Below are positions 1 through 64,000 of a stretch of 64,000 bases of DNA, in pieces. Every line of letters begins with the position of its first letter. The first letter of the stretch is position 1. Source of the DNA: Pseudoxanthomonas sangjuensis (GTDB taxonomy: Bacteria > Pseudomonadota > Gammaproteobacteria > Xanthomonadales > Xanthomonadaceae). The position numbers were made by a program, and so were the translations under genes. Below the pieces are notes generated by a model. It made no database searches and was not told where the DNA came from. It saw nothing but the letters and a program-made list of their open reading frames with translations. The DNA is taken from the NCBI RefSeq assembly GCF_010211755.1, contig NZ_PDWR01000006.1, positions 1-64,000 of the forward strand. The letters run 5' to 3'.

Positions 1-1890
1 GTCCCGTCCCCCCGCCGCAATCCCGTGGCCGCGTTCTTCGTCGGCCTGTGGGACGTGATGAACTTCACCCGCCGGCTGATCCTCAACCTGCTGTTCTTCG
101 GGCTGCTGTTCCTGTTCGTGGTGGTCTTCCTGTTCGCGGTCGGCAGCGGCGGGGTCAAGCCGCTGCAGGAACGCACCACGCTGGTGCTGGCGCCGGAAGG
201 CAGCCTGGTCGAGCAGTACAGCACCGACCCGGCCACGCGCGCGCTGGCCCGCGCGCTGGGCGACAAGCGCGCCGAGGAAGTGCAGCTGCGCGACCTGCTG
301 CGCGCGCTGAAGGCGGCGAAGGACGACAGGCGCATCGAGCGCGTGCTGCTCGACGTCGACGACCTGCAGCCCTCCGGCTTCGCCTCGCTGCGCGAGCTTG
401 CCCGGGCGCTGGCCGAGCTGCGCGCCGCCGGCAAGCAGATCGTCGCCTTCAGCCAGGGCGCGGGCCAGGCGCAGTACCTGCTGGCCGCGCAGGCCGACGA
501 GGTCTACCTCGACCCGATGGGCGGGCTGCTGCTGGAAGGCCTCGGCCGCTACCGCCAGTACTACCGCCAGGGCCTGCAGGAAAAGCTCGGCGTCGACGTG
601 CACCTGTTCCGCGTCGGCGAATACAAGTCCGCGGCCGAGCCGTACATCCTCGATGCCGCATCGAAGGAAGCCAAGGAAGCCGACCTGTACTGGATGGGCG
701 ACATCTGGCAGCGCTACCTCGACGACATCGCCAAGGCGCGCAAGCTCGAGCCCGGACAGATCGCCGCCGGCATCGACACGCTGCCCGACGGCGTGGCCGC
801 CGCGGGCGGCGACCTCGCCAAGTTCGCGCTGCAGCAGAAGCTGGTCGACGGGCTGAAGACGCGCGAGGAAGTCGAGGCGTTGCTGGCCGAACGCGGCGTC
901 GCCGACGAGGATTCCGAATACGGCTTCCGCAGCGTCGACCTGGCCGGCTACCTGCTGCAGCTGGACGCGCACCCGCAGCTGGGCAAGCGCAAGCAGGTGG
1001 CGGTCGTGGTCGCCGCCGGCGAGATCAGCGGCGGCGAGCAGCCGGCCGGCAAGGTCGGCGGCGAATCGACGTCGGAACTGCTGCGCGAGGCGCGCGACGA
1101 CGACAACGTGAAGGCGGTGGTGCTGCGCGTGGATTCGCCCGGCGGCGAAGTGTTCGCCTCCGAGCAGATCCGCCGCGAAGTGGTGGCGCTGAAGCAGGCC
1201 GGCAAGCCGGTGGTGGTGTCGATGGGCGACCTGGCCGCGTCCGGCGGCTACTGGATCAGCATGAACGCCGACCGCATCTACGCCGATGCGTCGACGATCA
1301 GCGGCTCGATCGGCATCTTCGGCCTGGTGCCGAACATCACCCGCGGCCTGGACAAGATCGGCGTGCACACCGACGGCGTCGGCACAACGCGCTTCGCCGG
1401 CGCGTTCGACGTCAGCAGGCCGCTGGACCCGGACGTGGGCCGGGTGATCCAGTCGGTGATCGACAAGGGCTACGCCGACTTTACCGGCAAGGTGGCGAGC
1501 GCGCGCGGGAAGAGCGTCGAGGAAATCGACGCGGTCGGCCGCGGCCGCGTGTGGAGCGGCGCGCAGGCGAAGGAGCGCGGCCTGGTCGACGAGCTCGGCG
1601 GCCTCGACGCGGCGATCGCCGACGCCGCCGCGCGCGCCAAGCTCGGCACGCCGGACGACTACCGGGTGCGCTACATCGAGCACCGGGTCACGCCGCTGGA
1701 GCAGTTCGTCGGCGGCTTCGCCGGTAGCCGCGTCGGCGCGGCGTGGCTGAAGGATTCGGACTTCGCGCGCGCGCTGCTGGCGAAGGCGATGCCGGAAACC
1801 GAGGCGCAGCTGCGCTTCGTCGAGAACGCGCTGCAGGACCGCGACGGCACGCCGGTGAAGGCATTGGCGTATTGCTTCTGCGGGCTGTAG
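1..1890 (+). CDS. sppA: Signal peptide peptidase SppA, 67K type (5' end outside window)
   Basis: Membrane-anchored serine protease that degrades signal peptides left after protein export. The frame is open from base 1, so the true start is probably just upstream; a GTG at 25 is the first visible start-like codon and would give 621 aa. One membrane segment lies near the N-terminus (LILNLLFFGLLFLFVVVFLF). Two tandem S49 domains follow: the first carries the lysine of the Ser-Lys dyad (GEYKSAAEP, near residue 200) and the second the nucleophile serine (LAASGGYWIS, near residue 410). This is the bacterial long form of about 600 residues. A separate secreted DUF2059 gene starts 34 nt downstream. 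Family assignment is firm; only the N-terminus is uncertain. Confidence 0.95.
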   Translation, partial: VPSPRRNPVAAFFVGLWDVMNFTRRLILNLLFFGLLFLFVVVFLFAVGSGGVKPLQERTTLVLAPEGSLVEQYSTDPATRALARALGDKRAEEVQLRDLLRALKAAKDDRRIERVLLDVDDLQPSGFASLRELARALAELRAAGKQIVAFSQGAGQAQYLLAAQADEVYLDPMGGLLLEGLGRYRQYYRQGLQEKLGVDVHLFRVGEYKSAAEPYILDAASKEAKEADLYWMGDIWQRYLDDIAKARKLEPGQIAAGIDTLPDGVAAAGGDLAKFALQQKLVDGLKTREEVEALLAERGVADEDSEYGFRSVDLAGYLLQLDAHPQLGKRKQVAVVVAAGEISGGEQPAGKVGGESTSELLREARDDDNVKAVVLRVDSPGGEVFASEQIRREVVALKQAGKPVVVSMGDLAASGGYWISMNADRIYADASTISGSIGIFGLVPNITRGLDKIGVHTDGVGTTRFAGAFDVSRPLDPDVGRVIQSVIDKGYADFTGKVASARGKSVEEIDAVGRGRVWSGAQAKERGLVDELGGLDAAIADAAARAKLGTPDDYRVRYIEHRVTPLEQFVGGFAGSRVGAAWLKDSDFARALLAKAMPETEAQLRFVENALQDRDGTPVKALAYCFCGL

Positions 1891-1924
1891 GATCGTCGCG
1901 ACGAACCAGGGAAGGGAACCCGCC

Positions 1925-2437
1925 ATGCTCAAACCGGTTTTTGCATTGCTGCTGGCCTTCGGCCTTTCCGTGCCCGCGTTCGCCGCGGACGATGCGCCCA
2001 GCGATGCTTCGTTGCGGCAGCTGCTGGAAGTCACCGAGTCGCGCAAGCTGTTCGATTCGAACATGCAGCAAATCGACGCGATGATGGAATCCGCGATACA
2101 GAAGGAACTCGCGGGACGGCAGCTCGATGCCGCCAGGCAGCGTGCCGTCGACGAGTTCCGCAGCAAAGCCGTTGCCCTGATCCAGCAGGACATGAGCTGG
2201 GAAACGTTCGAGCCGTCGGTGCTGGATATCTACCGGAAATCCTTCACCCAGGAGGAAATCGACGGGATGCTGGCGTTCTACCGCAGCGAAGCTGGGCAAG
2301 CCGTGATCCGGAAGCTGCCGCTGGTCATGCAAGGCAGCATGCAGATGGTGCAGGAGCGGCTGGCCGTCGTCCTGCCCAAGCTGCAGGCCCTGCAGCGGGA
2401 TCTCGTCGCCAGCATGCAGGAACAGCCGGCGAAGTGA
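1925..2437 (+). CDS. DUF2059 domain secreted protein
   Basis: A 170-residue exported protein of unknown function. Residues 1-20 form a Sec signal peptide (MLKPVFALLLAFGLSVPAFA, cleavage likely before ADD). The rest is predicted helical and matches the DUF2059 pattern: LRQLLEVTESRKLFDSN near the start, then the conserved FTQEEIDGMLAFYRSEAGQAV stretch around residues 105-125 (only part is quoted here from memory of the family). The start ATG at 1925 follows AGGGAACCCGCC, a usable ribosome site. It is 34 nt after sppA on the same strand and could be co-transcribed. Periplasmic location is inferred from the signal peptide; no enzyme motif is visible. Confidence 0.85.
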   Translation: MLKPVFALLLAFGLSVPAFAADDAPSDASLRQLLEVTESRKLFDSNMQQIDAMMESAIQKELAGRQLDAARQRAVDEFRSKAVALIQQDMSWETFEPSVLDIYRKSFTQEEIDGMLAFYRSEAGQAVIRKLPLVMQGSMQMVQERLAVVLPKLQALQRDLVASMQEQPAK

Positions 2438-2459
2438 CCGGATGAACGCGGCGCGGTAG

Positions 2460-2696
2460 CTATTCCGTCGCCGCGTCGATCTGCTTGCGCTGCGCTTCCG
2501 CGGCTTGCTTCACCGTGTCCTCGACCGCCTTCGCCTTGTCGATCGGTTCGCGGATCGCGTCGCGCATTTCGGTGTGCTGTTCGGCCTTCGGCACCGGCGG
2601 CTGGTCGGTCGGTGGCGGTGCCGGGCGGCACGCGGCCACGGCGAGCGGGATGGCGAATGCGACGACGGGAAGCGCGAAGCGGAGCGGCGGGTTCAT
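2460..2696 (-). CDS. Small putative lipoprotein
   Basis: A 78-residue protein beginning with a signal sequence that ends in the lipobox LAVAAC (Cys at about residue 22), so it is probably lipidated and held in an envelope membrane. The mature part starts with a proline-rich linker ([14 protein letters not shown]) and continues as a charged, alanine-rich helix ([21 protein letters not shown]) that could be a short coiled coil. No known domain is recognised. It converges with the DUF2059 gene (22 nt apart) and is divergent from the SDR gene, sharing the 65-nt gap to it. Function unknown. Confidence 0.7.
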
Positions 2697-2761
2697 GGGC
2701 GACCTCGCGATGGCCTGACGATGGCTTGGCGCTATGCTACGCCGAACGGAGGAGGCGTAGC

Positions 2762-3541
2762 ATGGCCATGAATCGCTGGCGGCTGGACGGACAGATCGCG
2801 CTGGTCACCGGCGCCAGCGCCGGCATCGGCCTGGCGATCGCGCGCGAACTGCTCGGCCTCGGCGCCGACGCGCTGCTGGTGGCGCGCGACGCCGACCTGC
2901 TGGCCGAGGTGCGCGACGACCTGTCCGACGAATTCCCCGACCGCCTGGTCGCCGGCCTGGCCGCCGACGTGTCCGACGACGAGGACCGCCGCGCGATCCT
3001 CGACTGGGTCGAGGACCACGCCGACGGCGGCCTCAACCTGCTGGTCAACAACGCCGGCGGCAACGTCACCCGCGCCACCGTCGACTACACCGAGGACGAG
3101 TGGCGCGGCATCTTTGAAACCAACCTGTTCTCGGCGTTCGAACTGTCGCGCTACGCGCACCCGCTGCTGTCGCGCCATGCCAGTTCGGCGATCGTCAACG
3201 TCGGCAGCGTGTCCGGCATCGCCGCGGTGCGCAGCGGCGCGCCGTACGGCATGAGCAAGGCCGCGCTGCACCAGCTGACCCGCAACCTCGCCGCGGAGTG
3301 GGCCGAGGACGGCATCCGCGTGAACTCGGTCGCGCCGTGGTACATCCGCACGCGGCGCACCTCGGGGCCGCTGTCCGACCCCGACTACTACGAGGAAGTG
3401 ATCGACCGCACGCCGATGCGGCGCATCGGCGAACCGGAGGAAGTCGCCGCCGCGGTCGCCTTCCTGTGCCTGCCGGCGGCCAGCTACGTCACCGGTGAAT
3501 GCATCGCGGTGGATGGCGGTTTCCTGCGCTACGGATTCTGA
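2762..3541 (+). CDS. SDR family oxidoreductase (tropinone-reductase-like)
   Basis: NAD(P)-dependent short-chain dehydrogenase of 259 residues, the classical length. The cofactor motif TGASAGIG lies near residue 16, the NNAGG motif near residue 95, the catalytic serine in NVGSVSG, and the catalytic YGMSK (YxxxK) near residue 163; the C-terminal GGFL pattern is typical. The open frame extends upstream, but ATG 2762 is chosen because GGAGGAG sits directly before it and the Rossmann fold begins there. It resembles plant tropinone reductases and their bacterial relatives, yet the substrate cannot be told from sequence. It stands alone: the upstream gene is divergent and the downstream gene converges. 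Confidence 0.9.
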
Positions 3542-3569
3542 CTGGGTTGGCGGCAGCGGGTCCTGCCCG

Positions 3570-4244
3570 CTACTGCAAGGCGCAGGTGCTCTCGTTGACG
3601 ATGCGCTGCACGCGCTCGAACTCGGCCTTGTTCTTCTCCGCGTTCTCCGCCCGGCCGAAGCGCCACGCGACCTCGGTTTCGCCCAGGCGCTGCTTCCACG
3701 CGCCGCACAGCGCGCCATCGGGCACGCGCGCGCACTGGTCGCGCTTCATTTCGCAGGCTTCGCCGGCGCCGCGGTTCGGGTTGCCGTCGAGGCCGACGGT
3801 GCGCAACGGCACGCAGCGCGGCGCGGGTTCGGCGTCCTCGCTGATGTAGCGGCCGTTGTCGTAGGTGTGGCATTCGAACAGTACCGGCGGCGGCAGGCGA
3901 TCGCCCGCGTCGGCCGGCGGCGGCGCGGCGGCTTGCGCCGGCAGGTCGGCCGAATCGAGGATGCGGTATTCGTCCGGGTTGGCCGCGTACGGGTCTGGCG
4001 TGGAGGCGAACGAACCGGGCGCCGCCGGGGCGGGCATCGGCATTGCCGGCGGCGGTGCGGCGGCCGGCGCCGCCGGCAGGCCCTGCATGATCTTCTTTTC
4101 CTGCTTCATGCCCTTCGGGCAGGGCATGTTCTGCACGGTCAGCGCGCCGTGGGCGTCGGTGCAGCGGTAGATCGCGACTTCGTCGGCGGAGGCGGTCGCG
4201 GTCGCCAGCAACAGGGCGGCCGCAAGGTGGATCGCTTGCTTCAT
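3570..4244 (-). CDS. DUF4124 domain secreted protein (downstream copy)
   Basis: A 224-residue exported protein. Residues 1-20 are a Sec signal peptide (MKQAIHLAAALLLATATASA), followed by the DUF4124 core (EVAIYRCTDAHGALTVQNMPC) with its paired cysteines. A long Pro/Ala linker separates this from a C-terminal half with more cysteine pairs (FECHTYDNGRYIS, CEMKRDQCARV) and a predicted helix. The start at 4244 shares one base with the stop of the upstream DUF4124 gene (TGATG), so the two are translationally coupled. The two proteins are alike in order of parts and probably arose by duplication. Function is unknown; periplasmic location is inferred. Confidence 0.8.
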   Translation of the reverse strand: MKQAIHLAAALLLATATASADEVAIYRCTDAHGALTVQNMPCPKGMKQEKKIMQGLPAAPAAAPPPAMPMPAPAAPGSFASTPDPYAANPDEYRILDSADLPAQAAAPPPADAGDRLPPPVLFECHTYDNGRYISEDAEPAPRCVPLRTVGLDGNPNRGAGEACEMKRDQCARVPDGALCGAWKQRLGETEVAWRFGRAENAEKNKAEFERVQRIVNESTCALQ

Positions 4245-4948
4245 CAATACGTCCCGCAATCGTTGGCCATGCGCGCCTCGATGCCGCGCTGCTCCAGGTC
4301 CAGTTCGCGTCGTTCGCTCTGCAGCGCGCTGTTGTAGCGGCGCAGTATCTCGTATTTGCGGTCGGAGAGTCGCGCGCAGACTTCCTCTGGCGGCAGCATG
4401 TGGCAGGTGTCGCGCACCCAGGTGCCGGCGCCGTATCCCGCGGGCGTCGGCACCACGGCGTGGCCGCTGCCGCCGCTGTGGTAACCGCCGCTGACATGGC
4501 CGTTCGCGATGCGGATGTGGCCGCGGCCCGGTTCGGTCACCGGCACCCGTGCCAGCGTCGGGTAGCCCAGCGTCCACAGCGGCACCCAGCGCGGATTGCC
4601 GGTGCCGTCGTCGCTGGTGTAGCGCGCGCCGGTCTCGGCGTTGGTGCATTCGTACATCGGCTGCGCCGGTGCGCGCACGATCACCACCTCGCGCACGGGC
4701 GCCGGCGCCGGCGGCGCGGCGACGGGCGGCTCGGCCGGCGCCGGCTGCGGCGGCGGATCCCGTGGCCGGGTCAGGTTGCGTACCTGCTGGGTTTCGCCGG
4801 GTGCGCACGGCGTGTCGCGCAGGGCCAGGCTGCCGTCCTTGCCGACGCAGCGGTAGACGGTCACGTCGCCCGCGTGCGCGGCGCCGGGCGCCCACGCGGC
4901 GGGCGCGAGCAGCGCGAGCAGGAGCGCGGGGCGGAACGACTTCGGCAT
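4244..4948 (-). CDS. DUF4124 domain secreted protein (upstream copy)
   Basis: A 234-residue exported protein, first of a coupled pair. A signal peptide ending in AHA (about residue 26) is followed by a DUF4124 core (VTVYRCVGKDGSLALRDTPC), a Pro-rich linker, a segment resembling the second domain of its partner (YECTNAETGARYTSDDGTGN), and a C-terminal helix with coiled-coil character (RRYNSALQSERRELDLEQRG). The cysteines suggest disulphides in the periplasm. It lies downstream of the DUF1579 gene on the same strand; if the frameshift there is real, the shifted frame of that gene runs into the first 29 codons here. Function unknown. Confidence 0.8.
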   Translation of the reverse strand: MPKSFRPALLLALLAPAAWAPGAAHAGDVTVYRCVGKDGSLALRDTPCAPGETQQVRNLTRPRDPPPQPAPAEPPVAAPPAPAPVREVVIVRAPAQPMYECTNAETGARYTSDDGTGNPRWVPLWTLGYPTLARVPVTEPGRGHIRIANGHVSGGYHSGGSGHAVVPTPAGYGAGTWVRDTCHMLPPEEVCARLSDRKYEILRRYNSALQSERRELDLEQRGIEARMANDCGTY

Positions 4949-5002
4949 GTGCGCATCTTGCGCGCGACCGGGGCGGCAGGGAAGCGACCCGCCGCCGGCC
5001 GT

Positions 5003-5625
5003 TCAGCTATCCGGCGCCTGCGGCACTTGGCGCGGGTGTACTCGATCATCATCGTCTTGGCTTCCTTGCCGTCGCGGGTTTCGTACATCTCCATGACGTG
5101 GTGGTCGGCGTCGACGATGCGGATCACGTTGCGCACCGTGGTCGTCGCATCGGGCTTCATCGGGTCGGCCATCTGGCCGCTGAAGGTGTAGGTCTTCGTC
5201 GCCGGGTCGTATTCGCCGTCGGCGGTGAACATGCCGGTGGACATGCTGTCGGTCCACAGCGTGGTGTACTTGCCCCTGACGTTGTCGTAGCCGGTCAGGC
5301 CGAAGCCCTCGAACGCCTGGCCCGCCCACGATCCGTTGAAGGTGGTGCGGATCTGGCGACCGCCGAAGATGGCTTCGCTGACGTCCTTGCCGGTGGATTC
5401 GGCCGGCGGCGCGGACGGGTCCATCCACACGGTCTGCTTCGAATCCCAGGTGCCGGCGAAGTGTTCGGCCAGCTGTTCGTGCTGCGGGCCGACGGCGGCG
5501 GCTTTCTGCCACGCCTCCATCATCGCCTGCATCGCGGCGTCGGGGGCGGACGCGGCTTCCTGGGCATGGAGTGAGGGAACGAAGAAGCAGGCGCACAGCA
5601 GCGCCGTGAGGCCGGGCTTGTTCAT
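5003..5625 (-). CDS. DUF1579 family secreted protein, probable frameshift near 3' end
   Basis: Exported protein of the DUF1579 (calycin-like) family: signal peptide MNKPGLTALLCACFFVPSLHA, then HFAGTWDSKQTVW, the family's opening GTW motif, and the closing KTMMIEYTRAK. The uninterrupted frame does not stop there but runs on to 4861 through an arginine-rich tail overlapping the next gene. In the neighbouring frame the sequence ends naturally at TGA 5003-5005 as VPQAPDS. One extra G at the AAGTG near 5027 would restore this, so a one-base deletion or a sequencing error is likely. The interval given assumes the restored end. Start ATG 5625 precedes the signal peptide. Confidence 0.7.
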
Positions 5626-5717
5626 GGCATTGCTCCACGGGAAGGCGATCGGGATCGCCGGGAGCGCGATGCTAGACCCGCGACCGGTGCCGCGCATGCG
5701 GCATCGCGGCAGCCGCG

Positions 5718-6281
5718 TCAGGCCCGCAGGGCTTCGCCGGTCAGCGCGTCGCGGATCGGCGTGGCGCGCTGCAGGCCGCCGGTTTCGCCGGCGAGCACGC
5801 CGTCGATGCGTGACAGCAGCGTGGGGTCGAGCCCGTCGCGCCGCTGCGGCGCCGGCTGGCCGGCGAGGTTGGCGCTGGTCGAGACCAGCGCGCCGCCGAA
5901 GGCCTGGCACAACGCCACCACCGGCGGGTGCGCACTGACCCGCACGGCGATGCCGGCGTGGGCGCCGGTGATCCAGCGCGGCGCGGCGGCGCTGGCCGGC
6001 ATCACCCAGGTGTGCGGGCCGGGCCAGTCGGCGCGCACTGCGTCGAGGCGGTCGGCCGGCAGGGCGTCGATGTCGACGAAGGGCCGAAGTTGCCCGAAAT
6101 CGGCGGCGATCAGGATCAGTCCCTTGTCGGCCGGGCGCCGCTTGATCGCCAGCAGGCGCAGCACCGCGGCCTCGTCGCGCGGATCGCAACCCAAACCCCA
6201 GACGCCCTCGGTCGGATAGGCGACGACCGCGCCTTCGCGCAGGCGGTCGGCGGCTTCGTCGGTGGAAAGCGGGATCGGCAT
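5718..6281 (-). CDS. tsaC: Threonylcarbamoyl-AMP synthase TsaC (YrdC/Sua5 family)
   Basis: Makes L-threonylcarbamoyl-AMP from threonine, bicarbonate and ATP, the first step of the t6A37 modification of ANN-decoding tRNAs; cytoplasmic. The 187-residue product has the short TsaC form without the Sua5 C-terminal domain. Visible family motifs are VVAYPTEGVWGLGCDP near residue 18, the basic KRRPADKGLI nucleotide-binding loop near residue 46, PGPHTWVMPA, and the closing STSANLAGQ. ATG 6281 is chosen because the YrdC fold begins directly after it; the open frame extends further upstream without similarity. SURF1 ends 26 nt upstream on the same strand. Confidence 0.93.
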   Translation of the reverse strand: MPIPLSTDEAADRLREGAVVAYPTEGVWGLGCDPRDEAAVLRLLAIKRRPADKGLILIAADFGQLRPFVDIDALPADRLDAVRADWPGPHTWVMPASAAAPRWITGAHAGIAVRVSAHPPVVALCQAFGGALVSTSANLAGQPAPQRRDGLDPTLLSRIDGVLAGETGGLQRATPIRDALTGEALRA

Positions 6282-6307
6282 GCGGCGATTCTCGCACCGT
6301 CGCCGGA

Positions 6308-7066
6308 TCAGCGTGGCGACGGGCGCCCCTCGCGGGCGAAACGCCAGAACGCGAACGCGGCCAGCAGCGCCAGCGCGAACCAGGTCAGTGCGTACGACAG
6401 GTGGCTGTTGCGGAACTTCACCACGGTCATGCCGCCGCGCGGCCATTGCGGGGCGCTGGCGTCGTAGTCGGCGTCGACGAAGTAGGGCGCGATGTTTCCC
6501 AGATGATTTGCGGCCGAGATGGCCTCAACGTCGCGCGAGAACCAGCGGCCGTTAGCCGGGTCGTTCTTGCGCAGGAAGCCGCCGCCGGGTTCGGTGACTC
6601 TCAGAAGGCCGGTGATTCGTCTGTATCCAGGGGCCGGATCGACCATCTTCTGCTCGAATTCCCGCTTGTAATCCGGGGGCACGAATCCCTTGTTGACCCA
6701 GACAATCCAGCCCTGCTCGGTTTTGTATGGCAGGAGCATCCAGTAACCGGGGCCCTGCTCGGTCACGGCCTGTGTGTAAGCGGGCATCCACGCATAAATT
6801 TCGCCATACAAGTAGACATGGCGATATTCGTTGCCCTTGGCGTCGAACGCAGCCCATGTCTCCGGGCCCGGGGCCTCCGTTGGCACGGCGTGGACGCGGC
6901 TCTCGACGCGCTCGATCAGGTCCAGCTTCCACGCCAGCCGCTTCACCTGCCACGCGCCCAGCGCGCAGAAGCCGGCGAAGGCCAGCGCCAGCGCGGCGAG
7001 GACGACGGCCCGCGCGAGGCGGCTGCGTGGCGGATTGGCGGGTTCTTCGACCATGCGTTTTCGCAT
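6308..7066 (-). CDS. SURF1 family oxidase assembly protein
   Basis: Inner-membrane assembly factor thought to deliver heme to subunit I of heme-copper oxidases. About 252 residues, with the SURF1 topology: one N-terminal membrane segment (AVVLAALALAFAGFCALGAWQ), a large periplasmic domain with the conserved GPGYWMLLPY and VNKGFVPPDY motifs, and a C-terminal membrane segment (LSYALTWFALALLAAFAFW). Start ATG 7066 is preferred; ATG 7054 or 7105 are possible. It follows cyoD by 66 nt on the same strand, in the place where many operons carry cyoE, so it most likely serves this bo3 quinol oxidase. No heme O synthase gene is seen nearby. Confidence 0.9.
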   Translation of the reverse strand: MRKRMVEEPANPPRSRLARAVVLAALALAFAGFCALGAWQVKRLAWKLDLIERVESRVHAVPTEAPGPETWAAFDAKGNEYRHVYLYGEIYAWMPAYTQAVTEQGPGYWMLLPYKTEQGWIVWVNKGFVPPDYKREFEQKMVDPAPGYRRITGLLRVTEPGGGFLRKNDPANGRWFSRDVEAISAANHLGNIAPYFVDADYDASAPQWPRGGMTVVKFRNSHLSYALTWFALALLAAFAFWRFAREGRPSPR

Positions 7067-7132
7067 CCCGGAAACGGAACGAGCGGGTTTCCCCGCTCGT
7101 CCCATGCTACTCGCGTATCGCGGGCCCGCGGC

Positions 7133-7537
7133 TCATGGCAGGTTGTGCGCGTCCTGCGGCGACATCGTCGGCATCATGTTGACGTTGAGGTGGTGCATGA
7201 CCCACAGCGAACCGCTCAGGGTGATGACCACCAGCACCAGGGTGAAGATCAGTGCCAGCATGTTCCAGCCGCCTTCCGACTTCGCGTTGAGGTGCAGGAA
7301 ATAGACCATGTGCACGACGATCTGCACCGCGGCGAAGGCGAGGATCGCGATCGCGGTGGCGGTGGAGCCGGGGATGACCTTGCCCATCACCAGCCAGAAG
7401 GGGATCGCGGTCAGCACCACCGACAGCAGGAAGCCGGTGACGTAGCCCTTCAGCGTGACCGGGGCATGGCCTTCGCCATGGCCGTGGCCGGCGTGGTCGT
7501 GGCCGCCGTCGATATGCGTGTCGTGGTGCTCGCTCAC
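7133..7537 (-). CDS. cyoD: Cytochrome bo3 quinol oxidase subunit IV
   Basis: Small accessory subunit of the proton-pumping ubiquinol oxidase, 134 residues with three membrane helices ([60 protein letters not shown]), which is the CyoD layout. The N-terminal tail is very histidine-rich ([20 protein letters not shown]) and could bind metal. The start is GTG 7537, overlapping the cyoC stop as GTGA, a sign of translational coupling. Last of four cyo genes before SURF1. Assignment rests on the length, topology and operon place. Confidence 0.93.
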
Positions 7538-8178
7538 GGCAGGACTCCCATCAGGTAGACGAAGGTGAAGACGCCGATCCAGACCACGTCGAGGAAGTGC
7601 CAGAACATCGACAGGCAGAACAGGCGGCGCTGGTTGGCGGCGGTCAGGCCGAGCTTGCCGACCTGCAGCATCAGCGTGACCAGCCAGACCAGGCCGAAGG
7701 TCACGTGCAGGCCGTGGGTGCCGACCAGGGCGAAGAACGACGACAGGAAGCCGCTGCGCTGCGGGCCGGCGCCTTCGTGGATCAGGTGGGCGAATTCGTA
7801 CAGCTCGATGCCGATGAAGGTCGCGCCGAACAGGCCGGTCACCGCCAGCCACGCCAGTACCGCGCCCTTCTTGCCCGACTGCATCGCGATCATCGCGAAG
7901 CCGTAGGTGATCGACGACAGCAGCAGCGCCGTGGTGTTGACCGCGACCAGCGGCAGGTCGAACAGCTCCATGCCGGTCGGGCCGCCGGCGTAGCTGCGGC
8001 CGAGCACGCCGTAGGTCGCGAACAGGCAGGCGAAGATCAGGCAGTCGCTCATCAGGTACAGCCAGAAGCCGAGCAGGGTGCCGTTTTCCGGGTGGTGCTC
8101 GCCGCGGGCGTCGTAGAAATGCGGGTCCGGGGCCGCCGGCGCGCCGCCGGCCAGGGTGGGGGTCGAAATGTCAGACAT
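7534..8178 (-). CDS. cyoC: Cytochrome bo3 quinol oxidase subunit III
   Basis: Subunit III of the heme-copper quinol oxidase, an integral membrane protein with five helices that stabilises the catalytic subunit. The 214-residue product shows the family's [22 protein letters not shown] opening helix (only part needed for recognition), the [19 protein letters not shown] loop and the [14 protein letters not shown] motif with conserved histidines. The start is ATG 8178, which overlaps the last 8 nt of cyoB; the open frame continues upstream but within cyoB. Its stop overlaps the cyoD start by 4 nt. Confidence 0.95.
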
Positions 8179-10171
8179 GGGTGGACAACGCCTGGGTGCG
8201 GGCATCCTCGGTGCGGGTCACTTCGTCCGCCGGGATGTGGTAGTCACGGTTGTAGTTGAAGGTGTGCGCGATCGCCGACACCAGCAGCGCGGCGAACGAG
8301 GCGACGGCGACGATCCACATGTGCCAGATCATCGCGAAGCCGAACACGGTGGCCAGGCCGGCCAGGACGACGCCGGCAGCGGTGTTCTTCGGCATGTGGA
8401 TCGGCAGGAAGCCGCCGGTCGGACGCACGTGGCCGCGCTGCTTCATGTCCCACCACGCGTCGTTGTCGTGCGCGACCGGGGTGAAGGCGAAGTTGTAGCC
8501 GGGCGGCGGCGACGAGGTCGACCACTCCAGGGTGCGGCCGTTCCACGGGTCGCCGGACACGTCGCGCAGCCGTTCGCGGTTGCGGAAGCTGACCACCAGC
8601 TGCACCAGGAAGCTGGCGATGCCCAGCGCGATCAGCACCGCGCCGAACGCGGCCACGACGAAGTAGGGCTGCAGCGTGGCGTCGTCGAAGTGGCTCATGC
8701 GCCGGGTCACGCCCATCAGGCCGAGCACGTACAGCGGCATGAAGGCGAAGAAGAAGCCGATCTGCCAGAACCAGAACGAGCACTTGCCCCAGAACGGGTC
8801 CAGCTTGTAGCCGAACGCCTTCGGGAACCAGAAGTTGACGCCGGCGAGCAGGCCGAACAGCACGCCGCCGATGATCACGTTGTGGAAGTGCGCGATCAGG
8901 AACAGGCTGTTGTGCAGCACGAAGTCGGCCGCCGGTACCGCCAGCATCACGCCGGTCATGCCGCCGAGGACGAAGGTGACCATGAAGCCGACCGCCCACA
9001 GCATCGGCGGCTCGTAGCGGATGCGGCCGCGGTACATCGTGAACAGCCAGTTGAATACCTTCGCGCCGGTCGGGATCGAGATGATCATCGTCGCGATGCC
9101 GAAGAACGAGTTGACGCTGGCGCCCGAGCCCATGGTGAAGAAGTGGTGCAGCCACACCAGGTACGACAGGATGGTGATCACCACGGTCGCGTAGACCATC
9201 GAGGCGTAGCCGAACAGGCGCTTGCCGCTGAAGGTGGCGACGACCTCGGAGAAGATGCCGAACGCCGGCAGCACCAGGATGTACACCTCCGGATGGCCCC
9301 AGATCCAGATCAGGTTCACGTACATCATGGCGTTGCCGCCAAGCTCGTTGGTGAAGAAGTGGGTGCCGGCGTAGCGGTCCAGGGTCAGCAGCGCCAGCGC
9401 CGCGGTCAGCACCGGGAACGAGGCCACGATCAGCACGTTGCTGCACAGCGAGGTCCAGGTGAACACCGGCATGCGCATCAGGCTCATGCCCGGCGCGCGC
9501 ATCTTCACGATCGTCGCGATCAGGTTGATGCCAGACAGCGTGGTGCCGACGCCGGCCACCTGCAGCGACCAGATGTAGTAGTCGACGCCGACGTCGGGGC
9601 TGTAGGCCAGGCCAGACAGCGGCGGGTAGGCCAGCCAGCCGGTCTTGGCGTATTCGCCGACGAACAGCGAGATCATGGTCAGCACCGCGCCGCCGACCGT
9701 CATCCAGAAGCTGAAGTTGTTGAGGAACGGGAACGCGACGTCGCGCGCGCCGATCTGCAGCGGCACCACGTAGTTCATGAAGCCGGTGATCAGCGGCATC
9801 GCCACGAAGAAGATCATGATCACGCCGTGCGCGGTGAACACCTGGTCGTAGTGGTGCGGCGGCAGGTAGCCCATGTTGTCGCCGAAGCTGATGGCCTGCT
9901 GCAGGCGCATCATCAGCGCGTCGGCGAAGCCGCGCAGCAGCATCACCAGGCCCAGCACGATGTACATGATGCCGATCTTCTTGTGGTCGATGCTGGTGAA
10001 CCAGTCGCGCCACAGCGTGCCCCACAGCCTGTACTTGGTGATCAGCGCGAGCAGGGCGAGGCCGGCGACCGCGGTGCCGGCGAAGGTGGCAAGCAGGATC
10101 GGCTCGTGCAGCGGCAGCGAATCGAGTCCGAGCTTGCCGAGGATCGGGTGGAGGGTTTCGGTAGGTTGCAT
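8171..10171 (-). CDS. cyoB: Cytochrome bo3 quinol oxidase subunit I
   Basis: Catalytic subunit: oxidises ubiquinol, reduces O2 at a heme/CuB centre and pumps protons. At 666 residues with about 15 membrane helices it matches the usual CyoB size (663 in E. coli). Visible signatures are AHGVIMIFF (low-spin heme ligand), [14 protein letters not shown] with the CuB histidine and cross-linked tyrosine, [11 protein letters not shown] with two further CuB histidines, and LIAHFHNVI with the heme-binding histidines. Start ATG 10171 gives [19 protein letters not shown]. The next gene overlaps by 8 nt; cyoA ends 65 nt upstream. Confidence 0.97.
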
Positions 10172-10236
10172 CACGACACCAAAATCTTTCTGGAAATCTG
10201 TCCGCGCGGGCGCGGCGATGGGTTCGGCATCCGCGC

Positions 10237-11307
10237 TCAGTGCGCGCGTTCTTCCGCCGCGGCGCGCTCCGCCCCGGCGTGCCCGTCGTGGCCTTGCATG
10301 TCCATGCCCTGCATCGGCATGCCGGCATGCGCCATCCCGCCGTGGCCGTCCTCGCGGCCGGCCATGTGGTCCTTCGCCATCACCGCGTCCATGCACGGCT
10401 GCGCCGGGTCGACGCAGCGGTTGAGGATGGCGTGGAACAGGTCGCCGTCGATGCTGCCGAAATACTGCACCGGCTGCGGCCGCACCGACTGTTCCTCGTA
10501 CGGGTGCGCCGGGTTCTTCGGCGCCGCGTCCAGTCCGGCGAACGTGGCGCGGTCCAGCGCCGGGCCGCCGGCCTTGACCTTGGCGACCCACTGCTCGAAG
10601 CCGGCCTCGTCGACGCCGTGGAACTTGAAGCGCATGCCGGAGAAGTTGGCGCCGCTATAGTTGGCGCTGAAGCCCTCGTATTCGCCCGGCGCGTTCATCA
10701 CCGCATGCAGCTTGGTCTGCATGCCGGGCATGGCGTAGATCATGCCGGCCAGCGCCGGGATGTAGAACGAGTGCATCACGGTGGTCGAGGTGATGCGGAA
10801 CTCGATCGGCCGGTCGACCGGCGCGGCCAGCTCGTTGACCGCGGCGATGCCCTGTTCCGGGTACAGGAACAGCCACTGCTTGTTCAGTGCGGCCACTTCG
10901 ACCACCAGCGGCTGGGTGCCGGCCGGGATCGGCTTGTCTTCGGCGATCCGGTCGAGCGGGCGGTACGGGTCCAGGGTATGGGTGGTGATCCAGGTGATCG
11001 CGCCCAGGGCGATGATGATCACCAGCGGCGCCGCCCAGATCACCAGTTCCAGCTGGGTGGAATGGTCCCAGTCCGGCTTGTAGGTGGCCTTGGCGTTCGA
11101 GGCGCGGTAGCGCCAGGCGAAGAACAGGGTCAGCGCGATCACCGGCACGATGATCAGCAGCATCAGCAGGGTGGAAACGACGATCAGGTCGCCCTGCTGC
11201 CTGGCGATGTCGCCGGGGGCGTTCAGCAGGATCGTGTTGCACCCGGTCAGCGGCAGTAGCGCGCTGGCCAGCAGCAGACGGCGGCACAAGGTCTGTACGG
11301 TGTTCAT
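10237..11307 (-). CDS. cyoA: Cytochrome bo3 quinol oxidase subunit II, with His/Met-rich tail
   Basis: Subunit II of the bo3 oxidase, 356 residues. A lipoprotein signal ends in the lipobox LLPLTGC, two membrane helices follow ([38 protein letters not shown]), then the periplasmic cupredoxin-fold domain without CuA ligands, as expected for a quinol rather than cytochrome c oxidase. After the COX aromatic-rich end the protein carries an extra tail of about 45 residues that is rich in His and Met ([20 protein letters not shown]), suggesting copper binding. Start ATG 11307. First gene of the cyo operon, with a TATAAT box 56 nt upstream. Confidence 0.96.
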
Positions 11308-11362
11308 GGATGGGACGATGGAAGCAGGGGACGTGCCGCCGGTGGCGGCGTCGGGCCACGGA

Positions 11363-11368
11363 ATTATA
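11363..11368 (-). promoter_or_regulatory. Probable -10 box of the cyo operon promoter
   Basis: On the minus strand this hexamer reads TATAAT, a perfect -10 match in otherwise GC-rich DNA, 55 nt upstream of the cyoA start codon. The predicted start point is near 11356. The -35 region (around GCAAAA) is poor, so an activator may be needed. The 247-nt gap between cyoA and the divergent MHS transporter at 11555 also holds TAGAAT at 11401-11406 facing right, a weak candidate for that gene. Confidence 0.5.
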
Positions 11369-11554
11369 GCGCTCGGGACCCGCTTTTTGCTGCGCTGCGG
11401 TAGAATTCCGGCGCCAATCCACGGCCCGGCCGCGTCGCGATGGTCGAATTTGCGGGATGCGCGGGCTCTGGTATAGCGTTCCATCAACCGGTCCGGGACC
11501 GGATTCGCAGCGTCGTTGCGGCGTCCCGACCGTCCACCCGACGCGGAAATCCCG

Positions 11555-12910
11555 ATGCAGACCACGCTCCACCCGAACCACGGCCCCCTCACTTCCGTCC
11601 ACGGCGGCACCTCCGGCCACGAAGTCGCGCCGGGCGAAATCGCCGTCGGCGTGGTGATCGGGCGCGCGTCCGAATACTTCGACTTCTTCGTCTACGGCAT
11701 CGCCTCGGTGCTGGTGTTCCCGCAGCTGTTCTTCCCGTTCGTCGACAAGCTGACCGGCACCCTGTACTCGTTCGCGGTGTTCGCGCTGGCGTTCGTCGCC
11801 CGCCCCATCGGCACCGTGCTGTTCATGGCCATCCAGCGCCGCTGGGGCCGCGGCACCAAGCTGACCGCGTCGCTGTTCCTGCTCGGCACCTGCACCGCCG
11901 GCATCGCCTTCCTGCCCGGCTACGCGTCGATCGGCGCCGCCGCGATCTGGCTGCTGGCGTTCTTCCGCTTCGGCCAGGGCATCGCGCTGGGCGGTTCGTG
12001 GGACGGCCTGCCGTCGCTGCTGGCGCTGAACGCGCCGAAGAAGAAGCGCGGCTGGTACGCGATGCTGGGCCAGCTGGGCGCGCCGGTCGGCTTCATCATC
12101 GCCGCATCGCTGTTCGCGCTGCTGGTCGGCAGCCTGTCGCAGGCCGACTTCTTCGGCTGGGGCTGGCGCTATCCGTTCTTCGCCGCGTTCGCGATCAACG
12201 TGGTGGCGCTGTTCGCGCGGTTGCGGCTGGTGGTCACCCGCGAATACGAGCAGGAACTGGACCGCGCCGACCTGGAGCCGACGCCGGTGCTGGAGCTGTT
12301 CCGCGCCAAGGGCCGCTACGTGGTGATCGGCGCGTTCACCGCGCTGGCCAGCTTTGCGCTGTTCCACATCGTCACGATCTTCCCGCTGTCGTGGATCACG
12401 GTCTACACCGACCAGCCGATCGGCGAGTTCCTGATGATCCAGGTGTTCGGCGCGTTCCTGGCCGCGGCCGGCATCGTGTTCTCGGGCCTGGTCGCCGACA
12501 AGCTGGGCCGCACCAAGACGCTGGGCGGACTGGCGGTGGCCATCGCGATGTACAGCGGCTTCGCGCCGCAGCTGCTCGGCGCGGGCCAGCGCGGGCAGGA
12601 CGTGTTCATCCTGCTCGGCTTCATCCTGCTGGGCCTGTCGTACGGGCAGGCGGCCGGCGCGGTGACCGCGAACTTCGGCAACAAGTACCGCTACACCGGC
12701 GCGGCGCTGACCACCGACTTCGGCTGGCTGATCGGCGCGGCCTTCGCCCCGCTGGTGGCGTTGACCCTGGTGGCGAAGTTCGGCCTGCCGTACCTGGGCG
12801 CGTACCTGCTGTCGGGTGCGATCGGCACGCTGGCGGCGCTGGGCGTGAACCGGTATCTGCGAGAGAAAAAGGCGAGGGAGAAGGCGGCGAACGGCAGTAC
12901 GTCGGCCTGA
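11555..12910 (+). CDS. MFS transporter, MHS (metabolite:H+ symporter) type
   Basis: A 451-residue, 12-helix major facilitator protein, probably a proton symporter for an organic acid or similar metabolite in the inner membrane. Family signs are the first helix EYFDFFVYGIASVLVFPQLF, the RPIGTVLF segment, the loop RWGRGTKLT after helix 2, the GQGIALGGSWDG motif of helix 5, and VADKLGRTKTLGG, the second copy of the A-motif loop. Start ATG 11555 is the only ATG before the first helix; its N-terminal 35 residues are hydrophilic and His-containing. Divergent from cyoA. Substrate cannot be assigned. Confidence 0.88.
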   Translation: MQTTLHPNHGPLTSVHGGTSGHEVAPGEIAVGVVIGRASEYFDFFVYGIASVLVFPQLFFPFVDKLTGTLYSFAVFALAFVARPIGTVLFMAIQRRWGRGTKLTASLFLLGTCTAGIAFLPGYASIGAAAIWLLAFFRFGQGIALGGSWDGLPSLLALNAPKKKRGWYAMLGQLGAPVGFIIAASLFALLVGSLSQADFFGWGWRYPFFAAFAINVVALFARLRLVVTREYEQELDRADLEPTPVLELFRAKGRYVVIGAFTALASFALFHIVTIFPLSWITVYTDQPIGEFLMIQVFGAFLAAAGIVFSGLVADKLGRTKTLGGLAVAIAMYSGFAPQLLGAGQRGQDVFILLGFILLGLSYGQAAGAVTANFGNKYRYTGAALTTDFGWLIGAAFAPLVALTLVAKFGLPYLGAYLLSGAIGTLAALGVNRYLREKKAREKAANGSTSA

Positions 12911-12916
12911 GGATCG

Positions 12917-13345
12917 ATGGTCGCCATGAAAGGATCGGCAATTGCCTTTGCACTGTTCCTTCTGGCGACTACACCACGCGCTTCCGCGTCTGTGGACGAA
13001 CGCGTAGCCCAGATTCCCGCAGACTTGGCTCTCGTGGAAATGGCGGGGCCATATCGCCTGCTCGCCTTCCAGGTGTGCTCTCCGGAACACTGCTGGAACG
13101 ACTTCTTCTTGCAGGAGCTCGGCATGGACGAGGCCCCTGATGTCGTTTGCTCCGTTCCGATCACGGAGTTCAACGGCAGTTCGGACGTCGTTGTTCAGTC
13201 AGCGCGCAGGCCAAGCGACTCCGTATCGGAACTGGAGCTTTCCCTCGTGTCGTCTCATGGCATCTTCAAGCCTTACACGGTCGCCCTCAAGCTGGAACGA
13301 GGGTGCAAGTACCGGCTCTCTCCTGCCGTCCCGGAAGCTGCATGA
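12917..13345 (+). CDS. Hypothetical secreted protein
   Basis: A 142-residue protein with a signal peptide (MVAMKGSAIAFALFLLATTPRASA). The mature part has cysteines in FQVCSPEHCWNDFF and DVVCSVPI and a further Cys near the C-terminus, which may pair in the periplasm. No known domain is recognised. ATG 12917 is chosen because TGAGG stands just before it; ATG 12926 would also keep the signal peptide. Codon use is less GC-extreme than in the transporter upstream (stop only 6 nt away), and a dispersed palindromic repeat follows directly, so this may be a recently acquired or fast-evolving gene. Confidence 0.6.
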   Translation: MVAMKGSAIAFALFLLATTPRASASVDERVAQIPADLALVEMAGPYRLLAFQVCSPEHCWNDFFLQELGMDEAPDVVCSVPITEFNGSSDVVVQSARRPSDSVSELELSLVSSHGIFKPYTVALKLERGCKYRLSPAVPEAA

Positions 13346-13348
13346 CCC

Positions 13349-13412
13349 GTAAGGCGGGTTAAAACCCGCCCTACCGCCGAAGCGCAGGGCGGGGCTTGAC
13401 CCGCCATTCCGC
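13349..13412. repeat. GGCGGGTT-type palindromic intergenic repeat
   Basis: Contains a perfect palindrome, GGCGGGTTAAAACCCGCC (near 13353-13370), followed by a second GC hairpin built from GGGCGGGGC and its partner ACCCGCC/TTCCGCCC. This arrangement is the type of dispersed repeat common between genes in xanthomonads. It may act as a transcript end for the upstream gene, although there is no T-tract. dinB starts 20 nt after it. Confidence 0.65.
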
Positions 13413-13431
13413 CCGCGCGGACCATGCGCAG

Positions 13432-14508
13432 GTGTCCGACGCCGTCCGCAAAATCATCCACATCGACATGGACGCGTTCTACGCGTCGGTCGAGCAGCGC
13501 GACGATCCCTCGCTGCGCGGCAGGCCGGTGGTGGTCGCGTGGCGCGGCGCGCGTTCGGTGGTGTGCGCGGCGTCGTACGAGGCGCGCAAGTTCGGCGTCC
13601 GCTCGGCGATGCCGGCGGTGCGCGCCGAGCGGCTGTGTCCCGACGCGGTGTTCGTGCCGCCGGACTTCGTCCGTTACAAGGCCGTGTCGCGGCAGGTGCG
13701 CGAGATCTTCCTGCGCCACACCGACCTGGTCGAACCGCTGTCGCTGGACGAGGCCTACCTCGACGCCACCGCGCCGAAGATCGAATCGCCCAGCGCCACC
13801 GCCACCGCGCAGGCGATCCGCGCGCAGATCCGCGAAGAGACCCGGCTGACCGCGTCGGCCGGCGTCGCGCCGAACAAGTTCATCGCCAAGATCGCCTCGG
13901 ACTGGAACAAGCCCGACGGCCTGTTCGTGGTCAAGCCGGCGCAGGTCGAGGCCTTCCTCACGCCATTGCCGGTCGGCAAGATCCCCGGCGTCGGCAAGGT
14001 GATGCAGGGCAAGCTGCAGGCACTGGGCATCGCCACCGTCGGCGACTTGCGCGCGCATCCGCTGGAGGAACTGCAGGCGCGCTTCGGCAGCTTCGGTGCC
14101 GCGCTGTATCGGCGCGCGCGCGGCATCGACGAGCGGCCGGTGCAGCCCGACCAGCCGGTGCAGCAGATTTCCGCCGAGGACACCTTCGAGCGCGATTTGC
14201 CGCTCGGCGAATTCGACGATGCGATCCGCCGCCTCGCCGAGAAGACCTGGCTTTCGACCAGGAAGACCGAGCGCGTCGGCCGCACTGTGGTGCTGAAGCT
14301 GAAGACCGCGCAGTTCCGCATCCTCACCCGCAGCCATACGCCAGAAACGCCGCCGGCATCGCTGCAGGAATTCACCGAGATCGCGCTGGCGTTGCGCGAG
14401 CGCGTCGACCTGCCGCCGTCGACGCGTTACCGGCTGGTCGGCGTGGGCCTCGGCAACTTCCGCGAGCGCGACGAAGTGGTGGAGCAGGCGGGGGTGTTCG
14501 GCGAATAA
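13432..14508 (+). CDS. dinB: DNA polymerase IV (Y-family)
   Basis: Error-prone translesion polymerase that bypasses lesions such as N2-dG adducts. The 358-residue product has the Y-family catalytic motifs: IIHIDMDAFYASVE (first metal-binding Asp and steric-gate Phe/Tyr pair) at the start, YEARKFGVRSAMP, EPLSLDEAYLD (second acidic pair) near residue 105, ASAGVAPNKFIAKIAS, then the thumb helix-hairpin-helix GKIPGVGKVMQ and a little-finger domain. No ATG lies in frame before the first motif; GTG 13432 (VSDAVRK) is the best start. No beta-clamp motif is obvious, though the C-terminus EQAGVFGE may serve. Converges on btuB. Confidence 0.95.
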   Translation: MSDAVRKIIHIDMDAFYASVEQRDDPSLRGRPVVVAWRGARSVVCAASYEARKFGVRSAMPAVRAERLCPDAVFVPPDFVRYKAVSRQVREIFLRHTDLVEPLSLDEAYLDATAPKIESPSATATAQAIRAQIREETRLTASAGVAPNKFIAKIASDWNKPDGLFVVKPAQVEAFLTPLPVGKIPGVGKVMQGKLQALGIATVGDLRAHPLEELQARFGSFGAALYRRARGIDERPVQPDQPVQQISAEDTFERDLPLGEFDDAIRRLAEKTWLSTRKTERVGRTVVLKLKTAQFRILTRSHTPETPPASLQEFTEIALALRERVDLPPSTRYRLVGVGLGNFRERDEVVEQAGVFGE

Positions 14509-14665
14509 CCCTTCCCCCGCATGCGGGGGAAGGTGCCCGGAGGGCGGATGGGGGCGCGAGCGCAGCGAGCACGCTTTTGCTCTCGCCGAGTGTATCGAGA
14601 GCCAAAGCCGACCCCTCACCCTCGGCGCTACGCGCCTTTCCCTCTCCCGCAAGCGGAAGAGGGGC
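14509..14665. terminator. Two palindromic repeats between convergent dinB and btuB
   Basis: At 14510-14533 an 11-bp perfect stem, CCTTCCCCCGC and GCGGGGGAAGG, with a 2-nt loop starts at the dinB stop. At 14640-14664 a second hairpin (CCCTCTCCCGC / GCGGAAGAGGGG) precedes the btuB stop. Between them lie stretches of the CACCCTCGGCGCTACGCGC type. These are family repeats often found between convergent xanthomonad genes and could end transcription from both sides; neither has a long T-run, so termination is inferred. Confidence 0.6.
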
Positions 14666-14673
14666 TGAGCACA

Positions 14674-16557
14674 TCATTTCGCGCTGTAACGCAAGGTCAC
14701 GCCGTACTCGTGGCCCGGCTGGTTGTACCAGGCGATGGTTTCGTATTCGCGGTCGAACACGTTGCGCGCCTGCGCCTGCAGCGTCCATTCGTCGTTGATC
14801 GCCCACGATGCGCGCAGGTCCAGCGTGCCGTAGCCGGGCAGCCGCGTGGTGTTGGCGACTTCGTCGTAGCGGTGGCCGGCGCCGAACGCGGTCGCGCCGA
14901 TGCGCAGCGCGCCGAAGCCGCGGTCGATGTCGATGCGCGCGGTATCCCGCGGGCGGCGCGGCAACAGGTTGCCGTCGTAGGCGCCGCCGCTGTCGTTGCG
15001 CGGGTCGGTGTGGCTCAGCTGGGTGGAAACGTCCCAGCCCCACAGCGTCGCGTCGACGGTGAGTTCCGCGCCGCGGATGCGCGCCTTGTCGATGTTGTTC
15101 GGCAGGAAGATCGCCATGTCGTAGGCGACCAGGTCGTCGACGCGGGTCTCGTAGGCGTTGAAGGTCCAGCTCCAGCCGTCCAGGTACTGCGAAACGCCCA
15201 GGTTGAGGCTCTTCGAGGCCTCCGGCTCCAGGTCCGGATTGCCGAAGAACGGGTAGTACAGGTCGTTGAAGCTCGGCGCCTTGAAGCCGGTGGCGTAGTT
15301 GGCGCTCAGCGTCAGCCCGTTGCCGAACGCGTAGCCGTAGCCGGCGCTGCCGGTGGTGTGCGCGCCGAACTGGTCGTTGTCGTCGCGGCGCACGCTGGCC
15401 TGCACGCGGTGCGCGCCGAACTGGCCCTGGTATTCGACGAAGCCGGCGGCGTTGTCGCGTTCGGTGCCGTCGAACGGCGTGTCGCTGTCGATCTCGTCGC
15501 GCTGCCAGTCGGCGCCGACGCTGAGCAGCTGGCCGTCGGCGAAGGCGTAGTCGCCCTGCAGCGCGGCCTGGTTGCGCAGGGTGCCGAAGAAACCCACGTA
15601 ATCGTCGTCGTGGTAATCGTCCGAAACGTCGCGGTTGCGGCCCACGGTCAGCGCCAGCCTGAAGTGGTCCGACGGCGCGAAATCCAGCTTGCCGCCGATC
15701 ACCTGCTGGCGCACCTTCGAGCGGTTGGTCCAGCTGCCGTCGAATTCGTTGTCGCCCTGCGCTTCGAGGAAACTGGCTTCCGCGGCCAGCGCACCGGTGA
15801 GCTGGTAGCCGCCGCGCACGCTGAGCGATGCGTTGCGGTAGCCGTCGCGGTCGGGCTCGTCGGCGAAGCAGCCCGCGCCGAAGGGATTGGCGGCATCGCC
15901 GGCGGTGCCGCGGCAGGCATCGATGCCGTCGGTGCGCTGATAGGCGCCGTCGGCGCCGATCCAGCCGCGTTCGCCGCGATAGCTGAAGCCGCCGCCGGCT
16001 TCCCGCAGGCCGTTGCTGCCGCCGCCGAGCTTGAGGTGGCGGCTCAATCCCTTGCCGCCGTGGCGGGTGAAGAGCTGGATCACGCCGCCGATCGCTTCCG
16101 AGCCGTACAGGCTCGAACGCGGGCCGCGCACGATCTCGATGCGCTCGATCTGTTCCAGCGGCAGGTCCTGCAGCGCGGGCAGGCCGGCGGTGGCCGAGCC
16201 GACGCGGACGCCGTCGATCAGCACCAGCACGTGGTCGGCCTCGGCGCCGCGCAGGTTGAGCAGGCTGATCTTGCCCAGCCCGCCCTGGTTGGACAGCGAG
16301 ATGCCGGCGCGGCCGTTGAGCAGTTGCGCCAGCGACTGCGCCTGGCTGCGTTCGATCTCCTCGCGGCCGATCACCTGCGCCGGGACCAGGCTGTCCTCGA
16401 CCGCGACGGCGGTGCGGGTGCCGGTGACGACGACTTCGTCCAGCTCGGTGGCGTCGCCGCCGCTCTGCGCGGCGGCGATGCTGGGCGCAAGCGCGATCGC
16501 GAAGGCCAGCGCCTGCGCCGGCGTGCGGGAACTGAAGGGGGAAACCCGGTAGTGCAT
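14674..16557 (-). CDS. btuB: TonB-dependent vitamin B12 receptor BtuB
   Basis: Outer-membrane receptor that takes up cobalamin using TonB energy. 627 residues: signal peptide ending SIAAAQ, TonB box region ELDEVVVTGTR near residue 40, plug domain with VLVLIDGVRVG and IERIEIVRGPRSSLYGSEAIGGVI, then a 22-strand barrel. The assignment to BtuB rather than another receptor rests on the plug signatures, the size and above all the cobalamin riboswitch directly upstream. Start ATG 16557 has GGAGAG about 9 nt before it; the frame is open further upstream but only through the riboswitch. The C-terminus VTLRYSAK lacks the usual terminal aromatic residue. Confidence 0.93.
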   Translation of the reverse strand: MHYRVSPFSSRTPAQALAFAIALAPSIAAAQSGGDATELDEVVVTGTRTAVAVEDSLVPAQVIGREEIERSQAQSLAQLLNGRAGISLSNQGGLGKISLLNLRGAEADHVLVLIDGVRVGSATAGLPALQDLPLEQIERIEIVRGPRSSLYGSEAIGGVIQLFTRHGGKGLSRHLKLGGGSNGLREAGGGFSYRGERGWIGADGAYQRTDGIDACRGTAGDAANPFGAGCFADEPDRDGYRNASLSVRGGYQLTGALAAEASFLEAQGDNEFDGSWTNRSKVRQQVIGGKLDFAPSDHFRLALTVGRNRDVSDDYHDDDYVGFFGTLRNQAALQGDYAFADGQLLSVGADWQRDEIDSDTPFDGTERDNAAGFVEYQGQFGAHRVQASVRRDDNDQFGAHTTGSAGYGYAFGNGLTLSANYATGFKAPSFNDLYYPFFGNPDLEPEASKSLNLGVSQYLDGWSWTFNAYETRVDDLVAYDMAIFLPNNIDKARIRGAELTVDATLWGWDVSTQLSHTDPRNDSGGAYDGNLLPRRPRDTARIDIDRGFGALRIGATAFGAGHRYDEVANTTRLPGYGTLDLRASWAINDEWTLQAQARNVFDREYETIAWYNQPGHEYGVTLRYSAK

Positions 16558-16695
16558 GGCGATGTTCTCTCCGTTGCGCACGACCCGTACGCAAAGCGAT
16601 GGAAGGAAGTCGCGAACGGAGGAAACACCGGATGGCGCGAAGGAGAGCCGCAGGCGCGGATCGCCGCCGCAATGCCCGCCGCATCGCAACCACAG

Positions 16696-16912
16696 GCTTC
16701 CAGGCCGGTCTCCGGGCTTGCGGGTTGAAGCGCGATCGCTTCGGCCTTCGCGCCTTCCCATGCGGTTGCACAGTGGCGGGTTGCGAAGGCTGGACTCGCT
16801 TACCGTTGCGGGGGCAGCGCCGGAATCGTCGCGATGCTCGCCGAGCATGCGGACCCACCGGCTTCCCGTTTCAATCCGCGGCGAAGGGTTCGCCGCGGAT
16901 CACCTTGAAGCG
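16696..16912 (-). promoter_or_regulatory. Cobalamin (AdoCbl) riboswitch controlling btuB
   Basis: Read on the minus strand, the conserved parts of the B12 riboswitch appear in order: GGGAAGCCGGTG (16860-16869 area), GCTGCCCCCGCAACGGTA (16801-16818), the B12 box GCCACTG (16771-16777) followed by TGGGAAGGC, and the closing AAGCCCGGAGACCGGCC (16702-16719). The 5' part (16871-16912) can pair into a long hairpin, CCGCGGCGAACCCTTCGCCGCGG. The 140 nt between the aptamer and the btuB start should hold the expression platform. High cobalamin is expected to shut off btuB. The region between btuB and the next gene holds nothing else evident. Confidence 0.95.
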
Positions 16913-16944
16913 CGGCAAGTGTAGCCGATTGCGGGAACAGGCGG

Positions 16945-17322
16945 CTATTCGTGCTCGTCGTGGCCGGCGCCGTCGTCGACGTCGTCGAAGAAGCCCGGCG
17001 AAGGCGCATCGTCGGCATCGCCGACGTGCGTGGTGGTCACCGGCGCGGCGGCCGGGCGCCCGCGCGGCGGCGGCAGCTGCGCGGTGGCGATTTCCAGTTC
17101 GGCCAGCAGTTGCTCGCGCCGCGCTTCGGGGATCTGCTGCCAGTGGCAGCCGGTCAGCGCGCCTTCCAGCGAGTACAGCAGGTTCAGGCTGGGGCGGAAG
17201 CCGGCGCGCCTGATCTTGACGAAGGCGCCGACCGGGCCGGCCGCGGCCAGGTCCTCCGGCGTGCGCAGCCCGACCTGGCGCAGCCACGCGGCCGATTTCG
17301 GGCCGATGTTGAGCAGCTTCAA
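16945..17322 (-). CDS. TfoX C-terminal domain protein
   Basis: A 125-residue protein with the helix-hairpin-helix-like TfoX/Sxy C-terminal domain in its first 85 residues: LLNIGPKSAAWLRQVGLRTPEDLAAAG and the closing LYSLEGALTGCHWQQIP (quoted in part). The Sxy N-terminal domain is missing, as in many xanthomonads, followed here by a Pro/Ala linker and an acidic tail (GFFDDVDDGAGHDEHE). The only start that fits is TTG 17322, which overlaps the msrC stop as TTGA, so translation is coupled. In other bacteria TfoX regulates competence, but a stand-alone C-terminal domain has no assigned role. Confidence 0.8.
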   Translation of the reverse strand: MKLLNIGPKSAAWLRQVGLRTPEDLAAAGPVGAFVKIRRAGFRPSLNLLYSLEGALTGCHWQQIPEARREQLLAELEIATAQLPPPRGRPAAAPVTTTHVGDADDAPSPGFFDDVDDGAGHDEHE

Positions 17323-17801
17323 CGCAGCGACTCCACGAAGATGCCGGCGATCGCTTCCAGCCCGCGCTGGTCGTCCTCGTCGAAGCGGCCCGGCACCGGG
17401 CTGTCGAGGTCGAATACGCCGATCAGTTCGCCGTCCTTCTGCAGCGGCACCACCAGTTCCGAACGCGAGGCCGAATCGCAGGCGATGTGGCCGGGGAAGG
17501 CGTCGACGTCGGCCACGCGCTGGGTCCGGCGCGTGCGCGCCGCGGCGCCGCACACGCCCTTGTCGAGCGCGATGCGCACGCAGGCCGGCTGGCCTTGGAA
17601 CGGGCCGACCACCAGTTCGTTGCCGTCGTGGAAGTAGAAGCCGACCCAGTTCAGTTCGGGCAGGGCGTGGTAGACCAGCGACGACAGGTTGGCCGCGTTG
17701 GCGACGCGGTCGCTTTCGCCGTGCAGCAGCGCGCGCACCTGTCCGGCCAGCTGCGCGTACTGCTCCGGCTTGCTGCCGCTTAGACTCTGCGAGGTGAACA
17801 T
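17319..17801 (-). CDS. msrC: Free methionine-(R)-sulfoxide reductase (GAF domain)
   Basis: Cytosolic repair enzyme that reduces free methionine R-sulfoxide with thioredoxin. The 160-residue product is one GAF domain with the family signatures NWVGFYFHDGNELVVGPFQG, IALDKGVCGAAA and DAFPGHIACDSASRSELVVPL (shown in part), including the two catalytic cysteines and the ending GVFDLDSP. Start ATG 17801 gives MFTSQSLSGSKPEQY. It is divergent from bioD (18 nt apart), so the two promoters must overlap the opposite genes or be leaderless, and it is coupled to the TfoX-domain gene. Confidence 0.92.
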   Translation of the reverse strand: MFTSQSLSGSKPEQYAQLAGQVRALLHGESDRVANAANLSSLVYHALPELNWVGFYFHDGNELVVGPFQGQPACVRIALDKGVCGAAARTRRTQRVADVDAFPGHIACDSASRSELVVPLQKDGELIGVFDLDSPVPGRFDEDDQRGLEAIAGIFVESLR

Positions 17802-17819
17802 CCCGACAGTGTAAGCCCG

Positions 17820-18491
17820 ATGGAGCTCCCCGGCATCTACGTGACCGGCACCGATACCGGCGCCGGCAAGACCGTCGCCAGCGCGGCCCTGCTGCACGCG
17901 TTGCGCGCGCGCGGCCGGCGCGCGGTGGGGATGAAGCCGGTCGCCAGCGGCTGCGTCGCGACGGCGGACGGCTGGCGCAACGACGACGCATTGGCGCTGC
18001 AGGCGGCCAGCGATCCGGTACCGGCCTACGGCGACCTCAATCCCTACGCGCTGCCGCTGCCGGTGGCACCGGAAATCGCCGCGCGCAAAATGGGCGTCGA
18101 GATCGAACTCGCCGTGATCCAGGCGGCGCATGCGCGGCTCGCGATGCACGCGGACACGGTGGTCGTCGAAGGCGTCGGCGGCTGGGCCGCGCCGCTGTCG
18201 GCGCAACTCGACCAGGCCGGCCTGGTCCGCGCGCTGCGCCTGCCGGTGCTGCTGGTCGTGGGCTTGCGGCTGGGCTGCATCAATCACGCGCGGTTGAGCG
18301 CGCGCGCGATCGTCGCCGACGGCCACGAACTGGTCGGCTGGATCGCCAACGAAGTCGATCCCGCGATGGACCGGATCGACGAGAACGTCGAAATCCTGTC
18401 GGCGCGGCTGGAGGAGGTGCCGTGCTGGGGGCGATTGCCGCATTCGCCGCGGGCGGGCGCCGGAGAGCTCGCGCGGCACCTGCGTTGGTAG
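17820..18491 (+). CDS. bioD: Dethiobiotin synthetase
   Basis: ATP-dependent carboxylase that closes the ureido ring of dethiobiotin from diaminopelargonic acid and CO2, the penultimate step of biotin synthesis. The 223-residue product has the P-loop GTDTGAGKTVAS near residue 10, the substrate lysine and loop MKPVASGC, the VVVEGVGGWAAPLS switch region near residue 115, and the LVVGLRLGCINHA motif. Start ATG 17820 directly precedes the Rossmann-like strand. It stands alone rather than in a bio operon. After the stop a GGTAGGAGCGCGCGGGCC remnant of a dispersed repeat is seen. Confidence 0.95.
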   Translation: MELPGIYVTGTDTGAGKTVASAALLHALRARGRRAVGMKPVASGCVATADGWRNDDALALQAASDPVPAYGDLNPYALPLPVAPEIAARKMGVEIELAVIQAAHARLAMHADTVVVEGVGGWAAPLSAQLDQAGLVRALRLPVLLVVGLRLGCINHARLSARAIVADGHELVGWIANEVDPAMDRIDENVEILSARLEEVPCWGRLPHSPRAGAGELARHLRW

Positions 18492-18577
18492 GAGCGCGCG
18501 GGCCGCGGGCACGGAACCTCCGGCCCTGCGGAGACCCCGGCCAAGCGCGTGCAGGGCCACACGGGAATCGCAGGCAT

Positions 18578-18608
18578 AAAAAAGCCCGGCAGCGTGGGGC
18601 TGCCGGGC
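18578..18608 (-). terminator. Intrinsic terminator after the phasin gene
   Basis: On the minus strand a 9-bp GC stem, GCCCGGCAG with CTGCCGGGC (18584-18592 and 18600-18608), is followed by six T residues (18578-18583). This is a canonical rho-independent terminator located 60 nt downstream of the phasin stop. Confidence 0.88.
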
Positions 18609-18667
18609 CCGTTGCGCGGAGGGAGGGGAGCCGCGCAAATCCTGGTGAAGCGTGCCCTGTCGGGCGC

Positions 18668-19060
18668 TTACTTGGCCTTCGCGGCCTTGGTGGCCTTGGC
18701 CACGCTGGCCTGGACCGTCTCGCTGGCGCTCTCGAACTGGCTCTTGGCCAGCTGGCCGAAGGCTTCGCCGGTCTTCAGCGTGACGCCGAAGACTTCCTGG
18801 CCGGCGGCAATCAGGCGCTCGGCGTTGTCCTTGGCGACCTGCAGGCCCTTCGGCCACAGGGTCTTGTAGGCCTCGAGGTCGCGGACTTCGGCCAGCTCGT
18901 CGATGTACGCGGTGGTCGCGTCGACGTTCTTTTCGAAAGCCTTGAGCTGCACGCCGAACACGGTCTCGGCGCTTTCCAGGGCCAGGCGGTTGGCGCGCGA
19001 AGCGGCGGCCGCGAACTGGTGGGTGAAGGTGCTGAACTGGTTGGTGAACTGGGCGGACAT
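18668..19060 (-). CDS. Phasin family protein
   Basis: A 130-residue, nearly all-helical protein matching phasin family PF09361: MSAQFTNQFSTFTHQF at the N-terminus, then amphipathic helices (ALESAETVFGVQLKAFEKNV, NAERLIAAGQEVFGV), and a Lys/Ala-rich tail KATKAAKAK. Phasins coat polyhydroxyalkanoate granules, but the family in xanthomonads is often found without a PHA operon and may have a general stress or chaperone-like role. Start ATG 19060 with GGAGCA 10 nt before it. Monocistronic, with its own terminator. Confidence 0.88.
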   Translation of the reverse strand: MSAQFTNQFSTFTHQFAAAASRANRLALESAETVFGVQLKAFEKNVDATTAYIDELAEVRDLEAYKTLWPKGLQVAKDNAERLIAAGQEVFGVTLKTGEAFGQLAKSQFESASETVQASVAKATKAAKAK

Positions 19061-19273
19061 GATTCTGTGCTCCGGGGTGAAGAGGCGTGCCTCCATGTTG
19101 CGTCGCAGCATAGACCCGGTTTTGTTGCAACGCAATAAGCTGCGTATGGTTATCCGACGAACGGTAGGTGCTCGTTAAGAATCAGGGGGTTGCAACCGTT
19201 TTTTTGCCTGTTCAGTCCAGCCGTGGGCGGGCTGGCCGGGCGGTCCGGACAGGGTCCGCCCGGCAGAAGCGGC

Positions 19274-19630
19274 CTACGGCCCGCGGTAGCGGCTGCCGGC
19301 GGTGCAGGTTTCGTGGACCACGACCTCGCTCAGGCCCGGCAACGCCGGCTTCAGTTGCGCCCAGATCCACGCGGCGATGCGTTCGCTGGTCGGGTTCTCC
19401 AGGCCTTCGATGTCGTTGAGGTAGTGGTGGTCCAGCCGCGCGAAGACCGGTGCGAACGCCGCCTTGATGTCGGCGAAGTCCATCACCCAGCCGGTGTGCG
19501 GGTCGATCTCGCCGGAGACATGCAACTCGATCTTGAACGAATGCCCGTGCAGGCGCGCGCACTTGTGCCCCTCCGGCACGTTCGGCAGGCGGTGCGCGGC
19601 CTCGATGTGGAAGACCTTGAAGATGTCCAT
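19274..19630 (-). CDS. queD: 6-carboxytetrahydropterin synthase QueD
   Basis: Converts 7,8-dihydroneopterin triphosphate to 6-carboxy-5,6,7,8-tetrahydropterin, a step toward queuosine tRNA modification. At 118 residues it has the expected size. Zinc ligands are His in IEAAHRLP and HGHSF; the active-site Cys is in HKCARLHGH, and the closing HETCTAGS carries the conserved Glu. Start ATG 19630 (MDIFKVF). It lies 37 nt after the helicase stop on the same strand; whether they share a transcript is open. The 213 nt downstream to the phasin start hold GC-rich inverted repeats (CCGGGCGG/CCGCCCGG near 19236-19265) but no gene. Confidence 0.93.
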
Positions 19631-19667
19631 CGCGCGATTCTCGACCCCGGTGCGATCCGTCGCAACG

Positions 19668-21020
19668 TCAGCCGTTGCGGCTGGCGCCGTGGCGCTGGCC
19701 ACGCTGTCCCTGCTGGCCGCGACGTTCGCCGCTACCGTGTTTTTTCGGGCCGGCGTGCGCATGCCGCGGCGCGTCGCCGTGCGGACGGCGTGCGTGCACG
19801 GGCTTGTTGCCCTGCGGCTTGCGCGGCGGGCGCTGCCCGCCCGGCTGCTCGGCCTTGCCCGGGGCGCTGTTGCCCCAGCGGATCGGCACCTGCGGCTCGA
19901 AGCCGGGCACGTCGCGGATCTCCATGTCCTGCTTCAGCAGGCGCACGATCGCGCGCAGGTACTTGGCGTCGTCCTGCCCGACCAGCGACACCGCTTCGCC
20001 CTGCGAGCCGTTGCGGCCGGTGCGGCCGATCCGGTGCACGTAGTCCTCGGCGACCATCGGCAGGTCGAAGTTGATGACCTTCGGCAATTCGCTGATGTCG
20101 ATGCCGCGCGCGGCGATGTCGGTGGCGACCAGCACCGGCACCTTGCCGGCCTTGAATTCGTTGAGCGCGCGCTGGCGCTGGTTCTGGCTCTTGTTGCCGT
20201 GGATCGCCGCGGCGCGGATGCCGGACTTCCCCAGGAACAGCGCCAGCTTGTCGCTGCCGTGCTTGGTGCGGGCGAACACCAGGGTCTGCACGCGCGCGTC
20301 CTGCGCCAGCAGGTGCAGCAACAGGTCGCGCTTGCGCCCGGTATCGACCGGATGCACGCGGTGGGCGATGGTCTCGGCGACGGTGTTCTGCGGGGTCACC
20401 ATCACTTCGCGCGGATCGCGCATGAATTCCTTCGCCAGCTGCTTGATCGGCTCGGCGAAGGTCGCCGAGAACAGCAGGGTCTGGCGGTTCTGCCGCGGCA
20501 GCTTGGCGAGGATGCGCTTGATCGACGGCAGGAAGCCCATGTCGAGCATGCGGTCGGCCTCGTCCAGCACCAGCACCTCGATGCCGGACAGGTCGACGCT
20601 GCGGCGTTCGATGTGGTCGATCAGCCGGCCCGGGCAGGCGATCACCAGGTCGACGCCGCGGCGCAGCGCGTCGAGCTGGTTGCCCATGCCGACGCCGCCG
20701 TAGATGGTCGTGCTGGGCACGCGCAGGTACTTGCCGTAGCCGCGGATGCTGTCGTGCACCTGTACCGCCAGTTCGCGGGTCGGGGTTAGCACCAGCGCGC
20801 GCGGCTTGCGCGTGCGGTTGGGTTCGGCCGCCAGCTTCTGCAGCAGCGGCAGGCCGAACGCGGCAGTCTTGCCGGTGCCGGTCTGGGCGCCGGCCAGCAG
20901 GTCGTGGCCGGCGAGGGCCAGCGGGATGGCCTGCTGCTGGATCGGGGTCGGGGTGGCGTAGCCCTGTTCGGACAGGGCGCGCAGCAGGGTGGGCGCAAGC
21001 CCGAGGTTTTCGAACGACAT
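19668..21020 (-). CDS. rhlE: DEAD-box RNA helicase, RhlE type
   Basis: ATP-dependent RNA helicase of 450 residues. The motifs appear in order: Q motif [14 protein letters not shown], motif I AQTGTGKT, Ia [14 protein letters not shown] ([13 protein letters not shown]), III SAT, then the second RecA lobe with ARGIDI and HRIGRTGR. The closing 70 residues form a basic Gly/Arg/His/Gln-rich tail ([20 protein letters not shown]) typical of RhlE-group proteins and likely to bind RNA. Start ATG 21020. A 250-nt leader precedes it, with TACAAT on the minus strand at 21277-21282 as a likely -10 box; such long leaders are usual for cold-regulated helicases. Confidence 0.93.
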
Positions 21021-21367
21021 GGGGTGGAGCTCCAGTGGGTCGCACGCGCCCGCCGCGCCCGCCGGCAAGGCGGATGTCGCGATCGAGGCGATGCGATGGC
21101 TACCCGAAGCGTTCCCGATGAACCGCGCTGCGAGAGGGGATGGACGGCGGAGCCGGACGGCGGGCCGCGCTTGCAGGGCGAAAGGCGTCGGGAGGGCTGG
21201 CGGGGCGTTCAGCCCTGCCGTTCGGCCCGTGGGGGGCATGCCGATGGGAAACGACGGCCGCCTGCAAGCGGCGCGCATTGTACCCGACTTTGGGCGTATT
21301 GACCGGTTTCCGCCGGCAAGCTGCGTATGATGTGCATGTGCAGAAGGCAGATCGTCGAAGCCCGTCC
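21021..21367. promoter_or_regulatory. Divergent intergenic region of rhlE and the FNR-type regulator gene
   Basis: 347 nt without a convincing gene. Minus strand: TACAAT (21277-21282) is a likely -10 for rhlE. Plus strand: TATGAT near 21327 is a possible -10 for the regulator, with TTGACC near 21299 a little too far (21 nt) to be its -35. No TTGAT-N4-ATCAA site is present, so no sign of FNR autoregulation here. Confidence 0.4.
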
Positions 21368-22129
21368 ATGAACATCCGCGTCCTCAACCGGCCGATCGGC
21401 CAAGCGTCGCGATTGCGCGTTGTGCAGAACCATTGCGACGCGCATGGCTGCACCGGCTGCCTGGTGCGGCACCTGGCGATCTGCAGCGCGCTGCCGGCGG
21501 AAGAAGCCGCCGCCCTGGAGCAGCACGCCGGCGACGTGGTGGTGCCCGCCGGGCAGGTGCTGGCGCGCGAAGGCGACACCCGCCGCTACGTATTCACGGT
21601 GACCTCCGGCTCGCTGCGGCGGATCCGTTTCCTGCCCGACGGCCGCCGGCTGGTGGCCGGGTTCCTGATGCCGGGCGACTTCATCGGCTTCAGCGGCGCC
21701 ACCCGCTACCGCCATTCGATCGAGGCGATCGAGGACAGCGTGCTGTGCGCGTTCTCGTCGCAGGACATGCGCGAGCTGTGCGACCGCTACCCGGAGCTGG
21801 AGCGCGAACTGCTGGAGCGCGCCTGCGTGGAACTGGACAACACCCGCAACAACCTGATGTCGCTGGCGCGGATGACGCCGGTCGAGCGCCTCGCCGGGTT
21901 CCTGCTCGACATGGCCGCGCGGCGCAAGCGCCAGGGCCTCGACGAAGCGAGCGTGGCCCTGCCGATGACCCGCGCCGACATCGCCGACTACCTCGGCCTG
22001 ACCGTGGAAACCGTCAGCCGCTGCTTCACCAAGCTGCGCAGCCAGGGGGCCATCGCCACCGACGATCCGCAGCACGTGCGGCTGCTGCAGCCGGAAGCGC
22101 TGGAGGCGCTGGCCGAAGCGCGCGGCTGA
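21368..22129 (+). CDS. fnr: FNR-type Crp family oxygen-sensing regulator
   Basis: Global regulator of low-oxygen genes, 253 residues. N-terminal cysteines 23, 28, 31 and 39 (C-DAHG-CTGC-LVRHLAI-C) plus Cys127 (DSVLCAF) can supply the four ligands of an oxygen-labile [4Fe-4S] cluster, though the spacing differs slightly from E. coli FNR. A cyclic-nucleotide-fold domain spans about residues 45-160. The C-terminal helix-turn-helix contains GLTVETVSRCFTKL; its ExxSR recognition pattern is that of FNR, which reads TTGAT-N4-ATCAA. Such a site lies between ccoN and cydA in this window. The gene converges with cydC, the last gene of the cco-cyd assembly run. Confidence 0.92.
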   Translation: MNIRVLNRPIGQASRLRVVQNHCDAHGCTGCLVRHLAICSALPAEEAAALEQHAGDVVVPAGQVLAREGDTRRYVFTVTSGSLRRIRFLPDGRRLVAGFLMPGDFIGFSGATRYRHSIEAIEDSVLCAFSSQDMRELCDRYPELERELLERACVELDNTRNNLMSLARMTPVERLAGFLLDMAARRKRQGLDEASVALPMTRADIADYLGLTVETVSRCFTKLRSQGAIATDDPQHVRLLQPEALEALAEARG

Positions 22130-22192
22130 TCCGCCCCGCGCATGCGCCGCGGGTGGCGCTCCCGCGAAGGACCACGCGCCCGTGGGGCGCGC

Positions 22193-23839
22193 CTACGCCG
22201 GGACCAGCTTGCCGTCGATGAGGCGATAGCTCGCGTGCACGACGCCATCGGGCAGTTCGTCGTGGCAGACCAGCAGCACGCTGCGCGTCCCGCTGGCGGC
22301 GGCGATGTCGCGCAGCAGTTCGTTCGCGGTGTCGACGTCGAGGCCTTCGGTCGGCTCGTCGAGCAGCAGCAGCGGCGCCTCGCGCAGCAGCGCGCGCGCC
22401 AACGCCAGGCGCCGCGCCTGGCCGGCGGAGAGCGTCGCGCCGCGTTCGCCGATCCACGCGTCCAGTCCGTCCGGCAACGCGCGGATCGCGGCATCCAGCT
22501 TCGCCTGCTGCAGCGCGCGCCACAATCGCGCGTCGTCGGCGTGCGGATCGCCGAGGCGCAGGTTGTCGCGCACGCTGCCGGCGAACACCGGCGCGTCCTG
22601 CGGCAGCCAGGCGCTGCGCGCGTGCCAGTCGGCCGGGTCGAATCCGCGCAGGTCGATGCCGCCATGGCGCACCGAGCCCGACTGCGGGTCGCGCAGGCGC
22701 AACGCCAGCGCCAGCAGCGAACTCTTGCCTTCGCCGCTGTCGCCGTGGATGGCGATGCGCTGGCCGGGGGCGATGCGCAGGTTCGCGCCGGCCAGCACTT
22801 CGCGCTCGCCGTCGTGCCAGCGGAAATGAACCTCGCGGAATTCCAGTTCCGCCTGCGGCAACGGCGTTTGCGGCGCCACCGCCGGATCGGCGACCGGCGG
22901 CGCCTGCATTGCGAGCGCTTGCAGCCGGTGCCGCGAAGCCTGCGCCGCGCGCAGCGACTGCCAGGCCGGGCCGACGCCGGCGGCGGCCTCGAACGCCGCC
23001 AGCGCCATGAAGAACAGGCCGCCGGCGGCGGGCGCGGACAGGCGGCCGGCATGCGCCGAATCGAGCAGCAGCCACAGCAGCGCCGGCAGCGCCAGTGCGA
23101 CCAGCGCGGCATGCAGCGCCGTGCCCAGCGCCACGCGACGCGCGCGGGAGCGTTCCAGCGCCTCGAGTTCGCGGCTGCGCGCTTCGACCTGCGCGATCCA
23201 GCTTGCGCCGGCCTCCATCGCGGCGAGGTCGGTCGCGCCTTCCAGGCCTTCCAGCACCGCGCTGCGCATCGCCGCGCGGGCGCGCGCGGCCCGCGGCTCG
23301 AGGTCGTGGTTGCCGGCATCGACCAGCAGCGGAACGCCGAAGCCGAGGGCCAGCAGCACGCAGGCGAGCAGCACGCCGGCGTCCGGCAGCGCGGCCAGTG
23401 CCACCGCCACGGCGACGGCCGCCAGCGTTGCCAGCGCCAGCAGCGGCCCCCGCGCGCGCACCAGCAGGCCATCGAGGTTGTCGACGTCGGCGACCAGCCG
23501 CGCCACCAGGTCGCCGCCGCGATGCCGGCCCAGGCCCAGCGGCGCCAGCGGCAGCAGCTTCGCGAACAGCCACGTGCGCAGGTCGCGGGCGATGCGCAGC
23601 GTCGTTTCGTGCCCGCTCAGTTTTTCGAAATAGCGCGAGAGTATCCGCGCGAAGGTCAGCGCGCGGATGCCGGCCGACGGGCCGAAGAAGTTGAAGCCGG
23701 TCGCGTAGCCGGCCAGCGCCGCGGCGGTGAGGAAGTGCCCGGCCAGGCCGAGCAGGCCCGCGCCGGCGAGCAGGGTCGACAGCAGCAGCGCGACGGTCAG
23801 CGCGACGCCGCGCCAGTGCCGGCGGAGGATCGCGTTCAT
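22193..23839 (-). CDS. cydC: Heterodimeric thiol ABC exporter subunit CydC
   Basis: Half of the CydDC exporter that sends cysteine and glutathione to the periplasm, needed for assembly of cytochrome bd and c-type cytochromes. 548 residues: six-helix membrane domain, then an ATPase domain with Walker A GDSGEGKSS (near residue 375), signature LSAGQARRLALARAL and Walker B LLLLDEPTEGLD. FNFFGPSAGIRALTFARILSRYFEKLSGHE in the first part is characteristic of CydC (quoted in part here). Start ATG 23839 overlaps the cydD stop by 4 nt. Last gene of the cco run; a small hairpin follows at 22176-22190. Confidence 0.93.
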   Translation of the reverse strand: MNAILRRHWRGVALTVALLLSTLLAGAGLLGLAGHFLTAAALAGYATGFNFFGPSAGIRALTFARILSRYFEKLSGHETTLRIARDLRTWLFAKLLPLAPLGLGRHRGGDLVARLVADVDNLDGLLVRARGPLLALATLAAVAVAVALAALPDAGVLLACVLLALGFGVPLLVDAGNHDLEPRAARARAAMRSAVLEGLEGATDLAAMEAGASWIAQVEARSRELEALERSRARRVALGTALHAALVALALPALLWLLLDSAHAGRLSAPAAGGLFFMALAAFEAAAGVGPAWQSLRAAQASRHRLQALAMQAPPVADPAVAPQTPLPQAELEFREVHFRWHDGEREVLAGANLRIAPGQRIAIHGDSGEGKSSLLALALRLRDPQSGSVRHGGIDLRGFDPADWHARSAWLPQDAPVFAGSVRDNLRLGDPHADDARLWRALQQAKLDAAIRALPDGLDAWIGERGATLSAGQARRLALARALLREAPLLLLDEPTEGLDVDTANELLRDIAAASGTRSVLLVCHDELPDGVVHASYRLIDGKLVPA

Positions 23840-25596
23840 CGCGCCGCCTCGATGCGGCCTTCCGGCAGGCGCAGCACGCGTCCCGCCATGCGCATCGCCG
23901 CGGCGCTGTGCGTGGCGAGCACCAGGATGCGTCCGCGCGCGAATGCGTCGAGCGCCGCGAGCAGCGCGGCCTCGGTGTCCGGGTCGAGGAACGCGGTCGG
24001 CTCGTCGAGCAGCAGCAGGTCCGGCTCGCGCAGCAGCGCGCGCGCCAGCGCGATGCGCCGCGCCTCGCCGCCGGACAGGCCGAAGCCGCGCTCGCCGATG
24101 CGCGTGTCCAGCCCCTGCGGCAGCTTCGCGGCGAAGCGCAGCACCTGCGCGGCTTCGGCGGCGGCGTGCAGTTGCGCGTCGCCGGCGTGCGGCGCGGCGA
24201 TGCGCAGGTTGTCGGCGATGCTGCCGTGGAACAGGTGCGGGCGTTGCGGCGCGTAGCCGATGCGCAGCGATGGATCGCGGCGGATCCCGCCGGCCGCCGG
24301 CGGCAGCCAGCCGGCCAGCGCTTCCAGCAGCGTGCTCTTGCCGCAGCCGCTGCGGCCAACGACGGCGAGGCGGTCGTCGCGGGCGAGTTGGAAGCAAAGG
24401 CGTTCGAATACCGGCTGCGCCGCGTCCTCGGGTCGCAGCGCCAGGTCGGCAACGACAACGCATCCCGCGGCAGCGACGCCGGTCGCGGACGCGAGGCCGG
24501 CATTCGCTTCCGCCGGATCGGCGCTGGTTTCGAGACCTGTCGCCGGGACTCCGTTCGCGACCGGCATCGCCCCCGCGGGCGGGATTTCCGGCGCAATGCG
24601 TTCGATTTCGTCGAGGGCGGCGAGGGCGGCTGCACGGTCGTGGTAGTGCGCGGCGAGCCGGCGCAGCGGCGCGTAGAACTCCGGCGCGAGCAGCAGGCAG
24701 AACACGCCGGCGGCCAGGCTCGGCGGCGCGGCGCGCAAATGCAGCATGCCGAGGTGGGTCAGGCCCAGGTAGACCGCGACCATCGCCACGCTGATCGAGG
24801 CGAAGAATTCCAGCACCGCCGACGACAGCAGGGCGATGCGCAACACCTTCATCGTGCGCACGCGCAGGTCTTCGGCGGCTTCGCGCACGCCGTCCAGTTC
24901 GGCCGCGCCGCGGCCGTACAGGCGGATCAGGCCGAGCCCGCGCAGGCGGTCGGCGAAGTGGCCGCCCATCCGCGCCAGCGCCTGCAGCTGGCGGCGGCTC
25001 GCCGCTTCCGCGCCCCAGCCGGCCAGCATCATGAACACCGGGATCAGCGGCAGGGTCAGCAGCAGGATCGTGCCGACGACGCGGTCGACGAAGAATGCCG
25101 CGACCAGCAGTAGCGGCGGCACCGCGGCGACTTCGGCGCGCGCGGGCACGTAATTGCCGAAGTGGCGTCCGATCGCGTCGACGTGCGCGCCGGCCAGTTC
25201 CGCCAGCCCGCCGCTGCGTTGCCGGCGCAGCCAGCGCGGGCCGTGCCCGAGCAGCCGGCGGAACAGCTCCGTGCGCAAGCGCTGGCGGATCCGCGCGACC
25301 GCCGCATCGGCGCGGTCGCACGCCAGCCACGCCAGCGCGGCGCGCAACAGCGCGATGGCCGCCAGCCACGCGAACGCCGGCAGGGACTGCCCGGGCGGGG
25401 CGCGTTCGACGAACACGCGCTGCACCGCGATCGCGATCGCCGCCGCCTGCGCGACCAGCAGCCAGCCGGCCAGCACCTGCGCGGCGGAGGCGGCGCGCAA
25501 CGACGCGTTCCCGGGCGCGCCGAGGGCGGCCAGGCGTCGCGAAGGCGTCGGTCGTGCGTTTTCGCTGCCGTGCTGCGTCGCTACGCCCGCGGTCAT
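23836..25596 (-). CDS. cydD: Thiol ABC exporter subunit CydD
   Basis: Partner of CydC. 586 residues: membrane domain with VFVERAPPGQSLPAF and WLACDRADAAVARIRQRLR, then an ATPase domain with Walker A GRSGCGKST, signature LSGGEARRIALARAL and Walker B LLLLDEPTAFLD. A long Pro/Ala-rich stretch of roughly 50 residues (around PAGAMPVANGVPATGLETSA) links the two domains, longer than usual. Start ATG 25596 overlaps the stop of the TauE/SafE-like gene by 4 nt (ATGA), so bd-oxidase assembly is coupled to the cbb3 assembly genes. The N-terminal 35 residues are hydrophilic. Confidence 0.93.
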   Translation of the reverse strand: MTAGVATQHGSENARPTPSRRLAALGAPGNASLRAASAAQVLAGWLLVAQAAAIAIAVQRVFVERAPPGQSLPAFAWLAAIALLRAALAWLACDRADAAVARIRQRLRTELFRRLLGHGPRWLRRQRSGGLAELAGAHVDAIGRHFGNYVPARAEVAAVPPLLLVAAFFVDRVVGTILLLTLPLIPVFMMLAGWGAEAASRRQLQALARMGGHFADRLRGLGLIRLYGRGAAELDGVREAAEDLRVRTMKVLRIALLSSAVLEFFASISVAMVAVYLGLTHLGMLHLRAAPPSLAAGVFCLLLAPEFYAPLRRLAAHYHDRAAALAALDEIERIAPEIPPAGAMPVANGVPATGLETSADPAEANAGLASATGVAAAGCVVVADLALRPEDAAQPVFERLCFQLARDDRLAVVGRSGCGKSTLLEALAGWLPPAAGGIRRDPSLRIGYAPQRPHLFHGSIADNLRIAAPHAGDAQLHAAAEAAQVLRFAAKLPQGLDTRIGERGFGLSGGEARRIALARALLREPDLLLLDEPTAFLDPDTEAALLAALDAFARGRILVLATHSAAAMRMAGRVLRLPEGRIEAAR

Positions 25597-26318
25597 GCCG
25601 GCAGGCTGCCACAACCCAGCGCCGACAGCGCGCCGTGCAGCGCCGGCACGCGCATCAGCCACGGCGCCGACAGGGTCAGCAGGCCGGCGAGCAGCACCAC
25701 GCCGGCGGCGGCGCGCCGCCAGCCGGGGCGGTGCAGCCAGCCGGACAGGCGTGCGCCGGACCAGGTCAGCGGCAGCATCACCGGCAGCGTGCCGAGGCCG
25801 AACGCGGCCATGGTCAGCGCCGCGTCGCGCGCGTTGCCCTGCAGCCATGCGGCGGTCAGCAGGCTCAGGCTCAGCCCGCACGGCAGCCAGCCCCACAGCA
25901 TGCCCAGCGCGAAGCGCCGCCAGCCCTGGTCGGCCGGCAGCAGCGCGCGCTGCAGCGGCTGCAGCTTCGACCACAGCTTCGCGCCGGGCCTGGCGAGGAA
26001 ATCGAAGCGCCCGCCGCGGTCGAACAGACGCAGCGCGACCAGCACCAGCACCCCGCCCGTGGCCATGCGCAGGCCCAGCGCCAGCCATTCGATGCGAAGC
26101 ACCTTCAGCAGCCCGCCGCCGATGCCGCCGGCCAGCGCGCCGGCGGCGACGTAGCCGGCGACGCGGCCCAGGTTCACCTGCAGCGCCGGCAGCCAGCCGC
26201 GCGAGGCCGAGGCCGCGGAGAAACCGGTGGCGATGCCGCCGCACATCGCCGCGCAATGCGCGCTGCCCAGCGTGCCGGCGGCCAGCGCCGCGAGCAGCAC
26301 CAGCCCGTCAACCGGCAT
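25593..26318 (-). CDS. TauE/SafE-like membrane protein of the cco cluster
   Basis: A 241-residue, about six-helix membrane protein of the sulfite exporter TauE/SafE superfamily (DUF/cytochrome biogenesis branch) often found after ccoS. The start of the protein bears the HCAAMCGG motif, shared with members suspected of copper delivery to cbb3 oxidase. Other features are WGWLPCGLSLSLLTAAW and GLGTLPVMLPLTW, the second repeat. Start ATG 26318 overlaps the end of ccoS by 11 nt; the stop overlaps the cydD start by 4 nt. A role in copper or thiol handling for oxidase maturation is inferred from context only. Confidence 0.85.
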   Translation of the reverse strand: MPVDGLVLLAALAAGTLGSAHCAAMCGGIATGFSAASASRGWLPALQVNLGRVAGYVAAGALAGGIGGGLLKVLRIEWLALGLRMATGGVLVLVALRLFDRGGRFDFLARPGAKLWSKLQPLQRALLPADQGWRRFALGMLWGWLPCGLSLSLLTAAWLQGNARDAALTMAAFGLGTLPVMLPLTWSGARLSGWLHRPGWRRAAAGVVLLAGLLTLSAPWLMRVPALHGALSALGCGSLPA

Positions 26319-26493
26319 CGCGCGCGTTCCGTTCGCGGGGCCGGCCGGAAGGCCTGTCGTCGTCCTCGAGGATGTCCAGCGCCGGCGTGTCGAGGTCGTC
26401 GAACTGGCCGCGCCTGACCGCCCACACGAACGCGGCGATGGCCACACCCAGCAGCACCAGGCTGATCGGCACCAGCATCAACAGGATGTTCAT
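26308..26493 (-). CDS. ccoS: cbb3-type oxidase assembly protein CcoS
   Basis: Small single-helix protein of 61 residues required in other bacteria for insertion of heme b and copper into CcoN. The membrane segment is MNILLMLVPISLVLLGVAIAAF, followed by the family's WAVRRGQFDDLDTPALDIL motif (shown in part) and a charged tail. Start ATG 26493, ten nt after the ccoI stop. Small size, motif and place make the call secure. Confidence 0.93.
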   Translation of the reverse strand: MNILLMLVPISLVLLGVAIAAFVWAVRRGQFDDLDTPALDILEDDDRPSGRPRERNARDAG

Positions 26494-26503
26494 GGCGCTG
26501 CGC

Positions 26504-28906
26504 TCATGGCGCGATCCTCCCGGGGCGGACGCGGGTCAGCCGCAGCGCGTTCGCGGTGACCAGCAGCGACGATGCCGCCATGCCCAGCGCGGCCACCCAC
26601 GGCGTGGCGTGCCCGCTGATCGCCAGCGGCAATGCCAGCAGATTGTAGGCCAGCGCCCACGCCAGGTTCTGGCGGATCACCCGGCGCGTGCGCCGCGCCA
26701 GTTCGATCGCTTCGGGAATCCGCCACAGGCCGGCGCCGGTCGTCACCAGGTCGGCGGCGCTCTGCGCCAGCGGCGCGCCTTCGCCCATCGCGATCGACAC
26801 GTCGGCGCCGGCCAGCACCGGCGCGTCGTTGAGGCCGTCGCCGACCATCGCCACCGTCCGGCCTTCGTCCTGCAGCTTGCGCACCATCGCCAGCTTGTCC
26901 TCCGGCGTCTGCCGCGCGTGCGGCGCGGGAATCGCCAGCGCCGCGGCGAAGCGGCGCACCGGGCCCTCGGCGTCGCCGCTCGACAGGTGCAGGCGCAGGC
27001 CCTGCTGGCGCAACGCGGCCAGCGCCAGCGCGGCGTCGGCGCGCGGGTTCTCGCGCAACTGGAAGCAGGCCACGCCGTGCTGGCCGTCGCCAAGCCACAG
27101 CCGGTCGTCGTCTTCCGCGCCGCCCGCGGCGAAGTCGGCGCGCCCCAGCCGCCAGCTGCGTCCTTCGACCGATCCCTGCACGCCGCGCCCGGCGTGCGCG
27201 GCGACGGCGCTGGCGGGCAGGCCCTTGTCGAACGGCGCGAACGCGATGCGCAGCGGGTGGCCGCTGTCGCGCTCCAGCGCGGCGGCGATCGACAGCGCGC
27301 GGAACGGATCGAAGTCGCCGAAGGTTTCGATGCCGTCCAGCGTCGGCTTGCCGTCGCTGAGCGTGCCGGTCTTGTCGAAAACCACGTCGCTGGCGCGGGC
27401 CAGCGCGTCCAGCGCTTCGGGCCGGGTGGCCAGCACGCCGATCTTCGCCAGCGCGCCATGCACGCAGGCCAGCGCCGCCGGCACCGACAGCGACAGCGCG
27501 CACGGGCAGCTGATCACCAGCACGGCGAGGGTCACCTCGAACGCGCGCCCGGGCATGTACTGGTGCCAGAACAGCCAGGTCGCGAACGCCACCAGCAGCA
27601 GGCCGGCGACGAAGTGCGCGCCGACGCGGTCGGCCAGGCGCGCGACCGGCGGGCGGTGTGCCTGCGCGCGCTCGACCAGCGCGACCAGTTGCGACAGCCG
27701 GGTGGCCTGGCCGACCCCGGTGACGCGCAACCGCGCCGGGCGCTCGCGGCACTGCGTGCCGGCGTAGACCGGGTCGCCGGGCGCCTTCGCCACCGGTTGC
27801 GCTTCGCCGGTGAGCAGCGCTTCCTCGAAGCTCGCTTCGCCATCGAGCAGCGTACCGTCGGCCGGCGCGTTGTCGCCGGCGGCGACGCGCACGACGTCGC
27901 CTTCGCGCAGCGCCGACGCCGGCACCGATTCGCGGCCGCCGTCGTCGCGCTCGCGGACCGCGAACACCGGCCGTGCCCGCGCCAGCGCATCGACCTGCGC
28001 ATTGGCGGTGTTGCGCGCGCGCTGCTCGAGCATGCGCGCGGCCAGCAGCAGGAACACGAACATCACCGCGGCGTCGTACCAGACGTGCGCGCCGCCGCGG
28101 AAGGTCTCCACCAGGCTGGCGAAATAGGCCAGCAGGGTCGAGCCGGCGATCAGCAGGTCCATGCCGACGCGGCGCCGGCGCAGTTCGTTCCATGCGCCGG
28201 CCAGGAACGGCCAGCCCGAGTAGAACACCACCGGCGTCGCCACCAGGAAGGTCAGCCAGCGGAAGAAGTCGCGGGTCGGCGCCGGCATCGCGTTGGCGGT
28301 GTCCAGGTACAGCGCCTCGGCGAACATCATCGCCTGCAGCGCGCCGAGCCCGGCCACGCCGAGGCGCAGCAGCCAGCGCCGGCGTTCGGCGCGGCGCGCG
28401 CGTTCGATTTCCTCGCCGGCGGCGAGGTAGGGCCGGTAGCCGAGCAGCGCCAGCCGCCGCAGCAGCGGCGACAACGCGGTGCGCAGCGGGTCCCACGCGA
28501 TGCGGATGCGCCCGGTCACCGCGTTGGCGGTGCAGTCGATCACGCCCGGTTCGCGGCTCAGCGCGCGGTCGATCAGCCAGGCGCAGGCGGCGCAGCGCAT
28601 CGCGTCGGTGAGCACCACGATCTCGCGGCCGCCGTCGACCGCGCGGCTGTGCTGGTCGAGCAGTTCCGCGCGGTCCCAGTCGCCGAGATCGGGGACGTCG
28701 TCGCCGACGCGACCGGCGGCCGCGCTGCGCAGGCGGTAGTAGCCACCCAGGTCGTTGTCGCGGATCCAGTCGGCGGCGGCGGCGCAGCCGTGGCAGCAGA
28801 ACGGTTGCGCTTCGCCGTCGGCCTGCAGCCACACCGGCGGATCCGGTACCGGTTCCCCGCAGTGGTGGCAGGCGATCGCGGCGCCGGGCTGTTCCAGCCT
28901 GCCCAT
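26504..28906 (-). CDS. ccoI: Copper-translocating P1B-type ATPase CcoI
   Basis: Copper pump that supplies Cu for the CuB site of cbb3 oxidase. 800 residues: N-terminal Cys-rich zinc-ribbon-like part (CHHCGEPV, FCCHGCAAAA) that belongs to FixI/CcoI proteins, a metal-binding domain with MRCAACAW, eight membrane helices with the ion-path CPC in VISCPCALSLSVP, the phosphorylation site DKTGTLSDGK, the nucleotide-binding HP motif SGHPL and the hinge GDGLNDAPVLAGADV. Start ATG 28906 is preferred over the longer open frame because the zinc ribbon begins right after it. ccoH ends 8 nt upstream. Confidence 0.95.
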   Translation of the reverse strand: MGRLEQPGAAIACHHCGEPVPDPPVWLQADGEAQPFCCHGCAAAADWIRDNDLGGYYRLRSAAAGRVGDDVPDLGDWDRAELLDQHSRAVDGGREIVVLTDAMRCAACAWLIDRALSREPGVIDCTANAVTGRIRIAWDPLRTALSPLLRRLALLGYRPYLAAGEEIERARRAERRRWLLRLGVAGLGALQAMMFAEALYLDTANAMPAPTRDFFRWLTFLVATPVVFYSGWPFLAGAWNELRRRRVGMDLLIAGSTLLAYFASLVETFRGGAHVWYDAAVMFVFLLLAARMLEQRARNTANAQVDALARARPVFAVRERDDGGRESVPASALREGDVVRVAAGDNAPADGTLLDGEASFEEALLTGEAQPVAKAPGDPVYAGTQCRERPARLRVTGVGQATRLSQLVALVERAQAHRPPVARLADRVGAHFVAGLLLVAFATWLFWHQYMPGRAFEVTLAVLVISCPCALSLSVPAALACVHGALAKIGVLATRPEALDALARASDVVFDKTGTLSDGKPTLDGIETFGDFDPFRALSIAAALERDSGHPLRIAFAPFDKGLPASAVAAHAGRGVQGSVEGRSWRLGRADFAAGGAEDDDRLWLGDGQHGVACFQLRENPRADAALALAALRQQGLRLHLSSGDAEGPVRRFAAALAIPAPHARQTPEDKLAMVRKLQDEGRTVAMVGDGLNDAPVLAGADVSIAMGEGAPLAQSAADLVTTGAGLWRIPEAIELARRTRRVIRQNLAWALAYNLLALPLAISGHATPWVAALGMAASSLLVTANALRLTRVRPGRIAP

Positions 28907-28914
28907 GGCGTCGC

Positions 28915-29433
28915 CTAGTCGTCGCTGTCCAGCGCCGGCGCCAGGCGCGCGGCCTGCTGCCCGCGCTCGAGGCGGCCGCGCAAGCGCCAGCTGCCATCGG
29001 CCGGCGCCAGCTGCACGCGCCAGGCGTGGCCGTTGTCGATCCGCGCGTCGGCGCGCCAGCCGAGCGTGCCGGGCTGCAGCTGCAACTGCAGGTCGGCTTC
29101 GGCGTGCAGCGGGTGTTCGAAGGTCGCGCGCAGCGGCGCGGCGCGGTCGAAGCCGGCGCTGGCCGGCAGCACTTCGACCACGCCGTCCGCGACCCGGAGC
29201 ACCGCGAGCAGTCCGCGCTGGCGCGCGGCCTGGTCGGGGCCGAGGTCGGTGGTCTGGATCTGCGAGACGCGGCGGACCTCGTCGCCGACCGCGTCGTCGC
29301 CGCCGCTGCGCGCGGCGACCACCACCAGGCCGACGCCGACCACGATCGAGGCCAGCGGGATGCCCAGCACCAGCCACACCATCGGTTCGCGCCAGAAGGG
29401 CCTGGCGTCTTTCTTCGAATCGGGGCGGCTCAT
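28915..29433 (-). CDS. ccoH: FixH/CcoH family oxidase assembly protein
   Basis: Membrane-anchored assembly factor for the cbb3 oxidase, 172 residues. Hallmarks are FWREPMVWLVLGIPLASIVVG (anchor helix) near residue 13 and a periplasmic beta-rich domain (LLAVLRVADGVVEVLP, RATFEHPLHAEADLQLQL). The C-terminal part has a stretch W-R-V-Q-L typical of FixH. Start ATG 29433 overlaps the ccoG stop by 4 nt. It is divergent in sequence, as FixH proteins usually are; the context supports the assignment. Confidence 0.88.
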   Translation of the reverse strand: MSRPDSKKDARPFWREPMVWLVLGIPLASIVVGVGLVVVAARSGGDDAVGDEVRRVSQIQTTDLGPDQAARQRGLLAVLRVADGVVEVLPASAGFDRAAPLRATFEHPLHAEADLQLQLQPGTLGWRADARIDNGHAWRVQLAPADGSWRLRGRLERGQQAARLAPALDSDD

Positions 29434-30980
29434 CGGGTCGGTCCGAAGAAGCTGCTGTCGATGGTCTTGCGCGCGTCGCCGTCGGCCTGCTCGACGACGA
29501 AGCGGATCTCGTGGCGGCCACGAGTGCCGGCCGGCGCGACCGCGACCACCGGCAGCGAAACCACCTGCTCCGCGCCGGCCTCGACCAGCGCGTCGCCGCC
29601 CTGCACGGCGATGCCCGCGGCGTTGGTTTCCACGCGCACGCGGTAGCGGTGCGCGGCGGTGTCCTTGTTGGCCAGCTTCAGCATGTAGCCGTTCTCGACC
29701 GTGCCGTCGGCGGCCTCGCGGTACAGCGCGTTGCGGTCGCGCAGCGCTTCGACGATCAGCGCGCTGCGGTGGGTCACGCCCCAGCCCCAGCCGGCCAGCA
29801 GCGCGGCCAGCAGGGCGCCGTAGACCAGCACGCGCGGGCGCAGGATGCGGGAGCGCTTGCCCTCGATCGCGTTCTGCGTCGAGTAGCGGATCAGGCCGTC
29901 CGGGTAGCCCAGCTTCTGCATCACGCCGTTGCAGGCGTCGATGCAGGCGCCGCAGGCGATGCACTCGTACTGCAGGCCGTTGCGGATGTCGATGCCGGTC
30001 GGGCAGACCTGCACGCAGATCGTGCAGTCGATGCAGTCGCCCAGTTGCTCCGGGGCGAACTTCGGCAGCGGCGCGAACGCGGCGGCGGCGCCGGCGCCGC
30101 CGAAGGTGATGGTGCCGTGCGCCTGCAGGCGCTCGTCGGCGGCGCTGGGGTTGAAGTGCGCGCGCACCGCGTAGTCGTTGGCGGTTTCCAGGTCGAGCAG
30201 GCCGCGTTCGCGCTGCAGCACGCTGGGGATGCGCTTGCGCGGCCCGCGCGGTTCGCCGCGCATCGGGTCGTAGGCGATCAGCAGCGTGTTGCGGTCGAAC
30301 ATCGCGCTCTGGAAGCGCGCGTACGGGCACATGTACTTGCACACCTGCTCGCGCAGGAAGCCGGCGTTGCCCCAGGTGGCGAGGGCGTAGAAGAACACCC
30401 AGAAGGTTTCCCAGCCGCCCCACCCGAACGGCGCCAGGCGCGAGGCCAGGTCGGTGATCGGGGTGAAGAAGCCGACGAAGGTGAAGCCGGTCCACAGCGC
30501 GAACAGCGCCCACAGCGCGTGCTTGGCGCCCTTGCGCAGCAGCTTCTCGCGGGTCCACGGGCCGGCGTCGAGCTTCATCCGCTTGTTGCGGTCGCCCTCG
30601 GTCCAGCGCTCCATCCACAGGAACACTTCGGTCCACACCGTCTGCGGGCAGGCGTAGCCGCACCACAGGCGCCCGGCCAGCGCGGTGAAGAAGAACAGCG
30701 CCAGCGCGGCGATGATCAGCAGCAGCGCCAGGAACAGGAAGTCCTGCGGCCAGAAGGTCAGGCCGAACACGTGGAACTTGCGCGCCGGCAGGTCGAACAG
30801 CACCGCCTGGTGCCCGTCCCAGCGCAGCCACGGGAACAGGTAGAACATGCCCAGCAGCCAGAACACCGCCGCGGTGCGCAGCCGCGCCAGCGGGCCGGAA
30901 ACCTCGCGCGGGTAGACCTTGCGTTCGCTGACGTAGAACGAACCGCCGGCGCCGGCGTCGTCTTGGGTGCGTGTATTCAT
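29430..30980 (-). CDS. ccoG: Cytochrome c oxidase accessory protein CcoG (ferredoxin-like)
   Basis: Membrane iron-sulfur protein that in other bacteria reduces Cu(II) to Cu(I) for cbb3 assembly. 516 residues, longer than the usual 470-480. Conserved features: WCGYACPQTVWTE and CKYMCPYARFQSAM in the membrane part, two [4Fe-4S] motifs CIDCTICVQVCPTGID and CIACGACIDACN, and a C-terminal Ig-like domain. Between RGPRKR and the first cluster motif about 55 extra residues occur (GLLDLETANDYAVRAHF onward), explaining the length. Start ATG 30980 overlaps the stop of the upstream 96-residue protein by 4 nt. Confidence 0.93.
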   Translation of the reverse strand: MNTRTQDDAGAGGSFYVSERKVYPREVSGPLARLRTAAVFWLLGMFYLFPWLRWDGHQAVLFDLPARKFHVFGLTFWPQDFLFLALLLIIAALALFFFTALAGRLWCGYACPQTVWTEVFLWMERWTEGDRNKRMKLDAGPWTREKLLRKGAKHALWALFALWTGFTFVGFFTPITDLASRLAPFGWGGWETFWVFFYALATWGNAGFLREQVCKYMCPYARFQSAMFDRNTLLIAYDPMRGEPRGPRKRIPSVLQRERGLLDLETANDYAVRAHFNPSAADERLQAHGTITFGGAGAAAAFAPLPKFAPEQLGDCIDCTICVQVCPTGIDIRNGLQYECIACGACIDACNGVMQKLGYPDGLIRYSTQNAIEGKRSRILRPRVLVYGALLAALLAGWGWGVTHRSALIVEALRDRNALYREAADGTVENGYMLKLANKDTAAHRYRVRVETNAAGIAVQGGDALVEAGAEQVVSLPVVAVAPAGTRGRHEIRFVVEQADGDARKTIDSSFFGPTR

Positions 30981-31267
30981 TGCGGGGGCAGGCGCTGGTC
31001 GCGGCCGACCGCGCGCAGCAGGATCCATGTGAACAGGCTGGACGCCGCGGTCGCCAGCCAGAAAACGAAGAAACCCAGCGTGTAGCCGAGTTCGCGGGTG
31101 ATCTGCAGCTGCGGGAAGGTGATGTCGCGCAGTTCCAGCGGATCGATGAAGGCGAAGAAGACCATGGTGCAGACGCCGGCGCTGAAGAAGCTCGGCCACA
31201 GGATCGCGCCGATCCGGCGTACGCGCGGACCGGCGTCGTCGAGGGGAGGTTGGCGCGGAACGTTCAT
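30977..31267 (-). CDS. Small two-helix membrane protein of the cco operon
   Basis: A 96-residue protein with two membrane helices (IGAILWPSFFSAGVCTMVFFAFI; GYTLGFFVFWLATAASSLFTWIL) separated by DPLELRDITFPQLQIT. Genes of this kind are found between ccoP and ccoG in xanthomonads but have no named function; some resemble the short CcoM/CcoH-like accessory subunits in size only. The start overlaps the ccoP stop, and the stop overlaps the ccoG start, each by 4 nt (ATGA), so it is translated as part of the operon. A structural or assembly role in the cbb3 oxidase is an inference. Confidence 0.8.
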   Translation of the reverse strand: MNVPRQPPLDDAGPRVRRIGAILWPSFFSAGVCTMVFFAFIDPLELRDITFPQLQITRELGYTLGFFVFWLATAASSLFTWILLRAVGRDQRLPPQ

Positions 31268-32196
31268 GGGCCTTGCGCGGTCTCTGGGGCGGGGGGGTGC
31301 GACAGCGACCACACGTAGGCGGCGGCCAGCCGCGAGCGGGTTTCGCCGAGCAGTTCGCGGTGCGCCGGCATCGTGCCCTGGCGGCCCTTGCTGACGGTCT
31401 GCACCAGGCTTTCCTTGCTGTTGCCGTACAGCCAGTAGTCGTCGGTCAGGTCGGGCGCGCCGAGCGCCTGGTTGCCCTTGCCGTCGACGCCGTGGCAGGC
31501 CACGCAGATGCCGTCGTACAGCTTCTTGCCGCGTGCGGCCAGATAGTCGTTATACAGCAGCGACGGGTCGCGCAGGGTGCGCACGTAGGCGACGACGTAG
31601 TCGACCGCGTCCGGACCGCCCATGCCGGCCAGCGCCGTGCCCCACTCGGGCATCACGCCCTGGCGGCCGTCGAGCACGGTGGTCAGGATCGCGTCCGGAT
31701 CGCCGCCCCAGTGCCAGATGTCGTCGGTCAGGTTCGGGTAGCCGATCGCGCCCTGCGCGGTCGAGCCGTGGCAGGTGGCGCAGGTGTTGGCGAAGATCTG
31801 CCGGCCCAGCGCCAGCGCCTTCGGGTTCTGCGCCAGCCTGTCGATCGGCTGGCCGGCGTAGGGGCGGAAGGTCGCCTCGAGTTTCTGCGTGGCCAGCGCC
31901 TTGTCCGCCGCGTGCTCGGCCTTCGACGACCACTTGCCGTAGCCGGCGATGCCGCCGAGGCCGCCGAACCAGAAGATGTAGCCGACGGCGAAGGCGAGGG
32001 TCAGGTAGAACAGGTTGATCCACCAGCGCGGCAGCGGCTTGTTGTATTCGGTCAGGTCGCCGTCCCAGACGTGGCTGGTGTCTTCCGGTGCCGGGTCGCC
32101 CGGGTGCCGCCGCGACGTCCACCACAGCAGGGCGCCGCAACCGGCCAGGTTGATCACGACCAGCACGATGACGAACCATGTCCAGCCGGTACTCAT
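31264..32196 (-). CDS. ccoP: cbb3 oxidase subunit III, diheme cytochrome c
   Basis: Electron-accepting subunit of the cbb3 oxidase, 310 residues. Two N-terminal membrane helices (FVIVLVVINLAGCGALLWW; INLFYLTLAFAVGYIFWFGG) enclose a loop with YNKPLPRWW, the usual CcoP motif. Two c-type heme sites follow: CATCH (Cys139, Cys142, His143) and CVACH (Cys231, Cys234, His235), with axial methionines in VMPEWG and TMPAH. Start ATG 32196 overlaps the ccoQ stop by 4 nt. Complete and typical. Confidence 0.96.
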   Translation of the reverse strand: MSTGWTWFVIVLVVINLAGCGALLWWTSRRHPGDPAPEDTSHVWDGDLTEYNKPLPRWWINLFYLTLAFAVGYIFWFGGLGGIAGYGKWSSKAEHAADKALATQKLEATFRPYAGQPIDRLAQNPKALALGRQIFANTCATCHGSTAQGAIGYPNLTDDIWHWGGDPDAILTTVLDGRQGVMPEWGTALAGMGGPDAVDYVVAYVRTLRDPSLLYNDYLAARGKKLYDGICVACHGVDGKGNQALGAPDLTDDYWLYGNSKESLVQTVSKGRQGTMPAHRELLGETRSRLAAAYVWSLSHPPAPETAQGP

Positions 32197-32342
32197 GGCC
32201 GATTCCCCCCATTGTCGTTTTCATCATCCAGCGGCAGGCGCGCGGTCGCGTCGAAGTCGGCCTTGTGGCGCGGATTCCACGCCCAGACCCAGCCGCCGAC
32301 GAACAGCGCCAGCAGGATCGCGGTGACGATGCCGGAAACCAT
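32193..32342 (-). CDS. ccoQ: cbb3 oxidase subunit CcoQ
   Basis: A 49-residue single-helix subunit that stabilises the CcoP association. Helix MVSGIVTAILLALFVGGWVW is followed by the family hallmark AWNPRHKADFDATARLPL (most of it shown) and an acidic/Asn tail. Start ATG 32342, 2 nt after the ccoO stop; stop overlaps the ccoP start. Easily missed because it lies in a longer frame that reads through from ccoO. Confidence 0.93.
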   Translation of the reverse strand: MVSGIVTAILLALFVGGWVWAWNPRHKADFDATARLPLDDENDNGGNRP

Positions 32343-32344
32343 GC

Positions 32345-32968
32345 TCAGCCCCCCTTCGGCGCGTGCTTGCCCAGGCCCTGCAGGTAGGCCACCACCGCGT
32401 CCAGTTCGGTCTTGCCCTGCACGTCGGCCTGCGCCTGCTCGATCTGCGCGTCGCTGTACGGGTCGCCCAGCGCCTGCAGCCCGCGCATCCGCTTCGCCAC
32501 CGTGGCGCCGTCGACCGGGTTGTCGGCCAGCCACGGGAAGCCGGGCATGTTCGATTCGGGCACCACGTCGCGCGGGTTGATCAGGTGCACGCGGTGCCAG
32601 TCGTCGGAATAGCGCCCGCCGACCCGCGCCAGGTCCGGCCCGGTGCGCTTGCTGCCCCACTGGAACGGGCGGTCGTACACCGATTCGCCGGCCAGCGAGT
32701 AGTGGCCGTAGCGCTCGCTCTCGAAGCGCAGCGTGCGCACCATCTGCGAATGGCAGTTGTAGCAGCCCTCGCGCACGTACACGTCGCGCCCGGCCAGCTG
32801 CAGTGCCGGGTACGGTTCGACCCCGGGCAGCGGCTCGATCGCCTCGGCCTGGAACATCAGCGGCACGATCTCGGCCAGGCCGCCGAACGAGACCGCGGCG
32901 GCGATCAGCACCGCCATCAGCCCGACGTTGCGCTCGATCTTCTCGTGGGAGTTGTTGGATTCGCTCAT
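32345..32968 (-). CDS. ccoO: cbb3 oxidase subunit II, monoheme cytochrome c
   Basis: Membrane-bound monoheme c subunit passing electrons to CcoN. 207 residues: single N-terminal helix ([23 protein letters not shown]), the heme site GCYNCH (Cys69, Cys72, His73) in the conserved [15 protein letters not shown], the [19 protein letters not shown] motif and the axial Met in [10 protein letters not shown]. Start ATG 32968 gives [14 protein letters not shown]. The ccoN stop lies 24 nt upstream. Confidence 0.97.
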
Positions 32969-32992
32969 GTCCTTCTCTCGACAGGCACGTTC

Positions 32993-34429
32993 TCAGGCGC
33001 GGGCTTCGGAAGCATCGGGAACCAGCACCGGCTGCGTCGCCGCGCTGCCGGCGGCGTAGGTGCGCCACACGTTCCACGCCATCAGGCACATGCCGCTCAG
33101 CACCAGCAGGCCGCCGCCGAGGCGGATCAGGTAGTACGGGTAGGTCGCGTTGAGCGCCTCGACGAAGCTGTAGGTCAGCGTGCCGTCGGCGTTGGTCGCG
33201 CGCCACATCAGGCCCTGCATCACCCCGGCAATCCACATCGAGGCGATGTAGAACACCACGCCGACGGTGTGCAGCCAGAAGTGCGTGTCGATGGCCTTGA
33301 CCGAGTACATGCGCTCGCGGCCCAGCAGGCGCGGCAGCAGCGCGTAGATCGCGCCGATCGAGATCATCGCCACCCAGCCCAGCGCGCCGGCGTGCACGTG
33401 GCCCACGGTCCAGTCGGTGTAGTGGCTGAGCGAGTTGACCGTCTTGATCGACATCATCGGCCCCTCGAACGTGCTCATCATGTAGAACGACAGCGACACG
33501 ATCAGGAACTTCAGGATCGGGTCGGTGCGCAGCTTGTGCCACACCCCCGACAGGGTCAGGATGCCGTTGATCGCGCCGCCCCAGGACGGCGCCAGCAGGA
33601 TCAGCGAGAACACCATGCCCAGCGACTGCGCCCAGTCCGGCAGCGCGGTGTAGTGCAGGTGGTGCGGGCCGGCCCACATGTACACGGCGATCAGCGCCCA
33701 GAAGTGCACGATCGACAGGCGGTACGAGTAGATCGGCCGCTGCGCCTGCTTGGGCACGAAGTAGTACATCATCCCGAGGAAGCCGGCGGTCAGGAAGAAG
33801 CCGACCGCGTTGTGCCCGTACCACCACTGCACCATCGCGTCGACGGCGCCGCTGTACACCGGGTAGGACTTGAACGCCCCGACCGGGATCGAGATGTTGT
33901 TGACGATGTGCAGCAGGGCCACGGCGATGATGTAGGCGCCGTAGAACCAGTTGGCCACGTAGATGTGCTTGACCTTGCGGATGGCGATGGTGCCGAAGAA
34001 CAGCACCGCGTAGGCGACCCAGACCACCGCGATCAGGATGTCGATCGGCCACTCCAGCTCGGCGTATTCCTTGCCCTGGGTGTAGCCCAGCGGCAGGGTC
34101 ACCGCGGCGGCGACGATGACCGCCTGCCAGCCCCAGAACACGAACGCCGCCAGCTTGTCCGAGATCAGCCGCACGTGGCTGGTGCGCTGCACGACGTGCA
34201 GGCTGGTGGCGAACAGCGCGCTGCCGCCGAAGGCGAAGATCACCGCGTTGGTGTGCAGCGGGCGCAGCCGGCCGTAGCTCAGCCACGGCAGGTCGAAGTT
34301 CAGGGCCGGCCAGTACAGCTGGGCGGCGATCAGCACCCCGACCAGCATGCCGACGATGCCCCAGACCACGGTCATCACGGCGAACTGGCGCACCACCTTG
34401 TCGTTGTAGGTCTCTCCGGCGCCTTGCAT
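32993..34429 (-). CDS. ccoN: cbb3 oxidase catalytic subunit I
   Basis: Catalytic heme-copper subunit with high oxygen affinity, 478 residues and 12 membrane helices. Motifs: [12 protein letters not shown] (low-spin heme ligand), [24 protein letters not shown] (CuB His and Tyr region), and [16 protein letters not shown], the C-family signature. Start ATG 34429 ([16 protein letters not shown]) is chosen because GGGAG lies 8 nt before it and [11 protein letters not shown] is where family members begin; ATG 34465 is possible. First gene of an eleven-gene run ending with cydC. A perfect FNR box is centred 67 nt upstream. Confidence 0.96.
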
Positions 34430-34453
34430 GCGCGCTTCTCCCGCGGCTGAGAT

Positions 34454-34538
34454 GGCGCGAAGCATAGGGCCGGAGCCGCCCGTTTGCCATTGATTCAGAT
34501 CAAGGACCCGCGCCCCCCCTTGGGGGATCATTCGCGCG
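34454..34538. promoter_or_regulatory. Shared FNR box with divergent promoters for cco and cyd
   Basis: TTGATTCAGATCAA (34490-34503) is a perfect FNR palindrome, TTGAT-N4-ATCAA. To the left, TATGCT on the minus strand (34461-34466) can serve as -10 for ccoN with a start point near 34454, about -42 from the site centre. To the right, GATCAT (34526-34531) can serve as -10 for cydA with a start point near 34538, exactly -41.5. Class II activation in both directions from one site is thus possible. The box itself is certain; the start points are inferred. Confidence 0.85.
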
Positions 34539-34617
34539 GGCCGGCCGCCCGTGGCCGGTTGCCGCGGGGCGGTTGCGGGAACAGAATCGCCCGGCGCCGA
34601 GCCGAAGGAGTCCCGCC

Positions 34618-36216
34618 ATGCCGGACATGACCGTCGTCGAGCTGTCGCGCCTGCAGTTCGCGCTGACCGCGCTGTACCACTTCCTGTTCGTGCCGCTGAC
34701 CCTGGGCCTGTCCTTCATGATCGCGATCATGGAGAGCGTCTACGTGATGACCGGGCGCGACGTGTGGCGGCGGATGACCCTGTTCTGGGGCGCGCTGTTC
34801 GGGGTCAACTTCGCCATGGGCGTGGCCACCGGCATCGTCATGGAGTTCCAGTTCGGCACCAACTGGTCGTACTACAGCCACTATGTCGGCGACATCTTCG
34901 GCGCGCCGCTGGCGATCGAGGGGCTGATGGCGTTCTTCCTCGAGGCCACCTTCATCGGCCTGTTCTTCTTCGGCTGGAGCCGGCTGTCGAAGGTGCAGCA
35001 CCTGGCGGTGACCTGGCTGACCGCGCTGGGCGCGAACTTCTCGGCGCTGTGGATCCTGATCGCCAACGGCTGGATGCAGAACCCGGTCGGCGCGGTGTTC
35101 AACCCGGACACCATGCGCATGGAGGTCGGCGACTTCATGGCGGTGCTGTTCAACCCGGTGGCGCAGAGCAAGTTCGTGCACACGGTCAGCGCCGGCTACG
35201 TGTGCGGCGCGGTGTTCGTGATGGCGATCAGCGCCTTCTACCTGCTGCGCGGGCGCCATGCCGACCTCGCCAAGCGCTCGATGGCGGTGGCCGCCAGCTT
35301 CGGCCTGGCCGCGTCGCTGAGCGTGGTGGTGCTGGGCGACGAGAGCGGCTACGTCACCGGCGAGAACCAGAAGATGAAGCTGGCGGCGATCGAGGCGATG
35401 TGGGAAACCGAGCCGGCGCCGGCAGGCTTCAACCTGTTCGCGCTGCCCGACCAGGAGACCCGCAGCAACCGCGCGCAGGTGCACGTGCCGTGGGTCATGG
35501 GCCTGATCGGCACGCGTTCGCTGAACACCGAGATGCCGGGCATCGACAAGCTGGTGCAGCGCGCCGAGCAGCGCATCCGCAACGGCCAGCAGGCCTACGC
35601 GGCGCTGCAGGTGATGCGTGCGGAAAAAAGCGGCGAGTTCAACGAATCGGCGAGGATCGCCTTCAGCGAAAACTGGCGCGACATGGGCCACGCGCTGCTG
35701 CTGAAGAAGTACCGCGACGACATCGGCAACGCGACCGACGAGGAGATCGCGAAGGCCGCGTGGGACACGGTGCCGCAGGTCGCGCCGCTGTTCTGGCTGT
35801 TCCGGCTGATGGTGCTGCTGGGCTTCTACTTCATCGCCTTCTTCGCGGTCGCGTTCTGGCTGGCGACCAGGCAGCGGCTGGACAGGCACCGCTGGTTCCT
35901 GAAGCTGGCGTTCTGGAGCCTGCTGCTGCCGTGGGTGTCGATCGAGGCCGGCTGGCTGATCGCCGAGTACGGGCGCCAGCCATGGATCATCGACGGCGTG
36001 CTGCCGACCTTCCTCGCCGCGTCCGGGCTGAGCCTGTCGCAGGTGGTGATCAGCCTGGTCGGCTTCGTGGTGGTGTACACGGTGCTGGCGGTGGTCGAGG
36101 TCTGGCTGCTGCGCAGGCTGGTGCTGAAGGGGCCGGACGAAGTCGCCGGCGCGGTCCACCCCAACGACACGCCTGTCGACGGCGGCGGCGCGCCGCTGGC
36201 GCGGGCCGGCGCCTGA
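34618..36216 (+). CDS. cydA: Cytochrome bd quinol oxidase subunit I
   Basis: Catalytic subunit binding hemes b558, b595 and d; oxidises quinol at very low oxygen without proton pumping. 532 residues. Start ATG 34618 has AAGGAG 7 nt before it. Features: [26 protein letters not shown] with the heme His, [13 protein letters not shown] in the late helices, and a long Q loop (about 340 to 400, around [15 protein letters not shown]), the L-type arrangement as in E. coli. Met and His ligands (in KSKFVHT region) are present. Followed by cydB (15 nt) and cydX. Confidence 0.96.
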
Positions 36217-36231
36217 GCGGAGGACGAGACG

Positions 36232-37386
36232 ATGGACGCAAGCATGATTCCCCTCGACTACGCCACGCTGCGCCTGGTCTGGTGGCTGCTGCTCGGCATC
36301 CTGCTGATCGGCTTCGCGGTGATGGACGGCTTCGACCTCGGCGTCGCCGCGCTGCTGCCGTGGGTGGCGCGCAGCGATTCCGAGCGCCGCGTGGTGCTGA
36401 ACGTGATCGGCCCGGTGTGGGAAGGCAACCAGGTCTGGCTGATCCTCGGCGGCGGCGCGATCTTCGCCGCGTTCCCGGCGCTGTACGCGGTCAGCTTCTC
36501 CGGCTTCTACCTGGCGATGTGCCTGATCCTGCTGGCGCTGATCCTGCGCCCGGTCGGCTTCAAGTTCCGCAGCAAGGTCGCCGACCCGCGCTGGCGCGCG
36601 CTGTGGGACTGGGCGCTGTTCGTCGGCGGCGCGGTGCCGGCGCTGGTGTTCGGCGTGGCGATGGGCAACGTGCTGCTCGGCGTGCCGTTCCACTTCGACG
36701 CGGACCTGCGCCCGGTCTACAGCGGCGGCTTCTTCGGCCTGCTGACCCCGTTCGCGGTGCTGTGCGGGCTGGTCAGCGTGGCGATGCTGGTCACCCACGG
36801 CGCTGGCATGCTGGCGCTGAAGACCGAGGGCGCCATCGCCGGCCGCGCGCGCCGCTACGGCAGCGTCGCCGCGGTCGTCGCCGCGCTGCTGTTCGCGCTG
36901 GCGGGCGCGTGGGTGGTGCTGGGCCTGCCCGGTTATGCCGTGGTCGGCGCGCTGGATCCGGCCGGGCCGTCGAATCCGCTGAACAAGCAGGTGGCCATCG
37001 AGGCCGGCGCGTGGCTGGCCAACTACAAGGCGATGCCGTGGACCGCGCTGTTCCCGCTGCTCGGCATCGGCGGCGCGCTGCTGGCGTCGGCGCTGCTGTA
37101 CGGCGGCCGCGCCGGCTGGGCCTTCATCGCCTCGGCATTGTCGATCGCCGGGATCATCCTGACCGAAGGCCTGACGGTGTTTCCGTTCCTGCTGCCGTCG
37201 TCGATCGATCCGCAGTCCAGCCTCACATTGTGGGACGCTTCGTCCAGCCACATGACGCTGTTCATCATGCTGCTGGCGGTGCTGGTGTTCCTGCCGATCG
37301 TGCTGGCCTACACCGCGTGGGTGTTCCGCGTGCTGCGCGGCAAGGTCGGCGACGCCGGCCTGAAGCAGAACCCCAACGCCTACTGA
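36232..37386 (+). CDS. cydB: Cytochrome bd quinol oxidase subunit II
   Basis: Second large subunit of bd oxidase, 384 residues, eight to nine membrane helices. Family motifs are [16 protein letters not shown] near residue 28, [23 protein letters not shown] near residue 62, [10 protein letters not shown], and the closing [12 protein letters not shown] and [12 protein letters not shown]. Start ATG 36232 follows GGAGGACGAG. The spacing to cydA (15 nt) and to cydX (12 nt) shows a cydABX operon. Confidence 0.96.
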
Positions 37387-37398
37387 GGAGGAGCCGTC

Positions 37399-37518
37399 AT
37401 GTGGTATTTCGCGTGGATACTCGGCGTGGGCCTCGCCGCCAGCTTCGCCATCCTCAACGGCATGTGGTACGAGATGCGCGAGTCGGATCGCGCCCTGCGC
37501 GACGGTGGGAAGTCGTAG
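37399..37518 (+). CDS. cydX: Cytochrome bd subunit CydX
   Basis: Single-helix small subunit of bd oxidase, 39 residues, MWYFAWILGVGLAASFAILN being the family start (WYFxWxLG) and the helix. The acidic/charged C-terminal part reads WYEMRESDRALRDGGKS. ATG 37399 follows GAGGAGCCGTC. It is 12 nt after cydB. Its last 34 codons are found again, with four base differences and a shorter end, at 44910-45014 on the far side of the Rhs island; the other copy ends RDGK, which is closer to the usual CydX ending. Confidence 0.94.
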   Translation: MWYFAWILGVGLAASFAILNGMWYEMRESDRALRDGGKS

Positions 37519-37556
37519 CGGATAGCCCGGATAGTGCGAACCTTCCGACGCATGGC

Positions 37557-37808
37557 AATGTCGGGGGTTCGCAAACGCACCCCCACCTGCGCGTGCTGGA
37601 ATTGGCGCGTGCCTTCGCGAAGGCTTCCGGTCCCGGATTCCTGTATCGGATCATCAAACGCTGCACCGGCGATGTGGACGAGGTCTACGTCGGCTCGTCG
37701 CTGGCGCAAAGACAGCTCGGCTGGAAGGCGAAGTTCGACGTCGATGCGATGTGCCGCGACGCATGGCGCTGGCAATCGATGAATCCGGACGGTTACGCCG
37801 CCGCGTAG
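37557..37808 (+). pseudogene. galE: Truncated galE (UDP-glucose 4-epimerase), 3' end only
   Basis: 84 codons that match the C-terminus of GalE-type epimerases: HLRVLELARAFAKASG, then YRIIKRCTGDVDEVYVGSSL (family: YRxxxRRPGDxxExxAxxxLA), LGWKAKFDVDAMCRDAWRWQ and SMNPDGY at the end, stop TAG 37806-37808. The N-terminal 250 residues with the Rossmann fold are absent and there is no start codon or ribosome site, so it is a relic. It begins less than 40 nt after the cydX stop and marks the left edge of foreign DNA. R-P-G-D is changed to R-C-T-G-D, consistent with decay. Confidence 0.8.
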
Positions 37809-37838
37809 CCTCCGCTTGGCTTCTGTAAAGCCTGCCTC

Positions 37839-38039
37839 GTGTTCGATACGCGGTACGACCTGCGATTCATTATCCGACGGCGATCACTGAATGCGCCGGC
37901 GACCAATATTGGCGTTGCCGCGCGCTTGCTGGCCGGGTTATATGTCGCGGTGCAAGAGCGGCAGGGATGGGAGCCGGGGGAAGAGGAGTCGTATGTGTAT
38001 CGACGTTTACGCAATTCGAGGTTGAAAGGGGCGATATAA
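37839..38039 (+). CDS. Hypothetical short protein (doubtful gene)
   Basis: An open frame of 66 codons from ATG 37839, MFDTRYDLRFIIRRRSLNAP at the start and YVYRRLRNSRLKGAI at the end, basic and mainly hydrophilic with one apolar stretch (IGVAARLLAGLYVAV). No known domain is recognised and no clear ribosome site precedes it. Base composition is more AT-rich than in neighbouring core genes. It lies between the galE relic and the first Rhs gene and may itself be the remains of a larger gene. Treat as a candidate only. Confidence 0.3.
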   Translation: MFDTRYDLRFIIRRRSLNAPATNIGVAARLLAGLYVAVQERQGWEPGEEESYVYRRLRNSRLKGAI

Positions 38040-38081
38040 GAGGGACAAGAGGGGCGGAAGGAGATCAAACGAGGAAATCCC

Positions 38082-38099
38082 GAATTAATTTCCGTCCCT
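38082..38099. repeat. Inverted partner of the AGGGGACGGGAATTAA motif (left side of rhs pair)
   Basis: On the minus strand it reads AGGGACGGAAATTAATTC. A near-identical motif AGGGGACGGGAATTAA stands on the plus strand at 44081-44096. The two face each other and bracket the two rhs genes plus the immunity candidate, about 6 kb. Similar GGGGAC...AATTAA motifs are known around mobile genes, but whether these are element ends is not shown. Confidence 0.45.
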
Positions 38100-38145
38100 C
38101 CATTATCTTGTCGGTGCCTTAATTGTCGGTTTGCAAGGGGAACTT

Positions 38146-39984
38146 ATGGGGAGCAAGTACATGGTTCGGTGGATTGCGCCGGTAATCTTGTTGGGCGTTC
38201 TGGGGGCGGCCGAAGCCCAGGACATCAAGGCGATCAATCAGGAGTACGCCCGCCATATCAAGTCCGCCGAGGCGATAGGTGCATTGGGCAATGACCTGTT
38301 CGGCGATCTGACGAACCTGTACACCGGCAGCACGGAATTCGCGGTCACCGACGTCAGTCTCCCCGGCAACTCGGCCCTGCCGGTTGCGGTCAGCCGCCGA
38401 TTCCAGGTACAGCCACGCGATGGACTTTATTCCCAAGGCCGATTCGCCGACTGGGAACTGGACCTGCCGTACTTGTACGGCATCTTCGCCCGGAAAACTT
38501 TGAGTTCCGTCGGTTGGCAGGTTTCCACTTCGACGCCCGATGCGCGCTGTTCGGTAACGGATAAGTATGTGGCAGCGCCGCCGGAGGTGCCGGCAGATGG
38601 CGCGGCTGCGGGAAATTACTTCTGGGCCGAAGAATACTGGTCCGGCAACAGCCTGCACCTGCCCGGCGGCGGTGATCAGGAAATGCTGGTGTTGACTTCG
38701 GCGAATCCACACCGGCCCACCGATGGCGCCACCTATCGCTGGGTCACGTCGGGGCAATGGTTCTTTTCCTGCCTGTCGGCCACGGCCAACGGCATTGTCG
38801 GCGAAGCCTTTCTGGCACGCAGTCCGGAAGGATGGATTTATCGATTCGACCACGTCTCGCGTCGACGCACATCCACCCTGAAGAAGCCATTGGCCGGGTT
38901 GGGGACGCTGTCGCTGCAATCCGCCACGGCCGGCGGGCCCGATATACAGCCCATGGCCTCGAACGAGGCCAATCTTCAGCGCGAGGAAATCCAGATTCTG
39001 CCGACCCGCGTCGAAGACCGCTTCGGCAACTGGGTTACCTATACCTACGATGCGAACAACCCGGGGCGGTTGACGAAGATCCAGGCCAGCGACGGTCGCC
39101 AGCTCGACCTGACCTACAACGCATCCGGCTACATCGCCACGGTAACTGCCGGTACGCGCACCTGGACTTACGCCTATTCCGGCAGCGGTACGAACATCGG
39201 GCTGAGTTCCGTCGCCTTGCCGGATGGCAGTGCCTGGAGCCTAAACATGGCCGACGTGCGCAGTGCCAGCATCCAGTACAACTCGGAATACGCAACCTGC
39301 GAGAGTCCAGGGACATTGATGGGGCATGCCGGCACCGCGACAATGACGCATCCTTCCGGCGCAGTGGGCACCTTCGCGTTCGCGATCAAACGCCATGGCC
39401 GCTCCTATGTCGACAAGTTCTGCCTGTATGCCGGGTCAGGTTACAGCGGCCCGTATGCGCAATATCCGCAGACGTTCGATGTGGTGGCCTTGGCCAGCAA
39501 GCAGATCAGCGGCCCCGGTCTGACAACGGCGACATGGAATTACAGCTATGGTCCGGCCAACGCCAGTTGGGACGAAGACTGCCCCACGCCGACAAGCTGT
39601 CCGCGGACCCGGACCGTCACCGTGACCGGTCCGGAGGACTGGGTCCGCCACACCTTCGGCAACAAGTGGGCCGACGACGAAGGCAAGCTGCTGAAGGTGG
39701 AACGGGGTGCCAACGCCACTTCCATCCTCCGGGTGGAGAACAGGACTTATCAGCTCAACGCATCGGGCCAGTTGTACCCGGCACTGATCGGGGAAAGCCC
39801 GAACCTGCGTGGGGACGGCACGGGGCAGCGGCATGCGCCGGTCAGGCAGACGATCGTCACCCAGCAAGGCCGAACCTTCACCTGGCAGGTCGCCGCCACC
39901 TGCGGCAGCAACGGGACGACGCTGTGCTTCGATCAGTTCGCCCGGCCGACGAAGGTGGTGAAGAGTAGTGCGGCAGCGCCATGA
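38146..39984 (+). CDS. Secreted Rhs/YD-repeat protein, N-terminal partner
   Basis: A 612-residue protein with a Sec signal peptide (MVRWIAPVILLGVLGAAEAQ within the first 25 residues), a domain of about 280 residues of unknown fold containing several cysteines (CSVTDKY, FSCLSATA, CESPGT, CLYAGSGY), and YD-repeat-like segments (VTYTYDANNPGRLTKIQASD, LTYNASGYIATVTAGTRTWTY). It resembles the leading part of an Rhs shell rather than a complete one: no core-associated DPxG end is present. ATG 38146 follows AAGGGG. A second, larger Rhs gene with its own signal peptide starts 73 nt after the stop, so the two probably act together outside the cytoplasm. Confidence 0.75.
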   Translation: MGSKYMVRWIAPVILLGVLGAAEAQDIKAINQEYARHIKSAEAIGALGNDLFGDLTNLYTGSTEFAVTDVSLPGNSALPVAVSRRFQVQPRDGLYSQGRFADWELDLPYLYGIFARKTLSSVGWQVSTSTPDARCSVTDKYVAAPPEVPADGAAAGNYFWAEEYWSGNSLHLPGGGDQEMLVLTSANPHRPTDGATYRWVTSGQWFFSCLSATANGIVGEAFLARSPEGWIYRFDHVSRRRTSTLKKPLAGLGTLSLQSATAGGPDIQPMASNEANLQREEIQILPTRVEDRFGNWVTYTYDANNPGRLTKIQASDGRQLDLTYNASGYIATVTAGTRTWTYAYSGSGTNIGLSSVALPDGSAWSLNMADVRSASIQYNSEYATCESPGTLMGHAGTATMTHPSGAVGTFAFAIKRHGRSYVDKFCLYAGSGYSGPYAQYPQTFDVVALASKQISGPGLTTATWNYSYGPANASWDEDCPTPTSCPRTRTVTVTGPEDWVRHTFGNKWADDEGKLLKVERGANATSILRVENRTYQLNASGQLYPALIGESPNLRGDGTGQRHAPVRQTIVTQQGRTFTWQVAATCGSNGTTLCFDQFARPTKVVKSSAAAP

Positions 39985-40057
39985 GGCGGTCAGCAGGAGT
40001 GATGGCGTAAGGCGGGTCGAGCGTTAGTCGTCGGGGATAAGGACACGGGGAGTGCGT

Positions 40058-43000
40058 ATGCGTTTTCGGGGCAACAAATGGTTCTTGGCGCTGGTGCTGG
40101 GCATATTGCTGCAGCCGGCGTGGGTGCAGGCGCAAACTGCACCGGAGACGGACGCGGTCGCGCAGCCGATGGCCTGCATCGATTGCGGCGATCCCGATGA
40201 AGACGATGCCGCCTTCGTGGACCAATCGGTGCCGGCCAGTCTGCAGACTGGGCAGACGGCGACCGTAACGATTCGGATGCAGAACACCGGCAACACGACG
40301 TGGAGGTCGAGTTCCGGATACAACCTGGTTCCTGTCAGCCCACAGATCGGCACGACATGGGGTGTGAGCCAGATCGCGTCCGGCACGATTTATGCCAACC
40401 AGACAGCGACGTTCAGTTTCTCTATCACCGCGCCGGCGACGGCAGGAACCTACAACTTCCAGTGGCAGATGTCGCATAGCGGTTCGTGGTTTGGCGTGCC
40501 TACTGTCAATGTCGCCATCCTGGTGACCGCGCCAGTCAGTCCGCCACCGGAACTGCCGCCATCGCCGAACTACAGCCGCACCGAGACAATTACCTACCAC
40601 GACAACACTGCCAAGTGGGTGCTGGGCCAGACTGCCAGCGTGACCTGCACGGCGGCGGTGCCTACCAGCACCGCCTGCAATGGCGATGTCGTCTCGTCGG
40701 CGACCTACGACACGACTTACGCGCTGCCGCTGACCCAGTCGGCGTTCGGCAAGCTGCAGCAGACTCTGACCTACGACACTGCCTCCGCGGTAAGCACCGG
40801 CCAGCGCGGCACGCTGAAGACGGTCAAGGACGGCAACAACAACGTCACCACGCTGACCAACTGGAAGCGCGGCATTCCGCAGACGATCAAGTATCCCATC
40901 ACCCCCGAGTCGCCGACCGGCGCGACCGAGTCGGCGGTGGTCAACGACAACGGCTGGATCACCTCGGTCACCGACGAGAACGGCTACAAGACCTGCTACG
41001 GCTACGATGTGATGGGCCGGATCAGCCAGGTCACCTATCCGTCCGAGGCCACGGCTGGCGCCTGCGATACCAGCACCTGGGCGGCAACCACCCAGGTGTT
41101 CGAGCCGGTGGCCAGCACCGAGTACGGCATTGCCGCCGGGCACTGGCGGCAGACCGTCAGCACCGGCAACGGCAAGAAGATCAGCTACTTCGACGCGCTG
41201 TGGCGGCCGCAGGTGGTGCGCGAGTACGACGCGGGCAACGTGGCCGGCACCCAGCGCTTCCAGCGCTTCACCTACGACCATGAGGGACGCACCACCTTCG
41301 CCGCGTACCCGGGCACGACCGATGCGCTGAGCACCGGCACCTGGACCGAGTACGACGCGCTGGGCCGGGTCACGTCGGTATCGCAGGACAGCGAGCAGGG
41401 CCTGCTGACCGCGACCACGGCGTATCTGAGCGGTTTCCAGACCCTGGTCATCAATCCGCGTGGCGCGCAGACCGTTACCGCTTATCAGGCCTACGACCAG
41501 CCGGGCGCGGATTGGCCAGTAGCGATCGCGCACCCGCAGGGTGCCTATACCCACATCACCCGCGACCCGTTCGGCAAGCCGACCCGGATCCGGCGCAGCA
41601 ACAGCAGCAGCCCGACCGGCGGCACGGTGGCGCTGAACCGGGACTACGCCTACAACGCCAACCAGGAGCTGTGTCGCGCGGTGGAACCGGAGACCGGCGC
41701 CACGCTGATGGGCTACGACGGGGCGGGCAACCTGAAGTGGAGCGCGGCGGGGCTGGGCAGCACACAGGCCTGCGAGACCGCCGGCACCTCGGCCAACGTC
41801 GCCCCCCGCCGCGTGGACCGCACCTACGATGCCCGCAACCGGCTCAAGACGCTGGTGTTCCCGGATGGGCTGGGCAACCAGAGCTGGACCTATACCCCGG
41901 ACGGCTTGCCGGCCAGCGTCACCGCCTACAACGCGGCCGGCAACACCGTGCCGGTGGTCACCAACTACAGCTACAACAAGCGCCGCCTGCTGACCCGGGA
42001 GACGCTGGTCTACAGCGACGGCGGGGTCAACTGGCCGTACAACTACGCCTACAACGCCAACGGCCACCTGGCCAACAACAACTGGCACGGGCTGACCATC
42101 GACTATGCCCCGAACGCGCTGGGCCAGCCGACCAAGGTCGGCAGCTACGCCAGCGGGGTCAGCTACTACCCGAACGGGGCGGTGAAGCAGTTCACCTACG
42201 GCAACGGCATCGTGCACACGATGACCCAGAACGCGCGGCAGCTGCCGGCGCGCAGCCTCGACTGCATCGTGGCCGGCTGCACGGCCGCGGCGGACAAGCG
42301 GCTGGACCTGAGCTACAGCTTCGACAAGAACGCCAACGTCAGCCAGATCGTCGACGGCATCGACGGCCGGCAGACCCGGGGCATGAGCTACGACGGGCTG
42401 GACCGGCTGACCCAGACCACCAGCAACATGTTCGGCACGGCCGGCTACAGCTACGACGTGCTGGACAACCTGACCCAGGTGAATGTCGGTGGCGGCAGCA
42501 AGGCGCGCAACCACTACTACTGCTACGACACGAACTGGCGGCTGGGCAACGTCAAGACCGGCAGTTGCGCCGGGGCCACGGTGATCGGGCTGGGCTACGA
42601 CGTGCAGGGCAACCTGGCCAACAAGAATGGCACCCTGTACAGCTTCGACTACGGCAACCGGCTGCGCAGCGTGGGTGGGACGGCCAATGCCTACGTCTAC
42701 GACGGGCTGGGGCGTCGGGTGTCGGATGCGGTCAACGGGGTGGCCAAGCGCAGCCAGTACACCCAGGGCGGGCAACTGGTGATGGTGGGCGACAACCGCG
42801 CCGGCAAGGTGACCGAATACTTCTACCTGGCCGGCAGCCTGGTGGCGTGGCGGGAGCGGAACACGACGACGAACGTGTACACGACCCGCTACCAACACAC
42901 CGACGCGCTGGGCACGCCGATCGCAGAGACGGACGCGAACAAGGCGTTCATGAACAAGTACGAGTACGAGCCGTACGGACAGCAGATCAACGGCACGGCG

Positions 43001-43765
43001 AAGGACGGGCCGGGCTACACCGGGCATGTGCAGGATGCGGCGACCGGGATGACTTACATGCAACAGCGCTACATGGATCCGGTGCTGGGTGTGTTCCTGA
43101 GTGTTGATCCGGTGACGGCGTACAGCAACCCAGTCGGCGCGTTCAATCGGTACTTGTACGCATCGAACAATCCGTACGCTTTTATCGATCCAGATGGGAG
43201 GCAATCACAACGTCAAGATGAATATGAGGAGCGCCAAAGAAAGAACTTCTGCGGCGTGGGTGGGTGCAATGAGGGCACGTCCTATCGGAGCGCCACCTCG
43301 GGTTTGTTTCGGCGGTACAAGACGCCAAAGAGTCAGAGGAAGCTTATCGAGAGTGTGGGAGGCGACACCGAACTATTGGAGATGGCACAGGAGTCGCACG
43401 AGAATTTCGTCACCACGCTGATAACAATCGTCGCTGGCGGAGGTATTGCTGGCGCAGGAAGAGGAGGGACGACAACTCTCTATCGGGCGGTAAGTGAAGC
43501 GGAAGCGGCATCGATTCGTGCCACTGGTAGATTTTCAATTGGACCAAACTCTCTCGAAGGCAAGTGGTTGGCGGAATCGTTAAAGCACGCAAAAGAGTGG
43601 GGCGATAAGTTGAATGGAAAGGGAATAAGCAAGCTGTTGGAAATTAAGCTTCCTAAGTCTATTGCAGACAAACTTTTTCGTGTCGAAAAGTTGGACGGCG
43701 TTGGGCCTGCTCGATATGCCGAACTTAGCCAGCTTGAGCAAGCTGCAATTCGGGAGTTGCCGTGA
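40058..43765 (+). CDS. Secreted Rhs protein with candidate C-terminal toxin domain
   Basis: A 1235-residue protein. Layout: Sec signal peptide (residues 1-27, ending WVQAQ); Cys pair CIDCGDPDEDD; an Ig-like fold similar to the NBR1 central domain (SLQTGQTATVTIRMQNTGNTTW, about 45-150); Pro linker; about 20 YD repeats (about 170-980); and the Rhs core end DPVLGVFLSVDPVTAY...NRYLYASNNPYAFIDPDG near residue 1040. The remaining 190 residues are variable in type and AT-richer. Its end contains LYRAVSEAEAASIRATGRF, GKWLAESLKHAKEWG and ILEIKLPKSIADKLF-like elements, reminiscent by eye of ADP-ribosyltransferase-type toxins; this is uncertain. No PAAR or VgrG is near. ATG 40058 has GGGGAG before it. 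Confidence 0.8.
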   Translation: MRFRGNKWFLALVLGILLQPAWVQAQTAPETDAVAQPMACIDCGDPDEDDAAFVDQSVPASLQTGQTATVTIRMQNTGNTTWRSSSGYNLVPVSPQIGTTWGVSQIASGTIYANQTATFSFSITAPATAGTYNFQWQMSHSGSWFGVPTVNVAILVTAPVSPPPELPPSPNYSRTETITYHDNTAKWVLGQTASVTCTAAVPTSTACNGDVVSSATYDTTYALPLTQSAFGKLQQTLTYDTASAVSTGQRGTLKTVKDGNNNVTTLTNWKRGIPQTIKYPITPESPTGATESAVVNDNGWITSVTDENGYKTCYGYDVMGRISQVTYPSEATAGACDTSTWAATTQVFEPVASTEYGIAAGHWRQTVSTGNGKKISYFDALWRPQVVREYDAGNVAGTQRFQRFTYDHEGRTTFAAYPGTTDALSTGTWTEYDALGRVTSVSQDSEQGLLTATTAYLSGFQTLVINPRGAQTVTAYQAYDQPGADWPVAIAHPQGAYTHITRDPFGKPTRIRRSNSSSPTGGTVALNRDYAYNANQELCRAVEPETGATLMGYDGAGNLKWSAAGLGSTQACETAGTSANVAPRRVDRTYDARNRLKTLVFPDGLGNQSWTYTPDGLPASVTAYNAAGNTVPVVTNYSYNKRRLLTRETLVYSDGGVNWPYNYAYNANGHLANNNWHGLTIDYAPNALGQPTKVGSYASGVSYYPNGAVKQFTYGNGIVHTMTQNARQLPARSLDCIVAGCTAAADKRLDLSYSFDKNANVSQIVDGIDGRQTRGMSYDGLDRLTQTTSNMFGTAGYSYDVLDNLTQVNVGGGSKARNHYYCYDTNWRLGNVKTGSCAGATVIGLGYDVQGNLANKNGTLYSFDYGNRLRSVGGTANAYVYDGLGRRVSDAVNGVAKRSQYTQGGQLVMVGDNRAGKVTEYFYLAGSLVAWRERNTTTNVYTTRYQHTDALGTPIAETDANKAFMNKYEYEPYGQQINGTAKDGPGYTGHVQDAATGMTYMQQRYMDPVLGVFLSVDPVTAYSNPVGAFNRYLYASNNPYAFIDPDGRQSQRQDEYEERQRKNFCGVGGCNEGTSYRSATSGLFRRYKTPKSQRKLIESVGGDTELLEMAQESHENFVTTLITIVAGGGIAGAGRGGTTTLYRAVSEAEAASIRATGRFSIGPNSLEGKWLAESLKHAKEWGDKLNGKGISKLLEIKLPKSIADKLFRVEKLDGVGPARYAELSQLEQAAIRELP

Positions 43766-44049
43766 ATAAAACACACCAAGTGCTGGTTTATTGGTCCGAA
43801 GAAAAGCTGAATCGGCTGCCGATTTCAGGGCAGTACATTACTGTCGCGCGCTTTCGAGAGGACGAAGCTTTGTGGCCATCTGAGGCATGGAGTGTTGTTC
43901 TTCAAATTCAGGGGAACGCACGCAGTCAGCCATGCAAGGCAGAAGCTCGATTTCTCTCGCCTAATGCGCCTGAGGAGCGGTTTCGATCGGGCGTTCAGTT
44001 CGAGCTGATTGAAGGAAATAGAACCACGGCGATAGTCCATGTCGTTTGA
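43762..44049 (+). CDS. Candidate immunity protein for the Rhs C-terminal domain
   Basis: A 95-residue cytosolic-looking protein (no signal peptide, no membrane helix) starting at GTG 43762 and overlapping the rhs stop as GTGA. Sequence such as QVLVYWSEEKLNRLPISGQY and AWSVVLQIQG suggests a mixed beta fold; no known family is recognised. Position directly after a polymorphic toxin tip, translational coupling, small size and the same lower GC as the tip all fit an immunity gene. The call is from context; binding to the toxin has not been shown. Confidence 0.65.
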   Translation: MNKTHQVLVYWSEEKLNRLPISGQYITVARFREDEALWPSEAWSVVLQIQGNARSQPCKAEARFLSPNAPEERFRSGVQFELIEGNRTTAIVHVV

Positions 44050-44096
44050 CTTAAAGGGGACGACTTAAAGGGCGACTTAAAGGGGACGGGAATTAA
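44048..44096 (+). repeat. Three short direct repeats GACTTAAAGGGG
   Basis: Units GACTTAAAGGGG(A), GACTTAAAGGGC and GACTTAAAGGGGAC begin at 44048, 44062 and 44074, and the last runs into GGGACGGGAATTAA, the partner of the inverted motif at 38082-38099. The repeats start inside the immunity gene's stop codon. They could be the end of a mobile unit or the product of replication slippage. Confidence 0.7.
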
Positions 44097-44150
44097 ACTT
44101 CCATATCGCCGGTGCTGAGGCCGGCGGAAGCTCTTTCTTCAATCAATTCG

Positions 44151-44239
44151 CGGCAACGGCATCGTGCACACGATGACGCAGAACGCGCGGCAGTTGCCCG
44201 GCCGCAGCACCGACGCCGGGGCGCTGGACCTGAGTTACA
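44151..44239 (+). pseudogene. Orphan rhs core fragment (different allele)
   Basis: About 89 nt nearly identical at first to the rhs core at 42202-42320: it encodes GNGIVHTMTQNARQLPGRS, then skips the cysteine-containing loop of the intact gene (SLDCIVAGCTAAADKR) and ends ALDLSY. The shorter loop shows it derives from another rhs allele, not from a simple copy of the neighbouring gene. It has no start and is cut at 44239 by the left REP of the RAYT element. Such displaced rhs fragments are typical of toxin-tip exchange. Confidence 0.8.
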
Positions 44240-44267
44240 GGGCCGTAGGCTGGGATGAAGCGAAGCG
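44240..44267 (+). repeat. Left REP of the RAYT element
   Basis: 28 bp, beginning GGGCCGTAGGCTGGGATG. The stem partner TCATCCCAGC appears further right (near 44297-44306) after an insertion of about 25 nt in the loop, so this REP is less compact than the right one. Confidence 0.85.
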
Positions 44268-44315
44268 CAAGCGCTTTTCAACAGCCGGAGGCTGGTCATC
44301 CCAGCTATTCTCGCC

Positions 44316-44849
44316 GTGGTGCGGACCTATCTCCGCAACCGAACGCTAGGCGGGACATATTTCTTCACGGTCAACCTGGCCGAGCGCCAGGGCAACACCC
44401 TCCTGACGGACAATATCGATCTTCTGCGGGAAGCCTTCCGGAGAACGCTGGCGGAGCATCCGGTTGCCATGGACGCCATCGTCGTCCTGCCCGACCACCT
44501 GCACTGCCTGTGGCGCATGCCGGAAGGAGACGACAATTACGCCAGTCGCTGGCGATTGATCAAGGCGGGATTCTCGCGGGCCATGGCCAAGGGCGAGCGG
44601 CAATCGGCCAGCCGGTTGCGCAAGGGCGAACGCGGCATCTGGCAACGTCGGTATTGGGAACACCTCATCCGCGACGACGCCGATTACGCGCGGCACGTGG
44701 ATTACATTCATTACAACCCGGTCAAGCACGGCTACGTGGCGCAGGCGAGGGATTGGCCTTATTCGACGTTTCCTCGCTGGGTGGAACGGGGCGTCTACAC
44801 CGAAGATTGGGGTGTGGGCAACGACGTGCGTGATATGAACTGGGAGTGA
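44316..44849 (+). CDS. REP-associated tyrosine transposase (RAYT, Y1_Tnp)
   Basis: Single-strand DNA endonuclease of the IS200/IS605-related family that recognises REP hairpins. 177 residues. Metal-binding HUH motif at His61-Leu-His63 (VVLPDHLHCLW); the C-terminal signature HVDYIHYNPVKHGYV contains the likely catalytic Tyr130. Typical RAYT elements WQRRYWEHLIRDDADY precede it. GTG 44316 is used as start (GTG 44319 is equally possible); no ATG lies in frame near. Intact in appearance, so it could still mobilise REPs in the genome. Confidence 0.9.
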   Translation: MVRTYLRNRTLGGTYFFTVNLAERQGNTLLTDNIDLLREAFRRTLAEHPVAMDAIVVLPDHLHCLWRMPEGDDNYASRWRLIKAGFSRAMAKGERQSASRLRKGERGIWQRRYWEHLIRDDADYARHVDYIHYNPVKHGYVAQARDWPYSTFPRWVERGVYTEDWGVGNDVRDMNWE

Positions 44850-44881
44850 TGTCGCCTTGTTGTGTGGAGGCGCTGGGATTA

Positions 44882-44909
44882 CGCTTCGCTTCATCCCAGC
44901 CTACGGCCC
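44882..44909 (-). repeat. Right REP of the RAYT element
   Basis: Exact reverse complement of the left REP. With the preceding GCGCTGGGATTA (44870-44881) it forms a full hairpin CTGGGAT-loop-ATCCCAG. Its outer end is the last base before the cydX sequence at 44910. Confidence 0.88.
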
Positions 44910-45014
44910 TTCGCGTGGATACTCGGCGTGGGCCTGGCCACCAGCTTCGCCATCCTCAGCGGCATGTGGTACGAGATGCGCGAGTCGGACCGCGCCCTGC
45001 GCGACGGGAAGTAG
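44910..45014 (+). pseudogene. cydX: Partial second copy of cydX
   Basis: 34 codons that match CydX from its fourth residue on: FAWILGVGLATSFAILSGMW, then the same YEMRESDRALRDG and K, stop TAG 45012-45014. Over the aligned 92 nt before the indel there are four base changes relative to 37408-37499, and the end lacks three bases present in the intact copy. The start codon and ribosome site are missing because the REP sits in their place, so it is not expected to be translated in full. It forms a direct repeat with intact cydX, 7.4 kb apart. Confidence 0.88.
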
Positions 45015-45041
45015 TGCCGGACGCACCCGGGTCGTCGCGTC

Positions 45042-46319
45042 CTAGGCTTTCTCCGTTCCGGCATGCAGCCGCAGCGTCGTGCGCGTGCCGCCGGCCGGCG
45101 ACGGCGAGAATTCCAGTTGCCAGCCGAGGTGTTCGCACAGCCGCGAGATCAGCGCAAGACCAATCCCGCCGCCGTCGCGGCCGCCGCGCGCGACTTGGGC
45201 GTAGAGCCGGCTGATTTCCTCCGGCGACATGCCGTGGCCGGGATCGTCGATGGTCACCGTGGCGTCGGCGTGCAGGCGGATGCGGATCTCGCCGCGGTCG
45301 CTGTTCTCGATCGCATTGCGCAGCAGGTTGCCGATCGCCGCCTGCACGATCGGCAGCGGCGCGACGACCTCGCAGTGCGGCGGCGGTTCCAGCGCCAGCG
45401 CCAGGTCCTTGCCGCCGGTCAGGGCGCGGTGGTCGTCGACGATTTCCGGCAGCAGCTCGTCCAGCGCGAAGCGGTCGCTGGCCGCGGCCAGCCGCGACGG
45501 GTCCTTGGCCAGCACCAGTAGCAGCGACACCAGCTGCTCGACGTCGCGCGCGGCGCGGCGCACGCGCTGCAGCTGCTTGCGCGCCGCCGGCGGCATGCCG
45601 TCCTGCTCCAGCGCCAGCTCGCTGGCGCCGGCGATCACCGAGAGCGGGGTGCGCAGTTCGTGGCTGGCGCTGTCGATGAAGGTGCGCTCGCGTTCGACGA
45701 ATTGCTCGTTGCGCCGCAGGTAGTCGTTGAAGGCGTCGGCGATGACCTGCAGCTCGGAGCCGGCGTTGCCGCCGATGTCGATGCGCTGCCCCGACCGCTC
45801 CGGCCGCAGTGCGCCGATGCGCTGCGCCAGCTGGCTCAGCGGCTGCAGCAGCCGGCGCATGCCGAAGGCCATCGCCGCGCCCAGGACCAGCAGCAGCAGC
45901 GTCGCCGGGACGATGATCATCAGGTTGTACTCGATCTCGTCGCGTTCGAACTGCCGGATGTCCATGGCCATCGCATAGCGGCGGCCGTCGGCGTCGCGGA
46001 TCAGGACGACGTATTCCTTGCCGCCGAACTCGAGATCGTCGTGCAGGCCGGGGCCGAGGCCGCGCATCGGCTGCGGCAGCACGTCGCGGGCGCCGTCGAA
46101 GACCACGAAGCCGGCGGTGTCGTCCCAACGGTAGCCGGGTTCGGCCCGGCTGCGCTGGATGAAGTGGTCCAGTTCGACCGTCAGCAGCGACTTCCAGACG
46201 ATGCGCTCGACGTATTCGTTGATCACCAGTCCCTGCGCGATGATGCCCACCGTCATCGCCGCGGCGAACGCGATCAGCCAGCGGACGATGCGCTGGCGCA
46301 GGCTGCTTGTCCTAGCCAT
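45042..46319 (-). CDS. Sensor histidine kinase
   Basis: Inner-membrane sensor of a two-component pair, 425 residues. Two membrane helices (LIAFAAAMTVGIIAQGLVI; LMIIVPATLLLLVLGAAMAFG) flank a periplasmic domain of about 110 residues; then HAMP, a dimerisation domain with the phospho-His in ASHELRTPLSVIAG, and an ATPase with N box NLLRNAIENSD, DDPGHGM and GGIGLALI. Start ATG 46319 overlaps the response-regulator stop by 8 nt. Divergent from a PAP2 phosphatase and a phosphoethanolamine transferase, which suggests a PmrB/ColS-like role in sensing envelope stress; the signal is unknown. Confidence 0.92.
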   Translation of the reverse strand: MARTSSLRQRIVRWLIAFAAAMTVGIIAQGLVINEYVERIVWKSLLTVELDHFIQRSRAEPGYRWDDTAGFVVFDGARDVLPQPMRGLGPGLHDDLEFGGKEYVVLIRDADGRRYAMAMDIRQFERDEIEYNLMIIVPATLLLLVLGAAMAFGMRRLLQPLSQLAQRIGALRPERSGQRIDIGGNAGSELQVIADAFNDYLRRNEQFVERERTFIDSASHELRTPLSVIAGASELALEQDGMPPAARKQLQRVRRAARDVEQLVSLLLVLAKDPSRLAAASDRFALDELLPEIVDDHRALTGGKDLALALEPPPHCEVVAPLPIVQAAIGNLLRNAIENSDRGEIRIRLHADATVTIDDPGHGMSPEEISRLYAQVARGGRDGGGIGLALISRLCEHLGWQLEFSPSPAGGTRTTLRLHAGTEKA

Positions 46320-47025
46320 GGGCCGCCGGTGCCGGGCCGGGCGCGACCAGCCGGTAGCCGATGCGAGGCAGGGTCTGGATCAGCTTCACCGGGAACGGGC
46401 CGTCGACGCTGCGGCGCAGTTCGTAGATATGCGAACGCAGCATGTCGCCGTCGGGCGGCTCGTCGCCCCACAGCGCGTATTCCAGGCGCTCGCGCGTGAC
46501 CGCCGCGGGGCTGGCCTGCATCAGCACTTCCAGCAGCTTGCGGCAGGCCGGGTACAGGTGCAGCGGCTGGCCGGCGCGGGTGACCTCCAGCGTGGCCAGG
46601 TCCATGCGCAGGTCCTCCACTTCCAGCACCGGGTTGCGGCGGTGGCCGCGGATGCGCGCCTGCAATGCGGACAGGCGCACTTCCAGTTCCGGCAGCTCGA
46701 AGGGCTTGGTCAGGTAGTCGTCGGCGCCGGCGCGGAAGCCGGCGATCTTGTCCGGCAGCTCGTCGCGCGCGGTCAGCATGATCACCGGCACCTGCGAGCC
46801 CGGCCCCTGGATAGCCTGGCCCTCGCGCAGCCTGCGCAGCACCTCGGGGCCGTCCATGCGCGGCAGCATCCAGTCGAGGACGATCGCGTCGTAGCGCTGG
46901 GTGGTGGCCAGGTGCAGGCCGGTGACGCCGTCGGGCGCGGCGTCGACGATGTGGCCGCGCGCCTCGAAATAGTCGAACAGGTTGGCGACGAGGTTGCGGT
47001 GGTCCTCGATGACGAGCAGGCGCAT
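46312..47025 (-). CDS. OmpR-family response regulator
   Basis: DNA-binding partner of the kinase, 237 residues. Receiver domain with LLVIEDHRNL, the phosphorylation aspartate in AIVLDWMLPRMDG, Thr/Ser in VIMLTARDE and the lysine in YLTKPFELPEL; then a winged-helix domain (LTRERLEYALWGDEPPDGDMLRSHIYELRRSVD in part, ending RIGYRL). ATG 47025 is preferred because AAGGA stands 7 nt before it; ATG 47040 is possible. Likely controls the divergent PAP2-eptA pair from the 199-nt gap between them; no clear tandem repeat could be picked out there. Confidence 0.92.
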   Translation of the reverse strand: MRLLVIEDHRNLVANLFDYFEARGHIVDAAPDGVTGLHLATTQRYDAIVLDWMLPRMDGPEVLRRLREGQAIQGPGSQVPVIMLTARDELPDKIAGFRAGADDYLTKPFELPELEVRLSALQARIRGHRRNPVLEVEDLRMDLATLEVTRAGQPLHLYPACRKLLEVLMQASPAAVTRERLEYALWGDEPPDGDMLRSHIYELRRSVDGPFPVKLIQTLPRIGYRLVAPGPAPAAHG

Positions 47026-47224
47026 CGCCGGTTCCTTCATGGCGCCGTTGGGGGCGGGGGAGCGTGTCATCGCGGGTGTCGTAAATCTGTCGAAGCCGTC
47101 GCCATTCTGCCGCAACGGCGGCTGAAGCACGGCAGCGGCCTTAACGCGGCTCCGACGGCGTTCCGACCGGACGCCGACGGGTGCGCGCCGAGTATGCGCG
47201 GCATCCCACGCTCCCGCCGCCTGC

Positions 47225-47977
47225 ATGCAGCCTGCCATCTCCGGTTCTCTCGCGCTTCCTGGCGCACGCGCCCTCGATGGCATCGGCCGTTTCCGCCCCG
47301 GCTTCTGGCTGCGGCACCTGGGGCTTCCGTTCGTCGCGTACCTGCTGCTGATGCTGTGGCTGGCCGGGCTGCACGGCGACCTGTGGCTGGCCGACCACGT
47401 GTACGCGATGGAAGGCCATGCCTGGGCGCTGCAACGCAACGCGATCACCGAGCAGTGGCTGCACCTCGCCGCGCGACGCGCCAGTACCGCGGCCTGGCTG
47501 TTCGCGGTGCTGGCGTGGTCGTTCGCCTGGGTCCGTCCCGGGTTCGCGGCATGGCGGCGGCCGCTGGGCCGCCTGGCGCTGTCGGTGCTGCTCGGTACCG
47601 CGCTGGTGTCGTGGATGAAGTCGTGGACCGGCGTGCATTGCCCGTGGGACCTGTCGCGCTACGGCGGGACCCAGGCTTGGCACGACCTGTTCCACACCAT
47701 CGCGGCGAACGCGGGGCACGGCGGATGTTTCCCCGCCGGCCACGCCAGTGCCGGCTATGCGTGGGTGGCGCTGTATTTCTGCTTCGCCGACCTGTGCCCG
47801 CGCCGGCGCTGGTTGGGTCTGGCGATCGGGCTCGGCGCCGGCGCGGTCTTCGGCATTGCCCAGCAGCTGCGCGGCGCGCATTTCCTGTCGCACGACCTGA
47901 CCGCGCTGATCCTGTGCTGGGGCGTCGCGGTGCTGGCGTACCGCCTGCTGCCGGCGCGCGCGGAGGCCGCGGCATGA
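47225..47977 (+). CDS. PAP2 superfamily phosphatase (lipid phosphatase-like)
   Basis: A 250-residue, about six-helix membrane phosphatase. The three PAP2 motifs are present: KSWTGVHCPWDLSRYG (motif 1, variant), FPAGHASAGYAW (motif 2 with catalytic His) and LRGAHFLSHDLTALI (motif 3). Enzymes of this family dephosphorylate lipid A or undecaprenyl pyrophosphate, and the coupled gene for a phosphoethanolamine transferase (ATGA overlap) points to lipid A remodelling. Start ATG 47225. Which lipid it uses is not determined by sequence. Confidence 0.88.
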   Translation: MQPAISGSLALPGARALDGIGRFRPGFWLRHLGLPFVAYLLLMLWLAGLHGDLWLADHVYAMEGHAWALQRNAITEQWLHLAARRASTAAWLFAVLAWSFAWVRPGFAAWRRPLGRLALSVLLGTALVSWMKSWTGVHCPWDLSRYGGTQAWHDLFHTIAANAGHGGCFPAGHASAGYAWVALYFCFADLCPRRRWLGLAIGLGAGAVFGIAQQLRGAHFLSHDLTALILCWGVAVLAYRLLPARAEAAA

Positions 47978-49647
47978 GCGCCTGGCCGCTGGGTCTGGGC
48001 GAGTTCCCGCGGCTGCGGCGGGCGCTGGCGGCGTGGTCGGCGTGGCGTCCGCGCCTCGGCACCGAAACGCTGGCCGTGCTGGCGAGCCTGTTCTTTGCGC
48101 TGGCCTGCAACGTCCCGTTCTGGCAGGCCGTTGCCGCGCACGCGCCGGGGCAGTGGCGGTTGTGGCTCGCGTTGTTCCTGCTGCTGGTGGCGCTGCACGG
48201 CCTGCTGCTCGGCCTGGTGCTGAACCGGTGGACGGCGAAACCGTTGCTGGTCGCACTGTTCGTTGTCACCGCGTTCGCCGCGCACTACATGGCCGCGTAC
48301 CGGGTCTACCTGGACCCGGACATGATCCGCAACGTGCTGCACACCGAGTGGCAGGAGTCGCGCGAGTTGCTGACGCCGGGATTGGTGCTGCCGTTGCTGC
48401 TGCTGGCGGTGGTTCCGGTCGCGCTGCTGTGGCGCGTGGAGATCGTGCGCCGCGGCTGGCGCGGCGCGCTGGGCCTGCGCCTGGCCTTCCTCGCCGGCAT
48501 GCTGGCGCTGGCCGCGGCCGGCGTGCTGCTCGCCGGCAAGGACGTGGCGGCGCTGATGCGCAACCACACCGAGGACCGCTACCTGGTGACGCCCGGCAAC
48601 TATGTCTACGCGCTGGGCCGGGTGCTGTTCGCGCAGCCGCCGGGGAAGAAGGCGCCGCTGCTGCCGGTCGGCGAGGACGCGAAACAGGTGCCGCGCGCGC
48701 CCGGCGCGAAGCCGCGCCTGCTGCTGCTGGTGGTCGGCGAAACCGCGCGCGCGCAGAACTGGGGCCTGGACGGCTACGAACGCCAGACCACGCCGGAACT
48801 GGCGGCGATGACCGACCTGATCAACTTCCCGCAGGCGCACGCTTGCGGCAGCAGCACCGAGGTTTCGGTGCCGTGCATGTTCTCGCCGTTCGGCCGCCAC
48901 GATTACGACGAGGACCGCATCCGCACGCACCAGTCGCTGCTGCACGTGCTCGACCGCGCCGGCGTCGGCACGCTGTGGCGCGACAACCAGACCGGCTGCA
49001 AGGGCGTCTGCGACGGCTTGCCGATCGACCGGCTCAACGCCGCCACCGACCCCGAGTTCTGCAGCGGCGACCGTTGTCTGGACGAGATCATGCTGAAGGG
49101 GCTGGCGGAGAAGCTCGACCCGGCCGCCGGCGACCGCGTGGTGGTGCTGCACCAGCTGGGCAACCACGGGCCGAGCTATTACGACCGCTACCCGCCGCAG
49201 TACCGCCGCTTCACCCCGACCTGCGACACCGACGAACTGAGCGACTGCACGCGCGAGCAGATCGTCAACAGCTACGACAACGCGCTGCTGTACACCGACC
49301 ATTTCCTCGCCCGGAGCATCGGTTTCCTGCGGGCGCAGTCCGATGCCTACGACACGGCGCTGCTCTACGTGTCCGACCACGGCGAATCGCTGGGCGAGAA
49401 GGGCCTGTACCTGCACGGCGTGCCGTACGCGATCGCGCCGGAGCAGCAACTGCACGTACCGATGCTGATGTGGTTCTCGCCGCAGTTCGCCGCCGACGCG
49501 CGGCTCGACCTGGCCTGCCTGCGCGACGAGGCCGCCAGGCCGGTCGACCACGACCACCTGTTCCCGTCGGTGCTGGCCCTGCTGGACGTGCGGACGAAGG
49601 CCTACGACGCGTCGCGCGACCTGTTCGCCGCGTGCCGGCGCGGCTGA
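47974..49647 (+). CDS. eptA: Lipid A phosphoethanolamine transferase, EptA family
   Basis: Adds phosphoethanolamine to lipid A phosphates, lowering surface charge and sensitivity to cationic peptides. 557 residues: five N-terminal membrane helices, then a periplasmic sulfatase-like domain with VVGETARAQNWGLDGYERQT (first zinc ligand Glu), catalytic Thr in GSSTEVSVPCMFSPF, the cysteine pairs CKGVCDG and CSGDRC, and LYVSDHGESLGEKGLYLHG with further zinc ligands. Start ATG 47974 overlaps the PAP2 stop by 4 nt. Length and motif set match chromosomal EptA; divergent two-component genes probably regulate it. Confidence 0.94.
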   Translation: MSAWPLGLGEFPRLRRALAAWSAWRPRLGTETLAVLASLFFALACNVPFWQAVAAHAPGQWRLWLALFLLLVALHGLLLGLVLNRWTAKPLLVALFVVTAFAAHYMAAYRVYLDPDMIRNVLHTEWQESRELLTPGLVLPLLLLAVVPVALLWRVEIVRRGWRGALGLRLAFLAGMLALAAAGVLLAGKDVAALMRNHTEDRYLVTPGNYVYALGRVLFAQPPGKKAPLLPVGEDAKQVPRAPGAKPRLLLLVVGETARAQNWGLDGYERQTTPELAAMTDLINFPQAHACGSSTEVSVPCMFSPFGRHDYDEDRIRTHQSLLHVLDRAGVGTLWRDNQTGCKGVCDGLPIDRLNAATDPEFCSGDRCLDEIMLKGLAEKLDPAAGDRVVVLHQLGNHGPSYYDRYPPQYRRFTPTCDTDELSDCTREQIVNSYDNALLYTDHFLARSIGFLRAQSDAYDTALLYVSDHGESLGEKGLYLHGVPYAIAPEQQLHVPMLMWFSPQFAADARLDLACLRDEAARPVDHDHLFPSVLALLDVRTKAYDASRDLFAACRRG

Positions 49648-49725
49648 GCGCCCTCGCGGGGCGAGGTCCGTTCCGTTGCCTTCGATCGCCCCGCCCCGGC
49701 GCGCACGCCGGGTGCGGCGAGCGCG

Positions 49726-50973
49726 TCAGGCCGGGGCGTCGTCGCCGGCGTTGCGCTTCGCCACCACGGTGGCCGCGGTCAGGTCGGCGCTGACGTTGCC
49801 GAGCGTGGCGAACACGTCGGGCAGGGTATCCACCACCATCAGCATGCCCAGCGGTTCCAGCGGCAGGCCCATCGATTGCGCCACCGGCAGGTTGGTGGTC
49901 ATGAAGATGGCCTGGCCGGGCAGGCCGACCGAGCCCATGCTGATCACCACCGCCATCGCGATGCCGGCGACCACGTGCGCCGGCGGGATGTCGATGCCGT
50001 ACAGCCAGGCGACGAAGAAGGCCACGCCGATGTACTGCACCGGACTGGTGATGCGGAACAGCGACACCGCCATCGGCAGCACCAGCGAGGTCACCTGCAG
50101 CGGATAGCCCAGGCGCACGCGCGCGCTGTCGATCATCGCCGGCAGCGAGGCCAGCGACGACTGGGTGCTGACCGCCACCGCCTGCGCCGGCAGGATCGCG
50201 CCGGCGAAGCGGCGGAACGGTTCGCCGCCGAACACGCGGGCGACGACGTACAGCAGCAGCGTCACCGCGACGTACATCGCGCACAGCATGGCGATGTAGC
50301 CGGCCAGCGCGCCGAGCACGCCCGCGCCGACCCGCGCGCACACCACCAGCGCCAGCGCGAACACGCCCACCGGCGCCGCCCACAGCACCCAGCGCACGAT
50401 CACGATCATGGTGTCGGCGATGGTCTGGACGAGGTCGAGCATGCGCGCGCGGCGCTCGGCGTCGATCCGGTTCAGGGCGAAGCCGAAGAACAGCGCGAAC
50501 GCGACCAGCGGCAGCATCGCGCTGTTGGCGGCGGCGGCGATCGCGTTCGACGGGATGATCGACGCGAGCGCCTCGCCCAATCCGGCGGCGGTGGTCGATG
50601 ACGCGGCCACCGGGTCCAGCGCGAGCTTGATGTTGGCGATGTCGGCTTCGTCGCGCGGCAGCAGCGAGAGGAAGGCCGGGGCGAAGAACGCGGCGAAGGT
50701 CGCGGCCAGCGTCAGCAACACCAGGAACACGACCAGTGCGTTGCGCGCGATGCGCCCGGACGCGGCGGCGTCGGTGGCCGAATTGACGCCCAGCACCACC
50801 AGCGCGGTGACCAGCGGCACCACGGTCATCTGCAGCGCGTTGATCCACAGTTTGCCGATCGGCTGGACGATGCCGGCGACCGTGCCCGCGGTGTTCTGGT
50901 CCCAGAAGTACAGCCCCAGGCCGGTGGCGGCGCCAAGCAGCAGGGCAAGCAGTACGCGGGCGGTGGTCGACAT
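49726..50973 (-). CDS. Dicarboxylate/amino acid:cation symporter (DAACS)
   Basis: Inner-membrane symporter of the SLC1/GltP-DctA type, 415 residues. Features are the N-terminal helix GAATGLGLYFWDQN, LWINALQMTVVPLVTALVV, the hairpin-loop motif STQSSLASLPAMI (variant of SSSAATLP), SLFRITSPVQYIGVAFF and the GSVGLPGQAIFMTTNLPVAQ substrate region, which departs from the NMDGT form of glutamate transporters. Start ATG 50973. Substrate might be a C4-dicarboxylate, Glu/Asp or a neutral amino acid; the altered motifs leave this open. It stands alone, with a repeat-containing gap of about 190 nt upstream. Confidence 0.9.
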   Translation of the reverse strand: MSTTARVLLALLLGAATGLGLYFWDQNTAGTVAGIVQPIGKLWINALQMTVVPLVTALVVLGVNSATDAAASGRIARNALVVFLVLLTLAATFAAFFAPAFLSLLPRDEADIANIKLALDPVAASSTTAAGLGEALASIIPSNAIAAAANSAMLPLVAFALFFGFALNRIDAERRARMLDLVQTIADTMIVIVRWVLWAAPVGVFALALVVCARVGAGVLGALAGYIAMLCAMYVAVTLLLYVVARVFGGEPFRRFAGAILPAQAVAVSTQSSLASLPAMIDSARVRLGYPLQVTSLVLPMAVSLFRITSPVQYIGVAFFVAWLYGIDIPPAHVVAGIAMAVVISMGSVGLPGQAIFMTTNLPVAQSMGLPLEPLGMLMVVDTLPDVFATLGNVSADLTAATVVAKRNAGDDAPA

Positions 50974-51062
50974 GCGGTGCGGTCTCTCGTTTCGGTCGTG
51001 CGGGGAGTGTGCCGTATCCGGGTTTGCTTCCGGAAGCCGTCTATAAAGCGAAACGGAATCAT

Positions 51063-51158
51063 TGTAGGAGCGGCGTAAGCCGCGAACGCTTTTCGTCCGC
51101 AGGCAAAGCGTTCGCGGCTTGACCAGACATTCGTCTGTTGAAAACCGCCGCTCCTACA
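51063..51158. repeat. GTAGGAGC-type inverted repeat pair (REP-like) with internal hairpin
   Basis: Outer arms TGTAGGAGCGGCG (51063-51075) and CGCCGCTCCTACA (51146-51158) and inner arms AAGCCGCGAACGC (51077-51089) and GCGTTCGCGGCTT (51108-51120) make a long cruciform-like pair, the common dispersed repeat of xanthomonads and pseudomonads. The right half is interrupted by about 25 nt that contain a second hairpin, CAGAC-attc-GTCTG (51124-51137). It lies between the symporter start and the permease stop, 10 nt from the latter. Confidence 0.85.
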
Positions 51159-51167
51159 GCGGGAACG

Positions 51168-52451
51168 TCAGCTTGGCGTGCGGCGGAAGCGGTAGATCAG
51201 CGCGCCGACCGCGAACGCCACGGCGACGGCGAGCAGGCTTTGCCAGCTGGCGCTGGCCAGCAGCGCCAGCGACAGCAGCAGCGCCGCGGCCGGAACCAGC
51301 GCGCCGCCGCGCAGGCGCCAGGCGTCGCTGCGGCCTGCATGGCGCCGCTGCAGCCGGATCACCGCGCCCGCGGTGCCGATGTAGGCGAGCAGGCGGGTGA
51401 TGGTCGACAGCACCGCCAGTCCGACGAACGAACCGGACAGCGCCAGCACCAGCGCGACCGCGAACTGCAGCCCGATCGCCGCGGCCGGGGTGTGGAAGCG
51501 CGGGTGCAGCGCCGCCAGCCGGCGCGGGCCGTAGCCGTCGGCGGCCAGTGCCTGCAGGTAGCGCGGACCGAACATCATCGTGTTGCTGTTGGTGCCCAGG
51601 ATCGACACCACCGCGCCGAAGGTCAGCAGCAGTGCCGCCCAGTGCCCGGCGAAACCGGCGGCGGCATCGGCCAGCGGCGTCTTCGACGCGGCCAGTCCCG
51701 GCAGCGTGCCCTGCGCGACCAGTTGCACGCTGACGTAGACCGCGGTGACGGTGGCGACCATCACCATCAGCGCGAACGGCAGCTCGCGGCGCGGGTTGCG
51801 GTATTCGGCGGCGGCGGCGGGAGCGTTCTCGAAGCCGGCGTAGGCGAACAGCAGCAGCAGCGCCGCTTCGCCGAGGTTGTGCAGCGGCGGCACGTCCAGC
51901 GGCGGCAGCGCGAGATGCCAGTCCACGTGGGCCAGGCCGACCGCGACGAACACCAGCAGCGGCACCAGCTTGGCGATCGCCAGCGCCACGCCGGTGCGTG
52001 CGGCCGAGCGCACGCCGATCAGGTTGATCGCGGTCAGCAGGCCGAGCGAAGCGACCACGATCAGCACCCGCCACGCGCCTTCGCCGGCGGCCGGGTGGAA
52101 GTGCGCCAGCGCGGCGGCCAGGCCGTTGCTCAGTGCGGCTGCCGACGCGATCCGGGTCAGCCACAGCATCCAGCCGATCTGGAAGCCGGCGAACGGGCCG
52201 AAGGCTTCGCGCGCGTACAGGTAGCTGCCGCCGGCCTGGTCGAAGTAGGCCGCGGCCTGCGCGTAGCACAGCACCAGCAGGGTCACCACCGCCCCGGCCA
52301 GCAGCACCGCCCACGCGCTGTACGCGCCCATCAGCGCCACCGTCGCCGCCGGCAGCAGGTAGATGCCGCTGCCGATCACGTCGTTGATCGACAGGCCGAC
52401 CAGTTGCCAGCGGCCGACCGCGCGGACGTAGCCGCCGGAAGGCGCGGTCAT
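51168..52451 (-). CDS. APC family amino acid permease
   Basis: A 427-residue, 12-helix transporter of the amino acid-polyamine-cation superfamily. Motifs: SINDVIGSGIYLLPAAT at helix 1 (the GSGI substrate-binding break), FDQAGGSYLYAREAFGPFAGF at helix 3, and FAYAGFENAPAAAAEYRNPRRELP at helix 6 (partly shown). Start ATG 52451. It is the last gene of a set for peptidoglycan peptide handling and lies 31 nt after the L,D-transpeptidase gene, so amino acids set free from muropeptides are a likely cargo; this is inferred. Confidence 0.88.
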   Translation of the reverse strand: MTAPSGGYVRAVGRWQLVGLSINDVIGSGIYLLPAATVALMGAYSAWAVLLAGAVVTLLVLCYAQAAAYFDQAGGSYLYAREAFGPFAGFQIGWMLWLTRIASAAALSNGLAAALAHFHPAAGEGAWRVLIVVASLGLLTAINLIGVRSAARTGVALAIAKLVPLLVFVAVGLAHVDWHLALPPLDVPPLHNLGEAALLLLFAYAGFENAPAAAAEYRNPRRELPFALMVMVATVTAVYVSVQLVAQGTLPGLAASKTPLADAAAGFAGHWAALLLTFGAVVSILGTNSNTMMFGPRYLQALAADGYGPRRLAALHPRFHTPAAAIGLQFAVALVLALSGSFVGLAVLSTITRLLAYIGTAGAVIRLQRRHAGRSDAWRLRGGALVPAAALLLSLALLASASWQSLLAVAVAFAVGALIYRFRRTPS

Positions 52452-52482
52452 CGGGTTCCGCCCCTGCGGCCGCGGGCGCGGT

Positions 52483-53253
52483 TCACGGCAGCCGCCATGC
52501 CGCTTTCAGCCGTTCGTGTTCGGCTTGCGGCAGCAGCACGAACACCGGCTTCCGCGCCGGGTCCAGCCAGGCCAGCAACGCCTCCATCGTCGCCGGCGCC
52601 ATCGCGGTGCAGCCGGCGGTCGGTTCGCCCGGCGCCTTCCACAGGTGGGCGAAGATGCAACTGCCCATGCCGGAAACGTTCCGCGGGTTGTGGCGGATCA
52701 CGAAGCCTTCGCGGTAGCGCTGGTCGCCGTTGGCGTGCAGGTCGCGGCGCATCGGTTCGGTCGAGTCCTTCACCGCGCCGGCGCCGACGTCCTTCGCGTC
52801 GACGATGCGGTTGTACAGCGGCGAGCCGTCGACGTCGATGCAGTACTGCGATTCGCCCAGCGCGAGGTAGGGCAGCCGGGTGTCCGCGTCCGCCGCGTAG
52901 CCGAAGGCGTCGCCCAGCGCGAACACGCCGGCCGGCGCACGGCCATCGCCTTCCCGTTTGACCGGTGCGCCCTGCGGGCCGTCCGCCTGCCGCGGGTGCA
53001 AGCCGATGCCCCAGGCCACGCCGGCGCGCCCGACGGTGATCTCGGCCGCGGCGCCGATGGCCTTCCAGCCGTCGCCTTCGCGCCCGTAGCGTTGCAGCGT
53101 GCCGGTGTTCGAGTCCCAGTCCGGCACCAGCACCAGCACCAGCTGTTGCGCGTCGTCCCACGGCAGCGGCGCGGCCGTCGCCGGCGTGCCGCGCGCCGCG
53201 CAGGACGAGAGCAGGGCGGCGAGGAACAGGGAAACGACGGCGCGTGGCTTCAT
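52483..53253 (-). CDS. L,D-transpeptidase-like (YkuD fold) lipoprotein
   Basis: A 256-residue protein with a signal sequence ending in the lipobox LLSSC, so probably lipid-anchored. The central VPDWDSNTGTLQRYGR and GDGRAPAGVFALGDAFGY segments and the catalytic region GSCIFAHLWKAPGEPTAGC, with the His and the Cys of the HxxxxSxGC-type YkuD motif, identify the fold. Such enzymes link or trim peptidoglycan peptides or attach lipoproteins. Start ATG 53253 lies 7 nt after the regulator's stop. Placed in a gene set with a C40 peptidase and a dipeptide epimerase. Confidence 0.85.
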   Translation of the reverse strand: MKPRAVVSLFLAALLSSCAARGTPATAAPLPWDDAQQLVLVLVPDWDSNTGTLQRYGREGDGWKAIGAAAEITVGRAGVAWGIGLHPRQADGPQGAPVKREGDGRAPAGVFALGDAFGYAADADTRLPYLALGESQYCIDVDGSPLYNRIVDAKDVGAGAVKDSTEPMRRDLHANGDQRYREGFVIRHNPRNVSGMGSCIFAHLWKAPGEPTAGCTAMAPATMEALLAWLDPARKPVFVLLPQAEHERLKAAWRLP

Positions 53254-53260
53254 GCGGCGA

Positions 53261-54112
53261 TCACGACTCCAGCAGGTGCTGGATGCGCTCCAGGTTGATG
53301 CTCAGCCGGCTTTGCCGCTCCGGGTTGGCGCGGCAAAGCAGCACGAACAGGAAGTCGAGCAGGTACTGCAGCGACGAACGGTACAGCAACTGCGCCACGT
53401 ACGGCGCGGGGTCGTGCGCGGAGATCGCCAGCGCGGCGTCGGCGTGCGCGCGCAGCGGATTGGCGGTATGGCGGGTGATCGACACCACCTTGCCGCCGCC
53501 GGCCTGGAACTGGCGGCTGAGCTGCGACAGCTCCGGCAGCTGGCCGAATTCGGAAAACACGATCAGCACGTCGCCGGAGCGCGCCGCCGACAGGTTGGCC
53601 ATCATCAGGATCGCGTCGGCGTGGTGCACGGTGAGGATGCCGAGCAGCGACAGGCGCATCGCGAATTCGCGCGCGAACAGGCCGTCGTCGCCGAGGCCGC
53701 AGACGAAGACCTTGCCGGCCGCGTCGAGCAGCTGCACGATCGGCTCGATGCGCTCGCGCGGGTTCAGCAGCCGGGTTTCCTCCTCGGCCGCGGCCTTGCT
53801 GCGGCGCAGGTCCTCCTGCAGCCGCGTGTAGTCGTCGGCGGGCGCGGTGGCCTCGGGCGCGATCGCCGGATGGCCGTTGCCGCCGCGCGCGACCGCTTCG
53901 CCGATCGAGTACTTCAGGTCGGGGTAGCCCTTGAAGCCGAATTTCTGGCTGAACTTGACCACGCTGGACTGGCTGATGCCCAGCGCGTTGGCCAGCTGCT
54001 GCGACGAGTAGTCGCGCAGCAGCACCGCGTTCTCGAGGATGAAGTCGGCGATGCGGCGTTCGATCGCCGACATCTGGTCGCGTTCGGAGCGGATGCGTAC
54101 CAGGGGAGGCAT
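53261..54112 (-). CDS. MurR/RpiR family transcriptional regulator
   Basis: A 283-residue regulator with an N-terminal helix-turn-helix (SSQQLANALGISQSSVVKFSQKFGFKGYPDLK, in part) and a C-terminal SIS sugar-isomerase domain (KVFVCGLGDDGLFAREFAMRL, GDVLIVFSEFG) that binds phosphosugars such as MurNAc-6-phosphate in MurR. ATG 54112 is chosen because the domain starts right after it; ATG 54139 is an alternative. It lies in a row of same-strand genes for peptidoglycan peptides, so it may sense a cell-wall sugar and control them; the effector is unknown. Confidence 0.9.
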   Translation of the reverse strand: MPPLVRIRSERDQMSAIERRIADFILENAVLLRDYSSQQLANALGISQSSVVKFSQKFGFKGYPDLKYSIGEAVARGGNGHPAIAPEATAPADDYTRLQEDLRRSKAAAEEETRLLNPRERIEPIVQLLDAAGKVFVCGLGDDGLFAREFAMRLSLLGILTVHHADAILMMANLSAARSGDVLIVFSEFGQLPELSQLSRQFQAGGGKVVSITRHTANPLRAHADAALAISAHDPAPYVAQLLYRSSLQYLLDFLFVLLCRANPERQSRLSINLERIQHLLES

Positions 54113-54247
54113 GGTTCGGTCTTGGTCTCCGCGCGCCATTGCTACGAGGGGTACTCCGGGTTGCCGTTCCTGCCGCGGCGGGGGGCTGCCGTCGCTTCCG
54201 CTTTCCGGGAAAGCGGGTCCCTCACCGGGTCCGGAACGATGGGTCCA

Positions 54248-55339
54248 TTAGAGCATTTCCAGCCCGCGGATCTCGCGGATGCCCAGTCCCGGCGCATCGG
54301 TGATCGAGATCTCCGACTCGTCGAAGATCACGCCGCCCTCGACCGGGTTGTACTGGCCCAGCGACGGGCCGTCCAGGTCGGCCTTGGTGATCACGTCGGC
54401 CTTGGCCACGCCCAGGTGCGCCGCCGCGGCGACGCTGATGCTGCTCTCCAGCATGCAGCCGATCATGCATTCCACGCCGTACAGCGAGGCGATGTCGGCG
54501 ATGCGGATCGCGTTGGACAGGCCGCCGGTCTTCATCAGTTTGATGTTGATGATGTCGGCGGCGCGCATCTTGATCAGGTCGATCACCTCGACCGGGCCGA
54601 ACACGCTCTCGTCGGCCATCACCGGCGTGTGCACGCGGTCGGTGACGTACTTCAGCCCGTCGATGTCGCGCGCCTTGACCGGCTGTTCCAGCAGTTCCAT
54701 CTCCACGCCGGCGTCCTCCAGCTGGTGCATCGCGAACACCGCCTGCTTCGCGGTCCAGCCCTGGTTGGCGTCGATGCGCAGCAGCGCGCGGCCCTCGACC
54801 GCGGCGTGGATCGCCTTGACCCGCTCCACGTCCAGGCCGATGTCCTTGCCGACCTTGATCTTCAGCGACTCGAAGCCGCGCTCCACCGCGGAAATCGAGT
54901 CGGCGACCATCTTGTCGATGTAGTCGACGCTGATGGTGATGTCGGTGGTGATGACCGGGTCGCCGCCGCCGAGCAGCTTGTACAGCGGCGCGTCGTAGAG
55001 CTGCGCCCACAGGTCGTAGACCGCGATCTCGACCGCGGCCTTGGCGCTGTAGTTGCGCTCCAGCGAGGTCTGGATGGTGCGGGTGATCTGGTTGAGGTCG
55101 GCGATGTCCTGGCCGATCAGGCGCGGGCGGATGATCTTGTCGATCGCCTCGATGATCGAACCGTGGGTGTCGCCGGTGATCACCGCGGTCGCCGGCGCTT
55201 CGCCGTAGCCGACCCGGCCGTCGTCGGTCCGCATCACCACCACGATGTCCTCGACCGCGTCGACGCTGCGCAACGCGGTCTTGAACGGGGTCTTCAGCGG
55301 CATGCGCAGCATGCCCAGGCGGATGTCGGTGATCTTCAT
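54248..55339 (-). CDS. L-Ala-D/L-Glu (dipeptide) epimerase, enolase superfamily
   Basis: Converts L-Ala-D-Glu from murein to L-Ala-L-Glu, which ordinary peptidases can cleave. 363 residues. N-terminal capping domain, then a barrel with the acid-base lysine pair in LKIKVG, metal ligands in RIDANQGW, LLEQPV and MADESV, and the second catalytic lysine in NIKLMKTGG. Start ATG 55339 (MKITDIRLGMLRMPL). It follows the C40 peptidase gene by 11 nt. The family also includes epimerases for other dipeptides, so specificity is inferred from context. Confidence 0.92.
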   Translation of the reverse strand: MKITDIRLGMLRMPLKTPFKTALRSVDAVEDIVVVMRTDDGRVGYGEAPATAVITGDTHGSIIEAIDKIIRPRLIGQDIADLNQITRTIQTSLERNYSAKAAVEIAVYDLWAQLYDAPLYKLLGGGDPVITTDITISVDYIDKMVADSISAVERGFESLKIKVGKDIGLDVERVKAIHAAVEGRALLRIDANQGWTAKQAVFAMHQLEDAGVEMELLEQPVKARDIDGLKYVTDRVHTPVMADESVFGPVEVIDLIKMRAADIINIKLMKTGGLSNAIRIADIASLYGVECMIGCMLESSISVAAAAHLGVAKADVITKADLDGPSLGQYNPVEGGVIFDESEISITDAPGLGIREIRGLEML

Positions 55340-55350
55340 CGGGGCGGTCG

Positions 55351-56736
55351 TTATGGGCGGATGCGTTGGATGTTGGTGATGCGGTCGACGTAGGTGTCGG
55401 TCCCGCCGGCCAGCATCGGCTCCAGCGGGGTGACCGAGACGCCATTCAACTTCGCGCGCAGGCGTTCGCCGTTGGCGCCCAGCCACGACGCGCCGGAGGT
55501 GTCGTGGATGACCCAGGTGCGGTCGCCTTCGTGGCCGATCACCATCATCACGTGGCCGGGGATGTAGATCAGGTCGCCGGGCTGGGTGGCCTTGACCAGG
55601 GCGAGGCGCTTCGCGCGGTCGTCGTCCTCGCCCAGCGCGATGCGGTTCAGCGCCGGGCTCACCGCCTGGTCGCTGGTGTTGCGCGGCAGCTCGACGCCGA
55701 CGCTGCGGTAGACCTCGGAAACGAAGCTGCTGCAGTCGCGGGTGCCGTAGCCGTTGCCCCAGCCGTAGCGTTCGCCGAGGAACTTGAAGCCCTGGCGCAA
55801 CAGGTTGGCCTGGGTCAGCGGCAGGTAGCCGGTGGCGACATCGGCGCCGCGCGGCACCAGCGCCGGCGAGAACCGCAGCTTGCCGTCGTCGTCGCGCACC
55901 GGCAGTTCGACCACGTACGCGGCGTACGGGTCCTGGCCGTTGACCGCTTCGCGCGGCGGCCAGTCCAGCAGCGGCAGCCTCAGGCCCATGTCCAGTTGCA
56001 GCGACGACACGCGCGGCTCCTCCGGCGTGTGGTTCGTGCGCACGTTGGCGCCGGTGACGACCAGGTATGGCCGGTCGCGGCCGTAACCGAGCACCGCCTC
56101 GCGCGCGCCTTCGGCGACGTACTGCTTCTCGACCCATGCCGCGTAGTTCGGCGAAACGACGAACCACCAGTTCCCGTCGCCGCTCTCGTGGACGATCGCG
56201 ACCGGCGTGCCGGGGAACAGCGCCGATTCCTGCCAGCGGTCGATGTCGTGGTCGTCGGCGCTGCGGAACACGCGCAGCCGGTCCGGCACCGCGCGCAGGT
56301 CGGCGCGGCGCACGACCAGGCCGAAGCGCGGCGCGACGCTTTCGGCGACCGCGTCGAGGCGCAGGTTCGCCCGGGTGGATTCGGCCAGGCGGGCCAGGTC
56401 GAGCGGCTGGCCGCGCTCGTCGAACAGCGGACGGTCGAACGACGGCGCCAGTTTTTCGATCCAGCCGCGCACCTGTTCGCGCGGCAGCGCCGCCGGCGGC
56501 CGCGACAGGTCGTGCATCGACTGGTCGACCGAATACAGCCTGGCGTTCTGCGCGGCGATGGCCTTGCGATCGAGGACGATGCGGTCCGGGTGCGCCAGGC
56601 GCCCGATCCAGTAGCCGGGCTCCAGCTGGTCGCTGCGGATGCCGAGTACGCCGGTGTCGCGGGCCGGCGCCGCCTCGCGCGCCGCCGCCGGCGACGCGAC
56701 CAGCAGGATCAGGGTCAGGAAGAGGACGGTTCGCAT
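55351..56736 (-). CDS. NlpC/P60 (C40) peptidase with SH3-type domains
   Basis: Secreted peptidoglycan peptidase, 461 residues. Signal peptide MRTVLFLTLILLVASPAAA; a region of about 250 residues with SH3b-like stretches (VVRRADLRAVPDRLRVF and NWWFVVSPNYAAWVEKQYV); then the NlpC/P60 catalytic domain with Cys in YGTRDCSSFVSEVYRSVG near residue 350 and the His in PGHVMMVIGHEG. Such enzymes cut gamma-D-Glu-diaminopimelate bonds, releasing L-Ala-D-Glu for the neighbouring epimerase. Start ATG 56736. First gene of the set, preceded by an AT-rich stretch. Confidence 0.92.
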   Translation of the reverse strand: MRTVLFLTLILLVASPAAAREAAPARDTGVLGIRSDQLEPGYWIGRLAHPDRIVLDRKAIAAQNARLYSVDQSMHDLSRPPAALPREQVRGWIEKLAPSFDRPLFDERGQPLDLARLAESTRANLRLDAVAESVAPRFGLVVRRADLRAVPDRLRVFRSADDHDIDRWQESALFPGTPVAIVHESGDGNWWFVVSPNYAAWVEKQYVAEGAREAVLGYGRDRPYLVVTGANVRTNHTPEEPRVSSLQLDMGLRLPLLDWPPREAVNGQDPYAAYVVELPVRDDDGKLRFSPALVPRGADVATGYLPLTQANLLRQGFKFLGERYGWGNGYGTRDCSSFVSEVYRSVGVELPRNTSDQAVSPALNRIALGEDDDRAKRLALVKATQPGDLIYIPGHVMMVIGHEGDRTWVIHDTSGASWLGANGERLRAKLNGVSVTPLEPMLAGGTDTYVDRITNIQRIRP

Positions 56737-57203
56737 GGCGTCAGCCTGTCAGCAAACGGGAAGGCGCGGCAATGGGGCGGCCGGGCGGTTTAAGAATATT
56801 AATTTCTTATACCACGAAATATTGGAATAAATTATTGACCCCCGGTTCAGCCCATGTTACACAGGCGTTATCCCCGAATGAGCACCTCCGCGTGAACGCC
56901 GGCAGCGGTCCGCCAGCCAGCTCGTTTCCCCCGCGACCGCCGACCGGCGGTCGCGTCCGCGTCCGGCGGCTGCCTGCCCATCGGGCCGGCGATGGCCCCC
57001 GTAGACGCCCTTTCCTTTCCTGTTTTGCGGGTCCGACGCTCGATGCGTCGCCCGCCGCGACGACCGCGCGCGCGGATTCGCGCCGCGGCCAGTACCACGA
57101 CCAGCGGGACCACGGCTTCGAACGACGAATGCTGCCGGCCGGCAGCGGCTGATGCACGGAAAACGGCGAAACAACCACATCACTTGCGCAGGAGAGAACG
57201 GGG
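56737..57203. promoter_or_regulatory. Divergent promoter region, C40 operon / TonB receptor
   Basis: 467 nt without a gene. The part 56788-56836 is strikingly AT-rich for this genome (AAGAATATTAATTTCTT and AAATATTGGAATAAATTATT, with a small palindrome AAGAA...TTCTT). For the rightward receptor gene TTGACC (56835-56840) and, 17 nt on, TACACA with an extended TG (56858-56863) form a fair sigma-70 promoter, giving a leader of over 300 nt. On the minus strand TATAAG near 56807-56812 could serve the C40 gene. Confidence 0.5.
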
Positions 57204-60182
57204 ATGAAAGGCAAGACGATACGTAGGGCGACGCTATCCATCGCGCTGGGCGTGTGCCTGGGTTCGATGACGCAGATGGCGATGGCGCAGGCGGTGACCG
57301 GCGCGGTCGCGGGCCGCGCGACCGCCGGCGAGACGATCACCGTCACCAACACCGCCACCGGCGCAAGCCGCACGGTCACGGTCGGCCGCGACGGCACCTA
57401 CCGCGTGGCGCAACTGCCGCCGGGCAACTACATGCTGAAAGCGGGCAGCGGCGAACCGATCGCGGTGAGCGTCTCGCTGGGCGGCACCACCTCGGTCAAC
57501 CTCGACAGCAGCGGCGCGGTCAACCTGGACACGGTTTCCGTCGTCGGTTCGCGCGTGGTCAACCGCGTCGACGTGTACAGCACCGAAACCTCGACCAATA
57601 TCTCCCGCGAGGAGTGGGCGCGCCTGCCGGTCGACCAAAGCCTGTCCTCGGTCGCGTTGCTCGCGCCCGGCGTGGTCGCTTCCGGCGCCACCTTCGGCGG
57701 CCTGACCTTCGGCGGTTCGTCGGTGGCCGAAAACGTCGTCTACATCAACGGCCTCGACGTCACCGATCCGTACCGTCGCCAGGGCTTCTCCTCGGTGCCG
57801 TTCGCGTTCTTCCAGGACTTCCAGATCAGGACCGGCGGCTACAGCGCGGAGTTCGGTCGCAGCACCGGCGGCGTCATCAGCGGCGTGGTGCGCTCGGGCG
57901 GCAACGAATTCCACGGCGGCGTCGAAGTGACGCTGGAACCGGCGGACTGGAGGGCGCACAGGGAGGACCACTTCCACTCCGACGGCACCATCGACGAGCG
58001 CGACCGTACCAGCCGCGATGCCAGCCCGTTCTTCAAGACCAACGTATGGGCGTCGGGTCCGATCGTGAAGGACAGGCTGTTCTTCTTCGCCATGTACGAA
58101 AAGCGCGACGCGGACTCGAAGGACATCGATACCGACGAGGCCTGGATCACCAAGAGCGACAACGATTTCTGGGGCGCGAAGCTCGACTGGAACATCACCG
58201 ACGACCACAAGCTGGAGCTGCTGGCCTTCTCCGACAAGGCCGACTCGGTCACCGGCGACTATGCCTATGACTGGGACAGTGCCCAGCTGGGCAACCTGTA
58301 CGGCGAAAGCTCGGCGGGCTCCGGCGGCGACAACTGGTCGGCGACTTACACCGGCCACTTCGGCGACAACTTCGTCGCCAAGGCGATGTACGGCGTGAAC
58401 AAGCGCAGCGCCACCAGCGGCACGCCGCTGGATGGCGAGTGCAGCAGGTTCGATACCGCCACTTACGAAAACGCATTCGGCGAATTGCCGATGAGGGTCG
58501 GTTGCCATCCGAGCAACAGCAGCATCAGCAGCCGCTTCGACGAGCGCCGCGTGTCCCGCCTGGACTTCGAATGGACGCTCGGCGATCACCTGATCCGCTT
58601 CGGCGCCGACCAGGAAGACATGGACTCCAACAGCTCGGTCGTGTATCCGGGCGATGGTTGGGGCTACACACCGCTGCCCGCCACGCCCGGCAATTCGTTG
58701 CCGAACGACGCCGTCATCCCGGACGGCGTCACCGCGATCGTCGACGCCCGCCACTACATCACCGGCGCCCCGGTCACGACCAAGGCGCAGGCGCTGTACG
58801 TGGAAGACAACTGGAGCGTGACGTCCAAGCTGCTGCTGAACCTGGGCCTGCGCTTCGACAAGTTCACCAACACGCTGGCCTCGGGGGCGACCTTCGCCAA
58901 GACCGATTTCAGCGACATGATCTCCCCGCGCGTCGGCTTCAGCTTCGACATGAAGGGAGACGGCACCACCAAGCTGTTCGGCAACGCCGGCCGCTACTAC
59001 CTGCCGATCACCAACAAGCTGACCGACTACTTCGGCGGCGGCACCACCGACGAGCACGACTACTACGTGCTCGAGGGCTGGCAGCAGATGAGCCACCCGA
59101 CCACCGGCGAACCCTACCTGCTTCCGATCCTCGGCGCGAAGCTCGGCGATACCAACACCACCGGCAACGTGCCCGCGCCCACCGACATGCGCACCGCCGT
59201 TGCCCGCGACCTGAAGCAGGTGTTCCAGGACGAATACATCCTCGGTTTCCAGCAGGCGCTCAGCAAGACGTGGTCGTGGGGCGTCAACGCCACCTATCGC
59301 GAAGTGAGCCGCGCCGTGGAAGACGTGCGCATCACCCACGTCGAGGGTTGCCCGTGGTATTCGGGCGACTGGCCGATCATCAACCCGGGCGAGACCAATA
59401 CCTTGTGGTGCCCGGACACGAACGACTGGGTGACGTTCGATTCCTCGAAGGACGGCTACGTCAAGAGCAACGGCGACATCATCGGTTACAAGAAGCCCAA
59501 GCGCACCTACAAGGCGGTGGAATTCCAGCTCGACCGCGCGTGGGACGACAAGTGGGCCTTCAACGCCAGCTACATCTGGTCGAAGAGCGAAGGCAACGTC
59601 GAAGGCCCGGTGAACTCGGACACCGGCTACGCCGACACCAACCTGGTGCAGTACTACGACCACCCGGCCGTGAACGAACGCTATGGCGTGCTGTTCAACG
59701 ACCACCGCCACCAGATCAAGCTGCGCGGCAGCTACAAGCTGGACGACATGTGGGCCTTCGGTGCCACGGCCTCGGCGATTTCCGGCGGCCCCATCACCGC
59801 GTTCGGCGTGCGTTGGCCCGGCGACAACCGCAGTGCCGGCGGTCCCGGCGAGTTCAGCGGCGGCGGATCCGGCTGGATCTGCGTGGCGAACTGCGCGCCT
59901 TACAGCTACACCACCGCGCAGCTGGAATACACCGGGCGCGGCGCGTTCGGCCGCATGCCGTGGGTGGTCAACCTCGGCGCCAACGTAACCTGGACGCTGC
60001 CGGTGGAAGGCATCGACCTGAAGGCGCGCTTGTCCGTCTACAACCTGCTCAACCGGCAGACGGTCGTCAACGTGCACTCCCGCTACGAAAGGACGCCCGG
60101 CGAAGAGATGCCGTACTTCGGCCAGGGCACGGTGTGGCAATCGCCGCGCTACATGAACCTGATCGTGACCTGGAACTTCTGA
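57204..60182 (+). CDS. TonB-dependent receptor, Oar-like with carboxypeptidase-regulatory-like domain
   Basis: Large outer-membrane transporter, 992 residues. Signal peptide ending QMAMAQ, a short carboxypeptidase-regulatory-like beta domain (TITVTNTATGASRTVTVGRD, VAQLPPGNYML) at about 30-95, a plug with TVSVVGSRVVNRVDVYSTE and GGLTFGGSSVAENVVYINGLDV, then the barrel with the usual aromatic C-terminus (YMNLIVTWNF). Start ATG 57204 with AGGAGA 9 nt upstream. Oar-like receptors import peptides or bind protein ligands; the adjoining peptidoglycan genes hint at muropeptide or peptide uptake, which is inference. Confidence 0.92.
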   Translation: MKGKTIRRATLSIALGVCLGSMTQMAMAQAVTGAVAGRATAGETITVTNTATGASRTVTVGRDGTYRVAQLPPGNYMLKAGSGEPIAVSVSLGGTTSVNLDSSGAVNLDTVSVVGSRVVNRVDVYSTETSTNISREEWARLPVDQSLSSVALLAPGVVASGATFGGLTFGGSSVAENVVYINGLDVTDPYRRQGFSSVPFAFFQDFQIRTGGYSAEFGRSTGGVISGVVRSGGNEFHGGVEVTLEPADWRAHREDHFHSDGTIDERDRTSRDASPFFKTNVWASGPIVKDRLFFFAMYEKRDADSKDIDTDEAWITKSDNDFWGAKLDWNITDDHKLELLAFSDKADSVTGDYAYDWDSAQLGNLYGESSAGSGGDNWSATYTGHFGDNFVAKAMYGVNKRSATSGTPLDGECSRFDTATYENAFGELPMRVGCHPSNSSISSRFDERRVSRLDFEWTLGDHLIRFGADQEDMDSNSSVVYPGDGWGYTPLPATPGNSLPNDAVIPDGVTAIVDARHYITGAPVTTKAQALYVEDNWSVTSKLLLNLGLRFDKFTNTLASGATFAKTDFSDMISPRVGFSFDMKGDGTTKLFGNAGRYYLPITNKLTDYFGGGTTDEHDYYVLEGWQQMSHPTTGEPYLLPILGAKLGDTNTTGNVPAPTDMRTAVARDLKQVFQDEYILGFQQALSKTWSWGVNATYREVSRAVEDVRITHVEGCPWYSGDWPIINPGETNTLWCPDTNDWVTFDSSKDGYVKSNGDIIGYKKPKRTYKAVEFQLDRAWDDKWAFNASYIWSKSEGNVEGPVNSDTGYADTNLVQYYDHPAVNERYGVLFNDHRHQIKLRGSYKLDDMWAFGATASAISGGPITAFGVRWPGDNRSAGGPGEFSGGGSGWICVANCAPYSYTTAQLEYTGRGAFGRMPWVVNLGANVTWTLPVEGIDLKARLSVYNLLNRQTVVNVHSRYERTPGEEMPYFGQGTVWQSPRYMNLIVTWNF

Positions 60183-60213
60183 TGCGGCAATGCGGTTTGC
60201 TGTGCGAAAACGC

Positions 60214-60244
60214 CCGCCGCCGGACCTCCGGCGGCGGTTTCGTT
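60214..60244 (+). terminator. Intrinsic terminator after the Oar-like receptor gene
   Basis: A perfect 10-bp stem, CCGCCGCCGG and CCGGCGGCGG, with a 4-nt loop (ACCT) is followed by TTTCGTT, 32 nt past the receptor stop. The T-tract is short, so read-through into the amidase gene is possible. Confidence 0.7.
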
Positions 60245-60283
60245 ATGCTGTCCGCATTCTCCGCCGGCGTGAGGATCGCGGGA

Positions 60284-61096
60284 GTGGAAGCCGGATCGGT
60301 CCGCAAGGCAATGCGGCTGGCGCTGGCCGCGGCGCTGGTGGCGTTGCTGTCGTCCTGCGCCACCGGCCGCAATCCGCTGGCCAAGTGGGAGCGTTCGCGC
60401 AATTTCAACGAACGCCAGCCGATGCTGATCGTGCTGCACTACACCACCGAGGAGTCGGCCGAGAAGAGCCTGCACACGCTGAAGACCGCCAACAGCAAGG
60501 GCCCGGTCGGCGTGCATTACCTGCTGGGCCGCGACGGGCGCATCTACCAGTTGGTGAAGGACGGCAAGCGCGCCTGGCACGCCGGCCCCGGGCGCTGGGG
60601 CACGATCACCGACGTCAATTCGGCATCGATCGGCATCGAGATAGACAACAGCGGCCACGATCCGTTTCCCGACGTGCAGATCGATAGCCTGATCGTGCTG
60701 CTGCGCGACCTGACCACGCGCCTGCGGATCCCGCCGACGCAGGTCATCGGCCACGAGGACATGGCGCCGACGCGCAAGATCGACCCGGGCCCGCTGTTCC
60801 CGTGGAAGCGGCTGTTCGACGCGGGCTTCGGCGTGTGGCCGGACGAGAGCGCCGGCGATCCGCCGCCGGGGTTCGACCCATGGCTGGCGATGCAGGCGTT
60901 CGGCTATCCGCTTGAGGACCGCGCCGCGGCGGTGCGGGCGTTCCACCACCGCTTCCGCGGCATGGACGGCACCGAGCTGGACGAGCACGATTTGCGCATC
61001 CTGTACGCGCTGACCCGGCCGCCGCAACCTGAACCGGCGCCGCCGGCGGCGGAACCGGCGGGATTGCAGCCACAACAGGAAAATATTGTGGAATAG
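60284..61096 (+). CDS. N-acetylmuramoyl-L-alanine amidase, AmiD-type lipoprotein
   Basis: Zinc amidase that cuts the lactyl-peptide bond of peptidoglycan fragments. 270 residues from GTG 60284 (GAGG 9 nt before it); ATG 60311 is an alternative that also keeps the lipoprotein signal LALAAALVALLSSC. The Amidase_2 domain has zinc ligands in IVLHYTTEE and in VIGHEDMAPTRKIDPG (His and Asp), and SIGIEIDNSGHDPFP. The C-terminal part (from PPPGFDPWLAMQAF) resembles the small helical peptidoglycan-binding domain of AmiD, followed by a Pro/Ala tail. Probably anchored in the outer membrane. Confidence 0.92.
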   Translation: MEAGSVRKAMRLALAAALVALLSSCATGRNPLAKWERSRNFNERQPMLIVLHYTTEESAEKSLHTLKTANSKGPVGVHYLLGRDGRIYQLVKDGKRAWHAGPGRWGTITDVNSASIGIEIDNSGHDPFPDVQIDSLIVLLRDLTTRLRIPPTQVIGHEDMAPTRKIDPGPLFPWKRLFDAGFGVWPDESAGDPPPGFDPWLAMQAFGYPLEDRAAAVRAFHHRFRGMDGTELDEHDLRILYALTRPPQPEPAPPAAEPAGLQPQQENIVE

Positions 61097-61156
61097 TTAC
61101 AACGCCATGGCTGGCGAAACCGGGGGGTCACACACATGCATGGGGGAGAACCACAA

Positions 61157-64000
61157 ATGAGCATTCGACAGCATTCGCCGCGCCGCGGCCGCCTCGCCGC
61201 CGCGATCGTGCTGGGCCTCGCCGTTCCGGGCGCGGTCCTGGCGCAGGAACAGACCGCGCAGGAACTGGACCAGCAGGCTGCGCCGGCACAATCCACCAGT
61301 CCCACGGCGGCGCAGGCGCGCACGCTGGAAGCGGTGCAGGTGACCGGTTCGCGCATCAAGCGCACCGACATCGAAACGGCGCTGCCGGTGACCATCATCC
61401 AGAAGGCCGACATCGAGGCGCAAGGCATCACCTCGGCCGAACAGCTGCTGATGCAGTTGAATATTTCCTCCAGCGGTGGCGACAACCTGGCATCCAATAC
61501 CGGCATCGCCAGTGCGCAGGCGCGCGGCAACAACGGCGTCTCCGGCGCGAACTTGCGCATGCAGGGTGCCGATGCCACGCTGGTGCTGCTGAATGGCCGC
61601 CGCGTTTCCGCGCATGGACTGGCGGGCCAGGTCGTCGACCTGAATTCGATTCCATTTGCCGCGATTGAACGCGTGGAGGTGCTGCGCGACGGCGCCTCGG
61701 CGATGTACGGTACCGACGCCATCGGTGGCGTGATCAATTTTGTCACCAAGACCGACTACCAGGGTCTGACGCTCACCGGCGGAGCGGATGTCACCGAGGA
61801 AGGCGGCGGCAACATCTACCGGGCCAGCATGCTCGGCGGCTTTGGCGACCTCGACACCGACCGCTGGAACGTATGGATGGCGGTGAGCGCCAAGAAGAAC
61901 GAGCTGCTCAATGGCTGGGATCGTGATTTCACTAACAGCCTGCGGCCCGAGCGAGGTCTGGTTCCGGATACCAGCGGCACGCCGCTGGCCAACGTCGTCA
62001 ACGGAACGGGTAGCCTGATTGGCGGCGGCCTGACCGACCCGGCCGATGGCACGACCCAGCAACACATCAACATCGCCGACCTGCCCGGCGGCATCGGCTG
62101 CGAAAACGCAGGCGACATGATGGGGGAAATGGTGGGGCAGATCTGGAATTACAGCAGCCGCAACTATGCCTGCTCGTGGGACTATGGCCGTGCACGTGTA
62201 TTGCAGCAGCCGCAGAAGAGCCTGCAGTTCGTTGGCCGCGCCACCTTCAAGGTGGGCGACAACCACCAGTTCTACGCCGAGGCAATGGGTTCGGACGTGG
62301 AGTCCAGGCGCCGTTTCGAGGCCTTGCAAATCACCACGACAGCCACTCCCACCGCTACGACGCTCGACGCATATCCGCTCAATGCCCTTACCCAAGATAC
62401 CTACGACATGGTCTACGACGCGATCGTGGATTATTTCGGCGAACAGGCGAACTTGGCCTATGGCAGCCCGATCGCTTACCGCTGGCGCTGCTACGCCTGT
62501 GGCTCGCGCGAGTACACTACCACCACCAGGTCCTTGCGCCTGATGTTCGGAGCGGAAGGCAGCATTGGCACGTGGGATTACACCACCGGGCTGTCGCGTT
62601 CCTCCAGCAAGGCCGAATCGGTGTTGACCGATGGCTTCTACTACACCGACCAGTTGAAGGCGATGTTGGGTTCCGGCCTGCTCAATCCGTTCCTGCTACC
62701 GGGCCAGGAGCAGAGTGCCGAGGCCAAGGCGGCGCTGGTCGCCGCCTCCGCCGCGGGGACGCAGTTGTACAACGGCGAGACATCCACGACCACCTTCGAT
62801 GCCACATTCAGCGGCGGCCTCGGCTTCCACCTGTGGGCCAGCGAGGAAGTGCAGGCGGCGGTGGGTGCGGAATGGCGCCGCGAGGAATACGAGTTTGGTG
62901 GTCCCGACAGGTGGGACACCGACAAGTACCCGACCAGCAGCGCCACACCAGGCGGTAGTGCCTGGATCTACCAGGCCGCCGGCGACGCCACCTTCTATAT
63001 GCCGAAGAAGGAACGCACGGTGAAGGCGGCGTTCGCGGAATTCCTTGTGCCGGTGGTGGATTCGCTGAACTTGACTCTGTCTGGTCGATACGACGAATAC
63101 TCCGGTTTCGGTGGCACGTTCAACCCGAAGTATTCGTTCAAGTGGCAGCCGATCGACTGGCTGGCCTTCCGCGGTTCGTACAGTACCGGCTTCAAGGTGC
63201 CGACATTCGCGCAGCTGTTCCGCCGCACGCTCGAGTCGCCGACCCTCGGCTCCGGCGACGACATCGCCGACCCGGCCACCTGTCCCGGCGGCAATCCGGA
63301 CCCGAACGTACCGGGCTGCGAAGCAATCTTCCCGATACGCCTCACCGGCGGCAACCCGAACCTTAAGCCGGAAGAATCCGAGCAGCGTAGCGTGGGTGTC
63401 GTGCTGGCGCCGACCAGTAATTTCAACATCAGCATTGATTGGTGGGAGATCGAACGCCTGTCCACCATTCGCGGCACCAACCTGACACAGCTCAAGGAAG
63501 ACTACGAGATCTTCCAGGAGAACTGGATTCGCGACTCGAGCGGCGCGGTGGCCTACATCGACCAGCGTTACGTCAATACTGGCGGCACGCTGACCCGCGG
63601 CATCGAAGTCGACGCCAATCTCACTGGCGAGTTGTACGGCGGCAACTGGCGTATCCATCTCAATGGCAACTACCTGGATACGTACAAGACCAAGGAGCTG
63701 GAAACCCAGCCGTACGAAGACATCAAGATGAACACGTACCGCCCCAGCTACGAAATGCTGCCGTTGCGGTGGAAGCACACCCTGAGCTTCGGTTGGAACA
63801 AGGGCGATTGGTCGCACACCTTGTCGCAGGTTTACCGCGATGGTTACACCGACTACGTGCCGCCGGGTCTGCGCAGCGGTACCTATGTGCCGCCGGCGTA
63901 CGATCCGGAAGTGGACAGCTACACCACGTACAACTACTCGGTGAGCTGGAGTGGCATCGAGAACCTGAAGGCGACTTTCGGCATCCGTAACCTGCTCAAC
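61157..64000 (+). CDS. TonB-dependent receptor (3' end outside window)
   Basis: 948 codons are visible without a stop, so the gene continues past the right edge. Signal peptide MSIRQHSPRRGRLAAAIVLG and on to VLAQ, a Gln/Ala-rich linker, TonB-box-like LEAVQVTGSRIKRTDIETA, plug with NLRMQGADATLVLLNGRRVS and IERVEVLRDGASAMYGTDAIGG, then barrel strands with SFKWQPIDWLAFRGSYSTGFK. This plug pattern (VTGSRIKR, LVLLNGRR) is shared by the many receptors of xanthomonads and sphingomonads for plant and peptide-type nutrients; ligand unknown. ATG 61157 has GGGGGAG 10 nt before it. It lies 60 nt after the amidase. Confidence 0.92.
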   Translation, partial: MSIRQHSPRRGRLAAAIVLGLAVPGAVLAQEQTAQELDQQAAPAQSTSPTAAQARTLEAVQVTGSRIKRTDIETALPVTIIQKADIEAQGITSAEQLLMQLNISSSGGDNLASNTGIASAQARGNNGVSGANLRMQGADATLVLLNGRRVSAHGLAGQVVDLNSIPFAAIERVEVLRDGASAMYGTDAIGGVINFVTKTDYQGLTLTGGADVTEEGGGNIYRASMLGGFGDLDTDRWNVWMAVSAKKNELLNGWDRDFTNSLRPERGLVPDTSGTPLANVVNGTGSLIGGGLTDPADGTTQQHINIADLPGGIGCENAGDMMGEMVGQIWNYSSRNYACSWDYGRARVLQQPQKSLQFVGRATFKVGDNHQFYAEAMGSDVESRRRFEALQITTTATPTATTLDAYPLNALTQDTYDMVYDAIVDYFGEQANLAYGSPIAYRWRCYACGSREYTTTTRSLRLMFGAEGSIGTWDYTTGLSRSSSKAESVLTDGFYYTDQLKAMLGSGLLNPFLLPGQEQSAEAKAALVAASAAGTQLYNGETSTTTFDATFSGGLGFHLWASEEVQAAVGAEWRREEYEFGGPDRWDTDKYPTSSATPGGSAWIYQAAGDATFYMPKKERTVKAAFAEFLVPVVDSLNLTLSGRYDEYSGFGGTFNPKYSFKWQPIDWLAFRGSYSTGFKVPTFAQLFRRTLESPTLGSGDDIADPATCPGGNPDPNVPGCEAIFPIRLTGGNPNLKPEESEQRSVGVVLAPTSNFNISIDWWEIERLSTIRGTNLTQLKEDYEIFQENWIRDSSGAVAYIDQRYVNTGGTLTRGIEVDANLTGELYGGNWRIHLNGNYLDTYKTKELETQPYEDIKMNTYRPSYEMLPLRWKHTLSFGWNKGDWSHTLSQVYRDGYTDYVPPGLRSGTYVPPAYDPEVDSYTTYNYSVSWSGIENLKATFGIRNLLN

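Follow-up and report, generated by a model that had tools for sequence, protein, structure and literature searches.

One FNR-type box between divergent cbb3 and bd oxidase operons of Pseudoxanthomonas sangjuensis as a predicted class II site for both promoters

A single FNR-type box, TTGATTCAGATCAA, lies between the divergently oriented ccoN and cydA genes of Pseudoxanthomonas sangjuensis, at a spacing from predicted -10 elements on either side that is characteristic of FNR class II activation. We believe it probable that this box is the site of one FNR dimer, most likely formed by the product of an fnr-like gene in the same window, and that two divergent promoters, one for the cbb3 oxidase and one for cytochrome bd, use the box as their class II activator site. 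At the level of sequence we regard the finding as real and well supported. Throughout, "the window" is the whole stretch of DNA that was analysed, 64,000 nucleotides in length.

Results

The window carries a micro-oxic respiration cluster (Table 1). Profile searches cover ccoN, cydA and fnr, while the other genes of the cluster were named by eye from their open reading frames. The two genes that the initial annotation had placed on either side of the box, ccoN and cydA, are confirmed by matches above cut-off to TIGR00780 and PF01654, respectively; cydA falls below the cut-offs of two NCBIfam cydA models. The cluster also holds ABC-exporter genes read as cydDC, together with ccoGHIS-like genes. 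Named relatives of the CydA protein, including those of Xanthomonas and Stenotrophomonas, share 68-71% identity with it and are among the closest matches listed. Behind the cyd operon, a 98-nt partial copy of the cydX-like gene, 96% identical and without a start, is found at about 44910-45007. Between the gene and its partial copy lie a gene region with RHS repeats (38131-43765) and, at 44316-44849, an ORF resembling a REP-type transposase, and the arrangement looks like an insertion or a duplication.

Table 1. Positions of the genes, promoter elements and FNR-type box in the window
Feature	Position	Strand	Basis or remark
ccoN, cbb3 oxidase subunit I	32993..34429	-	TIGR00780, 760.9 bits (cut-off 583.15); ATG at 34429
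ccoO-like gene, downstream of ccoN	32345..32968	-	ORF, named by eye
ccoP-like gene	31264..32196	-	ORF with two CxxCH motifs, named by eye
cydA, cytochrome bd subunit I	34618..36216	+	PF01654, 572.4 bits, above cut-off
cydB-like gene	36232..37386	+	ORF, named by eye
cydX-like small subunit, 39 aa	37399..37518	+	Translation, named by eye
FnrL/FixK-like FNR gene	21368..22129	+	FnrL best NCBIfam match; Cys pattern; occurrence in genus
Shared FNR-type box, TTGATTCAGATCAA	34490..34503	.	Perfect match; perfect box in 23/23 divergent ccoN-cydA loci
Predicted -10 of cco operon, TATGCT	34461..34466	-	Gap 23 nt; start ~34454
Predicted -10 of cyd operon, GATCAT	34526..34531	+	Gap 22 nt; start ~34538
CAGAAT, perhaps left over from a separate cyd promoter like that of sister genomes (TAGAAT)	34582..34587	+	Start ~34594

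The box has no mismatches and perfectly palindromic arms. No other perfect TTGAT-N4-ATCAA occurs in the window, and this one sits in the 188-bp spacer between the start codons of ccoN and cydA. The genome (3.29 Mb) contains nine perfect boxes, compared with none for a reversed control pattern, and about 0.14 would be expected genome-wide from the base composition of the window. Weaker boxes, with up to two mismatches, are also more common in the window than expected (16 matches vs 4.5). Measured from the cco start predicted by TATGCT, the box centre lies at -42.5, and from the cyd start predicted by GATCAT it lies at -41.5, within activating distance of both. The initial annotation had described a perfect FNR site here, centred about 42 nt from the cco start and 41.5 nt from the cyd start with the same two hexamers as -10 elements, and our computed distances agree with it.

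When the letters of each 70-nt flank were shuffled, a hexamer with at least four of six matches to TATAAT, an A at position 2 and a T at position 6 arose at a gap of 22 or 23 with a frequency of 0.0003 in the cyd flank and 0.003 in the cco flank. GATCAT is itself a weak -10, matching TATAAT at four of six positions, and a consensus promoter scan of 34400-34650 found no sigma70-type -35/-10 pair. For comparison within the genome we used a looser definition (A at position 2, T at position 6, at least three of six matches, gap 21-23) without a shuffle control; by this definition all nine perfect boxes have a -10-like hexamer on at least one side, and the box between ccoN and cydA is the only one flanked on both. 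Some of the other boxes lie, by eye, near genes for a nirK-like nitrite reductase and for cytochrome b561-like and hemerythrin-like proteins. A perfect box between GAPDH-like and OmpW-like genes (C28:22622-22635) is flanked by a hexamer at gap 22 and, on its opposite side, by TAGAAT at gap 19.

From the box, its spacing and conservation, and the co-occurrence of genes described below, we infer binding, activation, alternation and the direction of change as follows. When oxygen is low, FNR in its iron-sulphur form would bind the box, and bound FNR would then recruit RNA polymerase either leftwards to TATGCT, for expression of the cbb3 oxidase, or rightwards to GATCAT, for expression of cytochrome bd. 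With only 84 bp between the predicted starts, polymerases at the two promoters should overlap at the box. Alternation is therefore likelier than simultaneous occupancy, and the two promoters would probably fire one at a time. The symmetry of the box and the nearly equal spacing on its two sides might suggest instead that both polymerases are present at once, with one dimer fully co-activating both operons. We consider this quite improbable, as starts this close imply overlapping upstream contacts, and El-Robh and Busby are said to have reported in 2002 that two polymerases do not fit at such a CRP-served divergent pair.

The cco half of this arrangement is conserved throughout the genus. Among the 38 genus genomes, 33 have a cydA match at E <= 1e-200, and in 23 of these 33 ccoN is divergent from and adjoins cydA, with a spacing of 163-227 bp. 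Every one of the 23 spacers holds exactly one perfect box, 52-60 nt from the ccoN start, and on its cco side a -10-like hexamer follows at a gap of 22 or 23. Judged from the predicted -10, which puts the box centre at -42.5 in the window, the cco promoter has FNR class II spacing in 23 of 23 genomes. The 38 genomes contain 29 ccoN genes in total, and all six that do not adjoin cydA also have a perfect box upstream, most of them with a -10-like hexamer at gap 21-22 by eye. Upstream of cydA, a perfect box is present in 31 of the 33 genomes, the exceptions being G063, which has none, and G304, where the box has one mismatch. One genome (G297, locus L134) carries two perfect FNR boxes upstream of its single cydA, with 39 nt between them.

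Which FNR acts at the box is a separate matter. The product of the fnr-like gene in the window belongs to the CRP/FNR family and matches the FnrL, FixK and Fnr models at 147, 126.7 and 109.3 bits, all below the respective cut-offs of 300, 300 and 228, and we call it FNR-like only. In E. coli FNR, three cysteines lie in the N-terminal part and another near residue 122; the window product has the cysteine pattern of an oxygen-sensing FNR, with Cys 28, 31 and 39 (spacing CX2CX7C) and Cys 127. Of the 32 other genus genomes with cydA, 31 have an ortholog (49-76% identity), and G063, the sole cydA-bearing genome without one, is also without a box at cydA. A further genome, G307, has the ortholog and no cydA match at the threshold used. 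This is the gene that the initial annotation had named as the likely FNR, and its occurrence across the genus makes it the leading candidate, though a second FNR encoded in the genome (C22:55524-56276, locus L011) could also bind.

The second FNR has an FNR-like placement of cysteines, with Anr-like spacing (CX2CX5C) and Cys 127, and by eye its recognition helix is similar to that of the window product. Four genomes have a ccoN box and no ortholog of the window fnr gene, and all four have relatives of the second FNR, close in G174, G063 and G139 and distant in G301. Because of these four, another FNR can probably serve such a cco box, and for the same reason we slightly lowered our confidence in the shared-site reading as a whole and raised the standing of the second FNR. 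Even so, it seems rather unlikely that the second FNR is the main binder of this box, or that both FNRs act there in place of the window product alone, as the second FNR is missing from four divergent genomes (G284, G300, G253 and G206) that retain both the box and the gene order, and G063 has the second FNR yet no box at cydA. The window fnr gene therefore stays, in our view, the better candidate regulator, most of all for cyd. The second FNR gene itself is separated by about 11 kb from a perfect FNR box that precedes the nirK-like nitrite reductase gene.

The cyd half was compared across the family in 89 further cydA upstream regions, comprising 75 fetched regions, two of them from genus members with a second cydA-like gene, and 14 other loci. 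A perfect box lies nearby in 52 of the 89 (40/75 within 120 nt, and 12/14), leaving 37 without one. With near-copies collapsed, 18 non-redundant family promoters have a nearby box and no adjacent ccoN; the hexamer is found at gap 22 in 16 of them and at gap 23 in one more, and 16 hexamers at one gap were reached in none of 2000 shuffles. Within the best 80 named-genome loci, a perfect box lies within 400 nt of cydA in 22 by our own count, and box and hexamer occur together in all seven named Xanthomonas and Stenotrophomonas loci. No ccoN match was found near cydA among these 80, and by eye no ccoN was seen adjoining cydA outside the genus among the matches listed. Spacing of the FNR class II type is thus widespread among the cydA genes of the family. 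The class II hexamer is less clear in genus members with cydA alone: eight genomes, seven of them non-redundant, have cydA with a perfect box and no adjacent ccoN, and a gap-22 hexamer is found in four of the seven.

Where ccoN and cydA are divergent, a cyd-side hexamer at the class II distance is found in one genome of the 23, that of the window; the cyd side of the other 22 has no such hexamer, and the window genome is the only one with this gene order to have both class II hexamers at the box. There the predicted cyd -10, with the box centre at -41.5, has the spacing of an FNR class II promoter. The class II distance that the initial annotation had assigned to both sides is thus supported by comparison, yet for cyd the hexamer occurs in just 1/23 divergent genomes. 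Two further divergent genomes, G218 and G310, have a cyd-side TCTAGT at gap 22, which was left uncounted because its position 2 is not A; both also have TACAAT near the start codon.

A different promoter element is found in most of the sister genomes. The palindrome GCGAC-N5-GTC(G/A)C lies between the box and cydA in 20 of the other 22 divergent genomes, and also in G191. In the 20 divergent genomes it precedes a TAGAAT by 22-24 nt, and TAGAAT is in turn 25-31 nt from the start codon. In these genomes cyd would seem to be transcribed from a promoter of its own further downstream, one with a RegA/RoxR-like site. Compared with the RegR recognition form given in PMC5506826, GNGRCRTTNNGNCGC, the palindrome agrees at both half-sites but not in the middle, and RegA-type sites are described there as degenerate. 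A phased role of the FNR box at the TAGAAT promoter is unlikely, because the distance from box centre to TAGAAT start ranges from 81 to 139 across the sister genomes.

The regulator that would go with this site can also be traced. A response regulator of the RegA/PrrA/ActR-like kind (137-158 bits against NF033791, cut-off 250), whose gene in G117 sits beside a kinase gene with a GGIGNPF motif, has relatives of 75-100% identity in 21 of the 38 genus genomes. Palindrome and regulator coincide in 21/21, against 0/12 other cydA-bearing genomes, the window's included (Fisher p = 2.8e-9, with kinship ignored); G304 was scored as without the regulator despite a distant paralog (51%), and G218 and G310 have neither regulator nor palindrome. 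Nine genus members have two RegA-like regulators, and in G117 (L145 and L146) the second regulator and its kinase adjoin a SURF1-like gene, named by eye. A loose GCGNC-N5-GNCGC, distinct from the strict palindrome, recurs about 170 nt upstream of the cydA start in loci of genus g29, including L150, L156 and L157.

In the window genome, neither a RegA-like regulator nor the palindrome was found, and CAGAAT stands 30 nt from the ATG where the sisters have TAGAAT, with no GCGAC-N5-GTCGC upstream of it. It might be argued that cyd is transcribed from this downstream CAGAAT, that the box is a class II site for cco only, and that GATCAT is a chance match, since 20 sister genomes are without a cyd hexamer at the class II gap and their TAGAAT sits about as far from the ATG as CAGAAT does here. 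We think this unlikely. Both the palindrome that precedes TAGAAT in the sisters and the RegA-like regulator are missing from the window genome, while GATCAT at gap 22 is rarely matched in shuffled flanks and is the same type of hexamer as in the cydA promoters of the family.

Outside the genus, presence of the regulator does not preclude FNR class II spacing at cyd. Each of the 40 fetched family genomes that have a perfect box close to cyd keeps the regulator, at 73-80% identity, and the strict palindrome was found in none of these 40. The palindrome does occur outside the genus in four places, three without a perfect box (G221, G233 and L031 in G050) and one with a perfect box (L040 in G001), and all four of these genomes have the regulator. 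In everything examined, then, the palindrome implies the regulator, and the reverse does not hold. We therefore rejected a general rule in which cyd comes under FNR when the RegA-like regulator is lost, given the 40/40 genomes that retain this regulator. In the CydA tree, the window genome and the pair G218/G310 stand apart, so the three regulator-less divergent genomes occupy two places, and the window genome clusters, at the modest support of 82/80, with genomes in which cydA lacks a neighbouring ccoN. It alone among the three is a clear class II case.

Discussion

The simplest reading of these comparisons would be that class II spacing to an FNR box is the earlier condition of cyd in the family, that cyd came under a RegA-type promoter in most of the genus members with divergent ccoN and cydA, and that the window genome either retained the earlier arrangement or returned to it. 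Because the cyd half of the window resembles the cyd promoters of other family genera, it is more likely to be an old promoter that was kept than a new one. We also offer, tentatively and as a proposal that we rather doubt, a broader interpretation in which the cyd operon of the genus has swapped between redox inputs: genomes bearing the regulator would transcribe cyd from its own RegA-type promoter and leave the box to cco, and the window genome would keep a class II -10 for cyd, so that one FNR dimer is shared and promoter competition could set the ratio of cbb3 to bd oxidase. Our estimate of this swap was lowered by the co-occurrence of the regulator and a nearby cyd box in all 40 of the non-genus genomes, and the swap rests on few independent events and does not hold as a rule across the family. 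A swap of cyd between FNR and a RegA-type promoter within one genus would be the most interesting part of the story.

If the shared-site reading is correct, the window provides a compact natural case in which a single activator dimer links two high-affinity oxidases, and in which the split between cbb3 and bd could depend on polymerase competition at one site. Sister species with a second, RegA-type cyd promoter would then make two wirings of the same operon pair directly comparable. A search of the literature, judged from titles and the opening parts of abstracts, found no FNR box common to cco and cyd.

FNR-type control of cyd is known in other proteobacteria. RegBA, PrrBA and RoxSR systems control cyd, cio and cco, according to PMC5506826. 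The sister species resemble those systems in that their cyd operon has a palindrome similar to RegA-type sites and that they encode a RegA-like regulator, next to a GGIGNPF kinase, unlike the window genome, which has neither palindrome nor regulator. FnrL acts at ccoNOQP in other proteobacteria, as described in PMC4263372. FnrL and related FNRs share with the present case the FNR-type control of cco or cyd oxidases, and differ from it in that a single box is common to both operons here. The spacing has close parallels in E. coli, where, among 23 promoters that FNR activates directly and whose starts are known, PMC3688515 places the site at -41.5 +/- 4 in 19, and at -41.5 in narG, dmsA and nirB. 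The box described here is likewise centred near -41.5; among the rows listed in that source, each class II site serves one operon, whereas here it would serve two. For the arrangement as a whole, the parallel is with CRP: PMC3105977, which cites the work of El-Robh and Busby, lists 11 natural divergent pairs in E. coli served by a single CRP site, and the principle of one activator site serving divergent promoters is therefore already known. In both cases, one dimer of a CRP/FNR-family protein at one site is proposed for both promoters. The present case would be an FNR and oxidase version of this principle, in which, unlike the E. coli CRP pairs, the site is of the FNR type, the signal would be oxygen, the genes encode two terminal oxidases, and the spacing is class II on both sides.
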